Shown in pieces: positions 1 to 64,000 of a stretch of DNA of 64,000 nt. Numbering within the stretch: the stretch's first letter is position 1; every line of letters begins with the position of its first letter. This DNA is from Acidobacteriaceae bacterium (GTDB taxonomy: Bacteria > Acidobacteriota > Terriglobia > Terriglobales > Acidobacteriaceae): the NCBI GenBank assembly GCA_025462735.1, contig JAOAPC010000008.1, positions 62,001 through 126,000 on the forward strand, in the 5' to 3' direction. A model generated the notes under the pieces. It ran no database searches. It was not told the origin of the DNA and saw only the letters and a list, made by a program, of their open reading frames with translations. The translations under genes were made by a program, and so were the position numbers.

Positions 1-759
1 AAAGTTTCCGAGGGAGTCAGGATCATTTTCAAAACCACCGATCAGCACGTAATGCTCGGCGGCCAAATAGGAATCGCGGCTTTCTTCGAGAAAAATGAAA
101 TGGTGAAGGAAGAGAATGTAATCCGCATCACGCTGTTCGCCGAAAAGAGAGCGACGCATACTGGACAAATTCTCGCGCTCAATCTCCCGCAGCACACTAA
201 ATAGTTCCTGACCTACCCGTCGGAGAATCCGTTTCTTTGCGATTTGGAAGCTGGCGACGGTCTCGCGGTATTCCAGTGCCCTCTGCTGACGCACGCCCTC
301 GTAGCTCTTGAGAGTTGCCCGGCATCGTTCCAGAGCTTTCGCATACTGTGCGGTTAGTTCTCCGCGCAGGAATTTTATTACCGATGCCCGTGCCAGCAGA
401 TCGATTACGGGGTTGCCTTCTGCCTTGGCACGATTGAGCGCGGCTTTGTGCAATTCCAGAAGCAGGGGCTTTAATTCCGGGTTCTTCTTGGCTGCTCCAG
501 GGACAAATTTCGAGAACATGCTCCTAGACGGTGCGGACTCGTCCAGCACGAGGCTCTCAATGTTTCCATATTTCGCAATCAGCTTGGCAATGTGTGCGCC
601 GGCGACCTTGGTGAACTCCGGACTTAGCCACACGTCATGACGGACGTTGTCGATACCCAAGCGCAGGGTCTCAAGAGAAAGGGCCGGACTATAGCTAAAG
701 AGCCGCGTGGGCGGGGACTCCGACGAAGACCCAAGCTTAAAGATCGGAATACGAGGCAT
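1..759 (-). CDS. Unknown protein, N-terminal 253 residues (gene runs off the left edge)
   Basis: Translating the minus strand from the ATG at 757-759 gives 253 codons without a stop up to base 1, so the gene is truncated by the window. The protein starts MPRIPIFKLG and has a basic, largely helical middle region rich in Arg, Glu and Leu (about residues 95-200). I see no signal peptide, membrane segment or motif that names a family. The long open frame and ordinary codon usage argue that it is real. It points away from the creatininase-like gene, with about 180 bases between them. Function unknown. Confidence 0.6.
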   Translation of the reverse strand, partial: MPRIPIFKLGSSSESPPTRLFSYSPALSLETLRLGIDNVRHDVWLSPEFTKVAGAHIAKLIAKYGNIESLVLDESAPSRSMFSKFVPGAAKKNPELKPLLLELHKAALNRAKAEGNPVIDLLARASVIKFLRGELTAQYAKALERCRATLKSYEGVRQQRALEYRETVASFQIAKKRILRRVGQELFSVLREIERENLSSMRRSLFGEQRDADYILFLHHFIFLEESRDSYLAAEHYVLIGGFENDPDSLGNF

Positions 760-942
760 ATTTGGGCGTGCGCAGAGCCGCGTCACAACTTGCTCGTCTT
801 TTAAGACGAGCGCACGATGACTTAAGAGCAGCGTACTACGTTTGGGAGGAGTGGCCGATATTACTCAAGTTATTGGGTAGTAAGAGGCTACATCGGAGGG
901 ACGTGTACCTCCGATTCAGAGCTGACGACTTCGTAATTCCGG

Positions 943-1827
943 CTATTGCTTTGTATCCAGCGGATGTTGTGCTTTTTCGTAGAACTCGTTTTGCAGCCGC
1001 AAGCTGTTCGCGTCGGCTTTGACCACGCGAATGACCTTAGCGATTGAGTCGATCCACCAATCCATTTGAAATTTGCCGAGTTCCCGGGTTGCCAGCGATC
1101 CGTCGCCGGAATAGTGATTCGGGAAGCGCGCGTACCACCAGATACCGGTATAAACGCCATCGGGCAGGTTGACGTGGTGCTGATCCGCACCAGATTCACT
1201 ACCGGCCCGATCCAAATGCGCCAGGTCGGGGCGCGTGATCATCATTTTTGACGTCTCGCTCTCGCCGGCGTGCATATCTAGGGAATCCTTCCTGACAGGC
1301 CCTCTGGTCGAAGGGGTTCGTTCGTCGAAGACATAAACAATGTAGTCGTGCCGTTTCTGCAACTGGCTCTGGGCAAAGAACGGCAGCAAGTGCTCGTTGC
1401 CGCCGTGACCATTGACGATGACAATCTTCTTGCAGCCGTTGCGGGCCATCTCATCGGTGGTCTCCTGCAAGAGATCAAGCTGTAAGTGCGAACTGTAGGC
1501 GACGGTTCCGGGCTCGTGGCGAGCTTCGAAGATCTGTCCGAAATAATATTCCGGGAATACGATGGCGTACTCCTGTTCGGTCGCGTGAAGAACCGCATAG
1601 CGGACATCAAGCAAGTCGGTACCCAGCGGAAGGTGAGCGCCATGTTTCTCCAGGATTCCGAACGGGAGTACACACGTACCCTGTGATCGCTCGATGGCCT
1701 TTGCAAAATCAGGCGCAGTCAGCTCCTCCCAATGAACTGAAAGTTTTTCTTGAGCACAGGCGAACAATGAGGAGCAAAGGAATGACAAGCAAATGAATAC
1801 GATGGATTCTGGAATGCGCCTTAACAT
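943..1827 (-). CDS. Secreted creatininase-family amidohydrolase
   Basis: The 294-residue protein begins with a signal peptide (hydrophobic core about residues 8-24, ending near ACAQ). The creatininase fold follows with its metal-site signatures: E60-x-H62 in GILEKHGAHLPLGTD with D71, the NGHGGN box (H141), and a HAGESET box near 186-192. Known family members hydrolyse cyclic or linear amides (creatinine, N-formyl compounds, mycofactocin precursor), usually with two divalent metals. The export signal suggests an extracytoplasmic amidase rather than a cytosolic creatininase. The substrate cannot be read from the sequence. It stands alone on the minus strand. Confidence 0.85.
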   Translation of the reverse strand: MLRRIPESIVFICLSFLCSSLFACAQEKLSVHWEELTAPDFAKAIERSQGTCVLPFGILEKHGAHLPLGTDLLDVRYAVLHATEQEYAIVFPEYYFGQIFEARHEPGTVAYSSHLQLDLLQETTDEMARNGCKKIVIVNGHGGNEHLLPFFAQSQLQKRHDYIVYVFDERTPSTRGPVRKDSLDMHAGESETSKMMITRPDLAHLDRAGSESGADQHHVNLPDGVYTGIWWYARFPNHYSGDGSLATRELGKFQMDWWIDSIAKVIRVVKADANSLRLQNEFYEKAQHPLDTKQ

Positions 1828-2027
1828 GAGTTGTTCCTCAGTCGGCGAATTCTAGCATTCGAGCAGGTGAAGTGGCACGTTCAACAGGACGCTGCGGGAG
1901 CGGCAGGTTACTCTAGTTACCAGCCGTCTCGTGAAATACCAGTTAGGATTTAGTCGGTCATCGTCGGCACCAAAAATCTGCAGCACCTTACTCTGAAAGG
2001 CTTGATTCTGAGCACCAGGGGGATCCC

Positions 2028-2966
2028 GTGAAGAAACTGAAGTTTATTGTTTCCCTTACCACTAGTGATAACGACTACCAGATGGAGCAGGCGGCTGCGG
2101 CAGAAGATGCGGCGAGGCGCCTCGGGGTTGAGGTGCAGATTCTTTACGCGGATAACGATGCGATCCTGCAGAGCCAGCAACTGCTAAAAATCATCCAATC
2201 GAACACAGAAGCGCACCCGGACGGAGTCATCTTTGAACCGGTGGGCGGAACAGCCATGCCGCAAGTCGCCAAAGCGGCGGCAGCTGCGGGCATTGGATGG
2301 GTGGTCCTGAATCGCGAAGTTGAATACATCTCCGAATTGCGCAGCACCTACAAGATTCCTATTTTCTCAATCAGCTCCGACCATGAGCAGATCGGCCGCA
2401 TTCAGGGAAACCAGATCTCGGCATTGCTTCCCAGTAAGAGTGGGGCCGTATTGCTGATTCAGGGGCCGGCAGATAGCCTTGCGGCCAGGCAGCGTACTTC
2501 GGGAATGTATGAGGGCAAGCCCGCTGACGTTCAGGTGAAACTGATGAAAGCCAACTGGACGGAAGCGAGCGCCTATAAGGCAATCAGCTCCTGGCTGAAG
2601 CTTTCCACTTCGCAACAAGCACTGATTGATGTGATTGCCGCGCACGACGATTCAATGGCCATCGGCGCGAGAAAAGCCTTCCAGGAGCTCACGGATACGC
2701 AGTTACGCTCCCGCTGGCTGAAAGTGCCGTTTCTCGGGATTGATGGTGTCCGTAAGACTGGGCAGGCCTGGGTGCAACAGGGGCTACTCCATGCAACCAT
2801 TATCGTTCCGACCAACACAGGAAAAGCAATTGAAATACTTACGCAGGCTTTGAATACCGGAACGTTACCTGCTGCGAAGACCCTGACCGTGCCAAAATCC
2901 TTTCCAGAGATCGAAGAACTCTCGAAAAAACCTATACAAAGAAGTCTGGCGGCGAAGACGGTCTAG
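2028..2966 (+). CDS. Periplasmic-binding-protein-like sugar-binding protein without signal peptide
   Basis: The 312-residue product has the two-lobed architecture of ribose/LacI-type binding proteins (Peripla_BP_4). The first lobe starts directly at residue 5 (KFIVSLTTSDNDYQMEQ), and DGVIFEPVGG near 65-75 and the VIAAHDDSMAIGA segment near 205-215 are typical of the ligand-binding hinge. A GTG start is chosen because an AGGGGG sequence lies about 6 bases upstream. There is no hydrophobic leader, so export as an ABC-transporter receptor is doubtful. No permease or ATPase gene is adjacent. A cytoplasmic ligand sensor, or loss of the signal peptide, are the alternatives. Confidence 0.75.
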   Translation: MKKLKFIVSLTTSDNDYQMEQAAAAEDAARRLGVEVQILYADNDAILQSQQLLKIIQSNTEAHPDGVIFEPVGGTAMPQVAKAAAAAGIGWVVLNREVEYISELRSTYKIPIFSISSDHEQIGRIQGNQISALLPSKSGAVLLIQGPADSLAARQRTSGMYEGKPADVQVKLMKANWTEASAYKAISSWLKLSTSQQALIDVIAAHDDSMAIGARKAFQELTDTQLRSRWLKVPFLGIDGVRKTGQAWVQQGLLHATIIVPTNTGKAIEILTQALNTGTLPAAKTLTVPKSFPEIEELSKKPIQRSLAAKTV

Positions 2967-3117
2967 ATTTCGATTGCCGGATCGGGTCCTCAGCCTAGTA
3001 GCCGGTCCGCGCCGCAACAAAGTATCTCGGTTTATCTCCCAGGATTACACCTCACAACGCTTGCGTACTCAGCTTTTCGGAGCTAGGATTCGGCACGCAG
3101 GCCAGGAGGTCACTCCA

Positions 3118-4266
3118 ATGACACACAGGCGCGGTTGGGTTTTCGCAGTATTCGCTTTGCTCACGCCAGTTTATGTCATCCCACTCGTTCATTCGCAGGT
3201 TGAAACGATTGTGATCCCGGCGGGTACGCCCGAAGACAACGATCTCAATGCCATCACCAATGAGCACGACGCACAGAAAAAAGTTTCGATGTACCAGGAC
3301 TATGTGCAAAAGTATGCGTCCAATCAAGCCGCCGTTGCGTATGCAAACTGGCAGCTGTCGCAGTACTACCAGAACACGGGAGACTTGCAAAAGGCGCGGG
3401 AGTGCGGCGAGAAAGCGGTAGCGGGATCTCCGCACAATCTGGATATCCTGACTTCGCAAGTCACGATTGCGCAACAGCTCAAGGATAACGCTCAGGTCTT
3501 CAAGTATTCCGTTCAGGGCGGCGAAGTGTTTAATTCCATCGAGAAACAACCGAAGCCAGCTGACCTGAGCGATGAGCAGTTTGCTTCGATGATCACATCG
3601 CAAAAAGACGCGAACAAAAATTCGTATGAGTTCTTCGAAGAGGCAGCCTTCAACTCCATTGCGGCCGCGCCTGACGCGAAAACGCGCATGGATTACATCG
3701 ACAAATTTACGGTGACGTTTCCCAAGTCGAAAATGGATGAACAGGTAACCTCGTATGCGATGCTCAGTCTTTCCGAGCTCAAGGACAATCACCGGCTGAT
3801 TGAATATGCAGAAAAGGCGCTGACAGCTAACCCAAATAATTTGCCGGCCCTGCTCCTGCTTGCAAACAATTACGTGGATAGCTCCGAAGCCGGCGCGTTG
3901 GGCAAGGCCATTACATACGCGCAGAAGGCGATTGTAGCGGCTAAAGCGGATGACCCGACGGCAGACAAACCTCAGAAGATTTCGGCTGGCGTGGGACACT
4001 CAGTCATGGGGCGCGCCTACGCTAAGCAGCAGAAGACGCTGCCTTCCATCAGCGAACTGAAGTCGGCGACTGCGCTGCTCAAGGGAAACGATGAGCAGCA
4101 GTATGCGGTGGCGGCCTACTACCTGGGTTGGGATTACGCGAAGGTCAACAAACTTACCGACGCAAGAGCAATACTGAATGACGCGGCCACAATTCCGGGG
4201 CCGGTGCAGCAACCCGTGAAAGATTTGCTGATCAAGGTGAATACAGCGCGAGCGGCAGGGAAATAA
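3118..4266 (+). CDS. Secreted tetratricopeptide-repeat protein
   Basis: I place the start at 3118, because AGGAGGT precedes this ATG by about 8 bases and the product then begins with a signal peptide (hydrophobic stretch about residues 7-24, ending VHSQ). The 382-residue protein consists mostly of helix-turn-helix repeats of TPR type. Examples are the A-N-W-Q-L-S-x-Y-Y-x-N-T-G-D-L-x-K-A segment around residues 80-100 and a second group (EYAEKALTANPNNLPALLLLA) around 225-245. Such proteins are periplasmic or outer-membrane scaffolds. No enzymatic motif is visible. The gene ends 3 bases before the convergent proline-rich gene. Confidence 0.8.
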   Translation: MTHRRGWVFAVFALLTPVYVIPLVHSQVETIVIPAGTPEDNDLNAITNEHDAQKKVSMYQDYVQKYASNQAAVAYANWQLSQYYQNTGDLQKARECGEKAVAGSPHNLDILTSQVTIAQQLKDNAQVFKYSVQGGEVFNSIEKQPKPADLSDEQFASMITSQKDANKNSYEFFEEAAFNSIAAAPDAKTRMDYIDKFTVTFPKSKMDEQVTSYAMLSLSELKDNHRLIEYAEKALTANPNNLPALLLLANNYVDSSEAGALGKAITYAQKAIVAAKADDPTADKPQKISAGVGHSVMGRAYAKQQKTLPSISELKSATALLKGNDEQQYAVAAYYLGWDYAKVNKLTDARAILNDAATIPGPVQQPVKDLLIKVNTARAAGK

Positions 4267-4269
4267 AAA

Positions 4270-4890
4270 TCACTTGCGCGCCAGCTCGTCCGACAAAAGA
4301 CGCGCCTTGTACGCCAGGGTCTGAGCGCGATTGGTGTCGGCGGAGGCCGCAGCAGCCTTGGCCTGGCGCATGTAAGTGTGGATCTCGTCGATCATGCTCT
4401 GCTGGGCCGGAGTAAGCGGACGGCCAGCAACGCGCTTGAGGTTCGCATCTGTCGCTGCTAATAACCAGGCAGTGCTCGCACGCTGCTGCTGCGCTTGGCC
4501 TGGACTCGTGGCGGGAGTAAGTTGCGCCAGACCCTCTTTCGCACCGCCATTTCGAACGACCACCTTGCTGGTCTCGCTGGACGATTTATGTGCCGGCGTC
4601 TTTTTGTCAATTGGCGAGCCTGTCTTGCCGACCCGCTTGCGCTTCCTGTGCCTCAGTACCGGCGGCTTCGGGGGCATTGGGGCCGGAGTCGGCGTCTGCG
4701 TGGCAGCAGGAGGCGCGGTTTGTGCAGGGGATGGGGCGGGAGTTTGCACTGGCTGGGTAGGAGTCTGCGGCTCTTGATTTGGGGCTTGGATCTGGGGCGT
4801 AGCTTGCGCTTGCGGCACGGAAAGCGATAGAGCGGAGTCACTGCATACAAGCAGCGCAGCTAACGTCAGGTGAATGGCGCGCAATCTCAT
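4270..4890 (-). CDS. Exported proline-rich protein of unknown function
   Basis: The 206-residue protein has a signal peptide (about residues 1-24). A Pro/Gln/Thr-rich linker follows (about 28-78) with repeated PTP, QTP and PAP units, then a strongly basic patch (RHRKRKRVGK, about 81-90), then a helical C-terminal third from about 135 (RPLTPAQQSMIDEIHTYMRQ) to the end. The proline and basic segments suggest spanning or binding the cell wall, but no named domain is recognised. It lies just downstream of the sensor-kinase gene on the same strand (21-base gap) and may be co-transcribed with it. Confidence 0.65.
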   Translation of the reverse strand: MRLRAIHLTLAALLVCSDSALSLSVPQAQATPQIQAPNQEPQTPTQPVQTPAPSPAQTAPPAATQTPTPAPMPPKPPVLRHRKRKRVGKTGSPIDKKTPAHKSSSETSKVVVRNGGAKEGLAQLTPATSPGQAQQQRASTAWLLAATDANLKRVAGRPLTPAQQSMIDEIHTYMRQAKAAAASADTNRAQTLAYKARLLSDELARK

Positions 4891-4911
4891 GCTGGGTTCC
4901 GCAGAGCCGAC

Positions 4912-6777
4912 TTAGGTCCGCGCTGTGGCTTCCTCCAGTGACGTGGAGCGGGCTTCAGCTAAAGGCAATCGTAAACGGAAGGTAGTGCCCTTCCCTTCTT
5001 CTGATTCAAAATCGACCGATCCATAGTGCCACATCATGATCTGGTAAGTCTGGGCGAGTCCGATTCCACTTCCAGCTTTCTTGGTAGTGAAATACAGCTC
5101 AAAGATCTTGTCCTGCACGGAGACCGGAATGCCCGCACCCTGGTCGCGAACTTCGGTGATGACAGCGTCTTCGTTCCTGTGCGCATGAATGGCCAGCGTA
5201 CCGCCATCGGGCATCGACTGAACCCCGTTCAAGACAACGTTCAGCATGGCCTGCTTAATAAAGTCAGCGTCGACTTTGACCGTAATCGGCTCCGGCGGTA
5301 ATTCGCGGACTAGCGTGACCCCGTGCTGTTCGGCGTCAGGCGCAGCGAGCATACAGACTTCTTCGAGAATTGACCGCAGATCAGTTTCATCCAGGTGCAA
5401 GTCGCGAGGCCTGGTGAAGTCGATCAGGATTTGCACCACACGGTCAAGGCGGTGAATCTCGCTATCAATGATATCAACGTGGCGGCTGGTTGCTGGATCG
5501 ACGTGCTCGAGTTTGTTGCGCAGAAGTTGCAGATGCAGAACAATCGCATTGATCGGGTTTTTTACCTCATGGGCAACACCACGAGTCACACGGCCGCTGG
5601 CGGAAATCCTGCGCGATAGTTCGATTTCATCTTCAATTCGGCGGACTGATTCCGCATCGCGCATGGTTAAGAGTGCGCCGATCTGCGTGCCCTTTTCCTG
5701 GATAAAATCCAGAGAGACCTGGACGCGGCGGCCGTTTGACGCCTCGATTTCACGTTGAGCGACATTGTGCCGGAGACGGAAAGCATCCAGCATTACAGAG
5801 CCTAGCGAAGACTCAGGCGAGAAGATTTCGGTCGCCGTGCGCCCCAGAAGTTCGCGACGCGAGCGGCCAAGAAAGGCCTCGATGGCGGCGCTGACTAGCA
5901 CGACTCGCGAATCGCGAGTAAACAGCATCAGGCCGTCCTGCAGGCTGGACATAATTTGGTCCACATTGTCCTTCAGGGCGGAAAAAATCTCTCGCGTGTC
6001 GCGCATCTGGCGGCCGAGGGTCGCGATTTTCATGCTCACCTGCCCGTACTCGTCGTGCCCACCATCCGATGCCTTCAGAGCGGCGCCGCCCGCCTCCGCC
6101 ATGCTATCCAGACTGCGGTTGATATGTTCCAGCGGCCCGAGCGCAATGTTCGAGAGCAACGCGGCCAACAGGAGCGAGCACAGCACCGCTACAGCTGAGA
6201 GCGTCAATGCACGCTGCAAGCGCGGCGTAAGCTCATTCCGAAGAAAGACGGTGGAAACGCCCACGTGAATGCTGCCGAATCTCTCTCCATTCAGCAGCAA
6301 CGGGATGTGAACGTCGTACACCGTTGGGGCGTGGTAGACAAGCCTCAGCTTCTGGCGGAAGCCGGCATTCTGCAGCAGTGAGAAATCAAGGCGGCCCTCG
6401 ATCTTCTTGCCCACTAGGTTGGGGTCGGTATCGAGAAGGGCTTTGCCGTCGGCGTCGAGGATGGCAGCGTCGTAAATCGTTGGCCAGCTTCCAACCACTG
6501 ACTCAAGCATGGTATTGAGGTCGCGATCGGTGCCGAGGTAATAAGCGACGCCACGGCGCAGAGCTTCAGGATTGCTGGTATCGATACGAGTGCTGCTTAG
6601 ATCAGGGGCAGCGTTGCTGGCAAGAAAGGCGAGCTGAGAGGTCAGGAATGCAGCCGTGTCATGTGCGCTATTGATTCCCTGGCGCAGAATTTGCGAGATG
6701 TAGAGATACGAGCCACCGGTGACGATGGCGGCCACCATGAACGTGATGGCGAGTACGATTTGTGTCCTGCGGCGCAT
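4912..6777 (-). CDS. Membrane sensor histidine kinase, NtrB/AtoS-like
   Basis: The 621-residue protein has two transmembrane helices (about 7-29 and 191-213) that bracket a periplasmic sensor of CACHE type. HAMP follows (about 212-265), then PAS (about 270-375), the dimerisation/phosphoacceptor helix with H403 in GVAHEVKNPINAI, and a HATPase domain with N box, a DQGAGIP G1 box and a GSGIGLAQT G2 box near the C-terminus. It would autophosphorylate at H403 and pass phosphate to the sigma-54 response regulator encoded just upstream (67-base gap, same strand). The signal sensed is unknown. Confidence 0.9.
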   Translation of the reverse strand: MRRRTQIVLAITFMVAAIVTGGSYLYISQILRQGINSAHDTAAFLTSQLAFLASNAAPDLSSTRIDTSNPEALRRGVAYYLGTDRDLNTMLESVVGSWPTIYDAAILDADGKALLDTDPNLVGKKIEGRLDFSLLQNAGFRQKLRLVYHAPTVYDVHIPLLLNGERFGSIHVGVSTVFLRNELTPRLQRALTLSAVAVLCSLLLAALLSNIALGPLEHINRSLDSMAEAGGAALKASDGGHDEYGQVSMKIATLGRQMRDTREIFSALKDNVDQIMSSLQDGLMLFTRDSRVVLVSAAIEAFLGRSRRELLGRTATEIFSPESSLGSVMLDAFRLRHNVAQREIEASNGRRVQVSLDFIQEKGTQIGALLTMRDAESVRRIEDEIELSRRISASGRVTRGVAHEVKNPINAIVLHLQLLRNKLEHVDPATSRHVDIIDSEIHRLDRVVQILIDFTRPRDLHLDETDLRSILEEVCMLAAPDAEQHGVTLVRELPPEPITVKVDADFIKQAMLNVVLNGVQSMPDGGTLAIHAHRNEDAVITEVRDQGAGIPVSVQDKIFELYFTTKKAGSGIGLAQTYQIMMWHYGSVDFESEEGKGTTFRLRLPLAEARSTSLEEATART

Positions 6778-6844
6778 GAGATCAGCCGTGATCGATCAGC
6801 CGTCAGCACTTAGACGCATCCAAAGCTGACGCCTACGGAATCTA

Positions 6845-8296
6845 TTATGGCTCCTTGACTTCCTCCGTTTCTTCCCTCTCTTCCCTTTCTTCTTTCTCCT
6901 CTTTTTCGATGCGACTGCCGCCGTCGGGCCCGGAGCTGCCATATTCCTTCAACTTGTTGTGTAAGGTCTTCAGACTAATACCCAGGATTTCCGCGGCCCG
7001 AGTCTTGTTGTTGTTGGTGGATTCCAAAGTCTTGAGAATCAACAGGCGCTCAGCTTCACCGACAGTAGTTCCTACACCGACGCGGATGGAATCGGCATCG
7101 TCGACCGAAGCACGGACGGGCGCATGGCCAAAACTGGGCGGCAGGTGCTTGGTTTCGATCACCGGCCCTTCGCAAACAATTACAGCGCGCTCAAGGGTAT
7201 TGCGCAGCTCGCGAACATTTCCCGGCCAAGTATAGTTTCGGAAAGCATTGAGTACCGCTTCACTGACGGCGGCAACTCGGCGGCCATGCTTGGAGCTCAT
7301 ATCCGCAAGCAGCGTCTGCACAAGGTCCTGAATATCTTCGCGATGTTCGCGGAGGACCGGCATGTGGATGTTAAAAACATTAAGCCGATAGTAGAGATCA
7401 TTCCGCAGCTCGCCTCGTGCCACCGCGTCCTCAGGCACCTTATTGGTTGCCGCAAGCACCCGCACGTCAACCGTAGTCTCCGTCTTGCTCCCCAAGCGGC
7501 GCAACTTGCGGTCTTCCAGCACGCGCAGCAGTTTGGCTTGCGTGGCGATCGGCATTTCACCGATTTCATCGAGCAGAAGCGTACCGCCTTCGGCAAGTTC
7601 GAAACATCCAGTGCGGCGCTCGAGGGCGCCAGTGAACGCCCCCTTCTCGTGACCAAAAATCTCGCTTTCGATGAGCGTTTCCGGAATTGCAGCGCAATTT
7701 ATGGCCACAAAGGGCTTTGGCCGGCGCGGGCTTAGTTCATGAATGGTTCGCGCAACCAGTTCCTTACCCGTTCCACTCGCGCCCGTGATGAGGACCGAGG
7801 CGGTGCTGGGCGCCACCATTTCGATCAGGCGGAAAATCTCCTGCATTTTCTTGGAAGGACCGATAAGCGAGCCGAGAGAGCCTGCATCCCGCAGCTTGCG
7901 GCGAGTCGCCTCGAGCTCAACGCGAGTGCCAAGCAGGGCGGTGGCATTCTGAAGAATCGTGCGCAAGCGGCTGGTATCGATGGGCTTAGCAATGTAGTCG
8001 TATGCGCCTGTTCGCATCGCCTGCACTGCACTATCGATGCTGCCTTGCGCCGTGACCACAATTACGGCAATAGTCTGGCTATCGCCAGAAATTTTCTCCA
8101 GCAGTTCGAGTCCGCCGAGGCGCGGCATCTTCAAATCTGTAATAACGATATGGGGCGACCACGATCCAACTTTCTCGTAGCCTTCCACGCCGTCGCGCGC
8201 CGTTTCCGCGGTGTAGCCCCAGGACGAGATCAGCTCGGCCAGGCCGGTGCGTTCATTTTCTTCATCTTCTACGATCAGTACTTTTTCCTGGCTCAT
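6845..8296 (-). CDS. Sigma-54-dependent response regulator, NtrC family
   Basis: The start at 8296 is chosen because the receiver domain begins there (MSQEKVLIVEDEENE); the frame stays open 31 codons further upstream without recognisable content. Domains are a receiver with phosphoacceptor D54 (VITDLKMP), a central AAA+ domain with Walker A GASGTGKE and the sigma-54 contact loop GAFTGA, and a Fis-type helix-turn-helix (KTRAAEILGISLKTLHNKL). The protein ends in an unusual acidic/basic tail of about 25 residues rich in Glu, Lys and Arg, encoded by a nearly pure purine tract. It pairs with the downstream kinase. Targets are unknown. Confidence 0.9.
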   Translation of the reverse strand: MSQEKVLIVEDEENERTGLAELISSWGYTAETARDGVEGYEKVGSWSPHIVITDLKMPRLGGLELLEKISGDSQTIAVIVVTAQGSIDSAVQAMRTGAYDYIAKPIDTSRLRTILQNATALLGTRVELEATRRKLRDAGSLGSLIGPSKKMQEIFRLIEMVAPSTASVLITGASGTGKELVARTIHELSPRRPKPFVAINCAAIPETLIESEIFGHEKGAFTGALERRTGCFELAEGGTLLLDEIGEMPIATQAKLLRVLEDRKLRRLGSKTETTVDVRVLAATNKVPEDAVARGELRNDLYYRLNVFNIHMPVLREHREDIQDLVQTLLADMSSKHGRRVAAVSEAVLNAFRNYTWPGNVRELRNTLERAVIVCEGPVIETKHLPPSFGHAPVRASVDDADSIRVGVGTTVGEAERLLILKTLESTNNNKTRAAEILGISLKTLHNKLKEYGSSGPDGGSRIEKEEKEEREEREETEEVKEP

Positions 8297-8401
8297 GGGT
8301 AGGTATTCATTATTCAAGGTAGGGCTTGTGCTCGCAAGCGGCAAGCGGTATTTCGCCGAATCGGCAGGGCCAAAGCCTGTAACGGTCATAATTTAGTATG
8401 G

Positions 8402-11131
8402 ATGCACAAAACCATGCCTGAAACTCCATTGTGGGGAGCAGAAGATCAGTCTTTGCGACTGGCGGAGCTTACCGCGGGCACCGACGACCGCGCCAAGGAA
8501 CTGCCGCTGCGCCGCGATGTTCGTTCCCTGGGCGTGCTTCTGGGCAGAGTCTTAGTGGAGCAGGCGGGCGACTCGATTTTTAAGACCGTGGAACAACTGC
8601 GGCGGTTGCTCATTCAGTCCCGGGCGCATTCGGCCCGTTCGCAGCCGAGCACAGAGGAGATGCAACAGGCCGGGAAAATCGTTCAAGGTCTGAGTGTTCA
8701 GGAGGCGTATCGGGTCACAAAGGCGTTCGCAATTTATTTCGAATTGACCAACCTTGCTGAGACCAACCACCGCAAGCGTCGCCGCAGGGCGGGAAAGCTC
8801 AATGCTAGTCAATCGCCACTTGCGGGTTCATTCCGTGGAACCCTGCTGAGGATGCGCGACGCCGGAATGAGTGCAGACCAAGCTCTTGCTGCATTGCGGC
8901 AGATAAAGGTTGTTCCAGTTTTCACGGCCCATCCTACGGAGGTCGCGCGCCGCACCGTGCTGACCAAGCGCAGACGAATTGCAAAATGCCTGGAATTACT
9001 GGATCGCTTGCCGATGCCGGGATCCGAAGCACTGGAGATGGAAAACGCCATCGCAGCTGAGATTACGGCGCTATGGCAGACCGACGAAGTGCGAGTGCAG
9101 AAACCTCAGGTCACGGACGAAATCCGCATGGGCCTGGACCACTATCCCATGTCAATTTTTGAAGGCCTGCCACGACTGTACACGGAGATGCGAGATTCGT
9201 TCCGTGAATTGTATGGAATGGAATTGTGTGCGGAGCAAGTTCCGCAGGTCCTATCTTTTGGCTCGTGGATTGGAGGCGACCGCGACGGAAACCCGTTTGT
9301 CAACCCAGAGACTACGCGCGAAGCCCTCGAACGGGCGCGCAATACAGTTCTGGGACACTACATTTCAGAAATCGAGCGAGTCATAGAACCCTTGAGCTCA
9401 TCATGCCGGCAAGTTGGAGTTTCAAAGGAATTTCAACAGAGACTTGCGGAATATGCGGATCGGATGGGAGAGGAACCAGCGCGGCTGGGGCGAATTTCTC
9501 CTACTGAACTCTACCGACGCTTTTTAGCCTATGTCACGGTGCGGCTCCGTCATACGCGCGAATCGCAAGAGAATGGCTATGCCACGGCGCTTGATTTTGA
9601 AGAGGATCTAGGAGTTGTTTCTCGAAGCCTGACTGAGGGCCAGGGCGAGAATTTGGCACGACTCTTTCTCGATCCGTTGTTGCGTAAGGTGCGTACCTTC
9701 GGCTTTCATTTGGCAACACTCGATATCCGGCAACATGCGCAAGTGCACCAACGCGCGCTTGATCAGAGTTCGCCTGTGACAAGTAAGCCTGACGCAATCG
9801 ATCTTTTTCGCCACATTGCTGAATGGAAAAAAACATTCCCGGCGATAGCGATTCGGAATTACGTCATCAGCGGAGTCGAATCGGAAGCGGACATCTCTGC
9901 GGTGCTCGAACTCGCTAAGCTGGGTGGCGTTCAGATGGCTGCATCCGGCGATGATCCAGGGCTGATGCCGGTGCCTCTGTTCGAATCCATTCACTCCTTA
10001 CGTGCGTCTGCGGAGATCATAGGACGAGTGTGGAGCGATCCCGAATACAGGCGCTTGCTTAAGTCATGGGGCGGCTGGCAGGAAGTGATGCTCGGTTATT
10101 CGGATTCGAACAAAGATGGAGGAATGCTGACAAGCATTTGGGAACTCTACAAGGCTCATCGAGCACTCCATGATTGTGCGCGAAAGCATGGGGTCAAGCT
10201 TCGGCTCTTTCATGGCCGAGGTGGGACGGTGGGTCGCGGTGGAGGACCAACTCACGCCGCCATTCTGGCACAGCCGGCCGGAGATTTTTCTGGCGAGATT
10301 CGTATCACCGAGCAGGGAGAGGTGCTCAACTGGAAGTACTCCGATCCGATCCTGGCGGAATGGAATTTGGAAATCATGATTGCTGCCTCTCTCGAAGCGC
10401 TTACTCGTCCTGACGGAGGTTCCGCGGACGGGAACAGGGAATGGGAAAGTGCTATGGAGCAGATGTCGACTGACGCTTTTCGTTTTTACCGGGAGAAGAT
10501 TGCCGAGAACAAAGACATCCTGCCATATTTCGAGCAGGCGACCCCGGTAAATGAGCTGGAAAATGCGCGGCTCGGTTCGCGTCCGGCGCGACGTTCAGCC
10601 AGTCAACGTCTTGAGGATCTGCGCGCAATTCCGTGGGTATTCGGGTGGATGCAAAGCCGGCACGCGCTCCCTGCATGGTTCGGCGTTGGCTCCGCACTGG
10701 AGCGATATGCGGCACAAGGCAACAAACAGGAGCAGCAACTGCGGGACATGTTCTCGCGTTTCGCGTTATTCAACGACCTGATCCGCAATGTGGAACTGGC
10801 GATGGCGAAGGCCGATCTTGCAATCGCGCAGCTGTATGCGTCGCTGGTCCGCGATGAGCAACTGCGCGAGCGCGTCTGGCGAATTATCGCCGAGGAATTC
10901 GAGCGCACCCGGCGCATGCTACTCGTCGTCAAGCAACAGGAAAAACTGCTGGAGAAGAACCCGGTGCTATCGAGATCCATACGGCTGCGCAACCCGTATG
11001 TCGATCCCATCAGTCTGATACAGGTCGATCTGCTGCGTAGAAAACAATCGGGAGACCAGTCTGAGGAGCTAGATTATGCACTTGGCGCGACCATCAATGG
11101 CATCGCGGCCGGATTGCACAACACGGGATAG
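8402..11131 (+). CDS. ppc: Phosphoenolpyruvate carboxylase
   Basis: The protein carboxylates PEP to oxaloacetate and so refills the TCA cycle. At 909 residues it has the usual family length. The catalytic His is H177 in FTAHPTEVARRT, and the glycine-rich loop GRGGTVGRGGGPTHAAI and the SWIGGDRDGNP segment are intact. The last residues (LHNTG) match the conserved C-terminal end. It is divergently transcribed from the NtrC-type regulator across about 105 bases, so the two could share a control region. The ATG at 8402 is used; a further in-frame ATG lies at 8414. Confidence 0.96.
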   Translation: MHKTMPETPLWGAEDQSLRLAELTAGTDDRAKELPLRRDVRSLGVLLGRVLVEQAGDSIFKTVEQLRRLLIQSRAHSARSQPSTEEMQQAGKIVQGLSVQEAYRVTKAFAIYFELTNLAETNHRKRRRRAGKLNASQSPLAGSFRGTLLRMRDAGMSADQALAALRQIKVVPVFTAHPTEVARRTVLTKRRRIAKCLELLDRLPMPGSEALEMENAIAAEITALWQTDEVRVQKPQVTDEIRMGLDHYPMSIFEGLPRLYTEMRDSFRELYGMELCAEQVPQVLSFGSWIGGDRDGNPFVNPETTREALERARNTVLGHYISEIERVIEPLSSSCRQVGVSKEFQQRLAEYADRMGEEPARLGRISPTELYRRFLAYVTVRLRHTRESQENGYATALDFEEDLGVVSRSLTEGQGENLARLFLDPLLRKVRTFGFHLATLDIRQHAQVHQRALDQSSPVTSKPDAIDLFRHIAEWKKTFPAIAIRNYVISGVESEADISAVLELAKLGGVQMAASGDDPGLMPVPLFESIHSLRASAEIIGRVWSDPEYRRLLKSWGGWQEVMLGYSDSNKDGGMLTSIWELYKAHRALHDCARKHGVKLRLFHGRGGTVGRGGGPTHAAILAQPAGDFSGEIRITEQGEVLNWKYSDPILAEWNLEIMIAASLEALTRPDGGSADGNREWESAMEQMSTDAFRFYREKIAENKDILPYFEQATPVNELENARLGSRPARRSASQRLEDLRAIPWVFGWMQSRHALPAWFGVGSALERYAAQGNKQEQQLRDMFSRFALFNDLIRNVELAMAKADLAIAQLYASLVRDEQLRERVWRIIAEEFERTRRMLLVVKQQEKLLEKNPVLSRSIRLRNPYVDPISLIQVDLLRRKQSGDQSEELDYALGATINGIAAGLHNTG

Positions 11132-11196
11132 CTTCTACTTGCGAATCATGTTGACTCAGAGTAGATCGCTGATTAGTGTTTGCTGCAAAAAAAGAG

Positions 11197-11222
11197 AAGC
11201 GCCTTGCTGGAGTAAGGCGCTT
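11197..11222 (-). terminator. Perfect 9-bp hairpin with a T-run on the minus strand
   Basis: AAGCGCCTT (11197-11205) and AAGGCGCTT (11214-11222) form a perfect stem with an 8-base loop. On the minus strand the stem is followed by CTCTTTTTTTGC, so it reads as an intrinsic terminator in that direction, although no minus-strand gene lies upstream of it. On the plus strand it sits 66 bases after ppc and lacks a T-run. A second, weaker hairpin (GAGCTT/AAGCTC) follows within about 20 bases. Confidence 0.45.
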
Positions 11223-11365
11223 CGGAGCTTGTTGGGAAGCTCAAATCTGTTAAGTTCAATCTAGCAGCGCATGCCAAGCCTGGGAATCAGGTTAGGACTG
11301 TAGAAACGGCTAAGTCCGCAAGTAGGACCACGTAGTGGCCTGTAAACTATTGAAGGATAAAGGTT

Positions 11366-11593
11366 ATGCCAATTTTCGAGTACACCTGTAAAGACTGCAA
11401 TCATCTGTTTGAAGCATTGCTCATGGGGAAAGAAAAGGCTGCGTGTCCGAAATGTCACGGAAAGAACCTGGCGTCGCATCTCTCAGTATTTGCCGTGCAG
11501 GCAAAGGGCCCAGCGCGCTCAAGCGTGCCTTCTGGGGGATGCGGCACCTGTGGAGATCCCCGTGGGCCCGGCTCCTGTTCCATACCCGATTAA
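11366..11593 (+). CDS. FmdB-family zinc-ribbon protein
   Basis: This 75-residue protein starts MPIFEYTCKDC, the hallmark of the FmdB/CxxC_CXXC_SSSS family. The zinc ribbon uses C8/C11 and C27/C30. A short Gly/Cys-rich tail (GGCGTCGDPRGPGSC) adds three cysteines. Family members are small putative regulators, often found near other genes without a clear role. An AAGGATAAAGG stretch just upstream serves as ribosome-binding site. Regulation of formamidase/amidase, for which the family is named, cannot be inferred here. Confidence 0.85.
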   Translation: MPIFEYTCKDCNHLFEALLMGKEKAACPKCHGKNLASHLSVFAVQAKGPARSSVPSGGCGTCGDPRGPGSCSIPD

Positions 11594-11701
11594 CGGTTTG
11601 ATGAACGTAAGATGCTGATTTAAAGACCCTTTTTCTCGCACTCCGGTACTCTCTTTTGCGGTAACCCGAGTAAGTTTCCACCCAGCCATTTCTCACGCAC
11701 A

Positions 11702-12031
11702 ATGTCGTCTATGGATCGACGCCAAAGTCCACGAATTGAAGTTCAACTGCCGGTCCAAGTCTGGGGAATGGACGCCCACGGCCAGCCGTTTACGCACCCT
11801 GCCTTGGTAACGAATATGAGCACGGGTGGGCTGGTGATCCAGGGCGTAAGGCGAAAGATTCGGGCGGGGGAAATTCTCGATGTGCGGATGGCTAACGAGA
11901 AGGCCCAGTTCCGGGTGGTGTGGGTCGGCAGCCAAAGCACCGGTGAACTTGGCTTGCAGCGCATAACCGCACAGACCTTCGTCGCGAATTCGGTCCTCGC
12001 CCACTGCTCGCAGGCAGCAGCGGCCTGCTGA
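11702..12031 (+). CDS. PilZ-domain protein
   Basis: The 109-residue protein is essentially one PilZ domain. The N-terminal RxxxR motif is in RRQSPR (about residues 6-11), followed by the beta-strand VQLPVQVWG and the second motif NMSTGGLVI. These two motifs bind cyclic di-GMP in characterised members. In the second motif, Asn stands where Asp is most common. It may link c-di-GMP to surface behaviour, which would suit the Tad pilus locus in the same window, but it is 45 kb away and no direct connection is visible. Confidence 0.8.
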   Translation: MSSMDRRQSPRIEVQLPVQVWGMDAHGQPFTHPALVTNMSTGGLVIQGVRRKIRAGEILDVRMANEKAQFRVVWVGSQSTGELGLQRITAQTFVANSVLAHCSQAAAAC

Positions 12032-12187
12032 ACCGCGCTCTCAGTTCCGATTTCCTTCGTCGGCAAGACCGATAAATTCAGCCAGACCGTTCCGGCAACT
12101 TTTCCTCAGAAAGCACAGATTGCCTGTTTTAAAACCTTTCAATATCCTGCAACTCTGACTCTTTCGCACGAACGAGGCGAATCCTTA

Positions 12188-14287
12188 ATGCGAATGCGAG
12201 TGCTCTACATTGTTGTGATCATTGTTGCTTTGGCGGTCTCTTTGACGACGGATGCTGAGGAAACCAGTTCGCTTCACCTGATGCCCTGGCCGGCAAGCGT
12301 GAAGACCACTGCGTCTTCGCAGCCATTACTGATTCAAACGTCCTTCACCGTCGGACTGCACAATGCTTCCGATCCCACTGTTCGACGCGCAGTGGAAATT
12401 TTCCTCACCGACTTGCGGCGGCACACGGGATCGCTGCCGCTCGATTTCAACATCAGCAATGATTCTGGCAACGCCCAGCTAAAAGTGAAGAGCGAACACC
12501 CGAGCAAGCCGGTGCAGGAGCTAGGCGAGGATGAGTCCTACACGCTCGAAGTGACCTCAACGGGCGGCGAATTGAGCGCGCCTACTACGCTTGGAGTCAT
12601 GCGCGGTTTGCAGACGTTTCTTCAACTGGTTGAGATTACGCCGCAGGGTTTTGCTGTCCCGTCGGTATTTATTGAAGACAAGCCTCGTTTTCCCTGGCGT
12701 GGGCTGATGATCGACAGCGGCCGCCACTTTATGCCCGTGGAAGTTATCAAGCGCAATTTGGACGGAATGGCAGCCCTAAAAATGAATGTCTTCCACTGGC
12801 ACCTGTCCGAGAACCAGGGCTTCCGGGTAGAGAGCAAGCGGTTCCCCAAGCTCCAGGAGATGGGGTCAGACGGACTTTTCTATACGCAGGAGCAAGTGCG
12901 GGATGTGATTGCTTATGCGCACGAACGGGGAATCCGTGTCATTCCTGAGTTCGACATGCCCGGACATAGCACTGCATGGTTTGTTGGATATCCCGATCTG
13001 GCGAGCGCGCCCGGACCTTACACGATTGAACGCAAGTGGGGAGTATTCGATCCGGCGATGGATCCTACGCGCGAGAGTACTTACAAATTTCTCGACGAAT
13101 TTATCGGAGAAATGGCAAAGCTTTTTCCCGACCAGTTTTTCCATATCGGCGGAGACGAAGTTAACGGCAAGCAGTGGGAGGCAAATCCAAAAATTCAGCA
13201 GTTCATGCGTGTTCACAGTTTGAAGAACAATGCTGATCTGCAGGCGTATTTCAATACACGCGTGCAGAAAATCGTTGCCAAGCATGGGAAGACGATGGAA
13301 GGCTGGGACGAGATCCTTCGGCCAGATCTGCCGAAGACAATCGTCATCCAGTCGTGGCGGGGACAGAAGTCACTGGCGGATGCCGCGCGTCAGGGTTATC
13401 GTGGGCTGCTTTCGTCGGGCTATTACCTGGACCTGATGGGCACCGCGGCGTCGCATTATGCGGTGGATCCGTTTGCGGATGGTGCAGCCAATTTGTCGGA
13501 TGAAGAAAAGCAAAAGATACTGGGCGGTGAAGCTTGTATGTGGGCGGAATACGTTTCGCCGGAGAATATCGATTCGAGAATTTGGCCACGCGCAGCGGCG
13601 ATTGCGGAGAGGTTGTGGTCGCCGCAGGATGTTACGGATGTTAATTCCATGTACGCGCGGATGGACCACACCAGCCAATGGCTCGATGCGTACGGGCTCA
13701 CGCACAACACGAACTACGTCCCAATGCTGGAGCGCATGACGGATGGTTCCGACACTTCTGGGCTGCGAACCCTTGCTGACGTAGTTGAGCCCGTAAAAGG
13801 TTACGCGCGTGAACAGCTGGCCTCATCGGAGCCGACTTCTCTTACACCACTCAATCGTGTGATTGACGCTGCCCGTCCTGAGAGCGCAACCGCACGACAA
13901 TTTGGCGAGCTCGTCGACAAGTTTCTGGCAGGACGGATCAAGCCGGGAATGGAACTGCAAATCCGATCCACGCTGACCTCGTGGAGAGACAACGAACTCC
14001 AGCTGAGCGCTTCGGCGCAGAGTTCATCGCTAGTGCAGGAAGTCATGCCGCTCTCTCACGATTTGTCAGCGCTGGGAACAGCGGGTTTACAGGCGGTCGA
14101 TTATCTTGATCGCGGCCAAAAAGCGCCCGATGGTTGGAAAGCAGAGCAACTTGCGGTTGCGCAGCGAGCAATCCAGCCCAGAGCGCAGCTGTTGTTGATG
14201 GTGGCTGGTCCGGTGCAAAAGCTTATTCAGGCGAGCGCTGGTGACAAACCTACCGATCTGGTCCTTCCGAAAAACGCAGGCGACTGA
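12188..14287 (+). CDS. Exported beta-N-acetylhexosaminidase (GH20)
   Basis: The 699-residue enzyme carries a signal peptide (about residues 1-23). It then has the GH20b N-terminal domain (about 30-160) and the catalytic TIM barrel starting at KPRFPWRGLMIDSGRHFM. The catalytic pair D323-E324 is in HIGGDEVNGKQW, and FHWHLSENQGFR is also typical. It removes terminal GlcNAc or GalNAc from chitin oligomers, peptidoglycan fragments or glycans by substrate-assisted catalysis. The last 150 residues form a helical extension without a recognised motif. It ends 6 bases before the convergent DoxX gene. Confidence 0.93.
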   Translation: MRMRVLYIVVIIVALAVSLTTDAEETSSLHLMPWPASVKTTASSQPLLIQTSFTVGLHNASDPTVRRAVEIFLTDLRRHTGSLPLDFNISNDSGNAQLKVKSEHPSKPVQELGEDESYTLEVTSTGGELSAPTTLGVMRGLQTFLQLVEITPQGFAVPSVFIEDKPRFPWRGLMIDSGRHFMPVEVIKRNLDGMAALKMNVFHWHLSENQGFRVESKRFPKLQEMGSDGLFYTQEQVRDVIAYAHERGIRVIPEFDMPGHSTAWFVGYPDLASAPGPYTIERKWGVFDPAMDPTRESTYKFLDEFIGEMAKLFPDQFFHIGGDEVNGKQWEANPKIQQFMRVHSLKNNADLQAYFNTRVQKIVAKHGKTMEGWDEILRPDLPKTIVIQSWRGQKSLADAARQGYRGLLSSGYYLDLMGTAASHYAVDPFADGAANLSDEEKQKILGGEACMWAEYVSPENIDSRIWPRAAAIAERLWSPQDVTDVNSMYARMDHTSQWLDAYGLTHNTNYVPMLERMTDGSDTSGLRTLADVVEPVKGYAREQLASSEPTSLTPLNRVIDAARPESATARQFGELVDKFLAGRIKPGMELQIRSTLTSWRDNELQLSASAQSSSLVQEVMPLSHDLSALGTAGLQAVDYLDRGQKAPDGWKAEQLAVAQRAIQPRAQLLLMVAGPVQKLIQASAGDKPTDLVLPKNAGD

Positions 14288-14293
14288 AGACTG

Positions 14294-14740
14294 CTATGCC
14301 GCCACCCCGCGCAGAAACCGTTTCGCGCGCTTGATCGGGTTGGACTTCTTGAGCACTGGCATGCTCGCTGGCCAAGGTTCTTCGACTCCCGCCAGGGCCA
14401 TTGCGGCACCCGCGAGAGCGAGATTCTTCATAAAGTTGACGGTATCGTTCGTTCGCTGCTGCGGATCTTCTTGCTTCCAGAAATCATGCATGATCGGCGA
14501 CACTCCGATGAGGAAGCCGACGAGCGCGGCTGAACCCAGCTTAGGTTTGACTCCGAAAAGAATGCTTGCGCCTCCGGCGATCAGGGCAACACCGCTAGCT
14601 TCGACGGCAACTTCCGGCATGGGGACCTTTTTCGTGGCAGTGTACTGGGCGAGCTGACCTTTGTTCTTGAAATGATTAATGCCGCTCATAATGAAGTAGC
14701 CGCCGAACAGTAGACGTCCGAGAAGAAATGGGGCTCGCAT
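14294..14740 (-). CDS. DoxX-family membrane protein
   Basis: The start at 14740 is supported by GGAGGGAACT directly before the ATG. The resulting 148-residue protein begins MRAPFLLGRLLFGGYFIMSG, the usual DoxX N-terminus. It has about four hydrophobic helices and the G-x-x-H segment (SGINHFKNK) of the family. DoxX proteins are small inner-membrane proteins of uncertain function, linked in some bacteria to redox or thiosulfate metabolism. It is expressed from its own minus-strand promoter region. Confidence 0.85.
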   Translation of the reverse strand: MRAPFLLGRLLFGGYFIMSGINHFKNKGQLAQYTATKKVPMPEVAVEASGVALIAGGASILFGVKPKLGSAALVGFLIGVSPIMHDFWKQEDPQQRTNDTVNFMKNLALAGAAMALAGVEEPWPASMPVLKKSNPIKRAKRFLRGVAA

Positions 14741-14915
14741 AGTTCCCTCCGAAGGCGTTTCGATTCTGCAGTGCAAGCTGACGTTGCCCAATATGACTCA
14801 GCATTCGGAGTCTCCTGCACAGCCGGGCAGCAGAGTTGCCGCCGCAACGATTTTCGCAAGCGCTTGACCGGCGACGGCAAACAATAGCCTTTGGAACTCC
14901 TGCTAGACTTCTTCT

Positions 14916-15641
14916 TTGACCCCTTCTTTTGCCATTCGCACCAAGGAACTCTGCCGCCATTACCAGATGGGAAGCGCGACGATTCGCGCCGTGGATGGCG
15001 TAAGTCTGACGGTTGAGGCAGGCGAATTCATTGCGCTGCTCGGCGCATCTGGCTCGGGAAAGTCTTCTCTGCTTAACTTGCTTGCGGGCCTGGATTCTCC
15101 AAGTGCCGGCAGCGTGATTGTCGAGAACCAGAGTCTCTCGGGTCTTTCGCGCGAGGAGCTGGCCAAATATCGACGCTACACCGTGGGCATGGTGTTTCAG
15201 TCGTTCAATTTGATTCCCAGCATGACCGTGGTTGAGAACGTGGAACTCCCGTTGCGTTTCGCTGAAGTGGAGCGGACCAAACGTGGCGCACTGGCAACAA
15301 GTGCACTCGAAAAAGTTGGATTGAGTGGACGCCTGAAACACAGACCGATCGAGCTTTCCGGGGGCGAGCAGCAGCGGGTAGCGATGGCGCGGGCTTTGAT
15401 CAATCAACCGCGCATTCTGCTTGCCGATGAACCTACGGGCAATCTTGACAGCCGCACCGGGACGGAAGTCATGGAATTGATTCGGAGGCTGAATGAGTCG
15501 CTAAAGATGACCGTGGTGCTGGTCACGCATGAGCGCGACTTGGCAGAAAAGTATGCAAACCGCCTGATTTTTCTCGCCGACGGAAAAGTCGTTGCCGACC
15601 AGCCTAACCCAGCACGGGCCACCGCCGGAGCTAAACCATGA
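14916..15641 (+). CDS. ABC transporter ATPase, LolD/MacB type
   Basis: The 241-residue ATPase has Walker A GASGSGKSS (K49), a Q-loop in MVFQSFNLIPSMTVVENVELP, signature LSGGEQQRVAMARAL, Walker B ILLADEPTGNLD and a switch His in VTHERD. The LIPSMTVVENVELP segment is typical of the LolD/MacB/FtsE branch that drives periplasmic mechanotransmission rather than substrate translocation. A TTG start at 14916 is the only suitable codon before the beta-strand core. It overlaps the permease gene by 4 bases (ATGA), so the two form one transporter. Confidence 0.92.
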   Translation: MTPSFAIRTKELCRHYQMGSATIRAVDGVSLTVEAGEFIALLGASGSGKSSLLNLLAGLDSPSAGSVIVENQSLSGLSREELAKYRRYTVGMVFQSFNLIPSMTVVENVELPLRFAEVERTKRGALATSALEKVGLSGRLKHRPIELSGGEQQRVAMARALINQPRILLADEPTGNLDSRTGTEVMELIRRLNESLKMTVVLVTHERDLAEKYANRLIFLADGKVVADQPNPARATAGAKP

Positions 15642-16996
15642 AGCTCTACGATTCCATCGAACTCGCTGGCCGTAATCTGCGCGAATCGGTGCTGCGGAAT
15701 TCGCTGACCACGCTTGGTATTTCCGTAGGAGTTGCATCGCTCGTGGCGATGCTTTCGCTCGGAATTGGCCTGCAGCAGTTGGCGTCGCGCCGGTTGCAAC
15801 GCTCGGGGCTGTTTGACTCGATTGTAGTGACTTCGCGCCGCGATCTTCGTGGTTTTAATCGCGAACAGGAGGAGAGTGGCCCGGCGCCCGCGGAGAGCCC
15901 AGACCTGAATGAGGCTGCGCGGCTGAAGATCGCAAACGTGGAGGGAGTTGTGGAGGTTTATCCCGACCTGCGTTTCATCACCGAGGTACGCTTCGATGGC
16001 AAGCCCCACCTCACCATGGTGGCTGGACTTCCCTTCTCTTCAAAGGATGGCGACAGTTTCGAAGGCATGCAGGGCAGATTTTTCTCTTCCGAAGACGCGC
16101 ACGAAGTCATCCTGCAAAAAAGCTTCGCGGCTGAACTGCTCGGGAAATCAAGCCGTGGGCCGGATGAAATCAATGTTGCTGAAGTGGCAAAGCCGCTTAT
16201 GGGCAAGCAACTGGTAATGCGCTACGCGGAGCGGGAATCAAGTGGTGGGCAGGATGCAGCGTTTTATTCAGTGATCTCGCACGAAACGCCGCTCACCATT
16301 ATTGGCGTAACCGACCTGGACCCGGACAGCATGCGAGGCTCGGCGCGCGCGCGCCTGTTTATTCCGCAAAAGTTAATCGAAGGCATGCGCCCTATGCAGG
16401 CCTATGACATGCGTGCCTCGAACGGCGTCACTTCCGACCAGCCTATTTATAGCAATGTGGTCGCACGAGTGAGCGGCGCCGGCAAAGTAGATGCGGTCGA
16501 GCAGGCCATCAAGAAACTTGGCTTCAATACATTCTCGATTTTGGACGCCACCAAGAGCATGCGGCGCTTTTTTGCGATTCTCGATCTCTTCCTTGGAATT
16601 TTCGGCAGCCTGGCGTTGACAGTGGCCTCGATTGGAATCATCAACACCCTGGTGATGGCGATTCTCGAGCGACGGCGCGAAATCGGAATCATGAAAGCGG
16701 TCGGCGCCAGTGATGCGGATGTGCGTGGTTTGTTCTTTGCTGAGGCTGGAGCAATGGGGCTTTTGGGAGGAATCTGCGGGACCGCCCTCGGCTGGTTGAT
16801 AGGGCGCGTAATCAATTTCGGGACCAATATTTATCTCAAGCGCCAGGGATTTCCGCCTGAGCACATCTGGTCGGTACCAGTCTGGCTGGTGGCGGGCGCG
16901 TTGGGCTTTTCGTTTGTTGTGAGCCTGGTCTCCGGTCTGTATCCGGCTTCGCGGGCTGCACGGCTCGATCCGGTGCAGGCGCTGAGATATGAATAG
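15638..16996 (+). CDS. ABC transporter permease, MacB/FtsX type
   Basis: The 452-residue permease has an N-terminal helix (about 25-50, SVLRNSLTTLGISVGVASLVAML), a large periplasmic MacB-PCD domain (about 55-300) and three C-terminal helices (about 310-440). It contains the conserved ERRREIGIMKAVGASDADV coupling segment and ends in SRAARLDPVQALRYE. Together with the preceding ATPase it would form an exporter or lipoprotein/peptide extruder of the type VII ABC class. No membrane-fusion protein gene is directly attached. The cargo is unknown. Confidence 0.9.
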   Translation: MKLYDSIELAGRNLRESVLRNSLTTLGISVGVASLVAMLSLGIGLQQLASRRLQRSGLFDSIVVTSRRDLRGFNREQEESGPAPAESPDLNEAARLKIANVEGVVEVYPDLRFITEVRFDGKPHLTMVAGLPFSSKDGDSFEGMQGRFFSSEDAHEVILQKSFAAELLGKSSRGPDEINVAEVAKPLMGKQLVMRYAERESSGGQDAAFYSVISHETPLTIIGVTDLDPDSMRGSARARLFIPQKLIEGMRPMQAYDMRASNGVTSDQPIYSNVVARVSGAGKVDAVEQAIKKLGFNTFSILDATKSMRRFFAILDLFLGIFGSLALTVASIGIINTLVMAILERRREIGIMKAVGASDADVRGLFFAEAGAMGLLGGICGTALGWLIGRVINFGTNIYLKRQGFPPEHIWSVPVWLVAGALGFSFVVSLVSGLYPASRAARLDPVQALRYE

Positions 16997-17020
16997 AGAT
17001 TCCGGCAAATCTCTGTGCGA

Positions 17021-17100
17021 CTCTCTGTCCTCTGTGGTTAAGAATTTTCTTGAAACCACAGAGAGCACAGAGGCTCACAGAGGAATGCCACAGAGGAAAA
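17021..17100. repeat. REP-like palindromic element with CACAGAGG units
   Basis: CTCTGTGGTT (17030-17039) and AACCACAGAG (17054-17063) form a perfect 10-bp inverted repeat around a 14-base loop. Degenerate CACAGAG units continue to 17096, and a matching CTCTGTG series precedes it. The element fills the 116-base space between the permease and the esterase gene. It resembles dispersed intergenic palindromes, but only one clear copy is in this window. It could also act as a weak terminator. Confidence 0.5.
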
Positions 17101-17112
17101 CTACGACGACCA

Positions 17113-18012
17113 ATGCGTTCAAACTGGCTAAAGTGGGTTCTTGCGGTCCTTTGTCTCCTTCCGACTTATGCCGCTGCGCAAGGACGAATCGACTGCAGCG
17201 TTTTCAACAGTCACATTTTTCACCGCGCTGTGCGATATTGCGTGATGCTGCCTCCGAACTACGGAACCGACACGCAAAGAAAATATCCTGTCCTTTACTT
17301 CCTGCACGGGCTTGGCGAGAACGAACAGACTCTGCTTCGAAGCGGAGGCTGGGGACTGATCGAAGACCTCAGGCATGATCACAAGGTTGGCGATTTCCTG
17401 ATGGTTGCGCCCGAAGGGCGTGGCAGTTTTTTCATCAACTCTGCCGATGGACGTGAGCGCTACAGCGACTTTTTTATCAACGAGTTTTTGCCATACATCG
17501 AAATCCACTATCGCGTGATTCGGGAACGTCGGTCGCGAGGCGTGACCGGCCTTTCCATGGGTGGATACGGGGCTTTGCGATTCGCATTTGCCCTTCCCGA
17601 GCTTTTCGGTTCAGTGAGCGCGCAGAGTCCCGCGCTGATTACTGAGTCGCCTCGCGAACTCAATGCCGACGTGCGCGACGCCGGACCTCTAGGCACGCTG
17701 CTGGGCACGGTGTTCGGTAATCCAATCAATGTTGCGCATTGGAACCAGAACAACCCCTTCCAGTTGGTTCGCAAGAACCAATTGCAAATCAGGGGCCAGG
17801 CGATCTACGTCAACTGCGGGCAACAGGACGAATATGGATTCGCAGCTGGGGCAGAGCAGCTACACAAGCAACTGCTGGCGGAGAAAATTCCGCACCAGTT
17901 CCACCTTTACCCAGGCGGGCATAATGCAGAATATTTTCTTTCGCATCTGGGCGAAACGATTGAGTTCCACTGGCATGCTTTTTCCTCAGCGGCAACAAAA
18001 GCGGTAAGATGA
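17113..18012 (+). CDS. Exported esterase D-like alpha/beta hydrolase
   Basis: The start at 17113 gives a 299-residue protein with a clean signal peptide (about 1-22, LCLLPTYAAAQG). The frame is open further upstream only through the palindromic repeat. The fold is the esterase/antigen-85 (S-formylglutathione hydrolase-like) type: oxyanion region FLHGLGEN, nucleophile S148 in GLSMGGYGAL, a likely acid in CGQQDEYGF and a likely catalytic His in YPGGHNAEYF. Substrates in the family include carbohydrate acetyl or feruloyl esters and trehalose mycolates. Here only a secreted ester hydrolase can be claimed. Confidence 0.88.
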   Translation: MRSNWLKWVLAVLCLLPTYAAAQGRIDCSVFNSHIFHRAVRYCVMLPPNYGTDTQRKYPVLYFLHGLGENEQTLLRSGGWGLIEDLRHDHKVGDFLMVAPEGRGSFFINSADGRERYSDFFINEFLPYIEIHYRVIRERRSRGVTGLSMGGYGALRFAFALPELFGSVSAQSPALITESPRELNADVRDAGPLGTLLGTVFGNPINVAHWNQNNPFQLVRKNQLQIRGQAIYVNCGQQDEYGFAAGAEQLHKQLLAEKIPHQFHLYPGGHNAEYFLSHLGETIEFHWHAFSSAATKAVR

Positions 18013-18031
18013 TGCAGGTTTTTAATGCGGC

Positions 18032-18709
18032 ATGCGTAAGGCAGTTTTGCATTTGAAGAAATCCGATCCGTTGATGCGGGCCATCATTGAGCGTGTGGGA
18101 CCTTGCCGCATGGAATTTGGCGAGCCCACATTTCATAGCCTGGCGGAAGCAATTGTGTATCAACAGCTCAATGGCAAAGCTGCGGTGACCATTTTCAAGA
18201 GGTTCACCGCGATGGCCGGTGATCCGGTTACGCCGGAAGGAATCTTAAAACTTTCAGCGGAGCATCTGCGTGCCGTGGGACTTTCGAAGCAGAAATCGTC
18301 GTATCTTTTCGACATGGCTGAGCGCGCGAAACGAGGCGATCTGGATTTTTCAAAACTGGCTGATATGTCAGACGACGAAGTAATCGAGCATCTCACGCAA
18401 GTGAAAGGTGTGGGCGTGTGGACGGCGCACATGTTTCTCATGTTTACGCTGCGACGCGCAAATGTGCTGCCCACCGGGGATTTCGGCATACGCATGGCGA
18501 TCCACAAGCAGTATCTGGAACGCGCAGCAAAAACAAAGAATGGCGCTGGCCGGAGCAAGAATAAAAAAGCTGTTGCAAAGCTGCCCCAAAAAAAGATCAC
18601 ACTCCCCACTCCCGAGCAGATGGAAAAAATAGCTAAGCGCTGGGAGCCCTACCGCACCATCGCCTGCTGGTATTTGTGGAGGAGCCTCGACGTAAAAACG
18701 ATTGGCTGA
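18032..18709 (+). CDS. DNA-3-methyladenine glycosylase, AlkA-like (HhH-GPD)
   Basis: The 225-residue protein consists of the HhH-GPD core without the N-terminal AlkA domain. It has the IVYQQLNGKAA helix, the helix-hairpin-helix VKGVGVWTAHMFLMF (about 124-138) and the catalytic Asp D150 in LPTGDFGIR. It would excise alkylated purines in base-excision repair. A Lys/Ala-rich insert (about 165-190, including KNKKAVAKLPQKK) is longer than usual. It is followed by a B12-binding domain gene with a short gap. The two may share a transcript, without a functional link. Confidence 0.88.
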   Translation: MRKAVLHLKKSDPLMRAIIERVGPCRMEFGEPTFHSLAEAIVYQQLNGKAAVTIFKRFTAMAGDPVTPEGILKLSAEHLRAVGLSKQKSSYLFDMAERAKRGDLDFSKLADMSDDEVIEHLTQVKGVGVWTAHMFLMFTLRRANVLPTGDFGIRMAIHKQYLERAAKTKNGAGRSKNKKAVAKLPQKKITLPTPEQMEKIAKRWEPYRTIACWYLWRSLDVKTIG

Positions 18710-18727
18710 TTCAATGACGCTGATTCA

Positions 18728-19156
18728 ATGATTATGACGGCTGGACAAAAAATCCGCGTTCTGGTGGCAAAACCTGGCCTCGACGGACATGACCGCGGCG
18801 CTAAAGTGATTGCGCGTGCACTGCGCGATGCCGGTATGGAGGTCATCTATACCGGCCTGCGCCAGACTCCGGAGATGATTGTCAATGCGGCCCTGCAGGA
18901 AGATGTGCATGTGATTGGTCTCTCCATTCTTTCTGGCGCCCATAACGCCATCGTCCCGCGCGTGATGGACCTGCTGCGCCAAAATAAAATGGACGATGTT
19001 CTGGTCGTGGTCGGAGGAATCATTCCCGATCAGGATGTGGAAGCCTTGAAAAAACTCGGCGTGGCGGCAATCTTCCAACCGGGAACTTCAATGGACGAAA
19101 TCGTACAGTTCATTCGGTCCAACGTATATTCGCGCGGCGTGACCACGGGCGATTGA
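18728..19156 (+). CDS. Stand-alone cobalamin-binding domain, methylmalonyl-CoA mutase C-terminal type
   Basis: The 142-residue protein has the B12-binding Rossmann fold of methylmalonyl-CoA mutase: D19-x-H21-x-x-G24 in [10 protein letters not shown] (H21 being the lower axial cobalt ligand), GLSILSGAH and [11 protein letters not shown]. No large catalytic subunit is encoded nearby, so this is the small component of a split acyl-CoA mutase or an orphan B12 carrier. A distant partner gene is the simplest explanation. It is one of the few central-metabolism genes in this stretch. Confidence 0.9.
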
Positions 19157-19208
19157 GTCCGGGCGTCGTACTCTCCCAAACAAAATGGCTTTGCGAACCC
19201 GCTGCGCT

Positions 19209-19940
19209 CTACGTTTTGCGCACTAGTGCCAGAATTGCCTCGGCGTGTTTTCGCACACTCTCGCTCAGGCTGGCGTCTGAAGCGATGCTCCGCAAGGCGG
19301 GAGTCACAGCCTGCAACTCCCTTAGCAGGTGGTGTTCGGCGCTGGTCTGCATGCGAACAAGTTCAGGTTCGAGCCCGTTCCTATCGTGCTGATGAAGGTA
19401 GGCGAGCCGATGGGCGAATTCGAATGTCGCCGAGATTTCCTCAAAAACAGAAGTGAGTTCCTGGATATTGGAATCGGTGGACTCGCTATACGCAATCTGA
19501 TTGTCGAACGTGATGTCATGGTAGGCGAGGGTCCGCACCGGGGTTTTCTCCGGCGAGCCTGGGGACGAGGGGAAATCGCCGTTAAGAAAATTCAGCTGTC
19601 GCATGATGTTGAAAGTCACCCTGCGCGTAGCATCACTGCTCTGGAACTCAATGATGTAAGGAACCCCGGTCCGTTCCGCCGAATCCGGAGTGGACTGATA
19701 AGTTGCGGCCCCGGTTGAATCTAGGGCGACGGAATACGACGGCGGATTGGCATTCCAAAATACAGAGTTGAAAATTACTGTAGGAAAGCGGCGGCCATTC
19801 TTCGTCTGCAGCTGAGGGTTTTGGGCAAACAAGCTGGCTGAACATACGAAGGACGCGGCCGTCAGCAGCGCTATGCGTACCGAAGTTGATCGTGGCATCT
19901 GGGAGTTCTTGCGAGAGGCGTCTTCAACATTATGCTTCAT
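19209..19940 (-). CDS. Exported hypothetical protein
   Basis: The 243-residue protein has a signal peptide after a short basic start (hydrophobic part about residues 20-38, ending ASLFAQ). A beta-rich region follows (about 45-140) and then a helical C-terminal part from about 165 with several Leu/His/Glu-rich segments (EFAHRLAYLHQH, HHLLRELQAV). No family is recognised. An internal ATG at residue 15 (MPRSTSVRIALL) would give a more usual signal-peptide start. It is convergent with the B12-domain gene. Confidence 0.6.
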   Translation of the reverse strand: MKHNVEDASRKNSQMPRSTSVRIALLTAASFVCSASLFAQNPQLQTKNGRRFPTVIFNSVFWNANPPSYSVALDSTGAATYQSTPDSAERTGVPYIIEFQSSDATRRVTFNIMRQLNFLNGDFPSSPGSPEKTPVRTLAYHDITFDNQIAYSESTDSNIQELTSVFEEISATFEFAHRLAYLHQHDRNGLEPELVRMQTSAEHHLLRELQAVTPALRSIASDASLSESVRKHAEAILALVRKT

Positions 19941-20050
19941 TTCGGATGCTAGATGAGCTGTGACTGGAGCAGTTGGTCAATTCGTTGAGGGCTGCATTTC
20001 TCGGGTCCGATTTCCTGCATCCAAAGATGTGCTCGCGAGGAGAGCGCGAT

Positions 20051-20551
20051 ATGGATTCCAAAATTACCGAGGAAATACTCGATGAATTGATCCCTTCCCT
20101 TGAAGCGCTGGAGGCGAAGAGCGCGGCTGTCTTAGAGTTCCTGACAAAGGAAGGAATCGCGACCGACGAGAAATTCGCTCCTTACCTGGAGCAGGCGGCC
20201 AGCGCCAGCAACGTACGGTGGCTCGCGGTTCGCGTGAGGATGGAACGCCTGCTTTCCTCGGTGGAGAAAAAATCTGAGGATGACAAAGCAAACAAGCAGG
20301 AAGCGTCCGCAGAGAGCAAACCCGCCGAACCCACCAAGACGAGCGCAGCTAAAGCCCAATCGGAAGAAAAATCTCAACCAGTCGGTCAGGAGGAGTCTGC
20401 CGAAAATGGTGACAGAGCAAAGCAGTCGGCCCGCAAAGAACCGGGAACCCAAGCGGCTACGGGCAATGATGATGACAAAGGTACACGCAACGGAGAAAGC
20501 GACGTCGAACCGAAATCAACCGTGAGCACGACGGAGAAGAAAGTTGCTTGA
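20051..20551 (+). CDS. Small hydrophilic protein with low-complexity tail
   Basis: The start at 20051 is supported by GAGGAGA 8-9 bases upstream. The 166-residue product has a helical N-terminal part (about 1-75, ILDELIPSLEALEAKSAAVLEFL). A disordered tail (about 76-166) is dominated by Lys, Glu, Ser, Ala and Thr, with no aromatic residues. There is no signal peptide or membrane helix. The shape resembles small coiled-coil or chaperone-binding proteins, but no family is recognised. It is followed immediately by a proline-rich small gene on the same strand. Confidence 0.6.
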   Translation: MDSKITEEILDELIPSLEALEAKSAAVLEFLTKEGIATDEKFAPYLEQAASASNVRWLAVRVRMERLLSSVEKKSEDDKANKQEASAESKPAEPTKTSAAKAQSEEKSQPVGQEESAENGDRAKQSARKEPGTQAATGNDDDKGTRNGESDVEPKSTVSTTEKKVA

Positions 20552-20579
20552 ATCGCTTTGCGAGAAGGAACACCAGCCC

Positions 20580-20762
20580 ATGACATTTTTTCGCGATCCA
20601 TCGCCCACTCCTCCGCGTCCAACGCCAGGACCTAGGCCAGATCCAGAACCCGGACCTGGGTCGGACCCCGACCTTTATCCGCCGGTGAAACCAGGGCGTG
20701 AGCCGGACACTAGCCCCGATATATTTCCGCCGATGCCGCAACCTGAGCCGATGCCCATGTAA
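20580..20762 (+). CDS. Proline-rich 60-residue protein
   Basis: From the ATG at 20580 (GAAGGA about 10 bases upstream) the frame encodes 60 residues, about one third of them proline. The pattern is repeated P-x-P, with alternating Pro, Asp and Gly (PTPGPRPDPEPGPG) and an MPQPEPMPM end. Low complexity makes a shadow frame possible, but the site, spacing and direction fit translation coupled to the preceding gene. No function can be proposed. Confidence 0.4.
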   Translation: MTFFRDPSPTPPRPTPGPRPDPEPGPGSDPDLYPPVKPGREPDTSPDIFPPMPQPEPMPM

Positions 20763-20807
20763 TCGCTTGTCGAAGATAATGATTGTTGCGAGAACCGGTA
20801 AGGCCGC

Positions 20808-21488
20808 CTATTGCACCTGGGCGAGTTTGGACTCAGTGTGGTTCGAAATTAACAAATGCTCCAAGCCTTCTATTCCCTCCCCCGTGCGGGCGGACACTTG
20901 CAGGATCGGCATGCCGGGCCGAACCCCGTGGATATTTCGGATTAGCAACTCCAGATCGAACCCAACCGCTTCAGCTAGATCAAGCTTGGTTATAAGGGCG
21001 ACATCGGCAGTGTTGAATATGGTGGGATATTTCAGCGGCTTGTCCTCACCTTCGGTAGTTGAAACCAGCACCAGGCGCAAGTCTTCACCTAAATCGAAGC
21101 TAGACGGACAGACCAGGTTGCCGACATTTTCAATAAAGAGATAATCCAGATCTTCGACGGCCCAGCCCTCAAGCGCTCTCTCCACCATGCCGGCATCAAG
21201 ATGGCAAACCGTGCCAGTCGTGATCTGCTTTACCGGCGCGCCAGAACGCGCCAGCCGAGCGGCATCATTTTCAGTCGCAAGATCACCAACCAACGCTGCG
21301 ACACGATATTCCCGACGGAGGTCCGTAAGTAAGCGTTCAAGCAGAGTTGTTTTTCCTGACCCGGGGCTGGAGACCAGGCTGACCACCCGCGTCCCGACGC
21401 TCTGGAATCGATCGCGCAGGCGGTGCGCAAGCAGATCATTTTCTTTGAGGACCTTTCGCCTGACCTCGACCATGCGGGGTTCGTTCAC
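20808..21488 (-). CDS. hypB: Hydrogenase nickel-insertion GTPase HypB
   Basis: The 226-residue GTPase has a P-loop at 41-48 (SPGSGKTTL), the G-domain metal region GTVCHLDAGMV that holds the nickel/zinc-binding Cys-His pair, and the guanine-specificity-like segment ITKLDLAE. It lacks the His-rich N-terminal nickel store found in some HypB proteins. With HypA it delivers Ni to the large-subunit precursor. The GTG start at 21488 overlaps the hypA stop by 4 bases (GTGA). It is the last gene of the hydrogenase run. Confidence 0.95.
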   Translation of the reverse strand: MNEPRMVEVRRKVLKENDLLAHRLRDRFQSVGTRVVSLVSSPGSGKTTLLERLLTDLRREYRVAALVGDLATENDAARLARSGAPVKQITTGTVCHLDAGMVERALEGWAVEDLDYLFIENVGNLVCPSSFDLGEDLRLVLVSTTEGEDKPLKYPTIFNTADVALITKLDLAEAVGFDLELLIRNIHGVRPGMPILQVSARTGEGIEGLEHLLISNHTESKLAQVQ

Positions 21489-21832
21489 GTGACCAACTCC
21501 ATGGCCGTGATCTCTAATTCCTCGCCGCGAAGCACTCGTTCACCTAGTGCTCCGCAGTTCGCGCAGATCAGCACCGGAAAGGAGCGCGTAGGCCTTTCGA
21601 CACCACACACCGGGCAAAAGATTGCGACTTCTACGTCTTCGATGAGCAGCCGCGAGTTCGCCAGCGGAGTGCCCTCACACGCGACGCCGTATGAGAATGA
21701 CAGAGCATCTTTGTCCACGCCGCTCAACCGACCCAGGCGCAAATGGACTGCCTCGACATGCCCGGATTTCTGGCGGTCAAGTTCTTCCAGCACACCATCC
21801 ACAATGTTGAGCGCGATCGAGAGTTCGTGCAT
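21485..21832 (-). CDS. hypA: Hydrogenase nickel metallochaperone HypA
   Basis: The 115-residue protein begins MHELSIA, with His2 providing the Ni site. Its zinc ribbon uses C73/C76 and C90/C93 (CPVC and CANC). HypA supplies nickel to the hydrogenase large subunit together with HypB. It lies between the 31-residue membrane microprotein gene and hypB, with a gap of about 10 bases and an overlap of 4 bases. Its presence in this operon means Ni delivery is encoded with the enzyme rather than borrowed from elsewhere. Confidence 0.95.
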   Translation of the reverse strand: MHELSIALNIVDGVLEELDRQKSGHVEAVHLRLGRLSGVDKDALSFSYGVACEGTPLANSRLLIEDVEVAIFCPVCGVERPTRSFPVLICANCGALGERVLRGEELEITAMELVT

Positions 21833-21842
21833 AACACGCGCC

Positions 21843-21938
21843 TTACATCATCTTCATTTTGGTATAGCGCTGAATATCGCCACGGAAGTAGATCAGTGTA
21901 GCTATGGTCGCAGCAATCCCCCACATTAGCATTTTCAT
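21843..21938 (-). CDS. 31-residue single-span membrane microprotein (DUF6893-like)
   Basis: Read directly from the minus strand: ATG at 21936-21938, TAA at 21843-21845, 31 codons. The peptide starts MKMLMWGIAATIATLIYFRG, a hydrophobic helix of about 15 residues followed by a polar, basic end (DIQRYTKMKMM). AGGAG sits about 6 bases before the ATG, and the gene is spaced neatly between the protease and hypA genes. I recall small DUF6893 proteins in actinobacterial group 1h hydrogenase operons and this one looks alike; that match is from memory. A membrane anchor or adaptor for the otherwise soluble hydrogenase is an inference. Confidence 0.75.
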   Translation of the reverse strand: MKMLMWGIAATIATLIYFRGDIQRYTKMKMM

Positions 21939-21970
21939 TCGCGTCTCCTCTTTTCTCGTATCGTTTTCAG

Positions 21971-22468
21971 CTACGCAGCTATTGCCTGACTGGTGGCGCC
22001 AACAATTAAACCTTCTATCACGCGGACAGCTTCGTCGAGTGCGCCGCCAACAGGCTCACTAAGACCGATCCTTCCCTCGGCACTTGGCTCAATCGTTTCC
22101 GGTTCACAACCAACTACAAGCAGCCGCCCCACTTTTCCTCCCAGTGCGTTGACCAACTGCAGCACAGCGACTGGATTCATGCTGTGAGCGTCCAGCGCTT
22201 CTTGACCGACACTGTTTTCTGGAAGATCAGGCTCCAACACATACAGAGTTCCCGGTTTGCCGCCGCGCGGCAGAGCGTCAACCAAAATCGTCAGATCCCA
22301 ATCGTTCATGAGGGCAAAAGCGAGGTCGTAGCTGCGAATCCCGAAATCGACGACGCTCACACCGCCCGGCATCTGGCGCGCTGCAAGCCCTTTGGCAACT
22401 TCGACTCCGAAGGCATCGTCGCCGAGAAATACATTGCCCACGCACGCGACCAGGACCTTACAGCTCAT
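21971..22468 (-). CDS. Hydrogenase maturation endopeptidase (HyaD/HycI family)
   Basis: The 165-residue protease carries the N-terminal signature GNVFLGDDAFG (about 11-21) and the later metal positions D64 (ILVDALP) and H95 (DAHSMNP) expected for the Ni-sensing site. It should trim the C-terminal extension of HhyL after H577 once Ni is inserted. Residues after about 120 (CEPETIEPSAEGRIGLSEPV) match the usual C-terminal part. The start overlaps the preceding gene by 11 bases, consistent with translational coupling inside the hydrogenase operon. Confidence 0.92.
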   Translation of the reverse strand: MSCKVLVACVGNVFLGDDAFGVEVAKGLAARQMPGGVSVVDFGIRSYDLAFALMNDWDLTILVDALPRGGKPGTLYVLEPDLPENSVGQEALDAHSMNPVAVLQLVNALGGKVGRLLVVGCEPETIEPSAEGRIGLSEPVGGALDEAVRVIEGLIVGATSQAIAA

Positions 22469-22778
22469 GCGAGACCTCGCTATTCAAAGTTAATGGCTCA
22501 ATTTCTTCCGGCGAGAAAAAGAAGCGGTGTCCCGGCTGTCGCAACATCCCAAGATCTCTGCCAGGGTCGTCTTCGATCACAACGGCCACATGCACCCGGT
22601 CATCGAAATCCCGTTCAATTGCCTCTATAATCGCGACTTTCCCCTTCAGCGCCATATCCATGATGTCCGCTGCCTTTTGCGGCCAAATGCGCACGCGATC
22701 TCCAGGGTTAACCTCTATTCCGAAGACCGTTACGCTCTGTATTGGCGTATTGTCGAGGTCGGGATTCCACTCTGTCAT
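22458..22778 (-). CDS. Conserved group 1h hydrogenase-operon protein, 106 aa
   Basis: The ATG at 22778 is preferred over a GTG at 22787, because AGGTGA lies 9 bases before the ATG. The small acidic protein has a beta-rich core: FGIEVNPGDRVRIWPQ (about 20-35), ALKGKVAIIEAIERDFDDRVHVAVVIEDDPG (about 44-75) and a closing PGHRFFFSPEEIEPL. The pattern matches, from memory, unnamed proteins next to actinobacterial group 1h hydrogenases. No catalytic motif is visible. It sits between orf328 and the protease gene and overlaps the latter. A maturation or assembly role is inferred only from position. Confidence 0.8.
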   Translation of the reverse strand: MTEWNPDLDNTPIQSVTVFGIEVNPGDRVRIWPQKAADIMDMALKGKVAIIEAIERDFDDRVHVAVVIEDDPGRDLGMLRQPGHRFFFSPEEIEPLTLNSEVSHEL

Positions 22779-22798
22779 TTTTCTCACTCACCTAACCT

Positions 22799-23785
22799 TC
22801 ACGCCGATTCCCTGCGCGGCGGCGTGCTCGGACGCAGGCCGCGAATAGTACCATGAGTCCGCATTAACTGTTCGCGCGCTCTTTCCTCCGTGCGTTGCAG
22901 AAGGTCCCGGACCCGGTCGTCGGCGATCCGCATCTCAGCTTTTTCTTCGTTGGTTAGTGTCATCACCCGCAAGGTCAGCATCTCGTCAATTTCCGTGGCG
23001 TCGTAGAAGTCGCCAGAACTCTCAGGAGCAATCTGCGGATAATCGTACAGAACGATGGGCGAGCACAGCAGCATGTCACGCTCTCCAGCATTGCCGACCA
23101 GCACAGGGAAGTTGCCAATGTTTTTGCACGCTCTCACCGCCTCACGAAGCTGCTCCGGTGGATCGAGCAGCGAAACGAACTCAGCGCCGTTTACCGCAAG
23201 GATAGTGTGAGCGGAAAGCAAAGAACGGAGCAACGCCGAATTGCGATTGCAGGCGCCGCCTGACAATCGAGTCTCATTTGTCACTTCGATCGCGAGTTTC
23301 ATCACGCCATCGCTTATTCGCTCCGAAGCTACCGTTACTGTTCCCGTCAACTCGTGCTGAGTGCGGCTGATGTGTCCCCCCACGCGACCGGCGGGTTTCA
23401 CGAGCGATTCCGTTTCAGCGCCAGCAGGAAAATTAAATGGTACGCAATGCCAATCTGTCGGCAGAGTCAGTCTGAATTCAACGGAGCGTTCAATTCCCTC
23501 GTCCCGGCTCTCGATCCCTTGGTCATCTCGCGTCACTTCATTGGAGACAAGCTGCAAAAACCGGACTTGTACGTCGATCCTGGCATCGCCTTTGAACTCC
23601 AGCAGGCACTCGGAATGCATGACTGAGCGCTCGGTTCCGCTTTGCACTTCCTCGTATGCCGGCGGATAGAGGATGCCGAATGTCCATCGTTGCTGGTTTT
23701 TTATCGCCGAGTGCCGGTATGGATAGAGCATGTATCCTTCGTAGAGCACCGCGTCCGCGACTTTCTTAGCTAATTCGCGGTTCAT
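22799..23785 (-). CDS. Conserved group 1h hydrogenase-operon protein, 328 aa
   Basis: The protein opens with NRELAKKVADAVLYEGYMLYPYRHSAIKNQQRWTFG (segments, residues about 2-37), a characteristic start I associate with hypothetical proteins in actinobacterial group 1h operons. The middle (about 45-220) is beta-rich, while the last 70 residues are helical and charged. Several Cys and His residues are scattered without a clear cluster motif. The ATG at 23785 overlaps the DUF6084 stop as TGATG. It is soluble, without signal peptide. Function is unknown; a dedicated chaperone or electron-transfer adaptor is possible. Confidence 0.8.
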   Translation of the reverse strand: MNRELAKKVADAVLYEGYMLYPYRHSAIKNQQRWTFGILYPPAYEEVQSGTERSVMHSECLLEFKGDARIDVQVRFLQLVSNEVTRDDQGIESRDEGIERSVEFRLTLPTDWHCVPFNFPAGAETESLVKPAGRVGGHISRTQHELTGTVTVASERISDGVMKLAIEVTNETRLSGGACNRNSALLRSLLSAHTILAVNGAEFVSLLDPPEQLREAVRACKNIGNFPVLVGNAGERDMLLCSPIVLYDYPQIAPESSGDFYDATEIDEMLTLRVMTLTNEEKAEMRIADDRVRDLLQRTEERAREQLMRTHGTIRGLRPSTPPRRESA

Positions 23786-24423
23786 CACCTGACCCCTGCG
23801 GTCAGGCTCAGCATGCGCTCAAATGCCTGATCCCAATTGGAAATACCGTGCCGCGCTCTATACTCATTGATCCGCTCAAATACCTCGCGGCGCACGCATA
23901 TCCACGCGGTACCGGGATAATGTAGATCCATCATTTCCTTCCAAACCCGAATTGGCAGGCGGCAAGTCGCGTCGCGGTCCCACGGGATTTGCGCGATTTG
24001 CAGACCCATCGGCCCCGGGTAGAAAACGGTTCCGCTGAATAACAACGTCATCGGAATTTCGCCGTCCTCTAATCCGTAAATATATTTGGTGATCGCCACA
24101 TTGAAATCGAACGTGCACTGAACCTGAATATCAATCACAGTCGTGCCCGTAAAGCCGGGGATGTTCACATTCTCATTCGTCCAAAGCAGTGGATGTAGCG
24201 ATTTGCTCCAGCGCTCCGGTTCGCCGAATAGTTCATTCAGGCGCTCCTGCTCGGCAGGCGTATAGCGGCGCCGCACCGGCTCGATCTGAATCTGAGCTCG
24301 AAGTGCAATGGAATGGACTGCCCCCGGTTCCGAGTTCGCGATCCGCACCTTGAACGATAGTTGCGGCACTGCCGAGTTGGGTGTAGCGACGATATCTTCT
24401 ACCTGGAATCGAAGTTCAGGCAC
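23785..24423 (-). CDS. DUF6084-like protein of the hydrogenase operon
   Basis: A GTG at 24423 follows GGAGA by 4-5 bases and gives a 212-residue protein starting PELRFQVEDI, which fits the usual start of this family. The frame stays open to 24447. Recognisable stretches are IQIEPVRRRYTPAEQERLNELFGE (in parts, about 48-72), PLLWTNENVNIPGFTG (about 80-95) and GEIPMTLLFSGTVFYPG (about 124-140). The DUF6084 assignment rests on memory of actinobacterial operons. No function is known. Its overlap with both neighbours suggests co-translation with DUF5947 and orf328. Confidence 0.8.
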   Translation of the reverse strand: MPELRFQVEDIVATPNSAVPQLSFKVRIANSEPGAVHSIALRAQIQIEPVRRRYTPAEQERLNELFGEPERWSKSLHPLLWTNENVNIPGFTGTTVIDIQVQCTFDFNVAITKYIYGLEDGEIPMTLLFSGTVFYPGPMGLQIAQIPWDRDATCRLPIRVWKEMMDLHYPGTAWICVRREVFERINEYRARHGISNWDQAFERMLSLTAGVR

Positions 24424-25051
24424 ACTGTCTCCGTGAGAACTCATCAAGCTGCTGAAAGAAACGATCGATTTCTTCCCAGACTTCCGTTCCTCCGGAAAGT
24501 CCGCGCCAGTGCTTTCGAATTAAGCCGACAAGCCTGAAGCATTGGTCAATCGGAGCGCGGTAGTATTGCGGCCGACCGGAGATGCGGTTCACCAGCAGGG
24601 CTTCAACATCCGGCTCGAACTTCTTCAGCTCGGGATTGCGATCAGCAATTGCGTTCCAGTATTCGAGGTCGAGCGACGACTCCATTGCACCACCCGGACT
24701 CGGATACTGCGCGACAACTCGCCCGGCAACGCTGCTGTGCACAAAAAACGCCAAATTGATGGGAATCAACAAGCTGTCCCATTCCTGGTCGTCCATTGCG
24801 AAATGCTGGAGTCGAATGACATCTCGCGGAACTTGGCGATAGCGCTGCCGCGAGTTGCCATTGAACAGAATCGCGCAAGGATCACATGCGCAAGCTAGAC
24901 AGCGCTTGTCGAGTTCGAGCAAATGATGATGGGCGAGACCAATCGGAGCAGCACACAGCTCGCACATTTGGGTCCGCTCTTGCGGTTTGCGCACAAACTG
25001 CTGCAGAGTGGCGAGCGGCGCCCTTCGAATATTGCTGGTTAGTGCTGCCAT
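24416..25051 (-). CDS. DUF5947-like Cys-rich protein of the hydrogenase operon
   Basis: The 211-residue protein has a cysteine cluster near its N-terminus: CELC (about 31-34) followed by CLACACDPC (about 53-61). It looks like a zinc or iron-sulfur knuckle and includes the HHHLLELDKR segment between. The rest (about 75-211) is mixed and soluble, with YRQVPRDVIRL directly after the cluster. The family name is given from memory of Streptomyces group 1h operons. The cysteines make metal binding or electron transfer likely, but this is inference. It is preceded by orf62 with an 11-base gap. Confidence 0.8.
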   Translation of the reverse strand: MAALTSNIRRAPLATLQQFVRKPQERTQMCELCAAPIGLAHHHLLELDKRCLACACDPCAILFNGNSRQRYRQVPRDVIRLQHFAMDDQEWDSLLIPINLAFFVHSSVAGRVVAQYPSPGGAMESSLDLEYWNAIADRNPELKKFEPDVEALLVNRISGRPQYYRAPIDQCFRLVGLIRKHWRGLSGGTEVWEEIDRFFQQLDEFSRRQCA

Positions 25052-25062
25052 GAGTCTTTGGC

Positions 25063-25251
25063 CTAGGCCGGCGGTAAATGCGGCATTCGCGGATCAATCG
25101 GCGCTCGCTTATCGGCGTTGATTCCGGTGGCGTCGCGAGAGGTGCGCCCATCGCCTTCGCGTCCCGGCTCTTTCCGGCCCTCGTAGGCCCATTCCTCTCC
25201 GCGTTTTGTTCCCGGAGTGTGCGCGTCGATATCAGGCCGTGGATTCTTCAT
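25063..25251 (-). CDS. 62-residue hydrophilic protein (orf62) in the hydrogenase operon
   Basis: The ATG at 25251 has an excellent ribosome-binding site (AGAGGAG, 7 bases upstream) lying inside the end of the NifU-like gene. The peptide is hydrophilic, rich in Arg, Glu, Gly, Asp and Pro, and nearly devoid of hydrophobic residues (e.g. GTKRGEEWAYEGRKEPGREG, ending DPRMPHLPPA). It is probably intrinsically disordered. The strong site and position in the run support translation. No family is recognised with confidence. Confidence 0.65.
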   Translation of the reverse strand: MKNPRPDIDAHTPGTKRGEEWAYEGRKEPGREGDGRTSRDATGINADKRAPIDPRMPHLPPA

Positions 25252-25798
25252 ATTTTTTCTCCTCTTTGGGCGATGGCTGAATCATGTTGACTGGAACGAA
25301 ACCAGATGCAGAAGAAGTCACGCCCTCAGCCACAATTTCCACAACTTCGGGAGCAACTTCCCGGATCGTTTGCTCTACGACTTGTTTGATCGAATCAGTC
25401 GATGAACCGCAACCGTGTCCTGAACTTTCAATCTTGACTCGCACAACTGTGTCGCTGATGTCGATCAATTCGACGCTCGCGCTCTGCTTTCGGAGTTGCG
25501 GACTGACCTTCTCAATTGCACTCTTCACCCGGCCTTCAAGAGCCAGCGGATGAACGCCATAGAGTACGAGCAGTCCACAAATTAGTGGATCGCTGCCGAG
25601 TTTTGCGAGCGCGCTGCGGCCTGCTTCTGATTCGGTGAGTACCTCCACAATGCGGGAAAAACCCGCGCCGTGAAGATCCATCAGCGCCTGCATAAGTTCG
25701 AGCGCGGTGGCGCGCGCACTCTCGTCCTCGATTGCGGTAACGCGCTCAACCATTTGCTCGACTTTTGTTGCCTGCTCCTGGAACTCGCCGCTGTTCAT
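25232..25798 (-). CDS. NifU-like protein with an incomplete CxxC motif
   Basis: I start the gene at 25798 (MNSGEFQEQATKVEQ), 8 bases after the hhyL stop; the frame stays open for 34 codons into hhyL. The 188-residue product has a helical N-terminal part (about 1-70) and a C-terminal NifU-type Fe-S scaffold domain (about 85-165). In that domain the usual GxCxGCPSST becomes SGHGCGSSTDSIKQ, so only the second cysteine remains. NifU-like genes accompany actinobacterial group 1h hydrogenases and are thought to help load the Fe-S clusters. Loss of one cysteine may change or prevent cluster transfer. Confidence 0.85.
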   Translation of the reverse strand: MNSGEFQEQATKVEQMVERVTAIEDESARATALELMQALMDLHGAGFSRIVEVLTESEAGRSALAKLGSDPLICGLLVLYGVHPLALEGRVKSAIEKVSPQLRKQSASVELIDISDTVVRVKIESSGHGCGSSTDSIKQVVEQTIREVAPEVVEIVAEGVTSSASGFVPVNMIQPSPKEEKKYEESTA

Positions 25799-25806
25799 AT
25801 GAGGGC

Positions 25807-27609
25807 TCACTTGTTTCCCATCATGCCGAACATCGGTGAGTGCCTGGTTTCGAGCACCTTGCCATTGCCAAGATACATGTGCACTCCGCAGGGCAAACAC
25901 GGGTCGAAGCTGCGCACTGCGCGCATGATGTCGATGCCCTTGAATTTGTCCGGCCCGTTCTCTTCAAAGATCGGCGTGTTCTGTACTGCGTCTTCGTAGG
26001 GACCAGCGGTTCCGTAGGTATCGCGCGGATTTGCATTCCAGCAAGTCGGCGGATACGGATGGTAGTTGGCGATCTTGCCGTCACGGATCACGACGTGGTG
26101 CGACAATACGCCGCGCACCGCTTCATGGAAGCCGCATGAAATCGCTTCCTCCGGCACTTTGAATGGCGCCCACGTCTTCGAGCGGCCAGCCATCAGTTCT
26201 TCCATGGCCTTCTCGCAGAAGAAGAGAGCCGCAGCCGCAGCGTACGCCTGGAAATAAGTGCGCGCCCGATCGCGCTCGATGGCATTGCTCCACTTTGGAA
26301 TTTTCCATTCGAAGTTGGTCTCCGGCATGGTTGCCGTTTTCGGGAAGTTAATTTTCACGCTGTTGCCGGTGGCTTTGATGTAGCCAATATCCACCACTCC
26401 TGAAAGCGCTGTGGACCACAGACGAGCGATCGGGCCGCCGCCAGTATCGAGCGCAAGGTGATCGCCGGTGCGTTTATCGAGCCAACGCGGCGACATCACC
26501 CAAGTGTAGTTTCCGTTGAAGTCCCGTTTTTGGGGACGTGGAAGTGTCGTTTGATTCCACGGATGCCGCTTGTCGATTTTGTTTCCAAGCGGATCGGTCT
26601 TCACGAATGTTTCTTCGTTCTGCCAGTCGTCGTAAAACGAGCTGCCCAGCAGAATGCGAATACCGAGATTGATATCCACTAGGTCGTTAGTGACCAACTT
26701 GCCGTCCACCACAATCCCGGGGGTCACAAACATACTGCGACCCCAGTTAGACATGGTTTCGTACCTGTAATCGCAAACGTCGGGGTTGTTGAATGCACCC
26801 CAGCAGTTCAACAGAACTCGGCGCTCGCCAACTTTTTCATAGCCCGGCAAAGCCTCGTACCAGAAGTCGAAGAGATCATCGTGCAGGGGCAGACATTTCT
26901 TCATGAACTGCACATACTTCATCAAGCGCGTGAGGTAATCCGTGAAAAGCTGGATGGTCGCAACGGTTCCAACCCCGCCCGGATACAACGTCGAAGGGTG
27001 CACGTGCCGCCCTTCCATCAGGCAAAACATCTCCCGCGTCAGACGGCTTATGACTAATGTTTCGCGATAGAACTCGCCAGTGAACGGGTTCAGCGCCGTC
27101 ATGATGTCAGCGATGGTGCGATAGCCGTGCTTGTCGGAGTTGGGGGCTTTTTTCTTCTGCGCTTTTTCCCAGAGGCCAGGATTGGTCTCCTTCACCATCT
27201 GCTCGCAGAAATCCACGCCGACCAGATTGTCCTGAAAGATGTTGTGGTCGAACATGTACTCTGCGGCTTCACCGAGGTTGATGATCCACTCGCCAAGGTT
27301 TGGAGGTTTTACTCCGAAGGCCATGTTCTGCGCGTAACAGGCGCATGTCGCGTGATTGTCGCCGCAGATGCCGCAAATGCGGCTGGTAATGAAATGCGCG
27401 TCCCGCGGGTCTTTCCCCTTCATAAAAATGCTGTAGCCGCGGAAGATGGACGAGGTGCTGTAGCACTCCGCCACCTGCTTGTTCTCGAAATCAATTTTGG
27501 TAAAGATGCCGAGGCTGCCCACTATGCGGGTGATAGGGTCCCAGCTCATCTCGACCAAGTTCCGCTTTTTGCTCGGAGTTCCGGTTAATGGCTCTGTAAT
27601 CGTTCCCAT
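25807..27609 (-). CDS. hhyL: Group 1h [NiFe] hydrogenase large subunit
   Basis: The 600-residue catalytic subunit binds the NiFe(CN)2CO centre through C79/C82 (RICGICGDNH, L1 motif) and C571/C574 (DPCLPCGVH, L2 motif). A 23-residue C-terminal extension after H577 should be removed by the maturation protease. The L1 sequence RICGICGDNHATCACYAQN is typical of the actinobacterial/acidobacterial high-affinity class (group 1h, formerly 5). It oxidises H2 and passes electrons to HhyS. GGATGG before the ATG acts as ribosome-binding site. It directly follows hhyS with a 19-base gap. Confidence 0.96.
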   Translation of the reverse strand: MGTITEPLTGTPSKKRNLVEMSWDPITRIVGSLGIFTKIDFENKQVAECYSTSSIFRGYSIFMKGKDPRDAHFITSRICGICGDNHATCACYAQNMAFGVKPPNLGEWIINLGEAAEYMFDHNIFQDNLVGVDFCEQMVKETNPGLWEKAQKKKAPNSDKHGYRTIADIMTALNPFTGEFYRETLVISRLTREMFCLMEGRHVHPSTLYPGGVGTVATIQLFTDYLTRLMKYVQFMKKCLPLHDDLFDFWYEALPGYEKVGERRVLLNCWGAFNNPDVCDYRYETMSNWGRSMFVTPGIVVDGKLVTNDLVDINLGIRILLGSSFYDDWQNEETFVKTDPLGNKIDKRHPWNQTTLPRPQKRDFNGNYTWVMSPRWLDKRTGDHLALDTGGGPIARLWSTALSGVVDIGYIKATGNSVKINFPKTATMPETNFEWKIPKWSNAIERDRARTYFQAYAAAAALFFCEKAMEELMAGRSKTWAPFKVPEEAISCGFHEAVRGVLSHHVVIRDGKIANYHPYPPTCWNANPRDTYGTAGPYEDAVQNTPIFEENGPDKFKGIDIMRAVRSFDPCLPCGVHMYLGNGKVLETRHSPMFGMMGNK

Positions 27610-27628
27610 ATCGTTCCATCCTCTCCGC

Positions 27629-28729
27629 TTATGCGATTTTGCGGCTGGGGCGCGATCTGTAGGCGCCGGCTTTCGGTTGATATCCGGTGATGAGTTCGTG
27701 GCCGCGTTGGCGCCACTCCGGCTCGCCGTTGACGGTATTGTTGGTAATGGCTCGCAGCGCGCGAATCAGTTTTCCGTACACAGTGAGCGCGGCAGTAGAG
27801 AAACGCGCGCCTGAAGGCTCATCCATGAATGGCATGAACATGTCCGGAAACCCCGGCATGGTGCACCCGATGCAGATCCCACCGACGTTCGGGCATCCGC
27901 CGATGCCCCGCATCCAGCCGCGTTTGGTCACGTTGCAGTTGACCACTGGTCCCCAGCAGCCGACTTTCACCAAACACTTCGAAGATCCGTACTCGATTGC
28001 GAAGTCATCCTGCTCGTAGTACGCGGCGCGGTCACAACCTTCATGTACCGTCTTGCCGAACAGCCACGTGGGGCGAAGTTGCTGGTCGAGCGGGATCATC
28101 GGGGCAATACCTGCCGCCTGAAACAGCAAATACGTCAAGGTCTCCATGAAGTTGTCCGGCTGCACCGGGCATCCGGGAACGTTCACAATCGGCAAGCCGG
28201 CTTTGGATCGCCAGTCCCAGCCAAGGTAGTCGGCGAGTCCCATACACTGGGTAGGATTGCCTGCCATGGCATGAATGCCACCGTACGTAGCGCAAGTCCC
28301 CGCGCCGACAACCGCCAGCGCTTTGGGGGCGAGCCGGTCGATCCATTCTGTGGTCTTGATAGGCTGACCGGTTTTTGGGTCAGTGCCCATCGCCGCCCAA
28401 TAACCTTCGTCTTTAATATCTTCATTCGGAATCGAGCCTTCCACCACGAGTACGAAGGGATCGAGTTCGCCGCGCTCCCCTTGATAGAAGTACTTCATGA
28501 AGTCATCGCCGACTTCGTAGGCGAGCACCGGGTTGTGGAGATGTACCCTTGGCAGTCCGGGAATGGCTCCGAGCAGAACATCCTCGATACTGGGTTGCTC
28601 AGCGGTCGTTACGGATACTGAATCGCCGTCACAGCCGAGACCGGCGGTGATCCAAAGAATATGAACGTCCGTGACGGGAGCAGGTGCAGAATCTTTTTTG
28701 CGGGAGAAAGGAACCGGTTCAGCGGGCAT
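27629..28729 (-). CDS. hhyS: Group 1h [NiFe] hydrogenase small subunit
   Basis: The 366-residue electron-transfer subunit carries three cluster sites. The proximal site uses C33, D36 (GLGCDGDS), C146 and C187. The distal one is likely H229, C232, C252 and C258, and the medial one C265, C279, C286 and C289. Asp in place of the second cysteine of CxxC is known from the Ralstonia eutropha actinobacterial-type enzyme and defines this class. There is no twin-arginine signal or membrane anchor, so the enzyme should stay in the cytoplasm. A strong GAAGGAGG precedes the ATG. The 132 bases upstream may hold an internal promoter. Confidence 0.96.
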   Translation of the reverse strand: MPAEPVPFSRKKDSAPAPVTDVHILWITAGLGCDGDSVSVTTAEQPSIEDVLLGAIPGLPRVHLHNPVLAYEVGDDFMKYFYQGERGELDPFVLVVEGSIPNEDIKDEGYWAAMGTDPKTGQPIKTTEWIDRLAPKALAVVGAGTCATYGGIHAMAGNPTQCMGLADYLGWDWRSKAGLPIVNVPGCPVQPDNFMETLTYLLFQAAGIAPMIPLDQQLRPTWLFGKTVHEGCDRAAYYEQDDFAIEYGSSKCLVKVGCWGPVVNCNVTKRGWMRGIGGCPNVGGICIGCTMPGFPDMFMPFMDEPSGARFSTAALTVYGKLIRALRAITNNTVNGEPEWRQRGHELITGYQPKAGAYRSRPSRKIA

Positions 28730-28861
28730 GGACGCCTCCTTCAGGTAGGACTTTTTGGCTAGAAGGGCGTTTGAGGTTACATCGGACTACGACAAATCCG
28801 GTGCAACGTCATCCGTACTTTACTGTATCCCTTGGAATGCGGACAGCCAGCGCGAGTTGCC

Positions 28862-29965
28862 TCAACAAATTCGCGGAAGCTGCTCGCCGAAAAGCGTGTC
28901 AACGACACGCGTACCGCCGATCTCAGTTTGCATGAGCACCATTCCGGGATGCTCGGCGACGACTTCTCCGATCACACGCGCATCACGGCCTAGCGAATTC
29001 TCACGAATACATTCCATGATGGCATCGGCATCTTGCGACGGGACAATCGCAATCAACTTGCCTTCGTTAGCGACATAAAGCGGATCCAAGCCCAGAATCT
29101 CGCACGCGCCGCGGACTGTATCACGCACCGGGATTTCAGTCTCGCGCAACAACATCCCAACTTTAGACCGTTGCGCAATTTCATTCAGCACCGTCGCAAC
29201 CCCGCCCCGGGTAGGATCGCGCAGGCAGTGGACTTCTAAACTGACGTCGAGCATGTCATCGACCAGTTCGTGCAGCGCGGCACAGTCGCTCTCAATAACG
29301 CCCTCGAATTCCAGGTTCTCGCGCTGGGACAAGATAGCCATACCGTGATCGCCGATGTAGCCACTCAGGATGATCTTGTCACCGGGGGTGGCGCGGTCCG
29401 CGGAAATATTCACCGGCCTTTCGATGACGCCAATCCCAGTAGTCGAAATGAAGATTTTGTCGCCCTTACCGCGGTTCACCACCTTGGTGTCGCCAGCCAC
29501 CAGTTGCACACCCGCATCTCTGGCAGCTTCGCTCATAGAGTGCACGATGCGGTGCAATTCGTCAGTTAAAAGACCCTCTTCAAGGATGAAAGCCGCCGCG
29601 AGATACAGAGGGCGTGCGCCACTCATGGCAAGATCATTGACCGTGCCGTTAATCGCCAGCCGACCGATATCACCACCCGGAAAAAACAGCGGCGTCACCA
29701 CGAACGCATCTGTCGTAAACGCGAGACGGGAGCCATTGATTTGCAGGACCGCCTGGTCGTCGAGCTTATCGAGAGTCGGATTGCTGAACGCAGGCAGGAA
29801 CACACGTTCGATGAGTTGCGCGCTCAGCTTTCCGCCACTTCCGTGGCCCAGCACAATCTGCTCGTGCTGGGTAATTGGGAGCGGACAAGACGATCCCAGT
29901 GAATTTGAGGCTGAGTCCTCGGCGTCTAATTGTGCAGGCCGAACTTTGAGCGCAGCTTGGCTCAT
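28862..29965 (-). CDS. hypE: Hydrogenase cyanide-ligand synthesis protein HypE
   Basis: The 367-residue protein dehydrates the thiocarboxamide on its own C-terminal cysteine to thiocyanate, which supplies the CN ligands of the NiFe site. It ends in the conserved PRIC. The ATP-grasp-like PurM fold shows GHGSGGKLSAQLI near residue 40 and DDQAVLQI and TTDAFVVTPLFFPGG further on. About 30 extra residues precede the core. The start overlaps the hypD stop by one base (TAATG type), showing tight coupling. Confidence 0.95.
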   Translation of the reverse strand: MSQAALKVRPAQLDAEDSASNSLGSSCPLPITQHEQIVLGHGSGGKLSAQLIERVFLPAFSNPTLDKLDDQAVLQINGSRLAFTTDAFVVTPLFFPGGDIGRLAINGTVNDLAMSGARPLYLAAAFILEEGLLTDELHRIVHSMSEAARDAGVQLVAGDTKVVNRGKGDKIFISTTGIGVIERPVNISADRATPGDKIILSGYIGDHGMAILSQRENLEFEGVIESDCAALHELVDDMLDVSLEVHCLRDPTRGGVATVLNEIAQRSKVGMLLRETEIPVRDTVRGACEILGLDPLYVANEGKLIAIVPSQDADAIMECIRENSLGRDARVIGEVVAEHPGMVLMQTEIGGTRVVDTLFGEQLPRIC

Positions 29966-31104
29966 TAGGCGGCGCCTCCCATTTGGGCTTGCGCTGCAGG
30001 CGCGGTTTTCTGCTGATTCAAGTGGCGCCCGTATGCGTAGTAGGCGGCGCAGGCGCCCTCAGCGGAAACCATAGTAGCGCCAAGAGGAGTCAATGGGGTA
30101 CAGGCAGTTCCGAATGCTGGGCAATCGTGCGGCTTCTTGATGCCACGCAGAATCTGCCCGCTGACGCAGACTGATGACTCTTTTGTATCGATCTCCCCGA
30201 CGTGGAAGAGCCGTTCCGCATCATGATCCCCGAATTCCGAGCGGAGCTTGTAACCGCTGTTCGGAATCCAGCCCACGCCGCGCCACTTCCGGTCAGCGAC
30301 CTCAAACACCCTGTCCACGAGTTTGCGGGCAGGGACATTGCCCTCACGGTCGAGAATGCGCGAATACTGGTTTTCTACAGTGGCGGTGCCAGCTTCGAGT
30401 TGTCGCACAGTCATCAGCGTCCCCTGCAGCAGGTCGAGTGGTTCGAACCCGGTGATCACGATCGGTACCTTATATTGCTCGCTGATGGGCTCGTATTCAC
30501 GATATCCCATAATCGTGCACACATGTCCTGGCCCGAGAAATCCTTGGACTCGATTCAGTGGGGAATCGAGAATGAAGCTCATTGCTGGCGGCACCAGGGA
30601 ATGCGAAACCAGAACTGAAACGTTCTTGGTGCCTTCCTGCGCTGCGCGAAATACCAGCATGGCATTGGCCGGGGCTGTGGTCTCAAAACCGATGGCAAAG
30701 AAAACGATCTGCTTCTCTGGATTGGCGCGGGCAATCTTCAAGCAATCAAGTGGCGAATAGACAACGCGGATATCGGCTCCCTGCGATTTCAGCGTGAACA
30801 GATCTCCACTCGATCCTGGAACACGCAACATATCGCCAAAGGAACAGAAAATTACGCCATGTTGAGCGGCGATGGCGTGAGCTTTGTCGATGTTTTCCAG
30901 CGGCGTAACACAGACTGGGCAGCCCGGCCCATGCACCAGCTCGACTCCTTCGGGAAGCAGACGGTCGAGGCCATGCTTCACGATTGAATGCGTCTGTCCG
31001 CCGCAGACCTCCATAATTACCCAAGGGCGCGTCTGAATCCGGCGGATCTCGTTAACAACCGATTGCGCGAGTCTCGCGCTGCGGTACTCATCTATGTACT
31101 TCAT
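29965..31104 (-). CDS. hypD: Hydrogenase Fe-ligand assembly protein HypD
   Basis: The 379-residue Fe-S protein assembles the Fe(CN)2CO unit with HypC. Key motifs are VCGGQTHS (C34), [10 protein letters not shown] (C62 and C65), the [11 protein letters not shown] segment, and the C-terminal cysteines in [27 protein letters not shown] that hold a [4Fe-4S] cluster. A short Ala/Gln-rich end follows. It overlaps hypC by 4 bases and hypE by 1 base. Confidence 0.96.
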
Positions 31105-31379
31105 TGTGGTTTCCTCGCCGTTATCTCATCGACTACAGGGGCGTCAAGTTCGGTGAGTTGGTCCATCTCCTCTAGGAGCTGGTAAGTCCGCGCCGCTTCT
31201 TCGGCATTGACTATGCTTATGGCAAAGCCGACGTGTACGAGCACGAAATCGCCAACCGCGGCTTCAGGTGTGTAATCGAGAGATGCTTCGCGCACGATTC
31301 CGCCGAACTGGACTTTCGCCATGCGTATGCCGCCGCGATCAAACTCTTCGAGGACCTTTCCCGGTATGGCTAAGCACAT
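31101..31379 (-). CDS. hypC: Hydrogenase assembly chaperone HypC
   Basis: The 92-residue HypC/HupF protein begins MCLAIPGKV, with the essential Cys2, and contains [16 protein letters not shown], the family hallmark. It carries the Fe(CN)2CO unit from HypD to the large-subunit precursor. The gene overlaps the end of hypF by 10 bases and the start of hypD by 4, so it is translated as part of the same coupled unit. Confidence 0.96.
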
Positions 31380-33721
31380 GACAACGCTCCTGACTTCAGA
31401 ATTTCATTTGCTATCGCAGCCTGACCGAGCGAAATGCCACCATCATTCGGTGGCACCGCGTAATGCAGGAACACTTCAAACCCAAGTTTTCGGAGACGAG
31501 CCACGCTGCGCTGCAACAAATACATGTTTTGGAATGTGCCGCCGCTCAGGCAAACGCGATTCAGCTTCTCCGATGCGCGAATTCGCTGGCACATCTCGGC
31601 TATCACGGTTGCAATTGTGTTGTGGAAACGAGAGGCGATTACGCCGGCGGGTTGAGAGTTCTGAACGTCGCGAACGATTGCGCGAATTGCAGCTCGCATG
31701 TCGACTTGTGCAGGTTCATTCGAATCAATGTCGAACGGATACCCATCGTCGATACCCGGCTGGCAAGCCATTTCCAGTTCGATTGCCGCTTGGCCCTCAA
31801 ACGTGACTTGATGGCGCAATCCGATGATGGACGCCACCGCGTCAAATAGGCGTCCACAAGAAGAAGTCAGAATGGTATTGATATTGCGAGAAATCATGAG
31901 TGAAACAAAATCAATTTCACGCGGCGGTACCTTCTGGAAGATCGGGAGGTCGATCGGAAGCTCAGATCCGAAACTTGCTCGCAGCCAACTCAGGGCTGGA
32001 CGCCAAGTTTGCCGAACAGCGGCATCTCCTCCGGGAAGAGGGACGTAGCGAAAGTGGGCGCGTCGCTCGAAGTTGCCGAAACCGGCCACGAGGAATTCCC
32101 CGCCCCATATCTGGCTATCTGTTCCATAGCCAGTACCATCGAACGCGATGCCAATCACTCTATCACGAATCCGGTTCTCAGCCATACAACTTGCAACGTG
32201 CGCATGGTGATGTTGCACCCCAATTTTCGGTAGCCGAAGTTCAGCCGCGAACCGGGAACTCATATATAGAGGATGGAGATCGTGGGCCACGGCCTGCGGC
32301 TCGACGCGGAAGAGCTTTTTCAGGTTCGCCAACGTCTCTTTGTAGAACTCAAGCGTCTCGTAGTTTTCGAGGTCGCCGATGTGCTGGCTAAGAATTGCAT
32401 AGCGGCCTTTAGTAAGGCAGAAGGTATTTTTCAACTCCGCCCCGCAAGCCAGCAGCTCGCCGCAATCTGAACCGAGGTCTATCGGCTGTGGCGCATACGC
32501 GCGCGAACGACGCAGTGCGCGTGGTCGACCTTCGAAGGTACGCGCGACGGAATCATCCACGCGCATATAAATATCGCGATTGTGAAATAGGAACCAATCG
32601 GCCACAGGGGCCAGCCGCCGCCACGCTTCTTCGTTCGAAATGACGATTGGCTCATCGCTGATGTTGCCACTTGTCATTACCAACGCAGTGAACTCAGGCG
32701 GTGCGGCCGAACGGTCTGCGAAAAGCAGAAAGTGAAGCGGCGTGTAGGCCAACATTACTCCGAGCGTGTTATTGCCCGGAGCCAGATCGGGCGGAATGGT
32801 TGCGTCTTCGCGGCGATTCAGGATCACGATCGGCCGCTGCGGGCTTAATAAAAGCTCGCGATCGGCATCTGACAGTGTGCAAAGTTTTTCAACCTCCCCG
32901 ATGTCGCGGGCCATCAGCGCAAAAGGTTTGTCGCTGCGTTTCTTCCGCAGGCGCAATTCCCGTACTGCTGCTTCGTTCGAGGCGTCGCACACAAGCTGGG
33001 AACCGCCCAATCCTTTCACTGCAACGATCGCGCCCTCGTGCAGCAGTCGCCGCACATCCTGGAACACTGAAATCGCATACTGCCCGGATTCGTACGCGTC
33101 ATTTGCAGGGAAAACTGTTCCGCTCTTTGCCAGTACGACCGTGGGACCGCAGACTGGACACGCGTTCGGCTGCGCATGAAAGCGGCGGTTCGTGGGATCG
33201 TTGTACTCGGCCTGGCAATTCGCACACATGCGGAACCCGGCCATAGTGGTCATCGGGCGGTCGTAAGGAATATTGCGAATGATCGTGTAACGAGGACCAC
33301 AGTTGGTGCAATTCGTAAACGGATAAGCGAACCGGCGATTGTCGGGGTCGCTGACGTCGCGCAGGCAATCGTCACAAGTGGCTACATCGGGCGAAACCAG
33401 CGCAAATTCGCGGTCTCCGTTTGCGGGCAGGCTTTCCCTGATCTCAAAGCCTTCGTTGCCCATTGGATCCAAATCGGTGCTTGTGACTTCTTCAATGTGA
33501 GCGAGTGGCGGAGGATGATGGAGAGACCGCATGAACTCGTCTAAGGCACTGTGCTGGCCTTCGGCTTCAATAGTCACACCGGACGAGGAGTTCAAGATGA
33601 AACCTCGTATTCCGATACGATTGGCGAGGTTGAAAACAAAAGGGCGGAATCCCACGCCTTGCACAATGCCGCGCAGGCAGATTCGACGTCGAACGATAAC
33701 CGAGGGGCTGAGAGTTGCCAT
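31370..33721 (-). CDS. hypF: Carbamoyltransferase HypF
   Basis: HypF makes the carbamoyl donor for the CN ligands. I start it at 33721, giving 783 residues; a GTG 13 codons upstream is an alternative, and neither has an obvious ribosome-binding site. Domains are acylphosphatase (CLRGIVQGVGFRPFVFNLA, about 11-30), two zinc-finger modules (CDDCL, CTNCGPRYT, CANCQAEY, CPVCGPT, about 105-190), YrdC-like (about 200-380) and a Kae1-like carbamoyltransferase domain with HHHAHVASCMAEN. It is the first gene of the hydrogenase run. Confidence 0.95.
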   Translation of the reverse strand: MATLSPSVIVRRRICLRGIVQGVGFRPFVFNLANRIGIRGFILNSSSGVTIEAEGQHSALDEFMRSLHHPPPLAHIEEVTSTDLDPMGNEGFEIRESLPANGDREFALVSPDVATCDDCLRDVSDPDNRRFAYPFTNCTNCGPRYTIIRNIPYDRPMTTMAGFRMCANCQAEYNDPTNRRFHAQPNACPVCGPTVVLAKSGTVFPANDAYESGQYAISVFQDVRRLLHEGAIVAVKGLGGSQLVCDASNEAAVRELRLRKKRSDKPFALMARDIGEVEKLCTLSDADRELLLSPQRPIVILNRREDATIPPDLAPGNNTLGVMLAYTPLHFLLFADRSAAPPEFTALVMTSGNISDEPIVISNEEAWRRLAPVADWFLFHNRDIYMRVDDSVARTFEGRPRALRRSRAYAPQPIDLGSDCGELLACGAELKNTFCLTKGRYAILSQHIGDLENYETLEFYKETLANLKKLFRVEPQAVAHDLHPLYMSSRFAAELRLPKIGVQHHHAHVASCMAENRIRDRVIGIAFDGTGYGTDSQIWGGEFLVAGFGNFERRAHFRYVPLPGGDAAVRQTWRPALSWLRASFGSELPIDLPIFQKVPPREIDFVSLMISRNINTILTSSCGRLFDAVASIIGLRHQVTFEGQAAIELEMACQPGIDDGYPFDIDSNEPAQVDMRAAIRAIVRDVQNSQPAGVIASRFHNTIATVIAEMCQRIRASEKLNRVCLSGGTFQNMYLLQRSVARLRKLGFEVFLHYAVPPNDGGISLGQAAIANEILKSGALSCA

Positions 33722-33870
33722 TGGGAAGGGCGAGTTACACTGCCCTGATCCCGCGTACACAGAGATGCTCGCACCAACGTGAGCCGTTGTCCACTCATAG
33801 GTAAATTGATGTAGCAGAAACGGTCTGGTGAAAACTGGTTTAAAATCTTTGAAGTCGTTGCCGTTTCAGT

Positions 33871-33949
<79 letters not shown>

Positions 33950-34070
33950 ATAATTCCACGAAATGCCTGCCACAAATTGGAAAAATGGTATCTTTGAAAC
34001 CGGAGCCAGTACCTAAGAAGAGGAAGAAAAACATACATCGGTAGACCAATATCCCCTCAGGCGCTTACCA

Positions 34071-35550
34071 GTGGCTTTGATTCTGGCGGTTGACGACGAA
34101 AGCTCAGGACTTTATTTTCGCAAGCTCATTCTGGAGCATGCGGGACACACCGTGCTTAGCTCCACCGGAGTTGACGAAGCGCTCACCCTTTTCCGTGACA
34201 ATCCAGTCGACATCGTGGTAACCGACCATCTGCTGGGACGGCAGACTGGGAATGACATGGCCGAGGAGATGAAACGGACCAAGCCGGCGGTCCCGATCAT
34301 CTTGCTTTCGGGTACCAGCACCATACCGGAAGCTCTGGTGCATGCCGACGCGTTTCTCAGCAAGACTGAAGGCCCGGAACAATTGCTCGAAACCGTGCAG
34401 CAGTTGCTTTCGCGGCAGGGAGATTCACCCGAGACGATTCCGCCACAAGCGAAACGGGCGACGCTTCAGGAGCTTCTCGCTGCTATTGTCGACGATAGCG
34501 ACGATGCCATCCTTAGCAAGGGCCTCAACGGCACTATCTTGACGTGGAACAGAGCAGCCGAGCGCATGTACGAGTACCGCGCTGACGAAGTCATCGGGAA
34601 AAACGTGTCCATATTATTGCCGCCGGACCGCCCGCATGAGGTCAGCGAGATACTTCAACGCCTGCGTCAAGGTGAAAAGATCGAACGGTTCGAGACCACT
34701 CGCCGCACCAAGGGCGGCCGCATGGTGAACGTCTCTCTCACTATTTCACCGGTGCGGGATGCGGGGGGCGAAATCATTGCAGCTTCAACCATCGCCCGTG
34801 ACATCACCCAGACAAAAATGGCGGAACAAGCGTTGCGCACTTCGGAAAAGTTGGCGGTCGCGGGACGAATGGCTGCAACCATAGCGCATGAAATCAACAA
34901 TCCTTTGGAGACGGTCACAAACGTCCTTTACTTGTTATCACGCAACCCGAGAATGGACGAACAGGCACGGCAACATCTGAAGATCGCCGATGAGGAGTTG
35001 CGGCGCATCTCCCAGATCACCCGGAGCACGCTTGGCCTCTATCGGGAGCGTGACACCACGCCAGGTCCGGTCAACTTGACAGAAATGATCGAGAAACCTG
35101 CTCATGTTTTATCAGCGCCAGGTGCAGTCACTGGGCGTGAAGGTTGAGAAACGCTTCGATTCTTCAGGAAGGGTGATAGGAGTATCCGGAGAGTTGCGGC
35201 AGGTGGTCGCCAATCTCATTGCCAATGCGATCGACGCGCTGACCGTTACTGGAACGAAGCTGAAATTGCATGTCTACGAGTCTGCAGATTGGCGAAATCT
35301 TTCCCGTCGAGGTATCCGCGTAGTTGTCGCCGATGATGGCCCAGGAATGAATGCAGAGACGCAGGCCAACTTGTTTCATCCTTTTTACACCACCAAAGGC
35401 CAAAGGGGCACTGGGCTGGGACTTTGGGTGAGCCACGGAATTATTGGCAAGCACGGGGGAACTATTCGCCTGCGAAGTAAAACCGGCGAGCGGCACGGCA
35501 CCTGTTTCAGCGTTTTTCTTCCAATCAGTAATCAGACCAAAACCCGTTAG
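34071..35550 (+). pseudogene. Hybrid receiver-PAS-histidine kinase gene split by a +1 frameshift
   Basis: Frame one (34071-35147, GTG start) encodes a receiver domain (about 1-115, ILAVDDESSG with VTDHLLG acceptor region), a PAS domain (about 140-250) and the phosphoacceptor helix with H273 in ATIAHEINNPLETV. It then runs out of sense after EMIEK. The ATPase domain continues in the next frame (35104-35550) with N box ANLIANAID, G1 DDGPGMN and G2 GTGLGLW. Removing one A of the AAA at 35094-35096 joins the two into a continuous kinase (ENLLMFYQRQ). It is either a mutated gene or a sequencing error. Confidence 0.85.
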
Positions 35551-35612
35551 CGCGCTCCTTTCTGGCCTCTGGCCTGCCGCAGGTACAATCATTTGCATCT
35601 ATAACTCGGCAA

Positions 35613-37190
35613 ATGAATCCATACAATTTACTGCCACACGCCTGGCCGGCTTCGAAAACCCTGAGCACGATGAATACAGCATGCGCGAGAGCAAAATCTG
35701 CGGGAATATTGGCGTTAAGTTGCAGCTTGTTAATTTTCACGAGTGTGCTACCGCTCCTAGGCCAGGCCGCAAGCGGCGGATTCAGCACGCCCGCAGCGCC
35801 CGCGCAAGGAGCCAGTTCCTCGGGATCTTCTGAAAGCGCATCACCCTCGATCGCCACTTACAGCACTACCACTCAAAGTCCTTTTCTTGGCAGTGTGCCC
35901 GAGGGTAAAGCCACGGGCACGGTGCTTCCATTGTCTTTCAAGGAGGCGATTGATCGCGCGCTGCGGAATAATCTTGGCTTACTCCTGGCCAGCGACAGCT
36001 CGCTTGCGGCACGGGGAGCCAAATGGCAGGAACTAAGCCGGCTCTTACCCACTTTGAGTGCATCGGCCAATCAGACTGTCGAGCAAATTGACCTGGCAGC
36101 ATTGGGGTTCAGATTCAATTTTCCCGGTATTCCGCCGGTGGTTGGCCCGGTAGGAGTCTTCGACGCTCGCTTTTATCTGACGGCATCGTTATTCGATTGG
36201 CATGCGATCGAGCGGGAGCGCGGCGCCAGGGCAAACGAATCGGCTGCGCGATATCGCTATAGCGATGCGCGCGAATTGGTAGTAATGGCCGCTGGGAATG
36301 AATACCTGATGTCTATCGCTGCAGCCGCGCGCGTGGACGCAGCGCAAGCGCAGCTCGAAACCGCGCAGGCGCTTTTCAATAAAACCCACGATCAGCAAAC
36401 GGCAGGCGTGTCTCCCGCCATTGATACCCTCCGCGCGCAAGTAGAGTTTAAAACTCGACAGCAGCAACTGATCGTGGCCCGCAATAATTATGCGAAGCAG
36501 AAGCTTGCGCTCGCCCGCACCATCGGGTTGCCGCCCGGCCAGGAATTCAATTTGACCGAACAGGCCCAGTACCAGCCGCTGGCTCCAATGAGCGTCGAGC
36601 AGGCGCTGCAACGCGCATATACTTCGCGGTCTGATTATCAAGCGGCGGCGCAGCAAGTGCGGGCTGCGGAGCAATTCCGGCGGGCCGCAACTGCCGAACA
36701 TCTTCCCACCCTGGACCTCTCCGGGAATTACGGGGCCGCGGGCGTAAACCTGGGTAATTCGCATGGCGTGTTCGTGGCCGGCGCGACTCTCGCTATCCCG
36801 ATATTTGCCGGGGGACGCACGCACGCTGACGTGCTTCAGGCAGAAGCTACTCTGCGGCAGAGCCGCCAGCAACTGGAGAATCTCCGGGGGCTAATCGACT
36901 ACGATGTTCGCACCGCGCTGCTCGATCTTGCGGCCGCGGCCGATCAGGTCCAAGTCGCGAGGTCAGCGCTCGATCTAGCCAACCAGACTTTGGTGCAGGC
37001 TCGCGACCGGTTCACCGCCGGGGTAACGGATAATCTGGAAGTGGTCCAAGCACAGGAATCTGTAGCCTCAGCCAACGAGAATTACATCAGCAGCCTCTAT
37101 TCTCACAACATAGCCAAAGTGCTGCTGGCGCGCGCGATTGGGTTCGCAGAGCAGGGAGTGAAACAATATCTGGAAGGTAAAGGCAAGTGA
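35613..37190 (+). CDS. TolC-family outer-membrane efflux protein
   Basis: The 525-residue protein has a signal peptide (hydrophobic region about 28-50, ending LLGQA). Two outer-membrane efflux repeats follow (about 100-300 and 320-500), marked by the long coiled-coil segments AAGNEYLMSIAAAARVDAAQ and LLDLAAAADQVQVARSALDL. An in-frame ATG at 35670 may be the real start, because it places the signal peptide closer to the N-terminus. It should form the trimeric exit duct for the HlyD/EmrA-type adaptor encoded 3 bases downstream. Confidence 0.9.
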   Translation: MNPYNLLPHAWPASKTLSTMNTACARAKSAGILALSCSLLIFTSVLPLLGQAASGGFSTPAAPAQGASSSGSSESASPSIATYSTTTQSPFLGSVPEGKATGTVLPLSFKEAIDRALRNNLGLLLASDSSLAARGAKWQELSRLLPTLSASANQTVEQIDLAALGFRFNFPGIPPVVGPVGVFDARFYLTASLFDWHAIERERGARANESAARYRYSDARELVVMAAGNEYLMSIAAAARVDAAQAQLETAQALFNKTHDQQTAGVSPAIDTLRAQVEFKTRQQQLIVARNNYAKQKLALARTIGLPPGQEFNLTEQAQYQPLAPMSVEQALQRAYTSRSDYQAAAQQVRAAEQFRRAATAEHLPTLDLSGNYGAAGVNLGNSHGVFVAGATLAIPIFAGGRTHADVLQAEATLRQSRQQLENLRGLIDYDVRTALLDLAAAADQVQVARSALDLANQTLVQARDRFTAGVTDNLEVVQAQESVASANENYISSLYSHNIAKVLLARAIGFAEQGVKQYLEGKGK

Positions 37191-37193
37191 GAT

Positions 37194-38534
37194 ATGGCAC
37201 AGGAAACTGAGATTCAAGAGCCACCGGCACAACGGCATACATCACAACCGCTAGCTCCGCAAGGGCGGGTTCCGCAGGTAGAGACTCCGACGCAAACGCC
37301 GCCGGCGCAAACACCGCAGCCCCGGCCTCCGGCTGTCTCCGAGCGTGATTTGAAGTGGAGAGAGTTTCGCTCGCGAAATCCGCGTTTTCGCATGTTCCTG
37401 ATAATAGGAATTGTGGTGTTGCTAGTGGCGGGCTTTTTTTTAATGCGTTACTTCAGCAGCTACGAATCCACCGACGATGCGCAGATTGACGGGCATCTCA
37501 ATCCGGTGAGCGCGCGGGTCTCCGGTCATGTGCAAAAGCTTCTGGTGGACGACAACCAATACGTGCAGGCTGGTCAGGCGTTGGTGCAGATTGATCCCTC
37601 CGATTACCAGGTGCTGGTAGCGCGTGCGCAGGGCGACTACGACAATGCAGTTGCTACCGCCAAGGCCGCCGGCGTCAACGTTCCTATCACCACAACCAGC
37701 ACCACCAGCCAGCTTTCCTCGGCGGCGGCGGATGTAATGACGGCACGTGCGAACCTGCTTGCGGCCAGACAGCAGATCGAAGCGGCGAATGCGCAACTTG
37801 TGCAAGCCGATGCCAACAACGTGAAGGCTCAGAATGACTTGGCGCGTTACAAACAATTAGTTTCGAAACAGGAGATTTCGCAGCAACAGTACGATCAGGC
37901 TTATGCCACGGCGCAAGCAGCGGCAGCGGGGGTTGATGCTGCCCGCTCCGGCGTGGCCGCGACTCAGGAGCAGGTGAAGGCCGCGCAGGGCAGGGTTGCA
38001 TCAGCGGAGGCGAATCTGCGCTCCGCGCAAACTGCGCCACAACAGATTGCCGCCATCCGTTCACGCGCTCAATCAGCCTTGGCCTTAGTCGAGCAGAAAA
38101 AGGCGGAACTGGACGCCGCAAAACTGAATCTGCTGTACACGACTGTTGTCGCGCCGGTGAATGGGTTCGTGACGAGCCGAACGGTTGAGGCGGGACAAAA
38201 CGTGCAGCCCGGGCAGGAATTCATGCGCGTAATCAACCTGGACGACATCTGGGTCACGGCCAACTTCAAGGAAACCCAGTTGCGAAAGATGCGAATTAAT
38301 CAGCCGGTCACGATTCATGTGGACACAACGGGCAATGACTACAAAGGTCACCTCCACAGCATCGCCGGTGCGAGCGGCGCTATTACGAGCCTATTGCCTC
38401 CCGAGAACGCAACCGGAAACTTTGTCAAGGTTGTGCAACGAATTCCGGTGAAGATTATTTTTGATCGGGGAGAGACCAAAGAGCATGTGTTGCGCCCAGG
38501 AATGTCGGTTGAACCCAAGGTCTGGTTGCGATAA
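37194..38534 (+). CDS. HlyD/EmrA-family membrane-fusion protein
   Basis: The 446-residue adaptor has a cytoplasmic proline/glutamine-rich start (about 1-50) and one membrane helix (about 66-86, FLIIGIVVLLVAGFF). A biotinyl-lipoyl-like barrel half follows (STDDAQIDGHLNPVSARVSG), then a long alpha-helical hairpin (about 160-290, Ala/Gln-rich) and the second barrel half (VVAPVNGFVTSRTVEAGQNVQPGQ). It links TolC to an inner-membrane exporter such as EmrB, but no such gene lies next to it here. Confidence 0.92.
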   Translation: MAQETEIQEPPAQRHTSQPLAPQGRVPQVETPTQTPPAQTPQPRPPAVSERDLKWREFRSRNPRFRMFLIIGIVVLLVAGFFLMRYFSSYESTDDAQIDGHLNPVSARVSGHVQKLLVDDNQYVQAGQALVQIDPSDYQVLVARAQGDYDNAVATAKAAGVNVPITTTSTTSQLSSAAADVMTARANLLAARQQIEAANAQLVQADANNVKAQNDLARYKQLVSKQEISQQQYDQAYATAQAAAAGVDAARSGVAATQEQVKAAQGRVASAEANLRSAQTAPQQIAAIRSRAQSALALVEQKKAELDAAKLNLLYTTVVAPVNGFVTSRTVEAGQNVQPGQEFMRVINLDDIWVTANFKETQLRKMRINQPVTIHVDTTGNDYKGHLHSIAGASGAITSLLPPENATGNFVKVVQRIPVKIIFDRGETKEHVLRPGMSVEPKVWLR

Positions 38535-38572
38535 AGTGTCCTCGCGAGATTGATCGAGATCCTGAGATCTCG

Positions 38573-39208
38573 GTGCAAGACATGTATCGGGTTATCACTA
38601 TCGAACGGGAGTATGGTTGCGGCGCGGGGGAAATCGCCCGCAAGCTGGCTTCAAAACTTGGTTGGAAACTCTGGGACCGGGACTTGACTGCGGAAATCGC
38701 CAGGGTCGCGAACGTCGACCCATCTTCGGTTTCGATGTGCGAAGAGCGCGTTGACAGCACATTTCAAAGGCTCGTAAAGGTCTTCTGGCGCGGGAGCTAC
38801 GAACGCAGCGCCGACCTTTCGCACCAGCCGTTCGGTCCAGACCGCATGGTTGAGGTCGGCGAAGAAGTCATGTGCAACATTGCCGAGCAGGGCGACTGCG
38901 TGATCGTCGGCCGTGGCGCTCCATACTTCCTGCGTGAGCGCAGTGACACGTTTCACGTGTTTCTTTACGCGCCACGTGCAGAAAAACTGCGGCGAATTCA
39001 GAGTCTGGGCAGGAGCCTCAGCGACGCGGAAGACCTGGTCGATACCGTAGACCGCGAACGTATTCTGTTCGTGAAACACTATTTCGGAGCTGATTGGCCC
39101 ACGCGGTCCCTCTATCACGTGATGATCAACACCGCGATTGGAGACGAAAACGTTCTTTCTACCATCCTCCACAGCATGCGCACGCTTGAACGCGAGTACG
39201 TAAGTTAA
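38573..39208 (+). CDS. Cytidylate kinase-like protein
   Basis: The 211-residue P-loop protein belongs to the cytidylate-kinase-like family (Cytidylate_kin2 type). It contains VITIEREYGCGAGEIARKLA (a degenerate P-loop about 7-26), the WDRDLTAEIA segment and GDCVIVGRGAPYFL (about 105-119). The P-loop Gly-rich stretch lacks the classic GKS/T, so the substrate may differ from CMP. The role is unknown. It follows the HlyD gene and precedes the ABC-F gene without obvious operon signals. Confidence 0.75.
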   Translation: MQDMYRVITIEREYGCGAGEIARKLASKLGWKLWDRDLTAEIARVANVDPSSVSMCEERVDSTFQRLVKVFWRGSYERSADLSHQPFGPDRMVEVGEEVMCNIAEQGDCVIVGRGAPYFLRERSDTFHVFLYAPRAEKLRRIQSLGRSLSDAEDLVDTVDRERILFVKHYFGADWPTRSLYHVMINTAIGDENVLSTILHSMRTLEREYVS

Positions 39209-39267
39209 GCCCCCAGATCTCCATTCAGCCGCAAACCCGCCCTTCATGAGAACATTGAAGTTGACCA

Positions 39268-41211
39268 ATGATTCAACTCAGTTCTGCGGGAAAACGGTAT
39301 GGGCACAAAATGCTCTTCGACCGCGCGGACCTGCTGATCACGCCGCGCGATCGGGTGGGCCTGGTTGGCGCCAACGGCACAGGAAAATCCACATTCCTGA
39401 AGATTCTTGCCGGCTCGGAAACGCTGGATTATGGCAGTGTCTCGGTGGCAAAAGGAATCAGTTCCGGATACCTTCCCCAGGATGGCCTGACCCTTTCAGG
39501 AAAAACTGTCTTCGCCGAATGCATGTCGGTGTTCTCGCGTCTGCGGGACATGGAGCAGGAACTCGAGCAGCTGACTTCACGCATGTCCGAGATCGACCAT
39601 ACCTCCGCGGAGTATGAGCAGGTGGCGGAACGCTACCACCAGATTGAGCATGAATTCCGGGTCCATGACGGTTATGCGATCGAAGCGCAAGTGGGAGCAG
39701 TGCTTGCCGGACTAGGCTTCCGCACAGAGGACTGGCACCGTCAAACGGAGGAATTTTCCGGAGGCTGGCAGATGCGCATTGCGCTGGCCAAACTTCTGCT
39801 GCAGAAACCCAACCTCTTGCTGCTCGATGAGCCTACGAATCACCTCGACCTGGAATCCCGCAACTGGCTGGAACAGTATCTTTCGGATTATCCCTTCGCG
39901 CTGGTCCTGATTTCGCACGACCGGTATTTTCTGGATGTAACCGTCAATCGAATTATCGAAATCTGGAACAAGAAGATTTGGACCTACAGCGGTAATTACG
40001 AAAAATATCTCGGGCAGAAGACACAAAGGCGCGAGCAACTGGAGGCGGCATACCGCAATCAGCGTGAGCGAGTTGAGCAACTCGAGATTTTTATCAATCG
40101 CTTCCGCTATCAGGCCACGAAGGCAAAGCAGGTGCAAAGCCGGATCAAAGAACTGGAAAAGATGGAGCGCATTCAGTTGCCCGAGGAGGAAAAGACGATC
40201 CATTTTTCTTTCCCGCAGCCCAAGCCGGGTGGCAGGATAGTGGCGGAGTTTGCCGGAGTGGCGAAATCCTACGGCGAGAAGCAAGTCTTTAAAAATGTAG
40301 ACTTCATGATCGAGCGCGGCGACCGCATCGCGCTGGTAGGAGTAAACGGCGCAGGCAAATCCACGCTGATCAAGCTGCTCGCCGGGATAGAACCATTGAC
40401 GAACGGGCAGTACAGTTTAGGTCACAACGTTCAGCTCGACTATTTTGCGCAGGACCAATACAAGGAACTCGACCAAAACGAGCGCATTCTCGACGATCTC
40501 GGCCAGGTTGCTCCCTCATCCCGGGAAACCGATTTGCGTAACCTGCTCGGCTGTTTTCTTTTTTCCGGAGACGATGTATTCAAACGTATTGGCGTGCTCT
40601 CCGGTGGTGAGCGCAACCGCTACGCTCTTTTGCGCATGCTGCTTCATCCCGCGAATTTTCTGTTGCTCGACGAGCCTACCAATCATCTCGACATCCGCGC
40701 AAAAGACATTCTGCTGAACGCGTTGAGCGCCTACACCGGCACCGTGGTATTCGTCTCGCACGATCGCTACTTCATCGATAAGCTAGCAACGCGTGTCTTC
40801 GAAATCGGCAGCGGCCGGGTCGAGATCTATCCCGGAAATTACGAGGACTTCCTTTGGCGCAAACAAGGCGGTGCGGCGAAATTGCAGGAGTCGGTCTCCA
40901 CCTCTGCGCACGTGGTTACTCCTGCGAACGGAAACGGCGCCAAGCCATCTGCCCCCGAAAACAAAGCCAAACGCATCAATCCGATTAAGCGGAAACAGAT
41001 GGAAGATCGGGCAAAGAAATTGGAAGAGCAGATTTCCATTCTGGAGTCGAAGATTGCTGGCTGCGAAAGCTCTCTGCAGAACTTCGTGAGCGCGGAAGAA
41101 ACCACGCGCCTTACGCAAGAGCTGGATCAGACGCGCAATGAACTGAAGGAACGCACTGCGGACTGGGAACAGATCGGGCAAGAGTTGGAAACGACTACCG
41201 ACAAAGTCTGA
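39268..41211 (+). CDS. ABC-F family ATPase
   Basis: The 647-residue protein has two ATP-binding cassettes and no membrane domain. Walker A motifs are GANGTGKST (about 33-41) and GVNGAGKST; the signatures are FSGGWQMRIALAKLL and LSGGERNRYALLRML. Both are followed by LLLDEPTNHLD. A C-terminal coiled coil (about 575-645, RKQMEDRAKKLEEQISILES onward) resembles Uup/YheS/YdiF members. ABC-F proteins act on ribosomes to relieve stalling or protect from antibiotics. Which of these applies cannot be read here. Confidence 0.93.
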   Translation: MIQLSSAGKRYGHKMLFDRADLLITPRDRVGLVGANGTGKSTFLKILAGSETLDYGSVSVAKGISSGYLPQDGLTLSGKTVFAECMSVFSRLRDMEQELEQLTSRMSEIDHTSAEYEQVAERYHQIEHEFRVHDGYAIEAQVGAVLAGLGFRTEDWHRQTEEFSGGWQMRIALAKLLLQKPNLLLLDEPTNHLDLESRNWLEQYLSDYPFALVLISHDRYFLDVTVNRIIEIWNKKIWTYSGNYEKYLGQKTQRREQLEAAYRNQRERVEQLEIFINRFRYQATKAKQVQSRIKELEKMERIQLPEEEKTIHFSFPQPKPGGRIVAEFAGVAKSYGEKQVFKNVDFMIERGDRIALVGVNGAGKSTLIKLLAGIEPLTNGQYSLGHNVQLDYFAQDQYKELDQNERILDDLGQVAPSSRETDLRNLLGCFLFSGDDVFKRIGVLSGGERNRYALLRMLLHPANFLLLDEPTNHLDIRAKDILLNALSAYTGTVVFVSHDRYFIDKLATRVFEIGSGRVEIYPGNYEDFLWRKQGGAAKLQESVSTSAHVVTPANGNGAKPSAPENKAKRINPIKRKQMEDRAKKLEEQISILESKIAGCESSLQNFVSAEETTRLTQELDQTRNELKERTADWEQIGQELETTTDKV

Positions 41212-41375
41212 GCGCCAAAAATCGGGAGCATCTGAGTTGCGAAGTTCACGCCCATAAGGCCAACCCAGCCGTACCACATCCTCCGTAACCTGCCGCACTT
41301 CGGTAATCCTGTGCCATAGTCACTGTTACCGAATCTAGCCGCAACGCGCGGGCAATCAAACAAGGAAGGATTCTA

Positions 41376-41849
41376 ATGTTGCATTCCACGGACAACGCTC
41401 CCAAGCCGCAATTCACACCGTCAACCCCAAACCCTGTTGCGCCGGTGAAGACTGTTTCTTCGCCGATCGAGCAGGCCACCATCGGGCGTTCGCTGGTCAT
41501 AAAGGGCGAGATCAGCGGCAGCGAGTCGCTCTATGTCGATGGCCGCATCGAAGGCACGGTTTCATTCAAAGATCACCGTGTGACTGTGGGACGGAATGGC
41601 GTAGTTGCAGCCAACATTTCCGCACGAGAAGTTGTCATTATGGGCAAGGTCACGGGAAATATCGAGTGCAGCGATCGCGTGGATATCCGCAGCGAAGGCT
41701 CGCTTACCGGCGATGTCATTAGCCGGCGCATCAGCGTGGAAGATGGCGCGATACTTCGTGGCAGCGTGCAACTGGCGCCTGGCGAGAAGCAGGAAAAAAC
41801 CTCGCGTCCGGAAATGCCCAAGGTCATGGCAGCAGGCGCAGGAAAGTAA
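41376..41849 (+). CDS. Bactofilin (polymer-forming cytoskeletal protein)
   Basis: The 157-residue protein has a proline-rich N-terminal tail (about 1-30). A right-handed beta-helix core follows (about 35-130), with repeated short strands such as GRSLVIKGEISGSESLYVDG and REVVIMGKVTGNIECSDRVD, then a short Lys/Glu tail. Bactofilins form filaments that organise cell shape or anchor polar machines such as pili. It is convergent with the TonB-like gene and close to the tad genes, so a role in placing the pilus apparatus is possible but unproven. AGGAAGG precedes the start. Confidence 0.92.
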   Translation: MLHSTDNAPKPQFTPSTPNPVAPVKTVSSPIEQATIGRSLVIKGEISGSESLYVDGRIEGTVSFKDHRVTVGRNGVVAANISAREVVIMGKVTGNIECSDRVDIRSEGSLTGDVISRRISVEDGAILRGSVQLAPGEKQEKTSRPEMPKVMAAGAGK

Positions 41850-41918
41850 GCTCACCGAACTACCGGAAGCATCGGATGGCAACATTCGATGCTTTTGCTT
41901 TTTTCGATCGGAATCGAA

Positions 41919-44504
41919 CTATATAGGTACGCCGATCAGAATTTTTACCGCGACCGGCTGATTGTTGAGTTGCGCGGGGCGGAATACCCATTTGCTCAAC
42001 GCCTGCGCAATCGGCTCGCTCACGTGGACGTCGGGAGTTTGTTTGACCGAAACGTGACTGATCTTCCCGTCTGTGCCTAACAACGCGTACACCACTACTT
42101 GTCGTTGAGAGTACTTTTTTTCGAGATCCTGAGGAATTTGCGGCCACTCCCGCATCACCGGAGATGGAGCAATCAAGGGCGCATCGCTCGAGCCTGTTGC
42201 ACCAGCCGCGAGTGCATATTGAAGGGTCCAGGTTGGATCTTCCTCTTGGGGCGTGCGTTGCATAGGGATATAAACCGTGTAAACGCGCTCGTTCTGGAAT
42301 ACACCGTAATCCTGCAGTCCGCCGCCGCTGCTGGCAGTTGCTACGATTGTGATCTGGTACGGAGTTTGCGGAGCGACGGTCAAAGTGGAAGAGTTGTTGG
42401 ACGAACTGCTACCCTCTTCGCCCTGAATAGTGATGCCGGGAAATGCTCCCGATCCCGCGCCACTGCCGCCTCCTGAACCAGTACCAGCGCCGTGACCCGA
42501 TTTCCCGGCTCCCGTTCCTGACGCTCCACGTCCGTTGCCAGTACCTACGCCACCGACTCCTGCACCGGATGTGTTTCCCGAGCCATTGCCGGTTCCGGCA
42601 GAACCCCCGCCGGAAGCTTCGTTCGCGTTACCGGAGCCGCCTCCCGCTGCGGGATTGTGACCGCTTCCACTGCCGGTGTTCGCGGCCGACTCAGTGGCAG
42701 CGTTAGCGGATTGCGCGTTCTCTTGACCTGTAGCTGGAGAAATTGAACGCGTTCCATCCGTTTTTCCGGGCGTGATCGAATTTGGATTCAACGTCCCGCC
42801 GGGGGCAACTGCGAATTTTCCACGTGCTTCGCCTGCCGGTAGTTTGGCTTTGCTTCCCGCCGGAAGCGGCATTGGGCTGAGCGACAACAAGGGTTCCGCG
42901 GCTTTCCCGTGCATCTCGAGTTTGGCTACTTGCGCAGTCGATGGCGGCGCCGCCTGTTTCTCTGTCTTCTCCGAATGTTTTTCCGCGGCCACCTTAAGTG
43001 CCGCAGGCGTTACTTTCTCTGCCTCACGCTTTTCTTGCTCTTGCTTTTTAGGCTGGATCTTCGGCGCTTCCGGAAGTCGCTGCTGAGCAGCAGGCAGCTT
43101 CGGCATATCGGCTCTCGCTACTAGCTGCGGAACTTCGGAAACCGGCACGTCCCATTTCGCGTCGCGATGCAGATTGGTGTCGCGCTTCACTCTGATCGGC
43201 TGCGGCGTCGAATGAAATTGCGGCGTAGCTGCTTTTGGCGCGAGCAGAGAGGTGGGCAGGCGCGTCTCAGCCATCTGCACGATGTTAGGCAGCGGAACTA
43301 ATTTCTTGAGCGGCTCGGGATGAACCATGAGCGGGCGCAACAACGTTTGGAACGCATTCGTGGGATTCGGCGGATCAGACAAGATTGCTTGCGCGCCAGG
43401 ATAAGCAAACCCTTTGCTCGCACGCGCCGGCGCTGCCGAAGCCTGTTGCGGCTTGCTACGGCCTCCGCCGGGACTTTTTTGCCCTTGCGCTCCTCCGCCA
43501 ACTTCTGGCAGATAAATCAGGTGGCTTTGAGCGGACTGCGAACCGACGATCAGCTTCTGCGCGCGGAACGAAGGCAAGCCATAAGTGATCAGCAGGAAGA
43601 TCCCGAACATTGCGACTTCATGTCCGATGATTGAGTACAACAGCCCGCGCCCGGGAAGGTAACCGAACTTGAAGGTTGTAAAGGTCGGGGCGCCGTCTGA
43701 CTTCTTTCGCACAGGAGTCGTGTCCCACTTCCGACTCCGATTTTCTTTTAAGACGCTAGTTGAGGCCGAACCACGTCTCCGATCTTCCGCAAGCTTGTTT
43801 CGAAGATCTTCTCTCGATGGAGTCAGCAGATCTGGTGGGTTTGTTGCCGCGCTCGCGTCGGGGGCGGGTACCAGCGCGGACGTCCATGTGCGCGCACGCT
43901 CGACATCGGCCAGGGTGGCCGAATCTGAAGGAGACCGTGTGTCTTCGCCAAACTTCTCTCGCAGTTCCTCCATCACCGATGACAAAAGGGCACGTGGCGG
44001 CGCTGAACCGTTGGATTTGCCTGCGGGATCGGCTGCAAGCTGAGATGCAGATTCCAGCGATGTCCCATTCTGTGGCAGACCGTTTTTCTTCTCCAGATCA
44101 AATTCAGGGACGATGCCTTGCAAAATTCTTTTTCGCAGTTCCTCGATCGTTGGCGGCAAATCAGAAACTTCTTCGGACGACGAGTCAGCGGGGGCAAACG
44201 TCGTCTTACTTTGAGCTTCGCGCAAAACTGACTGGATGATTTGCATGCCCAGTTCTGGCCAGTCGTCGCTTTTTGGCTCGGTGGGTTCGGAGTCACTTTT
44301 CGGCGCGTGGCCGTTGGTTCCGTTGTGTGGCGCTTTCGTGGCAGTGATACCTGTGGCCTTCTCGCCCTGCGCCGAAGCGGAATCCAAAGCCGGGCTTTGA
44401 TCGCAAAGAATGTCCTCGCTTTGGTCTTGCTCCGGGCACACAGTAGCGATCTGCTCGATGGATTGCGGTTCGTCGATGTTGAGCCCAAGAGAAAGAAAAG
44501 CCAT
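41919..44504 (-). CDS. Very long TonB-like protein with cytoplasmic extension and Gly-rich linker
   Basis: The 861-residue protein is far longer than usual TonB (about 240). It has a cytoplasmic N-terminal region (1-287) with three related short motifs (ELRKR at 122-126, ELREK at 180-184, DLRNK at 233-237). A single membrane helix follows (about 288-311), then a Pro/Lys/Ala-rich periplasmic part, an almost pure Gly/Ser/Asn/Ala stretch (609-690), and a C-terminal TonB domain (about 795-861, VVVYALLGTDGKISHVSV). TonB transmits proton-motive force to outer-membrane partners. No ExbBD is nearby. It lies behind the tadG gene on the same strand. Confidence 0.85.
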   Translation of the reverse strand: MAFLSLGLNIDEPQSIEQIATVCPEQDQSEDILCDQSPALDSASAQGEKATGITATKAPHNGTNGHAPKSDSEPTEPKSDDWPELGMQIIQSVLREAQSKTTFAPADSSSEEVSDLPPTIEELRKRILQGIVPEFDLEKKNGLPQNGTSLESASQLAADPAGKSNGSAPPRALLSSVMEELREKFGEDTRSPSDSATLADVERARTWTSALVPAPDASAATNPPDLLTPSREDLRNKLAEDRRRGSASTSVLKENRSRKWDTTPVRKKSDGAPTFTTFKFGYLPGRGLLYSIIGHEVAMFGIFLLITYGLPSFRAQKLIVGSQSAQSHLIYLPEVGGGAQGQKSPGGGRSKPQQASAAPARASKGFAYPGAQAILSDPPNPTNAFQTLLRPLMVHPEPLKKLVPLPNIVQMAETRLPTSLLAPKAATPQFHSTPQPIRVKRDTNLHRDAKWDVPVSEVPQLVARADMPKLPAAQQRLPEAPKIQPKKQEQEKREAEKVTPAALKVAAEKHSEKTEKQAAPPSTAQVAKLEMHGKAAEPLLSLSPMPLPAGSKAKLPAGEARGKFAVAPGGTLNPNSITPGKTDGTRSISPATGQENAQSANAATESAANTGSGSGHNPAAGGGSGNANEASGGGSAGTGNGSGNTSGAGVGGVGTGNGRGASGTGAGKSGHGAGTGSGGGSGAGSGAFPGITIQGEEGSSSSNNSSTLTVAPQTPYQITIVATASSGGGLQDYGVFQNERVYTVYIPMQRTPQEEDPTWTLQYALAAGATGSSDAPLIAPSPVMREWPQIPQDLEKKYSQRQVVVYALLGTDGKISHVSVKQTPDVHVSEPIAQALSKWVFRPAQLNNQPVAVKILIGVPI

Positions 44505-44590
44505 GATTCACTGCACCCGGAGATCAGGATTATTTTCGGTGGCAACGCGCGAACTGCCCGCACCAACTGAAAACGAATTGGCAAAGAAGG

Positions 44591-46318
44591 TCATTGGAGG
44601 AGAGAAGCCTTGAGAGTGTAGTACTGAGCATATGGGTTGAGCGAAACAGTGATCCGGGAAGTTCCGCTCGGCTGGCCAAGTTGTAACTGATCGACAACTA
44701 CGGCGCCGACGATGTAGGAATTCGCACCGCTGCCGGGGCTGAAAACATCCGCAAAGGCGGTCGAGTTGCAGTTTACGCCGCTGCCCGTGCCGGTCGAAGA
44801 GGTCGAGTCGCAGTAGTGAAAGTAGACGCTCCCGATAAGTCCAGACGAGCCGGACGCGTGCCATCTGAGCTGACTCGTGGGTTGCGAGTCGCGGTCATGA
44901 AAGAAAACGATGCCGCGCTGCTCACCCGCAGGATCGAGGGAGCCCAGTGGGTCGCCGTAAGGATGCAATGGATCTGTCGCGGGCGCCCCGCAGGGGCCGA
45001 GCAGTACATTGCCCGTGAGGCCGGTAACTGGGAGACTACTCAATAGCCGGTTCGTTGATCCGGTGCACTGAAGCGCGGAAATCGGAACGGGAGTGGTCGC
45101 ACAATTAAAAGTGCCGCTGGATGCGGTGCCTGAGCTGGAATGAATTGTCAGTGTGCTTGTTCCATGAAAGTAGAAGACCGTGCCTTGAATGTTTGAGCCA
45201 GTTGTGTCCGGCCTCAGGCAGGTATTCGGATTCGCCACAAAATCCCCGTCGAGGTAATAGATGCCGGGCTCGAAAACTGCTATGACATTCGAGCCGGGCC
45301 CCGCAGAACCCCCATTCAGCTGAATGCCAGTGGGATAGTACCCAGGGTGGAAGTGCGCACAGTTAGCTGGAAGGATTCCGAGATCTGCCGGGCATGTGCC
45401 GGGGTCATAATATCCCACTGCTGTCGGACGCGAAGGCGGAGGAACCGAAGCAAATGGATCAGTGATCACGCCAGCGGGACTTACCCACTTACCAGTAAGC
45501 GTCGTCACTCCGGAATCCGATACATTTTCCCTGGCAGCTACTGAGAAATCTGCTAGCCCACCGTTTGAATTGGTTAGGTTGACTGGGCCTGAAACACTCA
45601 CCGCCCCGGGATCGGTCGAATTCACCTGAATGCCCTTTTCCGCGCTGTTTGTTACCGTTAAACTGAAATTTGACCCCGTCATCGCGTTAGACGCGCTCGG
45701 ATTTAATACGAGAACCGGCACCGGCGACAGAACGTTGCTCAACCCGCAGATGGCTTGCGCACCGACGTCTACTGTATGTCCGCCATTGAGCATTCCGATG
45801 AATGTGGTCTGCACGCGGTCAGTAATATTCACTTGCATGTACGGCTGTGCAGCGACATCTTTCGCAGTGCATAAGGTTGACCCACCCGAGCACGACGGTA
45901 TCGAGGAAAAACTTCCAGGGAAAGTAACGCTCACGTCGGTTCCAGCGTGGTTGGCTTGCAGTCCGGAAGATGTATAGCCGTTGAAAGCTGCGTACTGGCA
46001 GGGCACGAATCCGCTGTTTGGAACTTGGTTGTTGCCACTACCAGTTGAACCGGAGCACTGGAAGCTAATCCCTATCCAATTCTGCGACGGAGGCGTGGCT
46101 CCCGCGGCAACAGAAAGCATATTCATTGCACCGGCAGTACAGGCCGCGTCGGCGGCGGTCTGCGCGGACTGGCGGTGGAACCAAAGGTTCGCGCCATCCA
46201 CCACAAAGCCCATACTGCCGATCAAGAACAGTCCCATCGCAAGGACGAGGAACACTGCGGCCTGGCCGCTTTCACGCGACTGGCGTTTGTTCTTTCGGGA
46301 TGTCTTACGCATCGACAT
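44591..46318 (-). CDS. TadG-like pilus assembly protein
   Basis: The start at 46318 lies 14 bases after the tadE stop and gives a 575-residue protein. It begins with a basic leader and a TadG-type helix (SGQAAVFLVLAMGLFLIGSMG, then FVVDGANLWFHRQSAQTAADAACTAGAMNML in parts). A long extracytoplasmic Ser/Gly/Thr/Pro-rich region follows (about 80-560), without a visible von Willebrand MIDAS motif. TadG proteins are minor or accessory components of Flp pilus assembly. It is the third tad gene of a minus-strand operon headed by the sigma-54 activator. Confidence 0.8.
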   Translation of the reverse strand: MSMRKTSRKNKRQSRESGQAAVFLVLAMGLFLIGSMGFVVDGANLWFHRQSAQTAADAACTAGAMNMLSVAAGATPPSQNWIGISFQCSGSTGSGNNQVPNSGFVPCQYAAFNGYTSSGLQANHAGTDVSVTFPGSFSSIPSCSGGSTLCTAKDVAAQPYMQVNITDRVQTTFIGMLNGGHTVDVGAQAICGLSNVLSPVPVLVLNPSASNAMTGSNFSLTVTNSAEKGIQVNSTDPGAVSVSGPVNLTNSNGGLADFSVAARENVSDSGVTTLTGKWVSPAGVITDPFASVPPPSRPTAVGYYDPGTCPADLGILPANCAHFHPGYYPTGIQLNGGSAGPGSNVIAVFEPGIYYLDGDFVANPNTCLRPDTTGSNIQGTVFYFHGTSTLTIHSSSGTASSGTFNCATTPVPISALQCTGSTNRLLSSLPVTGLTGNVLLGPCGAPATDPLHPYGDPLGSLDPAGEQRGIVFFHDRDSQPTSQLRWHASGSSGLIGSVYFHYCDSTSSTGTGSGVNCNSTAFADVFSPGSGANSYIVGAVVVDQLQLGQPSGTSRITVSLNPYAQYYTLKASLLQ

Positions 46319-46332
46319 TATTCTTTTTGCAC

Positions 46333-46791
46333 TCAAAACATAATTCGGCCCGCAGAATTCGCGGAGACGTTGACTTTCGGCCAACCCAGTCCGAATAGCG
46401 GCTGATAGGGATAGCTCACGCTGACCTGTACCGCGCTTCCGGGCTTATTGCTGCCATCGGGATAGCAGGCATAGATATTCATGGTGGACGTGCTGTGCAG
46501 TGAAGCCACTGCATAGGTCTGGACTGTGGCGAGTAACGAACCGGTAGCTGGGGTCGTGCACGCCGGCCAGGAAGTGCTTGATGCAGTGCCTGAAACCGGA
46601 TCCGATGTACTCGAGCCGTGCACGATTGCGTATCGAACTCCCTCTTTCGCAGCATCAGCCAGGACCGAGTAGGTGTAAACAAACATGGTTAATTCCAACA
46701 TGCCGAGGAGCAAGAAAAACAAGACCGTAATGGTTAACGCGAACTCCACCGCTGCCTGCCCGCGTTGCGATCTGCGCAAGTTACGAGTCAT
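46333..46791 (-). CDS. TadE-like pseudopilin (second copy)
   Basis: The start at 46791 forms a 4-base ATGA overlap with the stop of the gene before it. The longer frame upstream is a shadow of that gene. The 152-residue protein has the typical TadE leader and helix (RRSQRGQAAVEFALTITVLF, then FLLLGMLELTMF, about 5-38) and a conserved Y-x-x-x-x-A-A-K-E-G segment. TadE-like pseudopilins are processed by the TadV peptidase and support Flp pilus assembly. No TadV gene is in the window. Confidence 0.85.
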   Translation of the reverse strand: MTRNLRRSQRGQAAVEFALTITVLFFLLLGMLELTMFVYTYSVLADAAKEGVRYAIVHGSSTSDPVSGTASSTSWPACTTPATGSLLATVQTYAVASLHSTSTMNIYACYPDGSNKPGSAVQVSVSYPYQPLFGLGWPKVNVSANSAGRIMF

Positions 46792-47372
46792 GATCCCATT
46801 GCTCTCATTTCCGCGTGGCGCGCAAAAGTGCAGCTCACGGCGCCGCCGCTGGAGCTGCAAGTTGGAAAACTCGCCACGATCAAATTGAACGGGGTCGCTG
46901 AAATGAGCGTCTTGAACTTGTAAGACACATCTACGCGACTCAGGGCGAACCCCGGGTAGGTATTCCATTCTGGGTCGGGATCAGGGGTGGGAAAGGCTCC
47001 CCCGGTCCCGGAAGTCTGGCAATTCGAAGTCGGTGGCGATCCGTTGGCACTGCCTAAACTCAACGAGCAAACTTGAACTTGTAAAGTCCCTCCGTTTAAA
47101 GCGCCCAACTCTGCAGAAATCAGAGAAGCGACTGTCGTTGCAGGGGATCCTGTGACCGTGGGGAGCGAAGCGTTCGACGGAGTCGAAGATCCCTGGATCG
47201 CATACTCAATTCCGTTGCGCGCCGCGGAGGTCAAGTTCAAGGTGATCAGAAAGAAGTAACCGACATTGACCGCGTTCAGGATCAAGAGAAGGAGCAGAGG
47301 AATCATGAGAGCCGTCTCAACCAGGCTCTGGCCCCGGCTGTCCCTTGCGAGTGAAAGTTTGCGGGTTAGCAT
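46788..47372 (-). CDS. TadE-like pseudopilin (first copy)
   Basis: The 194-residue protein begins with a short basic leader and the TadE helix (SRGQSLVETALMIPLLLLLI, then LNAVNVGYFF, about 12-42). An extracellular part follows with few hydrophobic stretches and several Cys residues (e.g. QVCSLSL, TSNCQTS, PTCSSSG). It overlaps the following tadE by 4 bases. The 53-base gap to the upstream sigma-54 activator makes a shared transcript likely. It differs from the second copy in length and in the C-terminal part. Confidence 0.82.
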   Translation of the reverse strand: MLTRKLSLARDSRGQSLVETALMIPLLLLLILNAVNVGYFFLITLNLTSAARNGIEYAIQGSSTPSNASLPTVTGSPATTVASLISAELGALNGGTLQVQVCSLSLGSANGSPPTSNCQTSGTGGAFPTPDPDPEWNTYPGFALSRVDVSYKFKTLISATPFNLIVASFPTCSSSGGAVSCTFARHAEMRAMGS

Positions 47373-47425
47373 TGCGGTTAAACCTTTACTCCTGCGGACT
47401 AACGCGCTCGCGAACTTGCGCCCGG

Positions 47426-48943
47426 CTACGCGATGCGCATGGCGGCGCGGAACACTTTGGCGGAATCGACCGCCTTGGTCGCGTCGTCGCGCAAGTGCGG
47501 CGCCGTCAGAACCTCTTCTAACTCTTGCAACTCAAGTTCCTCTTCCCGCGCTTCCGCGACTTCCAGTTGATTCAAGAGACGATGCAGATAGCATCGGCTA
47601 ATTCCTAGTTCTTTGGCTGCTTTTAACTTGTTGCCATTGTGGGTCGCGAGCGCCGCGCGAACCAGTTCGCGTTTGAACCCTTTCATCGCTTCGTGGAATG
47701 ATCCGCGTGGCAATTCGTCAGAGATGCTCAATCCCCGCAGTTCGGGCGGCAAGTCGTCGATGCCGAGCCGGTCGTGACCATTTCCCAGCACCACACTGCG
47801 CTCAATCACATTCTGCAACTCGCGCACATTGCCCGGCCATGAATGTCGCGCCAGCGCGCCCAGGAACCCCGGAGTCATACTGCGGCATTGCTTTTTGTGG
47901 AGCTTGGCAAACATTCGCAGAAAATATTCGGCCAGCAGCGGGATGTCCTCAGCGCGATCGCGCAAGGAAGGCATCACAACCTTTACCACAGAGATTCTGA
48001 AATAAAGATCCTCGCGGAAGCTGCCCTCGCGGACCATCTGCTCAAGATTGCGGTTCGTGGCGCAGATCACGCGCACGTCGATGGGATGAGAAAGGTTAGA
48101 CCCTAAGCGCGAAACCGTACGTTCCTGCAATGCGCGTAGCAGTTTGGCTTGAAGAGGCAAAGCCAGATCTCCGATTTCATCGATGAAAATCGTGCCCGCG
48201 TTGGCTTCTTCGAAGCGCCCGCGCCGTCCCTGATTTGCGCCGGTAAATGCGCCCCGCTCATGACCAAAAAGCTCGTCATCGATCAGCGACTCTGGAAACG
48301 AGCACACGGAAAACGCGACGAACGGTTTATTCGCGCGCTGGCTGAGCTGATGGATCGCCTTGGCGACCAATCCTTTTCCAGTCCCGCTTTCCCCCGTTAC
48401 GAGCACAGTTGTAAAAACGCTTGCGACCTTATGAACGACGTCGACTACGCGATCCATGGCCGCGCTGTTTCCGAGCAGGCCATCAACTCGCCGGCCGCAT
48501 AACATTTGCTGCGCAGCAGCCAGTTCGCGCGTCATGGCCGTACGGCGGCAAGCGCGGTTAATGGAAAACCGCAGCTCCTGCACGTCGAGCGGCTGTTCCA
48601 GAAAATCTACCGCCCCGTCGCGAAACAACTGCAGCGCGGAAGCGACGTGCTTGCTCCATCCGAAAGTGATTATTGGTGGGGCAAAGGGAAGTTCAGAAGC
48701 GGACCGCAACAGATAGCGTTGCGACTGCTCTTCAAAGGCAAGGTTCAGCAAGATCGCATCGGTATCGCTGTTCCCTATTTCAGTGATCGCTTGCTGCGGC
48801 GCAAAAACCTGCCGGATGCTGTAGCCCGATTCGCCGAGAACCTCCTGCAAAACATTGCCGAAGGCTTCATCCGGATCGACCAGCAAAACACGTTTTACTC
48901 TATCCCCAAAGCTCGGGCTTCCCAAAACAACCCCTTTCCACAT
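47426..48943 (-). CDS. Sigma-54 activator with a degenerate receiver domain
   Basis: The 505-residue protein has an N-terminal receiver-like domain (about 18-135) in which the usual phosphoacceptor Asp is N67 (AILLNLAF) and the conserved Lys is replaced by Gln (FLEQPLD). The AAA+ core is intact: Walker A GESGTGKG, sigma-54 loop GAFTGA, Walker B FIDEIGDL and arginine-finger region. A Fis-type helix-turn-helix (NKLKAAKELGISRCYLHRLL) and an acidic tail follow. It is upstream of tadE/tadE/tadG and has a strong -24/-12 promoter. Control by phosphorylation is unlikely; protein partner or ligand control is inferred. Confidence 0.9.
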   Translation of the reverse strand: MWKGVVLGSPSFGDRVKRVLLVDPDEAFGNVLQEVLGESGYSIRQVFAPQQAITEIGNSDTDAILLNLAFEEQSQRYLLRSASELPFAPPIITFGWSKHVASALQLFRDGAVDFLEQPLDVQELRFSINRACRRTAMTRELAAAQQMLCGRRVDGLLGNSAAMDRVVDVVHKVASVFTTVLVTGESGTGKGLVAKAIHQLSQRANKPFVAFSVCSFPESLIDDELFGHERGAFTGANQGRRGRFEEANAGTIFIDEIGDLALPLQAKLLRALQERTVSRLGSNLSHPIDVRVICATNRNLEQMVREGSFREDLYFRISVVKVVMPSLRDRAEDIPLLAEYFLRMFAKLHKKQCRSMTPGFLGALARHSWPGNVRELQNVIERSVVLGNGHDRLGIDDLPPELRGLSISDELPRGSFHEAMKGFKRELVRAALATHNGNKLKAAKELGISRCYLHRLLNQLEVAEAREEELELQELEEVLTAPHLRDDATKAVDSAKVFRAAMRIA

Positions 48944-49320
48944 TTACCCGCTACTTCACCACGCAAATGGAAAACGTCGCGGAGGAGGATGCGCGGTGTT
49001 ATCTGTAACGACTTGCTTTTGTCTACAGCAGAGCAGGAAACCTGGTTTCAAGACTTGGCTCTGTGCCAAGTGCTTTCAAAGCTGTTGGGGGAGCATAATA
49101 CAGAAGAAACTGTATAGCAATAGTAATGCCAAAAAAAATAGAGGAAACTAGTTGGAAAACAGTGAAACAAGCTAGCTACTAGTTCAACGGGAAGTGTAAT
49201 CCTTTGCACACACAAATTTCGGAAGTGTATAGCGACCCAAGGTGCCTGTAACCGATTGCGACAACCTTTTACACCGCCGTATTCTCGGACCCGAATTGAC
49301 GGTGGTTTGTGGAAGCCTGA
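48944..49320. other. 377-base divergent control region
   Basis: This space separates the minus-strand sigma-54 activator from the plus-strand membrane protein gene and holds no credible gene. It contains a -24/-12 promoter directed at the activator (see separate entry) and an inverted repeat CTTGGC-tctgt-GCCAAG (49054-49070) in its leader. Two ACTAGTT sites at 49147-49153 and 49178-49184 lie upstream of the promoter. No plus-strand promoter could be named with confidence. Confidence 0.6.
49115..49132 (-). promoter_or_regulatory. Sigma-54 (-24/-12) promoter of the activator/tad operon
   Basis: On the minus strand TTGGCATTACTATTGCTA has the invariant GG (49130-49129) and GC (49118-49117) exactly 10 bases apart, and agrees with the TTGGCAc-N5-TTGCt consensus at nearly every position. 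The start of transcription would lie near 49105, leaving a leader of about 160 bases before the activator gene. Auto-activation by the encoded sigma-54 activator is a natural inference. Confidence 0.7.
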
Positions 49321-51003
49321 TTGCAATGGCTTACAAGCGTCTTCCATCCCAGAATCCCAGTGACGGCACTTACTGAAGCAAAACCGAGCCTATCCTCAAC
49401 CGTCGCGTCCACGGGAATCGCCGGGGACGACCTGGAGATTTTCGGATCCGGCTTCCGCGGATGGATCCGGGTCGGAACCTCATTTCTCGCCGTGCTTACG
49501 CTGACCTTGGTCGGCATGCAGTTTGTTTTCACCATGATACAGCCGGATCTGAACGACCCGGATATCTGGTGGCACATGAGGAATGCACAATTCCTGCTGC
49601 AGCAGCATCAGCTACCGCGGCAAGACCTATATTCATTCACCGCCGCCGGACAGCCCTGGGTCAATACGGAGTGGCTTAGCGAAATTCCCTATTATCTCGC
49701 CTATAAGGCTTTTGGACTCTCGGGTCTCAAGGCGCTGACGTTCTTGCTGCCGTCGATCGTGATTCTCCTTCTGCTCTACCTTTGTTTTCAGGAGAGTCGT
49801 AATTTCAAGGCCTCGATCGCGGTTTGCGCCTTCTCGAGTTTTCTTGCAAAAGTCTCTTACGGCCCGAGGACCATTCTGTTTGGGTATGTCTTGCTGGTTC
49901 TTCTACTAATCATTCTTCAGCGTTTTCGACGGCGCGGAAGTGGGCCGCTTTGGCTTGTGCCGTTACTGTTTTGCGTTTGGGCAAATGCGCATGGCTCTTG
50001 GGCAATTGGATTGATTTTGTTCTTCTTAATAGGGATTGCCGGCCTGGTGGGTGGTTCCTGGGGACGCATTGAATCCACTCGCTGGACACCATCCCAGATG
50101 CGCCAGCTGGCGCTTACCGGAGCTGCATCAGTTGCGGCGTTGTTCGTCAACCCGTTTGGATGGCGTCTGGTTTATTACCCGTTCGATCTGGCATTCAAGC
50201 AAAAGTTAAACATCGCACACGTGGCGGAGTGGGTTCCGCTGGACTTCCAGGACGTCCGCGGGAAATTCGTGTTTGTCCTCATTGTGGGTTTGTTGCTGGC
50301 GGCGCTGCTCCGAAAGTCCAAATGGAACCTGGGCGAGATATTAATTCTGCTGTTTGCTTTGCATACCGCGCTGATCCACATTCGCTTTCTGGTTTTGTTG
50401 GGAATCGTAGCCGCGCCTCTAGCAGCAAAGCTGCTGGATTTCTTTCCGCCGTATCGTCCTGAATTAGACACTCCACGACTGAATGCGGCTGTCATTCTGG
50501 TCATGATTGGCCTGATGGCTTACTTCTGGCCGCGTAACTCGCATATCCAGAAATCCATCGCGGAAACATACCCGACCGAAGCTATTTCCTATCTGAAAGC
50601 TCACTCCGCGCAGGGCAATTTGTTGAATTTCTATCTTTGGGGCGGATACCTGGAGTGGAACGATCCAAGTATCAAAGTTTTCGTGGACAGCCGCGTGGAC
50701 ATATTTGAATATGCCGGAGTCTTACAGGATTACTTACAACTGCTGGGCTCCGACACACTAGTGCGCCAACTAAATCCGATTCTGCAAAAGTATGACATCC
50801 ATTACGTTCTGTTTCCTCCTGGAAACAGCTCAAATCCAAATCTGGCAGGCAGTGGGCTGATTTATTTACTGGAGCACGATCCGAACTGGACAGTCGCTTA
50901 CCAGGACAAAGTTTGCGTTCTGATGGAGCGGAAAGTGCCGGCCGGACGATCATTAAGCATGCAAGTCAGCGGAGCTCCACTATCCGCGCAAGCTACACAC
51001 TAG
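49321..51003 (+). CDS. Multi-spanning membrane protein, GT-C-like
   Basis: The 560-residue protein has roughly ten membrane helices between residues 50 and 410 and a soluble C-terminal part (about 415-560). After the first helix comes LNDPDIWWHMRNAQFLLQQH, an acidic loop resembling the first periplasmic loop of GT-C lipid-linked glycosyltransferases. TEWLSEIPYYLAYKAFG is similar to related acidobacterial proteins. The ATG at 49321 is taken from the longest frame; a later start at residue 15 or beyond is possible. The likely role is transfer of a sugar from a polyprenyl carrier, not established. Confidence 0.65.
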   Translation: MQWLTSVFHPRIPVTALTEAKPSLSSTVASTGIAGDDLEIFGSGFRGWIRVGTSFLAVLTLTLVGMQFVFTMIQPDLNDPDIWWHMRNAQFLLQQHQLPRQDLYSFTAAGQPWVNTEWLSEIPYYLAYKAFGLSGLKALTFLLPSIVILLLLYLCFQESRNFKASIAVCAFSSFLAKVSYGPRTILFGYVLLVLLLIILQRFRRRGSGPLWLVPLLFCVWANAHGSWAIGLILFFLIGIAGLVGGSWGRIESTRWTPSQMRQLALTGAASVAALFVNPFGWRLVYYPFDLAFKQKLNIAHVAEWVPLDFQDVRGKFVFVLIVGLLLAALLRKSKWNLGEILILLFALHTALIHIRFLVLLGIVAAPLAAKLLDFFPPYRPELDTPRLNAAVILVMIGLMAYFWPRNSHIQKSIAETYPTEAISYLKAHSAQGNLLNFYLWGGYLEWNDPSIKVFVDSRVDIFEYAGVLQDYLQLLGSDTLVRQLNPILQKYDIHYVLFPPGNSSNPNLAGSGLIYLLEHDPNWTVAYQDKVCVLMERKVPAGRSLSMQVSGAPLSAQATH

Positions 51004-51037
51004 CGCGATCCAAGATTGTGCACGCTTCGCTCAGCGA

Positions 51038-52159
51038 TCACTTATTTCCAACAACCTCGGTCAAGCAGTGAGCGGCATACGAGACCTGCTCCTCGGTCAT
51101 TTCGGGGAAAAGCGGCATGCCCAGCACCTGTTCGCAGGCACGTTCAGTGAGCGGCAAACTTCCTGGTGTCCGTTCCAGGTAAGAAAAGGCTTCCTGCAGA
51201 TGAACCGGCTTGGGATAGTGCACTGCGGTCTGCACTCCGAGTTTCTCCAACTCAGCTCGGACCTTGTCACGGTTATCTACGTAGGCGACAAACAAGTGGT
51301 ACACGCACTCCGTATCGGCTGGATCCTCAAGAAGACGCACGTTCGCGTCTTGTAACCAGCGGCGATAAAGTGCAGCGAAGGCTTGCCGCTTCGCGGTCCA
51401 TTGCTCGAGGTATTTCAGCTTCACATTGAGGACTGCGGCCTGAAATCCATCCATACGATAGTTGTAGCCGACATATTTGTGCAGGTAGCGCGTGCTCTCG
51501 CCGTGACTTCTTAACGACCGCGCCATTGACGCAATGTCATCATCGTTCGTAGTTAACGCTCCGCCTTCACCGTACGCGCCCAGATTCTTGCCTGGATAAA
51601 AGCTGAACGCTGCGGCGCGCCCGAATCCGCCGACGCGCCGGCCGGCATATCTGGCCCCATGCGCCTGGCATGCGTCTTCAATGACCAGAAGGCGATCACG
51701 TTCCGCCATTTCCGTAATCGAATCCATATCGGCGGGCCTACCGTAGAGGTGGACCGGGATAATGGCACGGGTGCGCTTAGTGATCGCAGCTTCAATCCGC
51801 TCAGGATCGATGTTAGCGGTCGCGGGATCAATATCCACAAAAACGGGCGTTGCGCCTGTGTAAGCGATCGCTTCCGCCGTAGCAATGAAGGTATTGGCGG
51901 TGGTAATGACTTCATCCCCGGTTCCGATGCCGGCCGTGAGTAACGCCAAGTGCAATGCGCTGGTGCCGGAATTCAACGCGATGCAGTGCTTCACCTCGCA
52001 ATAGCCAGCAAATGCCTGCTCGAAACGCTCAACTTCTTCCCCGAGAATGAAAGTCGCATTCTGGGACACGCGATCCAGCGCTTCCAAAATTTCGTCGCGC
52101 AGCAGTCCGTACTGGGCCTTTAAATCGAAATACGGAACTGTTACATTGGCTGTTTTCAC
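51038..52159 (-). CDS. DegT/DnrJ/EryC1/StrS-family sugar aminotransferase
   Basis: A GTG at 52159 follows GGAGG by 5 bases and gives a 373-residue enzyme beginning VKTANVTVPYFDLKAQY. The PLP-binding Lys is K191 in FSFYPGKNLGAYGEGGAL. Other family marks are LNSGTSALHLALLTAGIGTGDEVI (in parts) and IEDACQAHGARY. It would transfer an amino group to a keto-sugar nucleotide for surface polysaccharide or glycan synthesis. The surrounding GT-C genes support this. It is convergent with the upstream membrane-protein gene (34-base gap). Confidence 0.93.
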   Translation of the reverse strand: MKTANVTVPYFDLKAQYGLLRDEILEALDRVSQNATFILGEEVERFEQAFAGYCEVKHCIALNSGTSALHLALLTAGIGTGDEVITTANTFIATAEAIAYTGATPVFVDIDPATANIDPERIEAAITKRTRAIIPVHLYGRPADMDSITEMAERDRLLVIEDACQAHGARYAGRRVGGFGRAAAFSFYPGKNLGAYGEGGALTTNDDDIASMARSLRSHGESTRYLHKYVGYNYRMDGFQAAVLNVKLKYLEQWTAKRQAFAALYRRWLQDANVRLLEDPADTECVYHLFVAYVDNRDKVRAELEKLGVQTAVHYPKPVHLQEAFSYLERTPGSLPLTERACEQVLGMPLFPEMTEEQVSYAAHCLTEVVGNK

Positions 52160-52398
52160 CCAGACCTCCGCCTTCACGTGTTCCTACTCATGGTAACGGA
52201 AGATTGAGCGAGCTACATATACAGCGATGCAGCTATACGTCCGAATTGCGGCAGAGCGTCAAATTCACACACAGCAGCGCCAAACTCGCTGTTATCGATT
52301 GTATTCACCTCGAAAATCGGCCCATCAGAACACGTCTTCGCGGCTGCAGACGGCGGACGGATTGGCGAGTCGCTTGCTGATCTCAAGTCACTAAATTC

Positions 52399-54081
52399 AT
52401 GTTTTTAGCCATAGAACTATGTCTGACTGCAATTGCCGTTGCGCTGGCCTACACTTACCCCCTGCTCGGGGAGAGATGGTTTAGCTGGATCGAACTGCGT
52501 TTCACAACATTCGCGAACCGGCGACGTCTTGCGGTCGCTACAGTCGGATTGCTGGCCTTGGGCCTGCGCCTGGCGCTATTACCGATTTTGCCGATTCCGG
52601 CTCCCGAGATACACGACGAGTACAGTCATCTTCTGCTTGCCGATACCCTCGCCCACGGCCGACTTGCCAATCCAACCCACCCGATGTGGATTCACTTCGA
52701 AACGTTCCATGTGAATTGGCACCCAACTTACGCGTCGATGTACTATCCCGGACACGCGCTTTTCTTGGCTTTCGGGCAAGTGGTTCTTGGACATCCATTT
52801 TGGGGCGTGTGGCTGAGTTCCGGCTTGATGTGCGCAGCCATCTGCTGGGCCTTGCAGGGCTGGATGCCTCCCGGCTGGGCGCTGCTCGGTGGTGTTCTCG
52901 CGGTGATCAATCTTGGAACATTTGGTTATTGGGTTAATAGCTATTGGGGAGGGACAGTCGCAGCATTCGGTGGAGCGCTGGTGCTTGGGTCATTTCCACG
53001 ATTAAAAAAAAATCAGAGAATTCGCGATTCGATTCTGTTAGGGACGGGCATGGCCGCGATCGCGCTAACACGCCCGTATGAGGGAATTTTCTTTTGCCTG
53101 CCGATAGTAGTTGCTTTAATCATCTGGGCATTCCGACAACAAACCATTCCGCTGAAAACCTCGGTTTTACGAATCGCGGTCCCTGCAGTTCTAACGCTCG
53201 GAATCGGGTTGATTTGGCTGGGCTATTACTTCCGGCAAGTGACTGGCAGTTCATTCACTACGGCTTATCAAGTGAACATGCGGACATACGGACTTGTCTA
53301 TTTTCCCTGGGAAAAGATCAAACCAATTCCTGAGTTCCACCATTTGGCTATGCAACTGTTCTACCGTGGAGATCCGGTGGTTGGAATGTATAACCTTGCC
53401 CGGCATAATAACTTTGAGCTACAGGTTTTTAAGACATTTGTCCTCTGGCTGTTTTACTTCGGCCCACTCCTTACAATGCCATGGATTGTCTGGCTGTTTA
53501 CGCGACCGCGCCGCGGATTTTGGCGCTCATTCAGCCCAGAACTTCGATTCTTGGTGTTGCTCTGCGCGTGCATTTACGCATCGCTTATGCTGACCATTTA
53601 TATTAATCAGCCTCACTATATTGCCCCTGCCGTAGCGGCTTTGTACGCAGTTACTCTGCTTCTGATGCGAGATCTGTTCATCACCTCATCAGGGCGATTG
53701 GTGGCGCGCTCTGTTCCGGTTATAGCCTTGATGCTGTTCTCGGCAAGGGCGGTGGCGCCGCTCGTGCACCTTACCCCTAAACCAAGTGCGATTCGTACGT
53801 GGAGTTCGCAGTACAAGCAAAACTTCGAGCGCGCTCGAATTCTGAACCAGCTAGAGCACACGGATGGGCAGCATCTCGTGATTGTTCGCTACTCTCCGGG
53901 CCACGACTACCTCACCGACGAGTGGGTCTTCAACGGAGCCGATATCGACGGATCGAAGGTGATTTGGGCGCGGGACATGGGCCCGAAGAATGCAGAATTG
54001 CTGCAATATTTCAGCAAACGAAAAGCGTGGCTGGTTGAACCGGATACTCATCCGGTGAGGTTGTCACCATATGTCGAGTAG
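52399..54081 (+). CDS. GT-C-type membrane glycosyltransferase-like protein (1)
   Basis: The 560-residue protein has about 11 membrane helices. An acidic first-loop motif is in PEIHDEYSHLLLADTLAHGR (about 70-90), the position where GT-C enzymes such as the PMT/ArnT/GT39 families keep catalytic Asp/Glu. A soluble C-terminal part follows (about 470-560, with LEHTDGQHLVIVRYSPGHDY). It starts a three-gene operon with overlaps of about 10 bases. The precise sugar and acceptor are unknown. Confidence 0.75.
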   Translation: MFLAIELCLTAIAVALAYTYPLLGERWFSWIELRFTTFANRRRLAVATVGLLALGLRLALLPILPIPAPEIHDEYSHLLLADTLAHGRLANPTHPMWIHFETFHVNWHPTYASMYYPGHALFLAFGQVVLGHPFWGVWLSSGLMCAAICWALQGWMPPGWALLGGVLAVINLGTFGYWVNSYWGGTVAAFGGALVLGSFPRLKKNQRIRDSILLGTGMAAIALTRPYEGIFFCLPIVVALIIWAFRQQTIPLKTSVLRIAVPAVLTLGIGLIWLGYYFRQVTGSSFTTAYQVNMRTYGLVYFPWEKIKPIPEFHHLAMQLFYRGDPVVGMYNLARHNNFELQVFKTFVLWLFYFGPLLTMPWIVWLFTRPRRGFWRSFSPELRFLVLLCACIYASLMLTIYINQPHYIAPAVAALYAVTLLLMRDLFITSSGRLVARSVPVIALMLFSARAVAPLVHLTPKPSAIRTWSSQYKQNFERARILNQLEHTDGQHLVIVRYSPGHDYLTDEWVFNGADIDGSKVIWARDMGPKNAELLQYFSKRKAWLVEPDTHPVRLSPYVE

Positions 54082-55744
54082 TCCGCTGACCGACGACCGA
54101 CGACAGCGTTCCTTTAAGAGAGTCCGCACGCCGCAGCCTTCGGGCCCTGTGCCAGACAAAGCATACATGCTGTGGGGAGTCCCGCTTCTCGTCTTCGTGA
54201 TCGCGCTGCTCTATCTATTCTTGTTTCGTCGCTATTCGGCGATGGATCCCGATGAAGGAATAGTTCTGCAAGGCGCTGAGCGAATCCTTCACGGCGAGGT
54301 ACCCTACCGCGACTTTTTTTCGTTTTATACGCCCGGGTCGTTCTATTTGCTGGCCGGAATATTCAGAGTTTTCGGGGACTCCTTCATTGTCGCGCGAACC
54401 AGCATCGCGATTGTGGGCGCGGGATTTACCCTTGTCACGTACTTGCTGGCGCGGCGCGTTTGCTCAAGGCGAATCGCCCTGCTCGCAGCGGGTCTCTCAA
54501 TGAGCACTGGGGCCGCGTATAGATTCCTGGTACTGCATAACTGGTACGCCACATTCTTCGCTTGTCTAAGTGTGTATACAGTGGTGCGACTGCTGGAATC
54601 TCACAAAACGACGTGGGCATTCGCCACCGGATCGTTCGTTGCATTCACCACTCTGATCGAGCAATCCAAAGGCGCAGGATTGTGCATTGGACTCGTGATC
54701 GGATATGTCGTGCTACGGTTTTACAGCCGAATCCGGGATCATCGGATTTGGGCAGTCTGCCTCGGATTCGTCTGGCCTTGGATCATCCTGTTTCTGTATT
54801 TCGGTTCCAGAGGCGCACTGCGAGCTATGTTGCAAGACTGGGTGTGGCCGTTGCAACACTACACGAAGGCAAATCACGTTTTCTATGGAGACCAAAGCTG
54901 GCCCAAGCACGCCAGCGATACGCTTTTCTACTCTGGCACATCGTGGACAAAAATCCTGAAGTACCTGGCAATCTCGCCCGGGTTCGTTGTGCCGGTCTTG
55001 CCCTTAACTGCAATCGCATGGCTCGCCTACACGACTCTTCGATTACGGAAAGGAGACTCCGGTCGGAACTGCGAATACTATGTTCTCGTAAGCGCGACGT
55101 TATCGGGTCTTCTCATCACGCTTTTCATCGTGCGTCCCGACATTATTCACTTCATGTACCTGGCGCCTTTGTGGTACGTGGCCTTAGCGTGGACTTTGGG
55201 TGCGCACGAGATCCAGTCGCGGATACTACGGATCTTACGGCCGTACCTGCTGTCGTATGTTTGCATAGCATTCGGAATGATGGGGTTCGCACTGCTTGTT
55301 AAAGTAAACGGCGCTGGAAATCAGGTGCAAACCAGGCGCGGCATGGTAGTGACATCATCAAAGGATACTGTCATTTCGTACGTTCAGGCCCACACCGCGC
55401 CGGGAGACTACCTTCTCGTGTATCCCTACCTTCCGCTCTACAACTATTTGACCGAAACCCACAGCCCTGCGCGTCTGGATTTTTTCCAAGCGGGGATGAA
55501 CACACCCGAGCAGGCAGATGAGATCATTGCTTCCCTAAAATCACAGAAAAATCGTGCTGTGCTGTTTGAGCCTGGCTTTGGAGAGAAATTCGCTAGTTCC
55601 TGGCCCGAAACTCCGCTCCGCGATGTGGCGAATGATCCGGTCGCTGATTTTATCGTCCGGAATTATCAGGTTTGCGCCCCCTTAACGGCGTCCTCAGGCT
55701 GGCGGTTCCAATTTATGGTGAGGAAAGAGGAAGTGTGCCCATAA
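54071..55744 (+). CDS. GT-C-type membrane glycosyltransferase (2), GT39-like
   Basis: The 557-residue protein has a short basic start, one helix at about 35-55, and the acidic loop MDPDEGIVLQGAERILHGEVPYRDFFSFYTPG (in parts, about 58-90) typical of GT39/PMT-like transferases. About ten further helices follow, then a soluble C-terminal region after about 430. It overlaps the first gene by 11 bases and the next by 10, so the three are translated together. A role in O-mannosylation-like or lipid-carrier sugar transfer is inferred from the motif. Confidence 0.8.
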   Translation: MSSSPLTDDRRQRSFKRVRTPQPSGPVPDKAYMLWGVPLLVFVIALLYLFLFRRYSAMDPDEGIVLQGAERILHGEVPYRDFFSFYTPGSFYLLAGIFRVFGDSFIVARTSIAIVGAGFTLVTYLLARRVCSRRIALLAAGLSMSTGAAYRFLVLHNWYATFFACLSVYTVVRLLESHKTTWAFATGSFVAFTTLIEQSKGAGLCIGLVIGYVVLRFYSRIRDHRIWAVCLGFVWPWIILFLYFGSRGALRAMLQDWVWPLQHYTKANHVFYGDQSWPKHASDTLFYSGTSWTKILKYLAISPGFVVPVLPLTAIAWLAYTTLRLRKGDSGRNCEYYVLVSATLSGLLITLFIVRPDIIHFMYLAPLWYVALAWTLGAHEIQSRILRILRPYLLSYVCIAFGMMGFALLVKVNGAGNQVQTRRGMVVTSSKDTVISYVQAHTAPGDYLLVYPYLPLYNYLTETHSPARLDFFQAGMNTPEQADEIIASLKSQKNRAVLFEPGFGEKFASSWPETPLRDVANDPVADFIVRNYQVCAPLTASSGWRFQFMVRKEEVCP

Positions 55745-57018
55745 AAATCGTCTCCCCTGAGCCGACAGAAACATCTACTCCCGCAACACCTAAGCGGCCG
55801 GGGGTGCCTTATTACATTCAAGCGTGTGCATTGGGTCTTCCGGCATACTTGACGGGCATTAACTTGTGGACGTGGGTATTCACTCTAGGACTGTTTCTCG
55901 GAGCACGCGCCGACTTTCTGGCTTTCTATACGGCTGGTTATATGGTTAGAACCGGACATCGGCATGAACTCTATAACTACCAGTTGCAGGAGCAAGTCGA
56001 AAATATTCTTGTACGCACGCAACACCCGACGCTGCCCTTTTATCATCTCTCGTACGAGTCGCTTCTATTTGTGCCGCTATCCGCAATTTCATACCGAAAC
56101 GCGTACTTTCTGTTTTTGTCCTTCAATTTGGCTCTCGTCTGCATCTGTTTTACGTTGTTACGTCCCTGGATGGGCAATTTGGATAAGGTGTACCGATTGT
56201 TCCCGGTCGCTCTATTCACCGCTTTCTTACCTCTTGGTGCGGCGCTTATACAAGGTCAAGATTCTGTGATCATTATGGCCTTGCTGGCAGCATCTTTCGC
56301 TTTGCTGGAAAAAAAGCAGGATTTCTGGGCTGGAGCCGTGATTGCGTTAGCCGCGTTCAAATTCCAGATCGTTGCCCCAATTGGAGTGATCTTTCTGCTT
56401 TGGCGACGCTGGCGCTTAGTGGTTGGATTCGCGCTGTCATTGATGATCACTATTTTGATAACGGTACAACTAGTCGGTGTGCATGAAATGAAAGTCTATG
56501 CGCACTGGCTTGTGTCAATTAGCGCCCAAGCATCGGCAACGGATTATGCCCGTAATGCAATCCCGCCCAATCGCATGCCGAATCTTCGAGGGCTGTATTT
56601 CGGGCTGATAGGTAACCAAGTACAAAATTTGTGGACCCAGGCCGCCATCTTTATCTCGTCCGCAGCCCTTTTGTTCTGGCTAGGCGTACAAAATCGTGTC
56701 CGCAAAGGTTCCACTGCTCTGCTGGTTGCCATTCCCGCAGCCGCGCTGGTCAGTTACCACATGCTCGTGCATGATTTATGTATTTTGCTGATTCCGATCA
56801 TTTGGACACTGAATCGGTTTCTTTTCGAGGAGGCTGGTAGTGTTGCGGATGGAAAATGGGTGGTGAATTCGGCGGCCCTGGTTATGTGCGCACAAGTAGG
56901 ACAGTCATTTTTCCCGGATCACTTTTACCTTGTATCAATTGCAATTCTCGCGTTCCTGTTCACCTTGACCTTCCACCTCTCGCGAGACCGTATCCAGCCC
57001 GAACAAGCTTCTATATAA
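55735..57018 (+). CDS. GT87-type (DUF2029) membrane glycosyltransferase
   Basis: A GTG at 55735, with GAGGAAAGAGG 4-9 bases upstream, gives 427 residues; the frame is open further upstream only inside the previous gene. The signature RADFLAFYTAGYMVRTGHRHELYNYQLQEQ (in parts, about 45-75) is typical of GT87 polyprenyl-phosphate-dependent mannosyltransferases. About nine membrane helices follow. It closes the GT-C operon and lies 355 bases before the first Flp pilin gene. Confidence 0.8.
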   Translation: MPIKIVSPEPTETSTPATPKRPGVPYYIQACALGLPAYLTGINLWTWVFTLGLFLGARADFLAFYTAGYMVRTGHRHELYNYQLQEQVENILVRTQHPTLPFYHLSYESLLFVPLSAISYRNAYFLFLSFNLALVCICFTLLRPWMGNLDKVYRLFPVALFTAFLPLGAALIQGQDSVIIMALLAASFALLEKKQDFWAGAVIALAAFKFQIVAPIGVIFLLWRRWRLVVGFALSLMITILITVQLVGVHEMKVYAHWLVSISAQASATDYARNAIPPNRMPNLRGLYFGLIGNQVQNLWTQAAIFISSAALLFWLGVQNRVRKGSTALLVAIPAAALVSYHMLVHDLCILLIPIIWTLNRFLFEEAGSVADGKWVVNSAALVMCAQVGQSFFPDHFYLVSIAILAFLFTLTFHLSRDRIQPEQASI

Positions 57019-57373
57019 GTTAGCGATTTCCGCTCTGCCGCGGTTTTCTGGGGGTACCTCGGAAGTTCAACTGCATGTTGCCAACCCGTAATTTTGTGTA
57101 AACAGAAGTATTCACTCCCCTCATATGGTTCCGGCTAAAAGTTTTCATAGGCAAGGCTTGTTCCTACTTTCCAGGCGACGCGTTTACGATATGCCGGACA
57201 CATGCAGCTTCCGCTCGCAGCTAAGCTGATTATTTTCAGTGAAAAGCAGAATTTTCGTTGAATATCTACTATTCACCAACTTTGGCCACCCAGATGCCTC
57301 TAATTCGCTAGCACGATCCTTCGCGTCCGAAGCTGGAAGCAACAAGACAGAAACAATCTGAGGAGATAATTTA
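57019..57373. other. 355-base non-coding region before the flp genes
   Basis: No credible gene lies here. The region holds the control sequences for the pilin operon, including a -24/-12-like promoter at 57282-57298 (separate entry). The last 20 bases contain GAGGAG 9-10 bases before the flp start. No terminator for the upstream GT-C operon was found. Confidence 0.6.
57282..57298 (+). promoter_or_regulatory. Possible sigma-54 promoter of the flp operon
   Basis: TTGGCCACCCAGATGCC has GG (57284-57285) and GC (57296-57297) separated by exactly 10 bases. The flanking TT and C match the -24 box, while the -12 box reads ATGC rather than TTGC and the CAC part is shifted. Transcription would start near 57309, about 65 bases before the first flp gene. 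The match is weaker than that of the activator promoter. Confidence 0.4.
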
Positions 57374-57562
57374 ATGATCACGTTCGCCTTGAACGTACTT
57401 GCCCGTCTGCATAACGACGAAAGTGGGCAGGGGTTAGTGGAATACCTATTGATTTTGGCCTTGGTTGCTTTTGCTGCGACTGCCGGGATGTCAACCCTGG
57501 CTAGCAGCTTGAACAGCGCCTTCAGTCAAATCGGCGCGGTGCTGAGTGGCTATATTACTTAA
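57374..57562 (+). CDS. Flp-type major pilin (copy 1)
   Basis: The 62-residue prepilin has a short leader ending in ...NDESG and the Flp signature QGLVEYLLILALVAFAATAG, with E5-equivalent Glu and the following Tyr. A short helical end follows (LASSLNSAFSQIGAVLSGYIT). TadV-type cleavage is expected just after Gly in ESGQGLVEY. It is the main subunit of the thin Tad fibre. GAGGAG lies 9-10 bases upstream. The second copy follows within 90 bases. Confidence 0.95.
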   Translation: MITFALNVLARLHNDESGQGLVEYLLILALVAFAATAGMSTLASSLNSAFSQIGAVLSGYIT

Positions 57563-57648
57563 TCAGGGACGCTGCTAGCTCTATGCCCAAGGATCCGTGC
57601 AACCGGAACTTCAACTGCCGCTTTGGGAAATGCTTTGAGGAGAAGCTT

Positions 57649-57837
57649 ATGACGCAATTTCTTTTCAGTCTGCTAATTCGCCTTCACCAGAACGAATCTG
57701 GACAGGGACTGGTCGAGTATCTTCTGGTTCTAGCGCTGGTCGCTTTTGCCGCCACGGCCGGCATGCACAGCGTGGCGAACACGATCAACAGTTCGTTCAG
57801 TCAAATTGGTCAGATACTGGGCCAATACATTACATAG
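57649..57837 (+). CDS. Flp-type pilin (copy 2)
   Basis: The ATG at 57649 is used because GAGGAGAAGC precedes it; the frame is open 22 codons upstream in non-pilin sequence. This gives 62 residues, the same length as copy 1. The core QGLVEYLLVLALVAFAATAG differs from copy 1 only at one position, while leader and tail (SVANTINSSFSQIGQILGQY) differ more. Two near-identical pilins suggest a recent duplication or mixed fibres. Confidence 0.93.
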   Translation: MTQFLFSLLIRLHQNESGQGLVEYLLVLALVAFAATAGMHSVANTINSSFSQIGQILGQYIT

Positions 57838-57863
57838 CCAGCAATGTGGTCGATTCTGGAACA

Positions 57864-57885
57864 CCGCTCGGTTAAATCCGAGCGG
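57864..57885 (+). terminator. Hairpin after the pilin genes (attenuator or RNA-stability element)
   Basis: CCGCTCGG (57864-57871) and CCGAGCGG (57878-57885) form a perfect 8-bp stem with the loop TTAAAT. The following bases (CGCGGGATCGG) lack a T-run, so full intrinsic termination is unlikely. Placed 26 bases after the second pilin and about 120 before cpaB, it could stabilise the pilin mRNA and lower expression of downstream assembly genes. Confidence 0.6.
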
Positions 57886-58014
57886 CGCGGGATCGGAGCT
57901 CAGGTCGAGCCTTCTACCCCGGCAAAGTGGAGTGTCGCTTCGCTGCCACTTTCAACCGGGACTTTGAACCATGCGTGACTGCTTTTCGATCAATGCTTTT
58001 CCGTTGAGGTGAGT

Positions 58015-58836
58015 ATGGGTCTGCAACGATTAATGACGGCGTTCGTAATTGCGGCAGTCCTCGCCGGCGGTATCACATTTCTGTTCTATCGGCGCCTGAG
58101 CCGGAGCCAGCAGGGGCAGCGGTCAACGATTCAGGTCGTGGTGGCGGCGGCCGATTTACCGGTCGGCGTAACCTTGTCTTCAAAAGACGTGACCGTCCTT
58201 GACTGGTTTAGTGACACCTTGCCTGTGGGCGCGTTTACCAAGCCCGAGGCGATTCTTGGACGTCCACTACTGTATCCTCTCGTGGCTAAACAGCCGATTA
58301 TTGAGCGGGATTTGGGAGTCGAAGGCGCGGGTGTCGGACTCGCCGGCAAGATTCCAGAGGGTATGCGCGCAACGGCAGTCAGATCCAACGAGATTTCTGG
58401 GGTCGCGGGTTTTTTGTATCCCGGTTCGCATGTCGACATGCTGGTGACCTTCACGCCTTCCGGCGGCAATGTGCCGATGACTAAGACGGTCCTTCAGAAC
58501 GTGCAGGTTTTGACGGCCGGTCAGACTATTGAACCTGATCCTCAGGGCAAGCCGCACACAGTCAATGTTGTGACCGTGCTCGTCACTCCTGAAGATTCAC
58601 AGAAACTGCAGCTCGCCGGTGCACAGGGCAATATTCAGTTCGTGCTGCGCAGCGGCGCGGACCAGAACCACGCCGACATATTGCCAACACGCATGGACCA
58701 ACTATTTCCGAGCGACAAACCGCCAGTAGTCCTGGCACGGCAGGTGAAGCGCTTGCACCCGGTGCCGGCAGCTCCCATGTACATGCTCGAGGTCATACAG
58801 GGGACCAAGCGCTCCGTACAGAAATTCGACAACTAG
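58015..58836 (+). CDS. cpaB: Flp pilus assembly protein CpaB/RcpC
   Basis: The ATG at 58015 has GAGGTGAG 1-8 bases upstream; a GTG at 58009 is an alternative start. The product is about 273 residues with one N-terminal membrane helix (FVIAAVLAGGITFLFYRRLS). It then has the SAF domain VVVAAADLPVGVTLSSKDVTVLDW and the RcpC-type end ADILPTRMDQLFPSD. CpaB sits in the periplasm and works with the secretin. It is separated from the secretin gene by 20 bases. Confidence 0.9.
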   Translation: MGLQRLMTAFVIAAVLAGGITFLFYRRLSRSQQGQRSTIQVVVAAADLPVGVTLSSKDVTVLDWFSDTLPVGAFTKPEAILGRPLLYPLVAKQPIIERDLGVEGAGVGLAGKIPEGMRATAVRSNEISGVAGFLYPGSHVDMLVTFTPSGGNVPMTKTVLQNVQVLTAGQTIEPDPQGKPHTVNVVTVLVTPEDSQKLQLAGAQGNIQFVLRSGADQNHADILPTRMDQLFPSDKPPVVLARQVKRLHPVPAAPMYMLEVIQGTKRSVQKFDN

Positions 58837-58856
58837 GATTCCGTACTTCAAACCAC

Positions 58857-60242
58857 ATGAAAGTTTTCACGCGGCAACAAATGAGGAACTTGTTCCTCAG
58901 AATAGTTCTGGTCGCCTTATTGGGTGTGTTTCGTGCGGCAGCCCAGTCCGAAGGGCAAGCTTTGCACGTATTCGTCGGGAAATCAGTCGTGATCAACATG
59001 CAGGCGCCGGTCTCCAGGATACTTTCGAGCAATCCCGAGGTGATCGATACGCTGGCGACCTCGCCCACCCAAGTCGTTGTAGAAGGCAAAGCGGCCGGCG
59101 TCAGTAGCCTGATTTTGTGGGACTCGAGCGGACATTCCCAGATGCTCGATGTCACGGTGGATGTGAACGTCTCGCATTTGCGAACCGCGATTGAACAAAC
59201 CTACCCAGGGCAGCAGATCAACATTCAAACCGATGGCGCGCACTTGATTCTTACCGGGATTGTGTCTGACTCGAAGATTTCGGAAGATGTAGGGAAAATC
59301 GCGGCCTCTTACTCTGCTGGAGTGGTCAATTCGCTATCGGTAGCTCCCGTGCATGAGCAGCAAATCTTGCTCGAGGTAAAATTCGCCGAAGTTGATCGGA
59401 CAAAATTGCAGCAGTTTGGCTTTAATCTGTTCAGCAATCGCAACCAGCCGGGGGGGATTGTCGGGACGATTTCGACGCAGCAATATGGACCACCCGGTAT
59501 TAACGGAACGCTCTCGTCAACCTCGCCGGTTGCACTCCAACTCCCGAGTCTTTTGAATGTCTTCCTTTTCCGCCCTGACCTGAACTTGGGAGCAACCATT
59601 CAGGACCTGCAAACCAGGTCGATCCTCGAGATTCTCGCCGAGCCGAACTTGCTCGCGCTGAACGGCCAAAAAGCAAGTTTTCTTGCGGGGGGTGAGTTTC
59701 CCTTTCCAGTGGTGCAAGGCGGGGCAAACGTAGGTGCAGTCACCATTCAATTCCGGCCGTTCGGAGTCAAGCTCGACTTTATCGCCTTCGTTGGGCAGGA
59801 CCATATCATCCGGATTCACATCGCTCCGGAAGTGAGCACGCTGGATTTCACTCAGGCGGTTACGATTTCTGGCTTCACGGTCCCGGCGCTTTCCACGCGC
59901 CGCGCGGAGACCGAGATCGAATTAAAAGACGGGCAATCATTCGGCATCGCGGGTCTGCTTGACAATCGCGCCACCGTGCAAATGAGCAAAGTGCCGGGCA
60001 TCGGCGATATCCCAGTTCTTGGCAATTTGTTTCGCTCCAGGTCAGTCAACCGCAGCAACAGCGAGCTCATGGTTTTGGTAACGCCTCGAATCGTCGACCC
60101 GTCGCAGGTGAATGGTCCGCCGCCCGTGCCGCCGGCAAATCCAGTCAAGTTCCTGGAGAATTCGCGATTCGATCATGGTCTGCCGGGAGCGGCAGCGAAT
60201 ACAAGCAAAACGCAAACTCAGCAACCATCGAGTGCGAAATGA
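58857..60242 (+). CDS. cpaC: Tad secretin CpaC/RcpA
   Basis: The 461-residue outer-membrane secretin has a signal peptide (about 1-30, LLGVFRAAAQ). Pilus N-domain and BON-like parts follow (about 35-190, e.g. HVFVGKSVVINMQAPVSRIL), then the secretin core (about 240-430) with ILAEPNLLALNGQKASFLAGGEFP and VPGIGDIPVLGNLFRSRSVN. A Pro/Ala/Asn-rich tail follows. It forms the channel for the Flp fibre. It overlaps cpaE by 4 bases. Confidence 0.94.
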   Translation: MKVFTRQQMRNLFLRIVLVALLGVFRAAAQSEGQALHVFVGKSVVINMQAPVSRILSSNPEVIDTLATSPTQVVVEGKAAGVSSLILWDSSGHSQMLDVTVDVNVSHLRTAIEQTYPGQQINIQTDGAHLILTGIVSDSKISEDVGKIAASYSAGVVNSLSVAPVHEQQILLEVKFAEVDRTKLQQFGFNLFSNRNQPGGIVGTISTQQYGPPGINGTLSSTSPVALQLPSLLNVFLFRPDLNLGATIQDLQTRSILEILAEPNLLALNGQKASFLAGGEFPFPVVQGGANVGAVTIQFRPFGVKLDFIAFVGQDHIIRIHIAPEVSTLDFTQAVTISGFTVPALSTRRAETEIELKDGQSFGIAGLLDNRATVQMSKVPGIGDIPVLGNLFRSRSVNRSNSELMVLVTPRIVDPSQVNGPPPVPPANPVKFLENSRFDHGLPGAAANTSKTQTQQPSSAK

Positions 60243-61492
60243 ATCCGATGTCACTCAAAGAAGCGCTAAACAGTTTCCCGCGAGAAAACTTCTCGAACAG
60301 CGACCCTCTGTCCGTGGTCGGCATCTGCCTCGACGAACAGACTTGGACAGTGCTGAAATCGTTCGCTGAATCCGCGCCGCTGATCCGGCTGCGCTCTCAT
60401 TTGTCCGAATACCGGGTGCAGGAAACGGACACAGGAACCGAGTGGATGGCCGGTCCGAAACCGGAGATATGCATTGTGGATTTCGACCGTGACCGCCGCA
60501 AGGCTGCTCTGGCTGCGGAGAACATTCACGGCGCGTCACCTGACACTGCCATTTTTGCAGTTTCCGCCGATGCCCAGCCTGACTTGATTATTCAAGCGAT
60601 GCGCAGCGGCTGCAGCGAGTATCTGCTGAAGCCCATTGGGAGGGAACAGCTTCTAAACGCGGTGGCGCGGGTCGGCGGGCGCAGGAAAGAACGCGCTCAA
60701 CCTTTCCGCGCACATGTATTGGCTTTCATGGGTGCCAAGGGCGGATGTGGTGTAACCAGTGTGGTCACCCAACTGGGAGTACTGCTGGCAAATACGTTCT
60801 CCAAGCGAACCCTCGTTGTCGATCTTCATTCAGATTTTGGCGACGCCGCTTTGTATCTGGGACTTACCCGGCATCGCTATCACTTCTTTGAATTGATCGA
60901 AAACACGGATCGGTTAGACGCCGAACTACTTCAGAGTTTCCTGGCACGACACTCCAGCGGACTGGATCTGGTTCCAGCGCCTGAGGGCAACGATGGGCCA
61001 CGGAGGATTCTGCCGGGGGCAGTAGCACAGACCTTCGACTTCTTGCGTACGCGCTATGACTACATCCTGGTCGATATGCCGCCGGGATTAAGCGACGAGA
61101 ACCTGGAGATGGTCCGACACTGTGATCAATTTCTCATGGTGGCACTGGCGGAAGTGTCGGCCCTGCGTAACGTGGTTCGACAGTTCAATTATTTGACCCA
61201 CAAAGAAATTCCACCGGAGAGATTCCGGGTAGTGCTGAATCGTCACCAGAAACGCTCGCTGATCACCGATGGCGAAATTGAAAAGACACTTGGACAAAAG
61301 CTTTTCTGGAAAATTCCAAATCAGTACGCGCACATCGTCAAGGCCATAAACGGCGGCGAGCCGATTGCGCAACTTTCAACATCAGAAGTTGCAAAGAGTC
61401 TCACCGATTTGGCAATGCACCTTGGAGCAAAACCCATCGCGACCGACAAGAAGAAAGATAACGCGGGCCTTCGCGGTTTTTTGGGCAGGTAA
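60239..61492 (+). CDS. cpaE: Pilus localisation ATPase CpaE/TadZ
   Basis: The 417-residue protein has a receiver-like N-terminal domain (about 25-145, ICIVDFDRDRR and SGCSEYLLKPIG). The ParA/MinD-type ATPase domain follows (about 158-400), with deviant Walker A GAKGGCGVTS (about 165-174). The signature Lys (K167) is present, but the second Lys is V172, as is common in TadZ/CpaE. It marks the site of pilus assembly. Spacing to cpaF is 14 bases. Confidence 0.92.
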   Translation: MNPMSLKEALNSFPRENFSNSDPLSVVGICLDEQTWTVLKSFAESAPLIRLRSHLSEYRVQETDTGTEWMAGPKPEICIVDFDRDRRKAALAAENIHGASPDTAIFAVSADAQPDLIIQAMRSGCSEYLLKPIGREQLLNAVARVGGRRKERAQPFRAHVLAFMGAKGGCGVTSVVTQLGVLLANTFSKRTLVVDLHSDFGDAALYLGLTRHRYHFFELIENTDRLDAELLQSFLARHSSGLDLVPAPEGNDGPRRILPGAVAQTFDFLRTRYDYILVDMPPGLSDENLEMVRHCDQFLMVALAEVSALRNVVRQFNYLTHKEIPPERFRVVLNRHQKRSLITDGEIEKTLGQKLFWKIPNQYAHIVKAINGGEPIAQLSTSEVAKSLTDLAMHLGAKPIATDKKKDNAGLRGFLGR

Positions 61493-61506
61493 TTTAAGAG
61501 GGATGT

Positions 61507-62865
61507 ATGGGCGAATTTAACTCGATCACATCGCAACTGGGTAGTTCAAATGCAGTGCCTGCGGCCGATATAAAGCGGACCGGACTCAGTTTCAAGGAAT
61601 ATCAGGAGCTGAAATCCAGCGTTCACCGCGACCTCATCAGCAGGGTCGATCTGGAACGCGTCGCCAACCAGCGGGACGATCACACCCGCAGCCAAGTGCT
61701 ATCGGTGATTCAAGATCTAGTTGCGAACCTGAAAACTCCGCTTAGCGGCCGTGAGCGGGAGCGACTCGCGCTGGAGGTGCTGGATGAGGTCTTCGGTCTG
61801 GGTCCGTTAGAGCCGGTACTCCAAGATCCCGGAGTGAGTGACATCCTGGTGAATGGCCCCCGGCAGGTTTACGTGGAGCGTGGGGGAATCCTTGAAGAAA
61901 GCAACATTATGTTCAAGGACAACGCGCACCTGATGAACATCATTGACAAAATCGTCTCGGCAGTTGGGAGGCGTGTGGACGAGTCTTCGCCAATGGTAGA
62001 TGCACGCCTTGCAGACGGCTCCCGCGTCAACGTGATCATTCCCCCGCTAGCGATCGATGGCCCGCATATCTCAATCCGCCGCTTCGGTCATATTCCAATC
62101 ACCGAAGACGACCTGCTTAGAAACCAAACTCTGACCAAACCCATGCTGGAGCTGCTGCGCGCGGCGGTGAAGGCGCGAATCAATGTTGTGATTTCAGGCG
62201 GCACCGGCGCCGGCAAAACCACACTGCTGAACGTTCTCTCCGGATACATCTCCGAGAAGGAGAGGATTGTGACTATTGAAGATTCCGCCGAACTACAACT
62301 GAAGCAGCGGCACTGCGTGCGCCTGGAAACACGGCCGGCAAACATCGAAGGCAGCGGCTCTATCATGCAGCGCCAACTGGTGATCAACAGCTTACGCATG
62401 CGGCCTGACCGGATAGTAGTTGGCGAGGTCCGCGGCGAGGAAGCCTTGGATATGTTGCAGGCCATGAACACCGGTCACGATGGCTCGATGACAACAGTTC
62501 ACGCCAACAGCCCGCGTGATGCAATTGCACGTATTGAAACCATGGCCCTTATGGCTAACTTGAATCTGCCGGAGAAGGCGGTTCGCCGGCAGATTGCATC
62601 AGCCGTTCAGCTGATTGTTCAGATTGCGCGCTTCACCGATGGCTCGCGTCGGGTGACCCATGTGACCGAAATCAGCGGCATGGAGGACGACGTGGTGAGC
62701 CTGCAGGATGTATTTGTGTTTGATAAGCAGGGTATTTCGCCGGACGGTCGCGTAATTGGCGCGTTTACGGCGACCGGTGTTCGACCCAATTTCTCAGAAC
62801 GACTAAACGCTTCGGGGATCAGTGTTCTTGCGTCATGGTTCGAGCATTCGCACAGTGTTAATTAG
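61507..62865 (+). CDS. cpaF: Tad pilus motor ATPase CpaF/TadA
   Basis: The 452-residue ATPase belongs to the type II/IV secretion superfamily. Its Walker A is [13 protein letters not shown] (K237); it also has the Asp-box region [10 protein letters not shown], the His box region with [20 protein letters not shown] and a Walker B-type segment [19 protein letters not shown]. An N-terminal helical domain (about 25-110) precedes the core. It powers polymerisation of the Flp fibre. A weak GAGGG lies before the ATG. Confidence 0.96.
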
Positions 62866-62877
62866 AGGAAGAAAATA

Positions 62878-63834
62878 ATGCCCGCATTTTTATTCTTTCT
62901 GCTGCTGTTGACGGTCAGCTTCGCCGTTATCTTCTATCTCGTAAAACCTACGAAGACGGAGATAGCAGTCCAGCGGCGTTTGCAGACCATCAGGGTTGCG
63001 CACGAAGACGAAGGGGAAGCTCCGATAACGATCCTGAAAGAGGAGGGCTACAGCGCGAACCCAGGGATAAGCGAAATCGTCCGGCAAATCCCCGGCGCAA
63101 AGGAAACGCTCGATCTCATCGGACAGGCGGGTCGGGGGTGGCCGGTGAGCGCCTTCATGGGAATTGTCGGAATTTCCATGCTTATCACGGCATCCATTAC
63201 TTCCTTTTTTTTACCCAACGTACTTCCCCTCCTAGCAGGAATCGTAGCCGGCTGCCTCCCATATATCTATCTTCTCATTTTGCGTGAGAGACGCCTGCGG
63301 CGTTGTGACCAACTGCTGCCCGAAGCGATCGACCTTATGGCTCGCGGCCTCCGCGCCGGTCACGCATTGCCTGCAGTATTGGAGATGGTGGGAGACGAAA
63401 TCGCAGAGCCCCTTGGCGCAGAGTTCGAAAGCCTCCACGAAGAGCAGACCCTAGGGCTGCCGCTGCGCGAAGCAGTTATGAACATGGTGAGTCGTGTTCC
63501 GCGAGACGATATGCGATTCCTCGCGACTGCCATTCTTCTGCAGAAAGAAACCGGCGGCAATCTGGCAGTGATTCTGGACAAGACTGCGGTTGTAGCCCGG
63601 GAGCGCGAACGACTGCGCGGGCAATTGAGGATCTATACCGCACAGGGCCGAATCACCGGCTGGATACTCTGCGTCATGCCGTTCCTTATGTTTGGCCTGT
63701 TAAGCATACTCAATTGGAATACAGAGAAAGTTTTATTCACGGATCATCTAGGCAAAATCGCGGTCTACATTGGGATGGGTTTCATGGCTTGCGGCATCCT
63801 GGCGATCCGGCACATTGTGAATGTAAAGGTTTAA
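62878..63834 (+). CDS. tadB: Tad inner-membrane platform protein TadB
   Basis: The 318-residue protein has an N-terminal helix (about 3-22), two central helices (about 95-140), the T2SSF domain (about 155-285) with LLPEAIDLMARGLRAGHALPAVLEMV, and two C-terminal helices (about 262-318). It forms the inner-membrane platform with TadC and contacts the CpaF ATPase. The spacing of 12 bases to cpaF and 3 to the next gene, and the AGAGGAAG site before the ATG, show a common transcript. Confidence 0.93.
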   Translation: MPAFLFFLLLLTVSFAVIFYLVKPTKTEIAVQRRLQTIRVAHEDEGEAPITILKEEGYSANPGISEIVRQIPGAKETLDLIGQAGRGWPVSAFMGIVGISMLITASITSFFLPNVLPLLAGIVAGCLPYIYLLILRERRLRRCDQLLPEAIDLMARGLRAGHALPAVLEMVGDEIAEPLGAEFESLHEEQTLGLPLREAVMNMVSRVPRDDMRFLATAILLQKETGGNLAVILDKTAVVARERERLRGQLRIYTAQGRITGWILCVMPFLMFGLLSILNWNTEKVLFTDHLGKIAVYIGMGFMACGILAIRHIVNVKV

Positions 63835-63837
63835 CAG

Positions 63838-64000
63838 ATGACATTTATCATTCTGGGCGTTTGCTTGTTCGTCGGCTTCCTCTTCCTATTTCTCCTGCTA
63901 ATGCCGCGTCCATCGGCAGCGGGAGCACTACTGGAACAGGCTACGCGAACGACGCGGGTCACCGAGAATGTCCCGGTCTGGCGCAGCGCACTGAATGTCG
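63838..64000 (+). CDS. tadC: Tad platform protein TadC, N-terminal part (cut by the right edge)
   Basis: The ATG at 63838 opens a frame that continues to the window end (54 full codons). It encodes a long hydrophobic helix (IILGVCLFVGFLFLFLLLMP) followed by a polar stretch (LLEQATRTTRVTENVPVW). Position directly after tadB and the initial helix fit TadC. The T2SSF domain that would confirm it lies beyond the window. Confidence 0.75.
   Translation, partial: MTFIILGVCLFVGFLFLFLLLMPRPSAAGALLEQATRTTRVTENVPVWRSALNV

Follow-up and report, generated by a model that had tools for sequence, protein, structure and literature searches.

A DUF6893-related microprotein that accompanies group 1h [NiFe]-hydrogenases is a candidate membrane anchor

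The 64,000-nucleotide stretch of Acidobacteriaceae DNA analysed here (the window) carries a [NiFe]-hydrogenase gene cluster in the order HhyS, HhyL, NifU-domain protein, DUF5947, DUF6084, p329, p109, HyaD, microprotein, HypA and HypB (Table 1). The cluster belongs to group 1h, an assignment made through matches to Cupriavidus necator HhyL and to PDB entry 5aa5 and not through HydDB. Over 598 residues the window HhyL shares 80.6% identity with that of C. necator H16, whose enzyme, 5aa5, is the sole PDB sequence to match the window HhyL at E<=1e-50. The microprotein frame of 31 codons, MKMLMWGIAATIATLIYFRGDIQRYTKMKMM, begins 32 bases 3' of the hyaD stop and ends 10 bases 5' of the hypA ATG. The frame, its coordinates and a ribosome-binding site had been recorded in a first-pass annotation made from the sequence alone, and each was borne out.

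Table 1. Features of the group 1h hydrogenase cluster in the window, in operon order
Feature	Coordinates	Strand	Remarks
Group 1h small subunit HhyS	27629..28729	-	PF14720, PF01058; without strong hydrophobic span
Group 1h large subunit HhyL	25807..27609	-	PF00374; PDB 5aa5 (HofG); 80.6% to pHG1 copy
NifU-domain protein, at the HhyE position of mycobacteria	25232..25900	-	PF01106 1.4e-13; putative start
DUF5947 protein	24416..25051	-	PF19372 2.7e-71
DUF6084 protein	23785..24447	-	PF19562 1.2e-85
p329, unnamed accessory protein	22799..23788	-	
p109, unnamed accessory protein, fused to p329 in many relatives	22458..22787	-	
Hydrogenase maturation protease, HyaD/HycI family	21971..22468	-	PF01750 4.7e-15; TIGR00072 3.7e-31
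GAGGAG ribosome-binding site	21946..21951	-	read from sequence; 7 nt 5' of ATG
31-aa single-helix microprotein, divergent relative of DUF6893	21843..21938	-	ATG at 21938, TAA ends at 21843; stop codon included
HypA	21485..21832	-	PF01155 1.1e-26
HypB	20808..21488	-	PF02492 (CobW/HypB/UreG) 4.6e-23

The microprotein had been described as a single hydrophobic helix with a basic end. AlphaFold2 models one helix (residues 2-30, mean pLDDT 87.8), but the hydrophobic stretch of the window copy is short, ~16 residues, and borderline as a membrane span. Its top 19-residue hydropathy is 1.23, not above that of soluble operon neighbours. Across the cores of 59 family members (alignment A1), hydropathy is high, with a mean of 2.37 over 17 residues. 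No clear membrane span was found by hydropathy in any hydrogenase subunit of the window, and no twin-arginine start is visible in the sequence of HhyS, in agreement with the earlier statement that the enzyme has neither.

The frame is not peculiar to the window. HhyL was used to fetch loci from named genomes, and the best 80 of 582 were taken; by record title these belong to the Acidobacteriota, Pseudomonadota, Planctomycetota, Verrucomicrobiota, Chloroflexota and Actinomycetota. Judgement was confined to 68 loci, as 11 have no hyaD match and L048 ends too early. In 61 of these 68, drawn from the best 80 of 582, a plus-strand frame with the ending [RK][YL]x5M-stop lies within 350 bases of hyaD; the same motif occurs in 1 of 1,239 random 350-base segments of the same loci. 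Among the remaining seven, L114 carries a TY variant, and the copy in L115 sits a little farther along. In L050 and L093 the microprotein lies upstream of the hydrogenase genes, and in L082, L085 and L088 it lies elsewhere in the genome. Recurrence in related operons, on which the first-pass annotation had let its proposal stand or fall, was found in nearly all loci judged. Its phrase that the microprotein is hidden in this operon was an understatement, since the frame is found in group 1h clusters generally.

A short-form profile picked out 75 family frames from the 36,847 ORFs of loci and window, with the next best at E 1.6, in a run that is partly circular because members built the profile. 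The closest relative of the window copy is a 61%-identical microprotein at the same operon place in L049. With both the window and L049 removed from the profile, the window frame ranked first of 1,667 six-frame window ORFs (E = 0.019) and L049 scored 7.2e-5; with L049 included, the window frame reached E = 1.6e-4. The window frame is real and more than chance. Direct tblastn of 299 Terriglobia genomes with the 31-aa protein was set aside as a means of finding the family; it gave 17 weak matches besides self (E 0.05-0.83), none at a copy found by profile.

The suggested likeness to DUF6893 (PF21833) holds for the family, since 54 of the 59 A1 members match the Pfam model at E<=1, the best at 2.8e-14. 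It does not hold for the window copy taken singly, which has no match to PF21833 at E<=10 and is absent from the matches of its own genome too. As it does not match the Pfam model, the window copy is classed as a divergent relative and not as a scored DUF6893 member. Its link to PF21833 runs through intermediates and is weak without L049.

Within A1 the span varies widely in sequence and the tail is conserved, with the consensus [DE][IL]xRY[LI][RK][IM]xxM, Tyr in 59/59 and Arg in 57/59 members. Most A1 rows were chosen by a pattern that allowed Y, L or F and required a terminal Met, so the terminal Met is not evidence alone; nor is the tail Tyr absolute, since G281 has RE for RY. Pooled pN/pS is 0.25 for Burkholderiaceae copies, with pN<pS in 55 of 55 pairs, and 0.35 for alphaproteobacterial copies (35 of 36 pairs). 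Judged by these ratios, the two sets of relatives are under purifying selection. A frame so tiny, 10 bases 5' of hypA, might be taken for a leader peptide, a translational coupler or a spurious frame with no functional product. That is barely conceivable, and for the family it is already contradicted by conservation across six phyla, by pN/pS of 0.25-0.35, by downstream genes that differ between loci and by copies that exist away from the operon.

The distribution of the microprotein follows that of the enzyme. The 299 genomes of Terriglobia, the class of the window, were searched for HhyL and with the A1 profile. HhyL occurs in 25, and the microprotein (E<=1e-5) in 22 of those 25 vs 0 of the other 274 (Fisher p 2e-30, with the threshold set after the list was seen and relatedness uncorrected). 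Only one of the 22 copies, that of the window, is identical to an A1 row. Of the three other HhyL genomes, G014 carries a short form on another contig (E 8.3e-4) together with a long form at the site, G262 has nothing but the long form, and G281 has a divergent short copy directly after hyaD. Genus g4 is mixed: eight genomes have both genes, and the nine listed without HhyL have no copy at E<=1e-5. Weak matches (E 2e-4 to 0.007) occur in five Terriglobia without HhyL; four were read and none ends at a stop, and the fifth, in G186, covers profile positions 9-29 within a 660-aa frame. Relative to HhyL, nine of the 22 copies lie ~4 kb downstream, five ~12 kb downstream, four upstream on the other strand and four on another contig. 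At E<=1e-5 in Terriglobia, the microprotein gene has moved from its usual place several times and has never parted from the hydrogenase.

A similar pattern was obtained in 296 genomes of Actinomycetes, the class of the Streptomyces meridianus genome G306, with Pfam's own, independent DUF6893 profile. The cut-off was passed in 47 genomes, HhyL was found in 55, and both in 45 (p 7e-41), that is, 45 of 55 with HhyL vs 2 of 241 without. In 43 of the 45 the microprotein lies on the same contig and strand, 1.55-4.64 kb downstream of HhyL, and in two it lies on another contig. Without HhyL, G351 has a match inside a 795-aa frame, a false hit, and G407 (L229; no HhyL at E<=1e-100) has hypB, a truncated HhyS, the microprotein, hyaD, hypC and hypF, as named by frame reading. 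G407 thus reads as a decayed 1h operon still holding the microprotein. Ten genomes with HhyL lack a Pfam match. Among them, divergent copies lie in the operons of G397, G413, G532 and G566 (A1 E 9.6e-5, 0.022, 0.037 and 0.016), and G382 and G414 have doubtful copies only. No copy was found by the Pfam or A1 profile in G426, G478 and G488, which have HhyL, and no microprotein was found in G569, whose HhyL match, at 41% identity, probably belongs to another hydrogenase group. Among 20 hydrogenase genomes from six phyla, 14 pass the Pfam cut-off; the remaining six fall below it, yet all six have A1-type copies. In Terriglobia and Actinomycetes the microprotein is specific to 1h genomes. A plasmid of Streptantibioticus cattleyicolor (L132) has an HhyL relative (71%) and, downstream, a gene that reads like a cytochrome oxidase; no convincing microprotein was found on it.

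Single-span shapes are common, and a small membrane protein of general function (stress, toxin-like) could merely ride with the cluster. Co-occurrence already contradicts such a highly improbable origin: the gene is absent at E<=1e-5 from every Terriglobia genome without the hydrogenase (0/274), and all 15 over-threshold Pfam matches in the 20 hydrogenase genomes lie, by coordinates, in the operon.

The neighbours of the microprotein gene point in two directions. hyaD is the upstream neighbour in 55 of the 57 copies scored; the exceptions are L093 and L050, the L050 copy lying on the minus strand and not being scored by the neighbour-counting script. Downstream genes vary (hypF, hypA, hydS, hypC); in 42 of the 57 copies scored the first gene detected on that side is a hyp gene, and hydS is next in eight. 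Acidobacteriaceae also have a long form at the hyaD site, ~65-70 aa, with a span, a 35-residue tail and the same C-terminal end, and several genomes with the long form carry the short form elsewhere. The long form follows hyaD in L053, L054, L056-L058, L069, L070, L080, L081 and L103 and stands in tandem with the short form in L062 and L075. At L113:14954-15592, hyaD and the microprotein are one open frame with no stop between, either a natural fusion or an error.

Other loci place the microprotein beside HhyS. Among 288 Verrucomicrobiota, HhyL occurs in three genomes, G309 (L092), G662 and G772. The latter two are Methylacidiphilum-like and carry the microprotein shortly before hhyS (A1 E 0.008 and 0.010), in G772 without an in-frame ATG and with GTG/TTG starts only. 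NifU/HhyE, DUF5947 and p109 gave no match within the 15 kb examined in G662 and G772, and are therefore not needed as partners of the microprotein. A report on strain Kam1 likewise describes no hhyE near hhySL (PMC6688271). Two of five Methylacidiphilum genomes have the microprotein, both with HhyL; G674 and G692 are without HhyL in the phylum sample. In Edaphobacter aggregans (L093:5050-6313), an extra gene for an HhyS-like protein (68% to the window HhyS) lies 167 b after a short microprotein; it is an orphan with no HhyL beside it, 2.6 kb upstream of a normal hhyS-hhyL pair. HhyS, HhyL, HyaD, p329 and the microprotein are common to clusters of the window type, the Actinomycete clade L284 and the Methylacidiphilum locus L301.

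The position next to hyaD and the hyp genes would suit a membrane-tethered assembly factor that recruits the precursor of the large subunit, HyaD or Hyp proteins to the membrane and is absent from the finished enzyme. The shared open frame in L113 and the joint retention of the microprotein, hyaD, hypC and hypF in the decayed G407 operon also agree with such a factor. We nevertheless consider it unlikely. The microprotein adjoins hhyS in the Methylacidiphilum-like genomes and the orphan HhyS in L093, and one Actinomycete clade (L284) has it after DUF5947, with hyaD elsewhere. To our knowledge, other hydrogenases mature with the same Hyp and HyaD proteins and without such a microprotein gene, which was counted against this role.

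We weigh anchoring above assembly and give a slightly better than even chance that the microprotein is a subunit with a single span and a basic cytoplasmic tail by which HhySL is docked at the membrane. As proposed from sequence, it would be a dedicated membrane protein of group 1h [NiFe]-hydrogenases and a divergent DUF6893 relative. One helix would span the inner membrane, its N-terminus facing outwards and its short basic tail, [DE]-[IL]-x-R-Y-[LI]-[RK]-[IM]-[RK]-x-M-COOH, lying in the cytoplasm. The tail would bind the hydrogenase, most likely HhyS or the HhySL pair. The enzyme would thereby be held at the membrane face, where electrons from the distal iron-sulfur cluster could leave near the quinone pool or a respiratory partner.

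Membrane insertion and topology are predicted from the charge rule and hydropathy. In 59 of 59 cores the C side holds more Lys and Arg than the N side (mean 3.73 vs 0.66), a count that is favourable by construction because N-terminal extensions, some of them strongly basic (L075, L083), had been trimmed from 15 of the 59 rows. With a basic C side and a near-neutral N side, the tail is predicted to be cytoplasmic. HhyS shows no visible twin-arginine start and no strong span, and tail and enzyme should therefore share the cytoplasm. No cofactor site is visible in the helix, which can therefore serve for docking, shaping or recruitment but not for conduction. Binding of the microprotein to HhySL and anchoring of the enzyme are inferred only. 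G662, G772, the eight copies followed by hydS and the E. aggregans orphan point to HhyS as the partner, and the upstream gene in 55 of 57 copies scored points to HyaD. An amphipathic C-tail was considered and dropped; its helical hydrophobic moment, 0.35 vs 0.40 in shuffles, is not above expectation.

Biochemical descriptions of two 1h enzymes bear on anchoring. In Methylacidiphilum strain SolV the enzyme was shown to be membrane-associated, with no span, signal or known partner (PMC7174314). Its Km is 140 nM in membranes vs 300 nM when isolated, and the authors also name oxygen damage of the isolated enzyme as a possible cause of the lower affinity (PMC7174314). The SolV operon encodes two other hypothetical membrane proteins, MfumV2_0985-6 (PMC7174314), which could be partners as well.

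The 1h enzyme of C. necator is described as cytoplasmic and of low affinity (PMC7174314), which counts against anchoring. It is not soluble for want of the gene, an explanation ruled out by a clear microprotein copy on pHG1 (L128:14699-14797). Either lysis breaks the contact or the microprotein does not suffice by itself. The C. necator microprotein gave no match at E<=10 to PDB chains, including those of the structure of its enzyme, 5aa5. PHG070 is the protease and PHG072 is hypF3 (PMC3702609), and from these tags we infer that the microprotein gene was originally PHG071, a tag named in no paper of the open-access literature searched. The microprotein is absent from the PLSDB gene table, known to be incomplete, for two pHG1 records, and it is missing from the gene tables examined even for the model strain C. 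necator H16. In the same incomplete table it is listed for none of L128, L129, L130, L131 and L133, where the small subunit of the 1h enzyme appears under the label 'hydrogenase expression protein HypE'. Operons of 1h enzymes rebuilt from gene tables could omit it.

A membrane helix tightly linked to the enzyme might do more than dock it. A bundle of copies could give access to quinone, or could dock the enzyme on an oxidase supercomplex, comparable to the HucM stalk of Huc (PMC10017518). We regard such a port or adaptor as improbable: there is no evidence of an oligomer, the helix is far too short for a stalk, and it is the span that varies widely in sequence while the tail is conserved. Docking at the membrane is preferred. 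A broader proposal from the sequence comparisons, whose chances we put somewhat short of even, is that group 1h hydrogenases would have a third structural subunit, almost obligatory and so far overlooked, in the DUF6893-type microproteins. These microproteins would act as a membrane receptor that is lost on purification, with lower affinity as the result, and HhyS would recognise the RYxxIRxM carboxyl tail.

p329 occurs in 89 of the 94 loci of at least 12 kb and is fused to p109 in 36 of 54 measured. It has no convincing Pfam family. Its AlphaFold2 model (pLDDT 76.8) was rejected as a clue to the partner of the microprotein: the fold most like it, that of a domain in the DISARM protein DrmA (Z 11.6, rmsd 3.6, 177 aligned; Foldseek TMq 0.31), gave no functional lead.

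Atmospheric H2 is oxidised by group 1h hydrogenases, which support the survival of dormant soil bacteria and are held responsible for much of the soil H2 sink. According to published accounts, among them one of July 2026, the group 1h enzyme has no known anchoring subunit (PMC13332983; PMC7174314), and the open-access literature searched, as far as its texts were available, yielded no microprotein of group 1h. The microprotein is a concrete candidate for the missing membrane-holding part of this enzyme. A gene of 31-36 codons that tracks the enzyme through six phyla also provides a first functional context for DUF6893, a family named in no paper of the open-access literature searched.

Finally, the microprotein can be set beside known systems. 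PF21833 DUF6893 is matched by its relatives and has a similar length (model of 32 positions), but the window copy scores nothing against the model, whose title carries no function. Cytochrome b anchors are haem-bearing, multi-span subunits, whereas the microprotein has one helix and no visible cofactor site. The likeness is in role, as these anchors tether the classical membrane hydrogenases of group 1 and hand electrons on to quinone (PMC6883350). HhyE, a NifU-domain protein, is likewise an operon partner and is needed for 1h H2 oxidation in Mycobacterium smegmatis (PMC6883350), but it is a putative iron-sulfur protein, and Methylacidiphilum, which retains the microprotein, showed no HhyE close to hhySL. 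The first-pass annotation had pointed to a dedicated membrane-associated partner of Huc, the group 2a enzyme of M. smegmatis: HucM is non-catalytic and links this atmospheric-H2 hydrogenase to the membrane (PMC10017518). HucM differs in having 188 residues against 31 aa and in forming a tetrameric coiled-coil stalk that is peripherally membrane-associated (PMC10017518). CydX and SdhF are single-span small subunits that complete respiratory enzymes. They resemble the microprotein, by description only, as tiny membrane proteins of a respiratory enzyme. Such a subunit is a known kind; as far as we have seen, its presence in the group 1h class is new.
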